Below are positions 1 through 6,644 of a stretch of 6,644 bases of DNA, in pieces. Under the pieces are notes generated by a model. The model saw only the letters and a program-made list of their open reading frames with translations. It made no database searches and had not been told where the DNA came from. Positions within the stretch are counted from its first letter, which is position 1; each line of letters starts with the position of its first letter. The position numbers and the translations under genes were made by a program. Origin of the DNA: Candidatus Saccharimonadota bacterium (GTDB lineage Bacteria; Patescibacteriota; Saccharimonadia; Saccharimonadales; UBA4665); the NCBI GenBank assembly GCA_027314795.1, contig DAHVAE010000039.1, positions 274 through 6,917 of the forward strand, read 5' to 3'.

Positions 1-1091
1 GGGATATTGCTGTAAAAACTGGTACAGAAAACCAGAACTATAACGGTCTGATGACGGCTTGGAGTACCCAATACGCAGTTATTGGCTTTGCTGGTTACCA
101 CACTCTAGACCAACCCTTGACTGCTGGGCATATGGAAGACATTACCGAACCGTTAACTAGAACCTGGATGGAACAAGCCTTAACAGCTGAGAATATTAAA
201 CCTGTAAACTGGCAGCAGCCTAAGGATATAAAGGTACTGCCAGGTTTTGTTCAGACAGTTAACACTGGTTTTGGTGCAGAAGTACCTGGACCGGTAAATG
301 ATCTTTATCCATCATGGTACACTGGACGAGGTAGCGGTGCGACGTCTAGGGTTATAGACAAGGTTTCAGGGTTCGATGCTACCAGCTGCACACCACCACT
401 GGCTAGACAAACAATTGGTGGCGGTAGTAGCAGCTCCTCGTCTATAGACATCTTCTATCCGAAGACTTATCCAAACCTTTCGACTATGCTTGGAGGCAAC
501 AGTACGCCAAATACGAGCGCCTCACAGACAGATAACGTGCATAGTTGTAACGATACGCACCCTTCTGTTTCGGTGACACCAAATCTCACGACTGTCAATA
601 ATAATTCAATTTGTGTTGACTCTTGTCAAATAACAGTTAGTGCAACTGCCGGCACCCATCCACTCTCTGGCGGCAGTTACACTGCCTCACCTGCCGGTAC
701 AATTAGTGTTACAATTAACGGTAATAACCTATGTACCTTAACCATACCACCGGATCAGAGCCAGGCTTTTAACGGTAGTTGTAATTTTAATCCAAGCTCT
801 AGTGGTACAGGCACCATTACGGCTACGGTAGTCGATAGCGTTCTTTATTCTGGCACTAACTCAACGACATTTAACTATACAGCTCCACTAACTAACTTTA
901 CAGAGAACGCAACTTCTAATGGCTTTAGTTGGAGTGGTGGTGGTGGCACTTACACAGTTACTGTAAACGGTGTAAACCCACCGTATTGCACCACCAGCGG
1001 CACCAGCTGTAATCCGGGGGTGGTCCCCTCAGGTAATGCCACCCTAACCGACAGCGACGGTGACCCGCCGGTAACTATTAGCACTCATTAA
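1..1091 (+). CDS. C-terminal part of a class A penicillin-binding protein (transglycosylase/transpeptidase), 5' end outside the window
   Basis: The frame is already open at the window edge. It reads AVKTGTENQNYNG, which contains the KTG(T) box (bases 15-26) that lines the transpeptidase active site of penicillin-binding proteins; the following W...YAVIGFAGY strand also fits. Near base 350 the frame reads VIDKVSGFDATSCTPPLAR, matching the conserved C-terminal segment of PBP1A/2A-type enzymes (DKxSGxLAT.CTPxLA). The SxxK nucleophile, the SxN motif and the glycosyltransferase domain must lie upstream. These enzymes polymerise and cross-link peptidoglycan outside the cytoplasmic membrane. After a glycine/serine linker (about bases 417-447) comes an extracellular tail of about 210 residues. 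It is rich in Thr, Ser, Asn and Gly and looks like one Ig-like beta-sandwich (about 561-887) plus a smaller module ending at the TAA (1089-1091). The tail carries seven cysteines in short-spaced pairs, suggesting disulfides. The ATG at 51 lies inside the domain and is not the start. The family call is firm; the tail's function is unknown. Confidence 0.9.
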   Translation, partial: DIAVKTGTENQNYNGLMTAWSTQYAVIGFAGYHTLDQPLTAGHMEDITEPLTRTWMEQALTAENIKPVNWQQPKDIKVLPGFVQTVNTGFGAEVPGPVNDLYPSWYTGRGSGATSRVIDKVSGFDATSCTPPLARQTIGGGSSSSSSIDIFYPKTYPNLSTMLGGNSTPNTSASQTDNVHSCNDTHPSVSVTPNLTTVNNNSICVDSCQITVSATAGTHPLSGGSYTASPAGTISVTINGNNLCTLTIPPDQSQAFNGSCNFNPSSSGTGTITATVVDSVLYSGTNSTTFNYTAPLTNFTENATSNGFSWSGGGGTYTVTVNGVNPPYCTTSGTSCNPGVVPSGNATLTDSDGDPPVTISTH

Positions 1092-1093
1092 CT

Positions 1094-2089
1094 TTAGTTG
1101 ACGCTTTTTACTGGTTGTGGATTGGCGGTAATTGCCTGAACTAGCTGGTCTTCTTCAAGGGCGATCGCGTTACGCTGCGCGACAACCTGATTGTATTGAT
1201 TAATTAATGACCTGGTGCTAGTGGCTAGCGAGTTGTATGAGTCAGCCTCAAGGTTATAGCTAACTACACCGTTGTTATATTGGCTGATTTGACCGCTAGC
1301 TTTTTGGCTATTTAAGTTAGCTTGCGCAGATTCCAGCTGAGTCAGTTGATTAGTTAGTTGGCTTTCATAAGAGCTAATTTGTGATTGCAGCCTTGTCAGT
1401 TGACTGTCGTAACTGGCTATTTGTTGTTGTCTTAATGTAAAAGCGCTCTCGTAATCATTGTAGTAATTAAGAAGGGTTTGACGATTATTAAAGTACTGGG
1501 TATAAAACTTTGATAAAGTACTAGGCAAATTACTAACTTCAGTACCAAAAAGTGACGTCATCTCGTTTAAGACGCCGCCTGGTTCAGTTTTCTTAAAGCC
1601 GGCAATTTGGGCTTTAACTATTGGGTTATTTAAGCCGTGATATTCAAAAGCTAAAAGTTCCGAGTTTAAGGTACTTCGTTGAGTAGTACTTAACCTTTGA
1701 TAAATAGCATGTAGAGTTTCATAAGCCGCTGTAACCTGCTCAATGCCATATAGACTACGGTTATTAACAGCGAGGATATATATGCCGTTCTGACCCAAAT
1801 GGTAGCAACCAAGTACTACAGACTGTTCAGAGTTATTGGGACAGTAAATTGAAAAAGCACTTTTTGTTTCGATTTGCGGGTTATTAACATAAAAGACACG
1901 TTTAGTGTAGGCGCTCATGCCGTCTTGATTTGCTAGCTGTACAACTATCTTTGGTGGTTTGTATGATAATAATACTAGCCAGTCGTTGATACTTTGACGT
2001 TGGAGATAGCCAATGATACCAAGGCCAATTAAAATTACCAGTACAAGTAGTACGTAGAAGCTAGTTAATTTAGGTTGCTGTTTGTTCAT
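1094..2089 (-). CDS. Membrane-anchored protein with degenerate HExxH-like motif and C-terminal coiled coil
   Basis: This 331-residue protein has a short basic N-terminus and one hydrophobic segment (about residues 11-29), which reads as an uncleaved signal anchor leaving the rest outside the cell. Residues 65-200 form a compact domain. It has two cysteines (82 and 95) likely to be disulfide-bonded, then VTAAYETLHAIYQRLS (119-134) and LFGTEVSNLPSTLSKFYTQYF (about 180-200, E184). From memory, related CPR/Saccharibacteria proteins read AAHEMLHAAY at the first site, a zinc-peptidase HExxH, with a glutamate in the GTE segment as likely third ligand. Here the first histidine is tyrosine (Y123), so zinc binding and catalysis are doubtful. 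Residues about 205-320 are rich in Gln, Ser, Asn and Leu and predicted coiled coil, with a partly repeated SYxSQLT unit. The gene lies 19 bases downstream of clpC on the same strand and may share its mRNA. No Shine-Dalgarno sequence is visible. It converges with the PBP gene. I cannot assign a function; a cell-surface or cell-wall role is a guess from topology and neighbour. Confidence 0.75.
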   Translation of the reverse strand: MNKQQPKLTSFYVLLVLVILIGLGIIGYLQRQSINDWLVLLSYKPPKIVVQLANQDGMSAYTKRVFYVNNPQIETKSAFSIYCPNNSEQSVVLGCYHLGQNGIYILAVNNRSLYGIEQVTAAYETLHAIYQRLSTTQRSTLNSELLAFEYHGLNNPIVKAQIAGFKKTEPGGVLNEMTSLFGTEVSNLPSTLSKFYTQYFNNRQTLLNYYNDYESAFTLRQQQIASYDSQLTRLQSQISSYESQLTNQLTQLESAQANLNSQKASGQISQYNNGVVSYNLEADSYNSLATSTRSLINQYNQVVAQRNAIALEEDQLVQAITANPQPVKSVN

Positions 2090-2113
2090 TGTAGCTACAA
2101 TAGCTACATTATA
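2090..2113 (-). promoter_or_regulatory. Possible -10 box and short repeat-containing leader of the 1094-2089 gene
   Basis: On the minus strand a perfect TATAAT (2108-2113) overlaps the clpC stop codon and lies 18 bases before the ATG. No convincing -35 hexamer sits 16-18 bases upstream (the 17-base spacing gives CTACGA). The stretch between box and ATG contains TGTAGCTA twice, the second copy forming the perfect palindrome TGTAGCTACA (2090-2099). If used, it would give a very short mRNA leader without a Shine-Dalgarno sequence. Read-through from clpC is an equally good explanation for expression. Confidence 0.3.
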
Positions 2114-4592
2114 CAGTTTCAGCTGTTAAATCGTAGGCGAGTTCACCTTTTTTAGTTGCAACTTTAATAATGTTGCCGCGATCATACTTCTCCCTAAGTA
2201 GCTCAGAAGCTAGATGATCCTCAATGGTATTTTCAATTAACCTTCTGAGTGGTCTAACGCCGTTTTTAACATCATAGCCATTTTCCAGAAGATACTGTTT
2301 GGCTTGTTTGGTCATTTCTAAGCCTATACCATGTTTAACAAGACGTTTTTTAAGATCATCTATTTGTAGATCAATTATTTTGAGTATGTCCGATTTAGTT
2401 AATGCTCTAAAGACAATCACCTTATCGATCCTATTTAATAGTTCTGGGCGCAGTGATTTTTTAAGTTCGCTCATAACCTTGTCTTTATTTTCTTCATGTA
2501 AGTCGTCTAGTGAGCTTAAGTCTTTAGCGTTGCTTATATTGAAACCCAAATTAGCTTCACGTTGGAGTTTATCTGCACCAATGTTCGAAGTCATGATGAT
2601 AATTGTGTTTGTAAAGTCGATGCTGCGACCTTTGGCGTCAGTTAGTTTACCGTCCTCAAGGAGCTGTAGTAGCATATTAAAGACTTCCGGGTGAGCCTTT
2701 TCAATTTCATCAAAGAGTACTAGCGAATATGGCTGACGTCTTATCTTGTCAGTCAGCTGACCGCCTTCATCATAGCCGACATAGCCTGCAGGCGCACCGA
2801 CCAGTCGACTAACATTGTGGTGTTCGCCAAATTCACTCATATCGATTTTAACTAGGGCCGATTCAGAGCCGAAGAACTCCCGCGCGAGGACTCGAGCTAG
2901 TTCTGTTTTACCAACACCGGTCGGACCTAAGAAGATAAACGAGCCAATTGGTCTCGTTTCGCTACCTATACCTGAACGGTTACGTCTAATGGCTTTGGAT
3001 ACAGCGTCAATGGCTTCGTTTTGGCCCACTAACTGCTTGCCAATTATTTTCTCTAGTTGTAAAAGGTATCTGGCTTCACTTTTAATGACTCTCTTAACTG
3101 GAACGCCGCTAATCCTTGATACTACTTCGGCTAAATCATCACTGCTTAAGGTTAGCTTCTTGCTAGTTTTAAGAGTTGCTTGAAGCTTCTTCAGCTCATC
3201 AGTTATTTGCGATACCCTTGTCTTATATTGTGCGGCTCGTTCGTATTCTTCGTTGTCGACAGCATCATCAATTCTGACGTTTAGTAGCTTAAGTTCTTTT
3301 TGTAGTTTTCTAATTTCTGGGCTAGTTTTAGCGTTAATTACTTTAAGATAAGCTGCAGTTTCATCAACCAGGTCAATAGCCTTATCTGGCATAAATCTGT
3401 CAGCTATATATCGCTTAGCTAAATTAACTGCATCTTCAATAACGTCATCACCTATTTTTACGCCATGAAAGTCCTCATAGTGCTTTCTTAAGCCCTTAAG
3501 GATTGAGATGGTCTCAGTAATTGTTGTTTCAGGCACCTGTATGGGCTGAAAGCGTCTTTCTAGAGCAGCGTCTTTTTCAATATGCTTGGTATACTCACTA
3601 GTTGTTGTAGCCCCAATTATTTGCATTTTACCGCGTGCTAGAGCTGGTTTTAGGATATTACCGGCGTCCATAGCGCCTTCAGCAGCACCAGCGCCGACAA
3701 TAAGGTGTAATTCGTCAATAAAAGCAATGACGTTCTTGTCTGTTTCTAGTTCATTAATAACTTTCTTGAGACGATCCTCGAACTCTCCTCGATATTTAGT
3801 ACCGGCTACCATGGCAGCTAGATCTATAGTTATCACTTTTTTATCTATCAGGCTGTCTGGAACTTCCTCGTTGACTATTCGTTGAGCCAGACCTTCAACA
3901 ATTGCGGTCTTGCCCACCCCAGGTTCGCCAATTAAGACCGGGTTATTTTTAGTCCGCCTGTTTAAAATAGTTATGAGTCTTTTGATTTGGGCATCACGTC
4001 CAACTAGAGGGTCCAGTTTCTTTGATTTAGCTAAAGCCGTTAAGTCGATACCAAAAAAGTCGACGGTACTAGTCTTGCTGTTTTTAGTTCTTCTTCTTGG
4101 TTCGCTCACCATACTTTCAGCATATTGTTGGCGATTTAAGAATCTACCAACTTCATTCATAAGTTGATCGACGTCAACGTTCATATCTTTAAGCAGGACT
4201 GTTGCCCGAGCATTCTTCTGGCTTAAAATGCTGTATAAAATATGCTCGGTGCCACAATATTCTTGAGAAAACTCTTGAGCAACGTCATAAGCTGTACGTA
4301 ATGTTAACTTAGCTGTTTCACTTAACCCTTTGGCGCCAATTTGGATAACTAGGGCTTTTGGGGTAAGATTTAATGCTAGTCTAGCCCGGTCAAGAGTTAC
4401 GCCAGCGTCACTTAATATCTTAGAGCCCATTGAGCCACTCTGAGCTAAAACGCCTAGCAGTAAATGTTCGGTTCCGATGTACGCACTGCCAAAACCTCTA
4501 GCAATAATATCTGCCTGGCGTAAACTTTGTTTAGCGTTTGCAGTTAAATGAGACAAAAATTCTTGAAAATCTGGATTATTATCTGGTAGCAT
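2109..4592 (-). CDS. clpC: ATP-dependent Clp protease ATPase subunit ClpC (Hsp100 unfoldase)
   Basis: At 827 residues this is a full-length ClpC (Bacillus subtilis ClpC is about 810). Two Clp-N repeats are seen at about 8-75 and 82-152, with the parallel motifs [10 protein letters not shown] (40-49) and [10 protein letters not shown] (114-123). D1 has Walker A GEPGVGKT (222-229), Walker B FIDE (291-294), a pore loop with GTKYRG (264-269) and arginine fingers R346/R347. A short middle domain with a UVR-like coiled segment (about 425-470) separates it from D2. D2 has Walker A GPTGVGKT (556-563), pore loop GYVG (603-606), Walker B LVLFDE (624-629), sensor-1 N670 and sensor-2 GVRPLRR (778-784). 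LGF at 682-684 matches the ClpP-docking tripeptide and aligns with VGF of B. subtilis ClpC, so it should feed substrates to ClpP in the cytoplasm. No clpP, mcsA/mcsB or ctsR gene is nearby. The start ATG (4590-4592) has a weak AGGG five bases upstream, and the Clp-N domain begins immediately. It is preceded by its own promoter with a CIRCE operator, indicating heat-shock control by HrcA. Confidence 0.96.
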
Positions 4593-4597
4593 ATTAA

Positions 4598-4610
4598 CCC
4601 TATTATTATA
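4598..4610 (-). promoter_or_regulatory. Weak ribosome binding site of clpC, with a second TATAAT just upstream
   Basis: On the minus strand AGGG (4598-4601) sits five bases before the clpC ATG and is the only Shine-Dalgarno-like sequence. Directly upstream is a perfect TATAAT (4605-4610). It has no recognisable -35 at 16-19 bases, and a transcript from it would have almost no leader. I read the first as the working RBS and the second as probably a chance AT-rich match. Confidence 0.4.
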
Positions 4611-4614
4611 TCTT

Positions 4615-4659
4615 GTTTAGATCTATAAAGCTGAAGAAATTTTTACAAAAGATCTAAAC
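4615..4659. repeat. 10-bp perfect inverted repeat in the clpC leader
   Basis: The arms GTTTAGATCT (4615-4624) and AGATCTAAAC (4650-4659) are perfect reverse complements separated by 25 bases. The upstream arm on the transcript lies at the predicted clpC transcription start. The mRNA could therefore open with a 10-bp hairpin that protects its 5' end, or the two DNA half-sites could bind a dimeric regulator. Each arm contains the palindrome AGATCT. The hairpin does not cover the AGGG or the start codon, and it has no U-tract after it, so it is not a terminator. Confidence 0.6.
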
Positions 4660-4662
4660 TAC

Positions 4663-4692
4663 ATAATAACTTAGTTGGCACTCGCTAGTCAA
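4663..4692 (-). promoter_or_regulatory. Promoter of clpC (-35 TTGACT, -10 TATTAT)
   Basis: On the minus strand TTGACT (4687-4692) and TATTAT (4663-4668) are separated by 18 bases, each matching the sigma-70 consensus at five of six positions. The predicted start is about 4655-4658, giving a leader of roughly 65 bases. The -35 hexamer occupies the first six bases of the spacer between the two CIRCE arms, so repressor binding would block RNA polymerase directly. Confidence 0.7.
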
Positions 4693-4701
4693 GAGTGCTA
4701 A
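4675..4701. promoter_or_regulatory. CIRCE operator (HrcA binding site) of clpC
   Basis: TTGGCACTC (4675-4683), nine spacer bases, and GAGTGCTAA (4693-4701) match the CIRCE consensus TTAGCACTC-N9-GAGTGCTAA in 17 of 18 arm positions with the exact spacer length. CIRCE is bound by the repressor HrcA, which releases DNA on heat or protein-folding stress. The element overlaps the -35 box of the clpC promoter, the expected geometry for repression. hrcA itself is not in this window. Confidence 0.9.
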
Positions 4702-4803
4702 TTATTTACTGTCTAGAAGTCTGCCGCACCAGTCATCTGTTGATGTTTTCGCGCGGTATCTGCTATCAGGACCAAAGACTGCTGCCGTAACGACTACAAA
4801 CAC
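4702..4803 (-). CDS. Possible 33-codon small ORF, or a structured RNA, between nusA and clpC
   Basis: A GTG-initiated frame of 33 sense codons ends in TAA directly abutting the CIRCE element. It starts with a hydrophobic run (FVVVTAAVFG) followed by a polar stretch including GPDSRYRAKTSTDDWCGRLL. The segment is more GC-rich than the surrounding intergenic DNA and has the look of coding sequence. However, a stop codon lies immediately before the GTG, and no ribosome binding site is visible, so it could also be a remnant of a longer gene. The same DNA, read on the minus strand, can fold. AGTCT pairs with AGACT, CCGCGC pairs with GTGCGG (one G-U), and CATC-AACA-GATG forms an inner hairpin. A small RNA or structured nusA 3' UTR is therefore an alternative. 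I do not recognise the peptide or the RNA. Confidence 0.25.
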   Translation of the reverse strand: MFVVVTAAVFGPDSRYRAKTSTDDWCGRLLDSK

Positions 4804-4822
4804 CTAACAAATTAAAACTGAA

Positions 4823-4843
4823 GCCTAATTACCAATTACCGGC
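4823..4843 (-). terminator. Weak hairpin downstream of nusA, possible terminator
   Basis: About 24 bases after the nusA stop codon the minus strand can form GCC-(GG bulge)-TAATT / loop GGT / AATTA-GGC, followed by the U-rich run TTCAGTTTTAATTTG. The stem is short, bulged and AT-rich, and the U-tract is interrupted, so this is only a possible weak terminator of nusA. No better candidate exists before the clpC promoter. Confidence 0.25.
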
Positions 4844-4866
4844 TGTTTAAGTAGCTACTATATTTG

Positions 4867-6027
4867 CTAGCTCTTTGAAGTTTCTTCGCCATGTTCCTCT
4901 ATGGCTTCAAGTAGTGAGCTTTCAAGTTCGCTTTTCTTTTTTAATTTAGGAGCTTTGGGCTTTTCCGCTTCTTCGGCTTGTTCTTTAGGTTTTTCAGCTT
5001 CAATGTCTAACTCGTAGTTAGTGAGTTTTGAGGCTAACCTAACGTTCTGACCACCTTTGCCAATGGCAATACTTTGTTGGTCTTCGGGAACTATTACTTT
5101 GGCTTTTTTATTAGCTTCATCTATTTTAACCTCAGTAACTTTTGTCGGGCTTAAAGCGTTAACAATATATTCCTTAGGATCTTCACTCCAAACAATAATG
5201 TCAATCTTTTCTTGTTCGCCAACTTCGCTAGTAACGGCATTGACTCGAGTGCCATGACCGCCAACGAACGTACCGACTGGATCGACGCCTTGAACATTTG
5301 AGGCAACGGCAATCTTAGTTCTTACGCCGGCTTCTCTAGCCATATCTCTTATCTCTACTGCCTTCGACTCCATTTCTGGTACTTCAGCCCGAAATAACCA
5401 CTCTATAAACTGGGTGTTACCGCGACTAACAACAAGTTGTGGGCCTCTAAAGCTTTTTTCAACATCTTTCAGAAAGACTTTAACCCGCTGGCCTGGGTAG
5501 TAATGCTCGCCTTGAATCTGTTCGCTGCGTGGCATGATACCTTGGGCTTTACCTAGATCTACCCTAACCACGTTGCCTTCAACTCGAGCAACATTGGCAT
5601 TAAGAACAGTGCCAACCTTGTCTTCAAATTCGGCTAGAACAATCTCACGCTCAGCTTCTCGAAGTCTTTGGAGAATAACCTGTTTAGCGGTCTGAGCAGC
5701 AACTCGACCAAAGTTTTCAGCTTTTTCGTGAACTTCAATTTTATCACCAACTTTAATGTTTTTATTGTGTTTTTTAGCATCATCTAAACTAATATCAAAG
5801 GCTGGGTTATCTACATTTTCAACTACTTCCTTTGTTACAAAGGCATCAATATCTCCCGTATTGAGATTCATGCTAACTCTGATTTCTTGTTCGCGGTCGC
5901 CGTAGTCTCGTCTATATGCAGCCGCCAGTGCTTGTTCAACTACTAGCTGAACAGTGTCTTCAGGCAAGTTCTTTTCTTCGGCAATAGCTCTAATGGCTAC
6001 CGCCAGCTGTTTCATGTCTAGATCCAT
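4867..6027 (-). CDS. nusA: Transcription termination/antitermination factor NusA
   Basis: This 386-residue protein has the standard NusA core, close in length to B. subtilis NusA (about 371) and without the C-terminal repeats of E. coli NusA. The N-terminal RNA polymerase-binding domain (about 4-125) ends in QTAKQVILQRLREAERE. It is followed by an S1 domain (about 135-201), KH1 with the GxxG loop GGHG (256-259) within DPVGTFVGGHGTRVNAV, and KH2 with IAIGKGGQNVRLASKLT (320-336, loop GKGG). The KH1 loop has histidine where many NusA proteins have arginine (GxRGSR). Residues 346-386 are a Glu/Lys-rich, probably disordered tail. NusA binds the elongating polymerase and nascent RNA and promotes pausing and hairpin-dependent termination. 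The ATG is chosen because AAGGA lies seven bases upstream; Met5 would be too far. The gene is first in its unit with its own promoter; the usual neighbours rimP and infB are absent. A terminator-like hairpin in its leader suggests autoregulation. Confidence 0.96.
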   Translation of the reverse strand: MDLDMKQLAVAIRAIAEEKNLPEDTVQLVVEQALAAAYRRDYGDREQEIRVSMNLNTGDIDAFVTKEVVENVDNPAFDISLDDAKKHNKNIKVGDKIEVHEKAENFGRVAAQTAKQVILQRLREAEREIVLAEFEDKVGTVLNANVARVEGNVVRVDLGKAQGIMPRSEQIQGEHYYPGQRVKVFLKDVEKSFRGPQLVVSRGNTQFIEWLFRAEVPEMESKAVEIRDMAREAGVRTKIAVASNVQGVDPVGTFVGGHGTRVNAVTSEVGEQEKIDIIVWSEDPKEYIVNALSPTKVTEVKIDEANKKAKVIVPEDQQSIAIGKGGQNVRLASKLTNYELDIEAEKPKEQAEEAEKPKAPKLKKKSELESSLLEAIEEHGEETSKS

Positions 6028-6034
6028 ATTTACA

Positions 6035-6039
6035 TCCTT
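6035..6039 (-). promoter_or_regulatory. Shine-Dalgarno sequence of nusA
   Basis: AAGGA on the minus strand lies seven bases before the nusA ATG. It is the best ribosome binding site in the window and fixes the start codon at 6025-6027. Confidence 0.8.
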
Positions 6040-6051
6040 AAGGTTTTAATT

Positions 6052-6082
6052 AAAAAAGCCGACCTAATTTGCAGTCGGTCGG
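6052..6082 (-). terminator. Intrinsic terminator/attenuator in the nusA leader
   Basis: On the minus strand CCGACC (6077-6082) and GGTCGG (6059-6064) form a perfect 6-bp GC-rich stem with a 12-base loop. After one C it is followed by six consecutive T (6052-6057), the classic layout of a rho-independent terminator. The plus-strand reading has no T-tract after the stem, so it acts in the nusA direction. It lies downstream of the nusA promoter and upstream of the nusA RBS, with no minus-strand gene visible before it, so it is a leader attenuator rather than the end of another gene. A 5-bp alternative pairing (6074-6078 with 6059-6063) is also possible. Confidence 0.75.
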
Positions 6083-6094
6083 GATCTAAATAGC

Positions 6095-6123
6095 ATTATA
6101 GCAAAGACTACTTAGATTGTAAA
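6095..6123 (-). promoter_or_regulatory. Promoter of nusA (-35 TTTACA, extended -10 TGCTATAAT)
   Basis: On the minus strand TTTACA (6118-6123, five of six) and a perfect TATAAT (6095-6100) are separated by exactly 17 bases, with TG one base before the -10 as in extended -10 promoters. The expected start is about 6087-6090, giving a leader of about 60 bases that holds the attenuator hairpin and the Shine-Dalgarno sequence. Confidence 0.8.
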
Positions 6124-6166
6124 TTGATTGATTATTAGGCTCATATAAGGCTAAGATATATGTCAA

Positions 6167-6644
6167 ATGGCAAGAAGCGTACGTAGATTATATAGCTCGT
6201 TTAAACCAGATAACTATAATCTGGAAATAACTATTAATGCTGACTATAAAACATTTAAAGGTAAGGCGGTTATTGAAGGGTTGAAGGTTGGCCGACCAGC
6301 TAAACGATTAACTTTTCATCAAAAGAATCTAAAGGTCATTAAAGCCGTAGTTACCGTCATTGATTCTAATAAGTCTAGAGAACTAAAGATAGCAAGAATA
6401 AATTACCAAAAAAGCTTTGATGAACTACGTATACACTTTAACGAACTAGTTTACCCGGCTAGATACAAGGTCGATATTGAATACGAGGGCAAGATTAACC
6501 CCCAGCTTCACGGCATCTACGCAGCAACCTTTAAAGATAAGAATAAAAGCAAAACAATTATTTGTACTCAACTTGAGTCCCACTACGCTAGGGAAGCACT
6601 GCCCTGTATTGATGAACCTGAAGCTAAAAGCGTGTTTAACTTGA
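6167..6644 (+). CDS. M1-family metallo-aminopeptidase, N-terminal part (3' end outside the window)
   Basis: Only the first 159 codons are present. The opening RLYSSFKPDNYNLEITI followed by FKGKAVIEGL is the usual start of the M1 N-terminal beta-domain (PxxYxLxI...FxGxV.I). QLESHYAREALPCIDEPEAK near residues 135-153 matches the family signature Q.E...AR...PC.DEP..K, whose Q/E residues lie by the substrate N-terminus. The zinc HExxH and GxMEN motifs would come later. These enzymes remove N-terminal residues from peptides, usually in the cytoplasm. No signal peptide is seen. A stop codon lies in frame at 6152-6154, so ATG 6167 is the only usable start. The nearest Shine-Dalgarno-like AAGG (6147-6150) is 16 bases away, too far for optimal use, and better spaced for an out-of-frame ATG at 6160. 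No strong plus-strand promoter is visible; a weak candidate is TTGATT (6128-6133) with TAAGAT (6152-6157), which would make the mRNA almost leaderless. The gene diverges from nusA. Confidence 0.88.
   Translation, partial: MARSVRRLYSSFKPDNYNLEITINADYKTFKGKAVIEGLKVGRPAKRLTFHQKNLKVIKAVVTVIDSNKSRELKIARINYQKSFDELRIHFNELVYPARYKVDIEYEGKINPQLHGIYAATFKDKNKSKTIICTQLESHYAREALPCIDEPEAKSVFNL

Follow-up and report, generated by a model that had tools for sequence, protein, structure and literature searches.

A conserved promoter-proximal predicted terminator in the nusA leader of Saccharibacteria, likely to limit NusA synthesis by attenuation

The idea that NusA feeds back on its own synthesis is not new, the leader terminator of Bacillus subtilis being the precedent. 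NusA-stimulated termination in the leader of its own gene is established in this species (Mondal et al. 2016, as cited in an excerpt of PMC12288461). The saccharibacterial locus described here looks similar, with an intrinsic terminator in the 5' leader which would control transcription into the gene, but the dependence on NusA, established in B. subtilis, is here presumed. In Streptococcus agalactiae, the RNA-seq-mapped RNA of the rimP-nusA leader ends 31 nt after its start, and feedback by NusA was proposed, not shown, according to an excerpt of PMC4448216. An intrinsic terminator thus lies immediately behind the start in both cases, at 31 nt and at a predicted ~36–38 nt, respectively, although the S. 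agalactiae element is the leader of a rimP operon. The rimP-leader family of Naville and Gautheret (2010; excerpt of PMC2965389) carries a terminator 4–130 nt from the gene start with no visible antiterminator, and the question of whether RimP or NusA reads it was left open by these authors, NusA being favoured. As judged by sequence, the present element resembles this family in that a nusA-containing transcript has a short, conserved leader terminator and no visible antiterminator. However, the rimP-leader precedes rimP, the first gene of its operon, whereas the next gene is nusA here, and its stem reads GGGc...gCCC, to be compared with CCGGCC...GGUCGG here ([C/U]CG[G/A]CC...GG[U/C]CGG in 30/30 loci). 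Since both the next gene and the stem differ, the saccharibacterial element is set apart as a variant. The same excerpt cites the Escherichia coli metY-rimP-nusA-infB operon, the expression of which is lowered by NusA; a comparable limitation of NusA by itself would apply here. It also describes, in some Gammaproteobacteria, an additional terminator placed in tandem and having a potential antiterminator, a difference from the present locus. Among the matches listed from the open-licence PMC literature, none describes a nusA attenuator in the present group.

The stretch of DNA analysed as a whole, hereafter the window, comprises 6644 bases of a Saccharibacteria-like draft genome (681 kb, 101 contigs). 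It includes nusA, followed by a clpC-like ORF (2109-4592, minus strand), and the features listed below.

4867..6027, minus strand: nusA, 386 aa, with NusA_N, S1 and NusA-type KH domains; ATG at 6027
6035..6039, minus strand: AAGGA, predicted ribosome-binding site, outside the hairpin
6052..6057, minus strand: U6 tract, predicted termination site; TTTTTT in 28/30 loci, one base off in 2
6059..6064, minus strand: 3' arm GGTCGG of the hairpin (sequence, fold and alignment), followed by C6058
6065..6076, minus strand: hairpin loop of 12 nt, not conserved; 4-12 nt across the 30 loci
6077..6082, minus strand: 5' arm CCGACC of the putative attenuator hairpin (sequence, fold and alignment)
6087..6088, minus strand: predicted transcription start, by the rule of thumb of 7-8 nt behind the -10 hexamer
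6095..6100, minus strand: predicted -10 hexamer TATAAT, TG-extended; last base 12 nt before the stem
6118..6123, minus strand: predicted -35 hexamer TTTACA; promoter-like hexamers at the same place in relatives
6167..6643, plus strand: divergent M1 aminopeptidase gene, starting at 6167 and cut by the window end

A first-pass annotation of this DNA had described a TTTACA-N17-TATAAT promoter with a TG extension, followed in order by a GC stem, six U residues, AAGGA and the nusA start, and all these elements are indeed in place. The predicted promoter, with its 17-nt spacer, scores 11/12 in a promoter scan, but is not significant alone, with one such site found against a mean of 2.6 in shuffles (1145 bases scanned). 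The terminated RNA is predicted to be ~36–38 nt long, given a start 7–8 nt behind the -10 hexamer. A 37-nt RNA has a predicted folding energy of -10.3 kcal/mol (z -2.29), and 5 of 200 shuffles fold as well, so the window sequence by itself is only moderately above chance. The stem is short, with 6 pairs in the window; a seventh, outer pair forms in 21/30 loci, the window not being one of them, and an alternative register places the 5' arm at 6078-6073. The hairpin is considered as real because stem and U-tract are conserved in all 30 loci, as detailed below. A single site in the window's own genome matches the stem pattern.

A NusA scan of the contigs of named genomes yielded 40 loci, 29 from close relatives and 11 distant ones (L030-L040, NusA identity 43–46%), which were left out of the counts. 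NusA identity ranges from 69 to 82% among the close relatives, except for L042 (45% over 66 residues), a contig end joining the nusA start to other sequence, which was kept in the count; another locus, L003, probably derives from the same genome as G001. The pattern [C/T]CG[A/G]CC-N4-12-GG[T/C]CGG followed by a T-run is present in 29/29 loci, namely the window and 28 loci with a complete start; its first C had been loosened to C/T after the sequences had been seen. L028, the match of which starts at residue 77, stands outside this count, and its motif was seen separately. With L028 included, the alignment of the nusA upstream regions shows stem and U-tract kept in 30/30 loci (window and 29 relatives); a loss of the hairpin in close relatives, which would speak against an attenuator, was looked for and did not occur. 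An SD-like word lies within the last 20 nt of 27/29 leaders. The hairpin could have been the ordinary 3' terminator of an upstream gene. This was rejected, since the aminopeptidase gene starts divergently less than 200 nt upstream in the window and in 19/28 relatives; in the window, no neighbouring gene is directed into the hairpin. In L026, a gene on the nusA strand stops immediately in front of the hairpin, and position cannot separate an attenuator from a 3' terminator at that locus.

In the alignment of 30 leaders, 95.7% of the cells pair. Four of the seven pairs are invariant, which leaves covariation mainly to the outer ones. One pair is a G-U wobble in 25/30 loci. The outermost pair is UA, GC, AU or UG, and is unpaired in 9/30 loci, including the window; both of its sides are changed in 9 sequences, whereas shuffles give 4.5 and slid controls 0. 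At the class level, 21 cells are changed on both sides among 38 matches, compared with 9.2 in shuffles and no more than 6 in slid controls. The alignment used (A2) was built to fit the structure, and three of its rows do not come from nusA leaders (two from L084, one from L078). The number of pairs with changes on both sides does not exceed that of shuffles, either in the 30 leaders (1 vs 1.0) or in the class alignment (2 vs 1.9). The near-invariance of the stem letters suggests that the sequence would be recognised, and not the hairpin alone.

The position of the hairpin relative to its two neighbours is informative. In a first distance scan, which took the best-scoring promoter within 60 nt whatever its score (8–11 of 12), the last base of the -10 hexamer is 10–17 nt from the stem in 28/29 loci, and 23 nt in L013. 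By comparison, the distance from stem to nusA start codon ranges from 24 to 208 nt (29 loci). The extreme case is L029, with a hairpin 208 nt from the start codon, yet 14 nt behind a -10 hexamer. A second scan was restricted to promoters scoring at least 9/12, with a -10 hexamer ending 3–22 nt before the stem; a qualifying promoter is found in 24/29 family, 26/48 class and 19/40 phylum leaders. In the family, the standard deviation of the promoter-stem gap is 1.6 nt, against 20.6 nt for the stem-to-start distance. This near-constant gap on one side and variable gap on the other indicate that the hairpin belongs to the transcription start and not to the ribosome-binding site. In three loci, L029 (1793-2000), L083 (251-450) and L077 (230-450), the putative attenuator lies ~200 nt or more upstream of nusA; similar DNA is common to L029 and L083 in this interval.

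How specific the element is for nusA was analysed at the genome scale. The plain pattern CCGACCN{2,14}GGYCGG proved too unspecific, its backward control being often as common in 59 family genomes, hence the switch to a covariance model including the U-tract (R1). In the genome scans, scoring was limited to the 70 or 44 best candidates of each genome under stricter filters, and only R1 matches of at least 24.8 bits were paired with NusA matches in the family. Of the 89 nusA genes or fragments in 93 family genomes, 87 have an R1 match on the same strand no more than 400 nt upstream, a count which is not independent since R1 was trained on 30 sequences overlapping the genomes searched. Hairpin and U-tract are visible by eye in the two unmatched cases, G079 and G057, which score 17.9 and 19.5 bits when searched on a smaller scale. 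Conversely, 10 of the 97 family matches at this threshold (at least 24.8 bits) fall away from any listed nusA. The one in G022 precedes a nusA whose start is truncated by a contig end. Of the nine others, six were inspected (all but those in G061, G038 and G034), and two of the six lie directly behind tRNA genes (L124, L130). Among 147 class genomes, 144 bear nusA, and an R1 match at nusA is found in 84 of these 144 and missing in 60. The best 60 of 128 class matches are all at nusA, and 42 of the 128 are elsewhere. The genomes without a match include groups with differing stem letters by eye (L091, L092, L103-L111), so the signature appears strongest near the lineage of the window. A weaker R1-like hairpin (26 bits) was also observed at L131 582-627, before an ORF resembling IMP dehydrogenase by eye; it may be a further leader terminator, or else mark where the upstream gene ends.

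Hairpins before nusA extend beyond this signature. A model-free scan searched for a hairpin with a T-rich tract within 220 nt upstream of nusA, with 8 shuffles per sequence, in the 29 family leaders, in class leaders from 50 of the 144 nusA genomes and in phylum leaders from 40 of 103 outside the class. The class and phylum leaders were hand-picked so as to represent many families and to have a near-complete gene start, and the two sets are taken as Saccharimonadia and Patescibacteria, respectively. At -6 kcal/mol, a hairpin is present in 28/29 family, 46/50 class and 39/40 phylum leaders, against 5, 11 and 11 on the opposite strand and 25–27% of shuffles. At -8 kcal/mol, the numbers are 28, 43 and 30, against 2, 8 and 6 on the opposite strand and 12–13% of shuffles. 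Some of the hairpins counted are not the putative attenuator, other ones having been picked in L074, L084, L102, L108 and L111. Several phylum loci show GTCGG...CCGGC-like stems (L135, L138), and two from other classes (L143, L149) show GTGGG...CCCAC-like stems resembling the rimP-leader. In seven distant loci, no rimP-leader stem was found by the pattern used. A single ancestral leader across these groups seems plausible.

What could read the element? No conserved competing stem was found, the consensus fold of 24 leaders containing the terminator hairpin only, in agreement with the earlier remark that no antiterminator stem is obvious. In the window leader, the 5' end UAGAUCC can pair with the first codons GGAUCUA. 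The idea that this pairing acts as a translation switch was abandoned, as it is missing from the consensus fold of 24 leaders; a lineage-specific antiterminator, of which such a pairing would be an example, may nevertheless exist. No Rfam family matches the window at gathering scores, and a search of 13 related loci with E values up to 10 gave three chance-level matches only; no described sensor RNA family was matched, be it a riboswitch, a T-box or a ribosomal-protein leader. The RimP_N domain was found in 0/21 relatives and 0/116 phylum genomes, with a control positive in 10/14. This agrees with a survey which calls rimP nearly absent in this phylum (excerpt of PMC12641178). RimP is thus a poor candidate regulator and, since the putative attenuator is kept where RimP is not found, NusA is the better one. 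By analogy with the described systems, we infer that NusA is the best candidate sensor.

According to the proposed mechanism, transcription would begin near 6087, the hairpin would be complete within ~30 nt, and RNA polymerase would arrive at the U-tract end at about +36. When free NusA is abundant, most transcripts would stop at the U-tract as an RNA of ~37 nt; when NusA is scarce, the polymerase would continue into nusA. An antiterminator would not be required. That an intrinsic terminator close to the promoter attenuates nusA, as the first-pass annotation had suggested, appears strongly supported at the sequence level by the conservation, covariation, U-tract, specificity for nusA and promoter distance described above, and by the lack of a competing stem; termination in the cell is what we infer from them. 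The fuller reading, in which this conserved predicted terminator is likely stimulated by NusA and limits NusA synthesis, is given a probability of about 0.72.

The most serious alternative is a real promoter-proximal terminator without NusA control, which would trim a strong promoter down to a constant output or answer another factor such as NusG. In its favour, NusG also stimulates intrinsic termination in B. subtilis (excerpt of PMC8060035). On the other hand, the near-invariant stem letters, found mainly at nusA, go beyond the needs of a plain terminator, and NusA feedback is established at the same place in B. subtilis (excerpt of PMC12288461), which makes this alternative rather unlikely. 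A 5'-terminal stem-loop shielding the nusA mRNA from decay would fit a hairpin kept within a few nt of the predicted start, but it would need neither the TTTTTT found directly behind the stem in 28/30 loci nor conserved stem letters, and is considered as very improbable. Even less credit is given to a DNA operator, with a repressor bound to the inverted repeat just behind the promoter. The arms do form such a repeat at the predicted start, but the G-U pair of 25/30 loci breaks the symmetry of DNA and not that of RNA, the arm spacing ranges from 4 to 12 nt, and the conserved T-run is one-sided. Equally slim are the chances of a trans-acting small regulatory RNA, for which the strongly conserved stem sequence could speak, since the loop and flanks, where pairing would occur, are not conserved, no Rfam family matches and the element stays with nusA even ~200 nt away (L029, L077, L083).

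The attenuator stimulated by NusA remains the preferred reading, and can be extended into a more ambitious scheme. A promoter-locked nusA attenuator, working without RimP or antiterminator, might be ancient and Patescibacteria-wide; in Saccharimonadia, the fixed CCGGCC/GGUCGG stem might have become a recognition element read by NusA on a polymerase which has barely cleared the promoter, the sigma-NusA hand-over at ~+35 sensing free NusA. This scheme is speculative, and held as doubtful in its entirety. An attenuator in genomes with no RimP domain found would provide a natural experiment on who reads rimP-leader-like elements and, the stem letters being conserved, it can be tested whether NusA recognises the terminator sequence or the hairpin only. 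For a hard-to-culture phylum, the element would also add a predicted RNA regulator; genetic tools exist for a cultured saccharibacterium (PMC10633639).

Some further observations were made at these loci. At L129, which is the contig end of L042 again, the leader of nusA and its first ~23 codons are joined to other sequence up to the contig end; no Pfam match was found in this sequence, which may be RNA polymerase beta, and the junction is probably a misassembly. An open-ended Ser/Thr/Gly-rich ORF occupies positions 3-1091 of the window, with a KTGT stretch near its start and no Pfam match; judging from this motif, it is perhaps the end of a penicillin-binding-like protein. A CIRCE-like element lies at 4675-4701, upstream of the clpC-like ORF, where 0 are expected in shuffles; it has one mismatch to the HrcA operator consensus. 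Similar elements are found upstream of nusA in 6/50 class, 0/29 family and 0/40 phylum leaders, namely in L106, L107, L108, L109 and L111, and in a weaker form in L097. In the first five of these, TTGACA lies within the CIRCE-like spacer, and nusA may thus be under HrcA heat-shock control at these loci.
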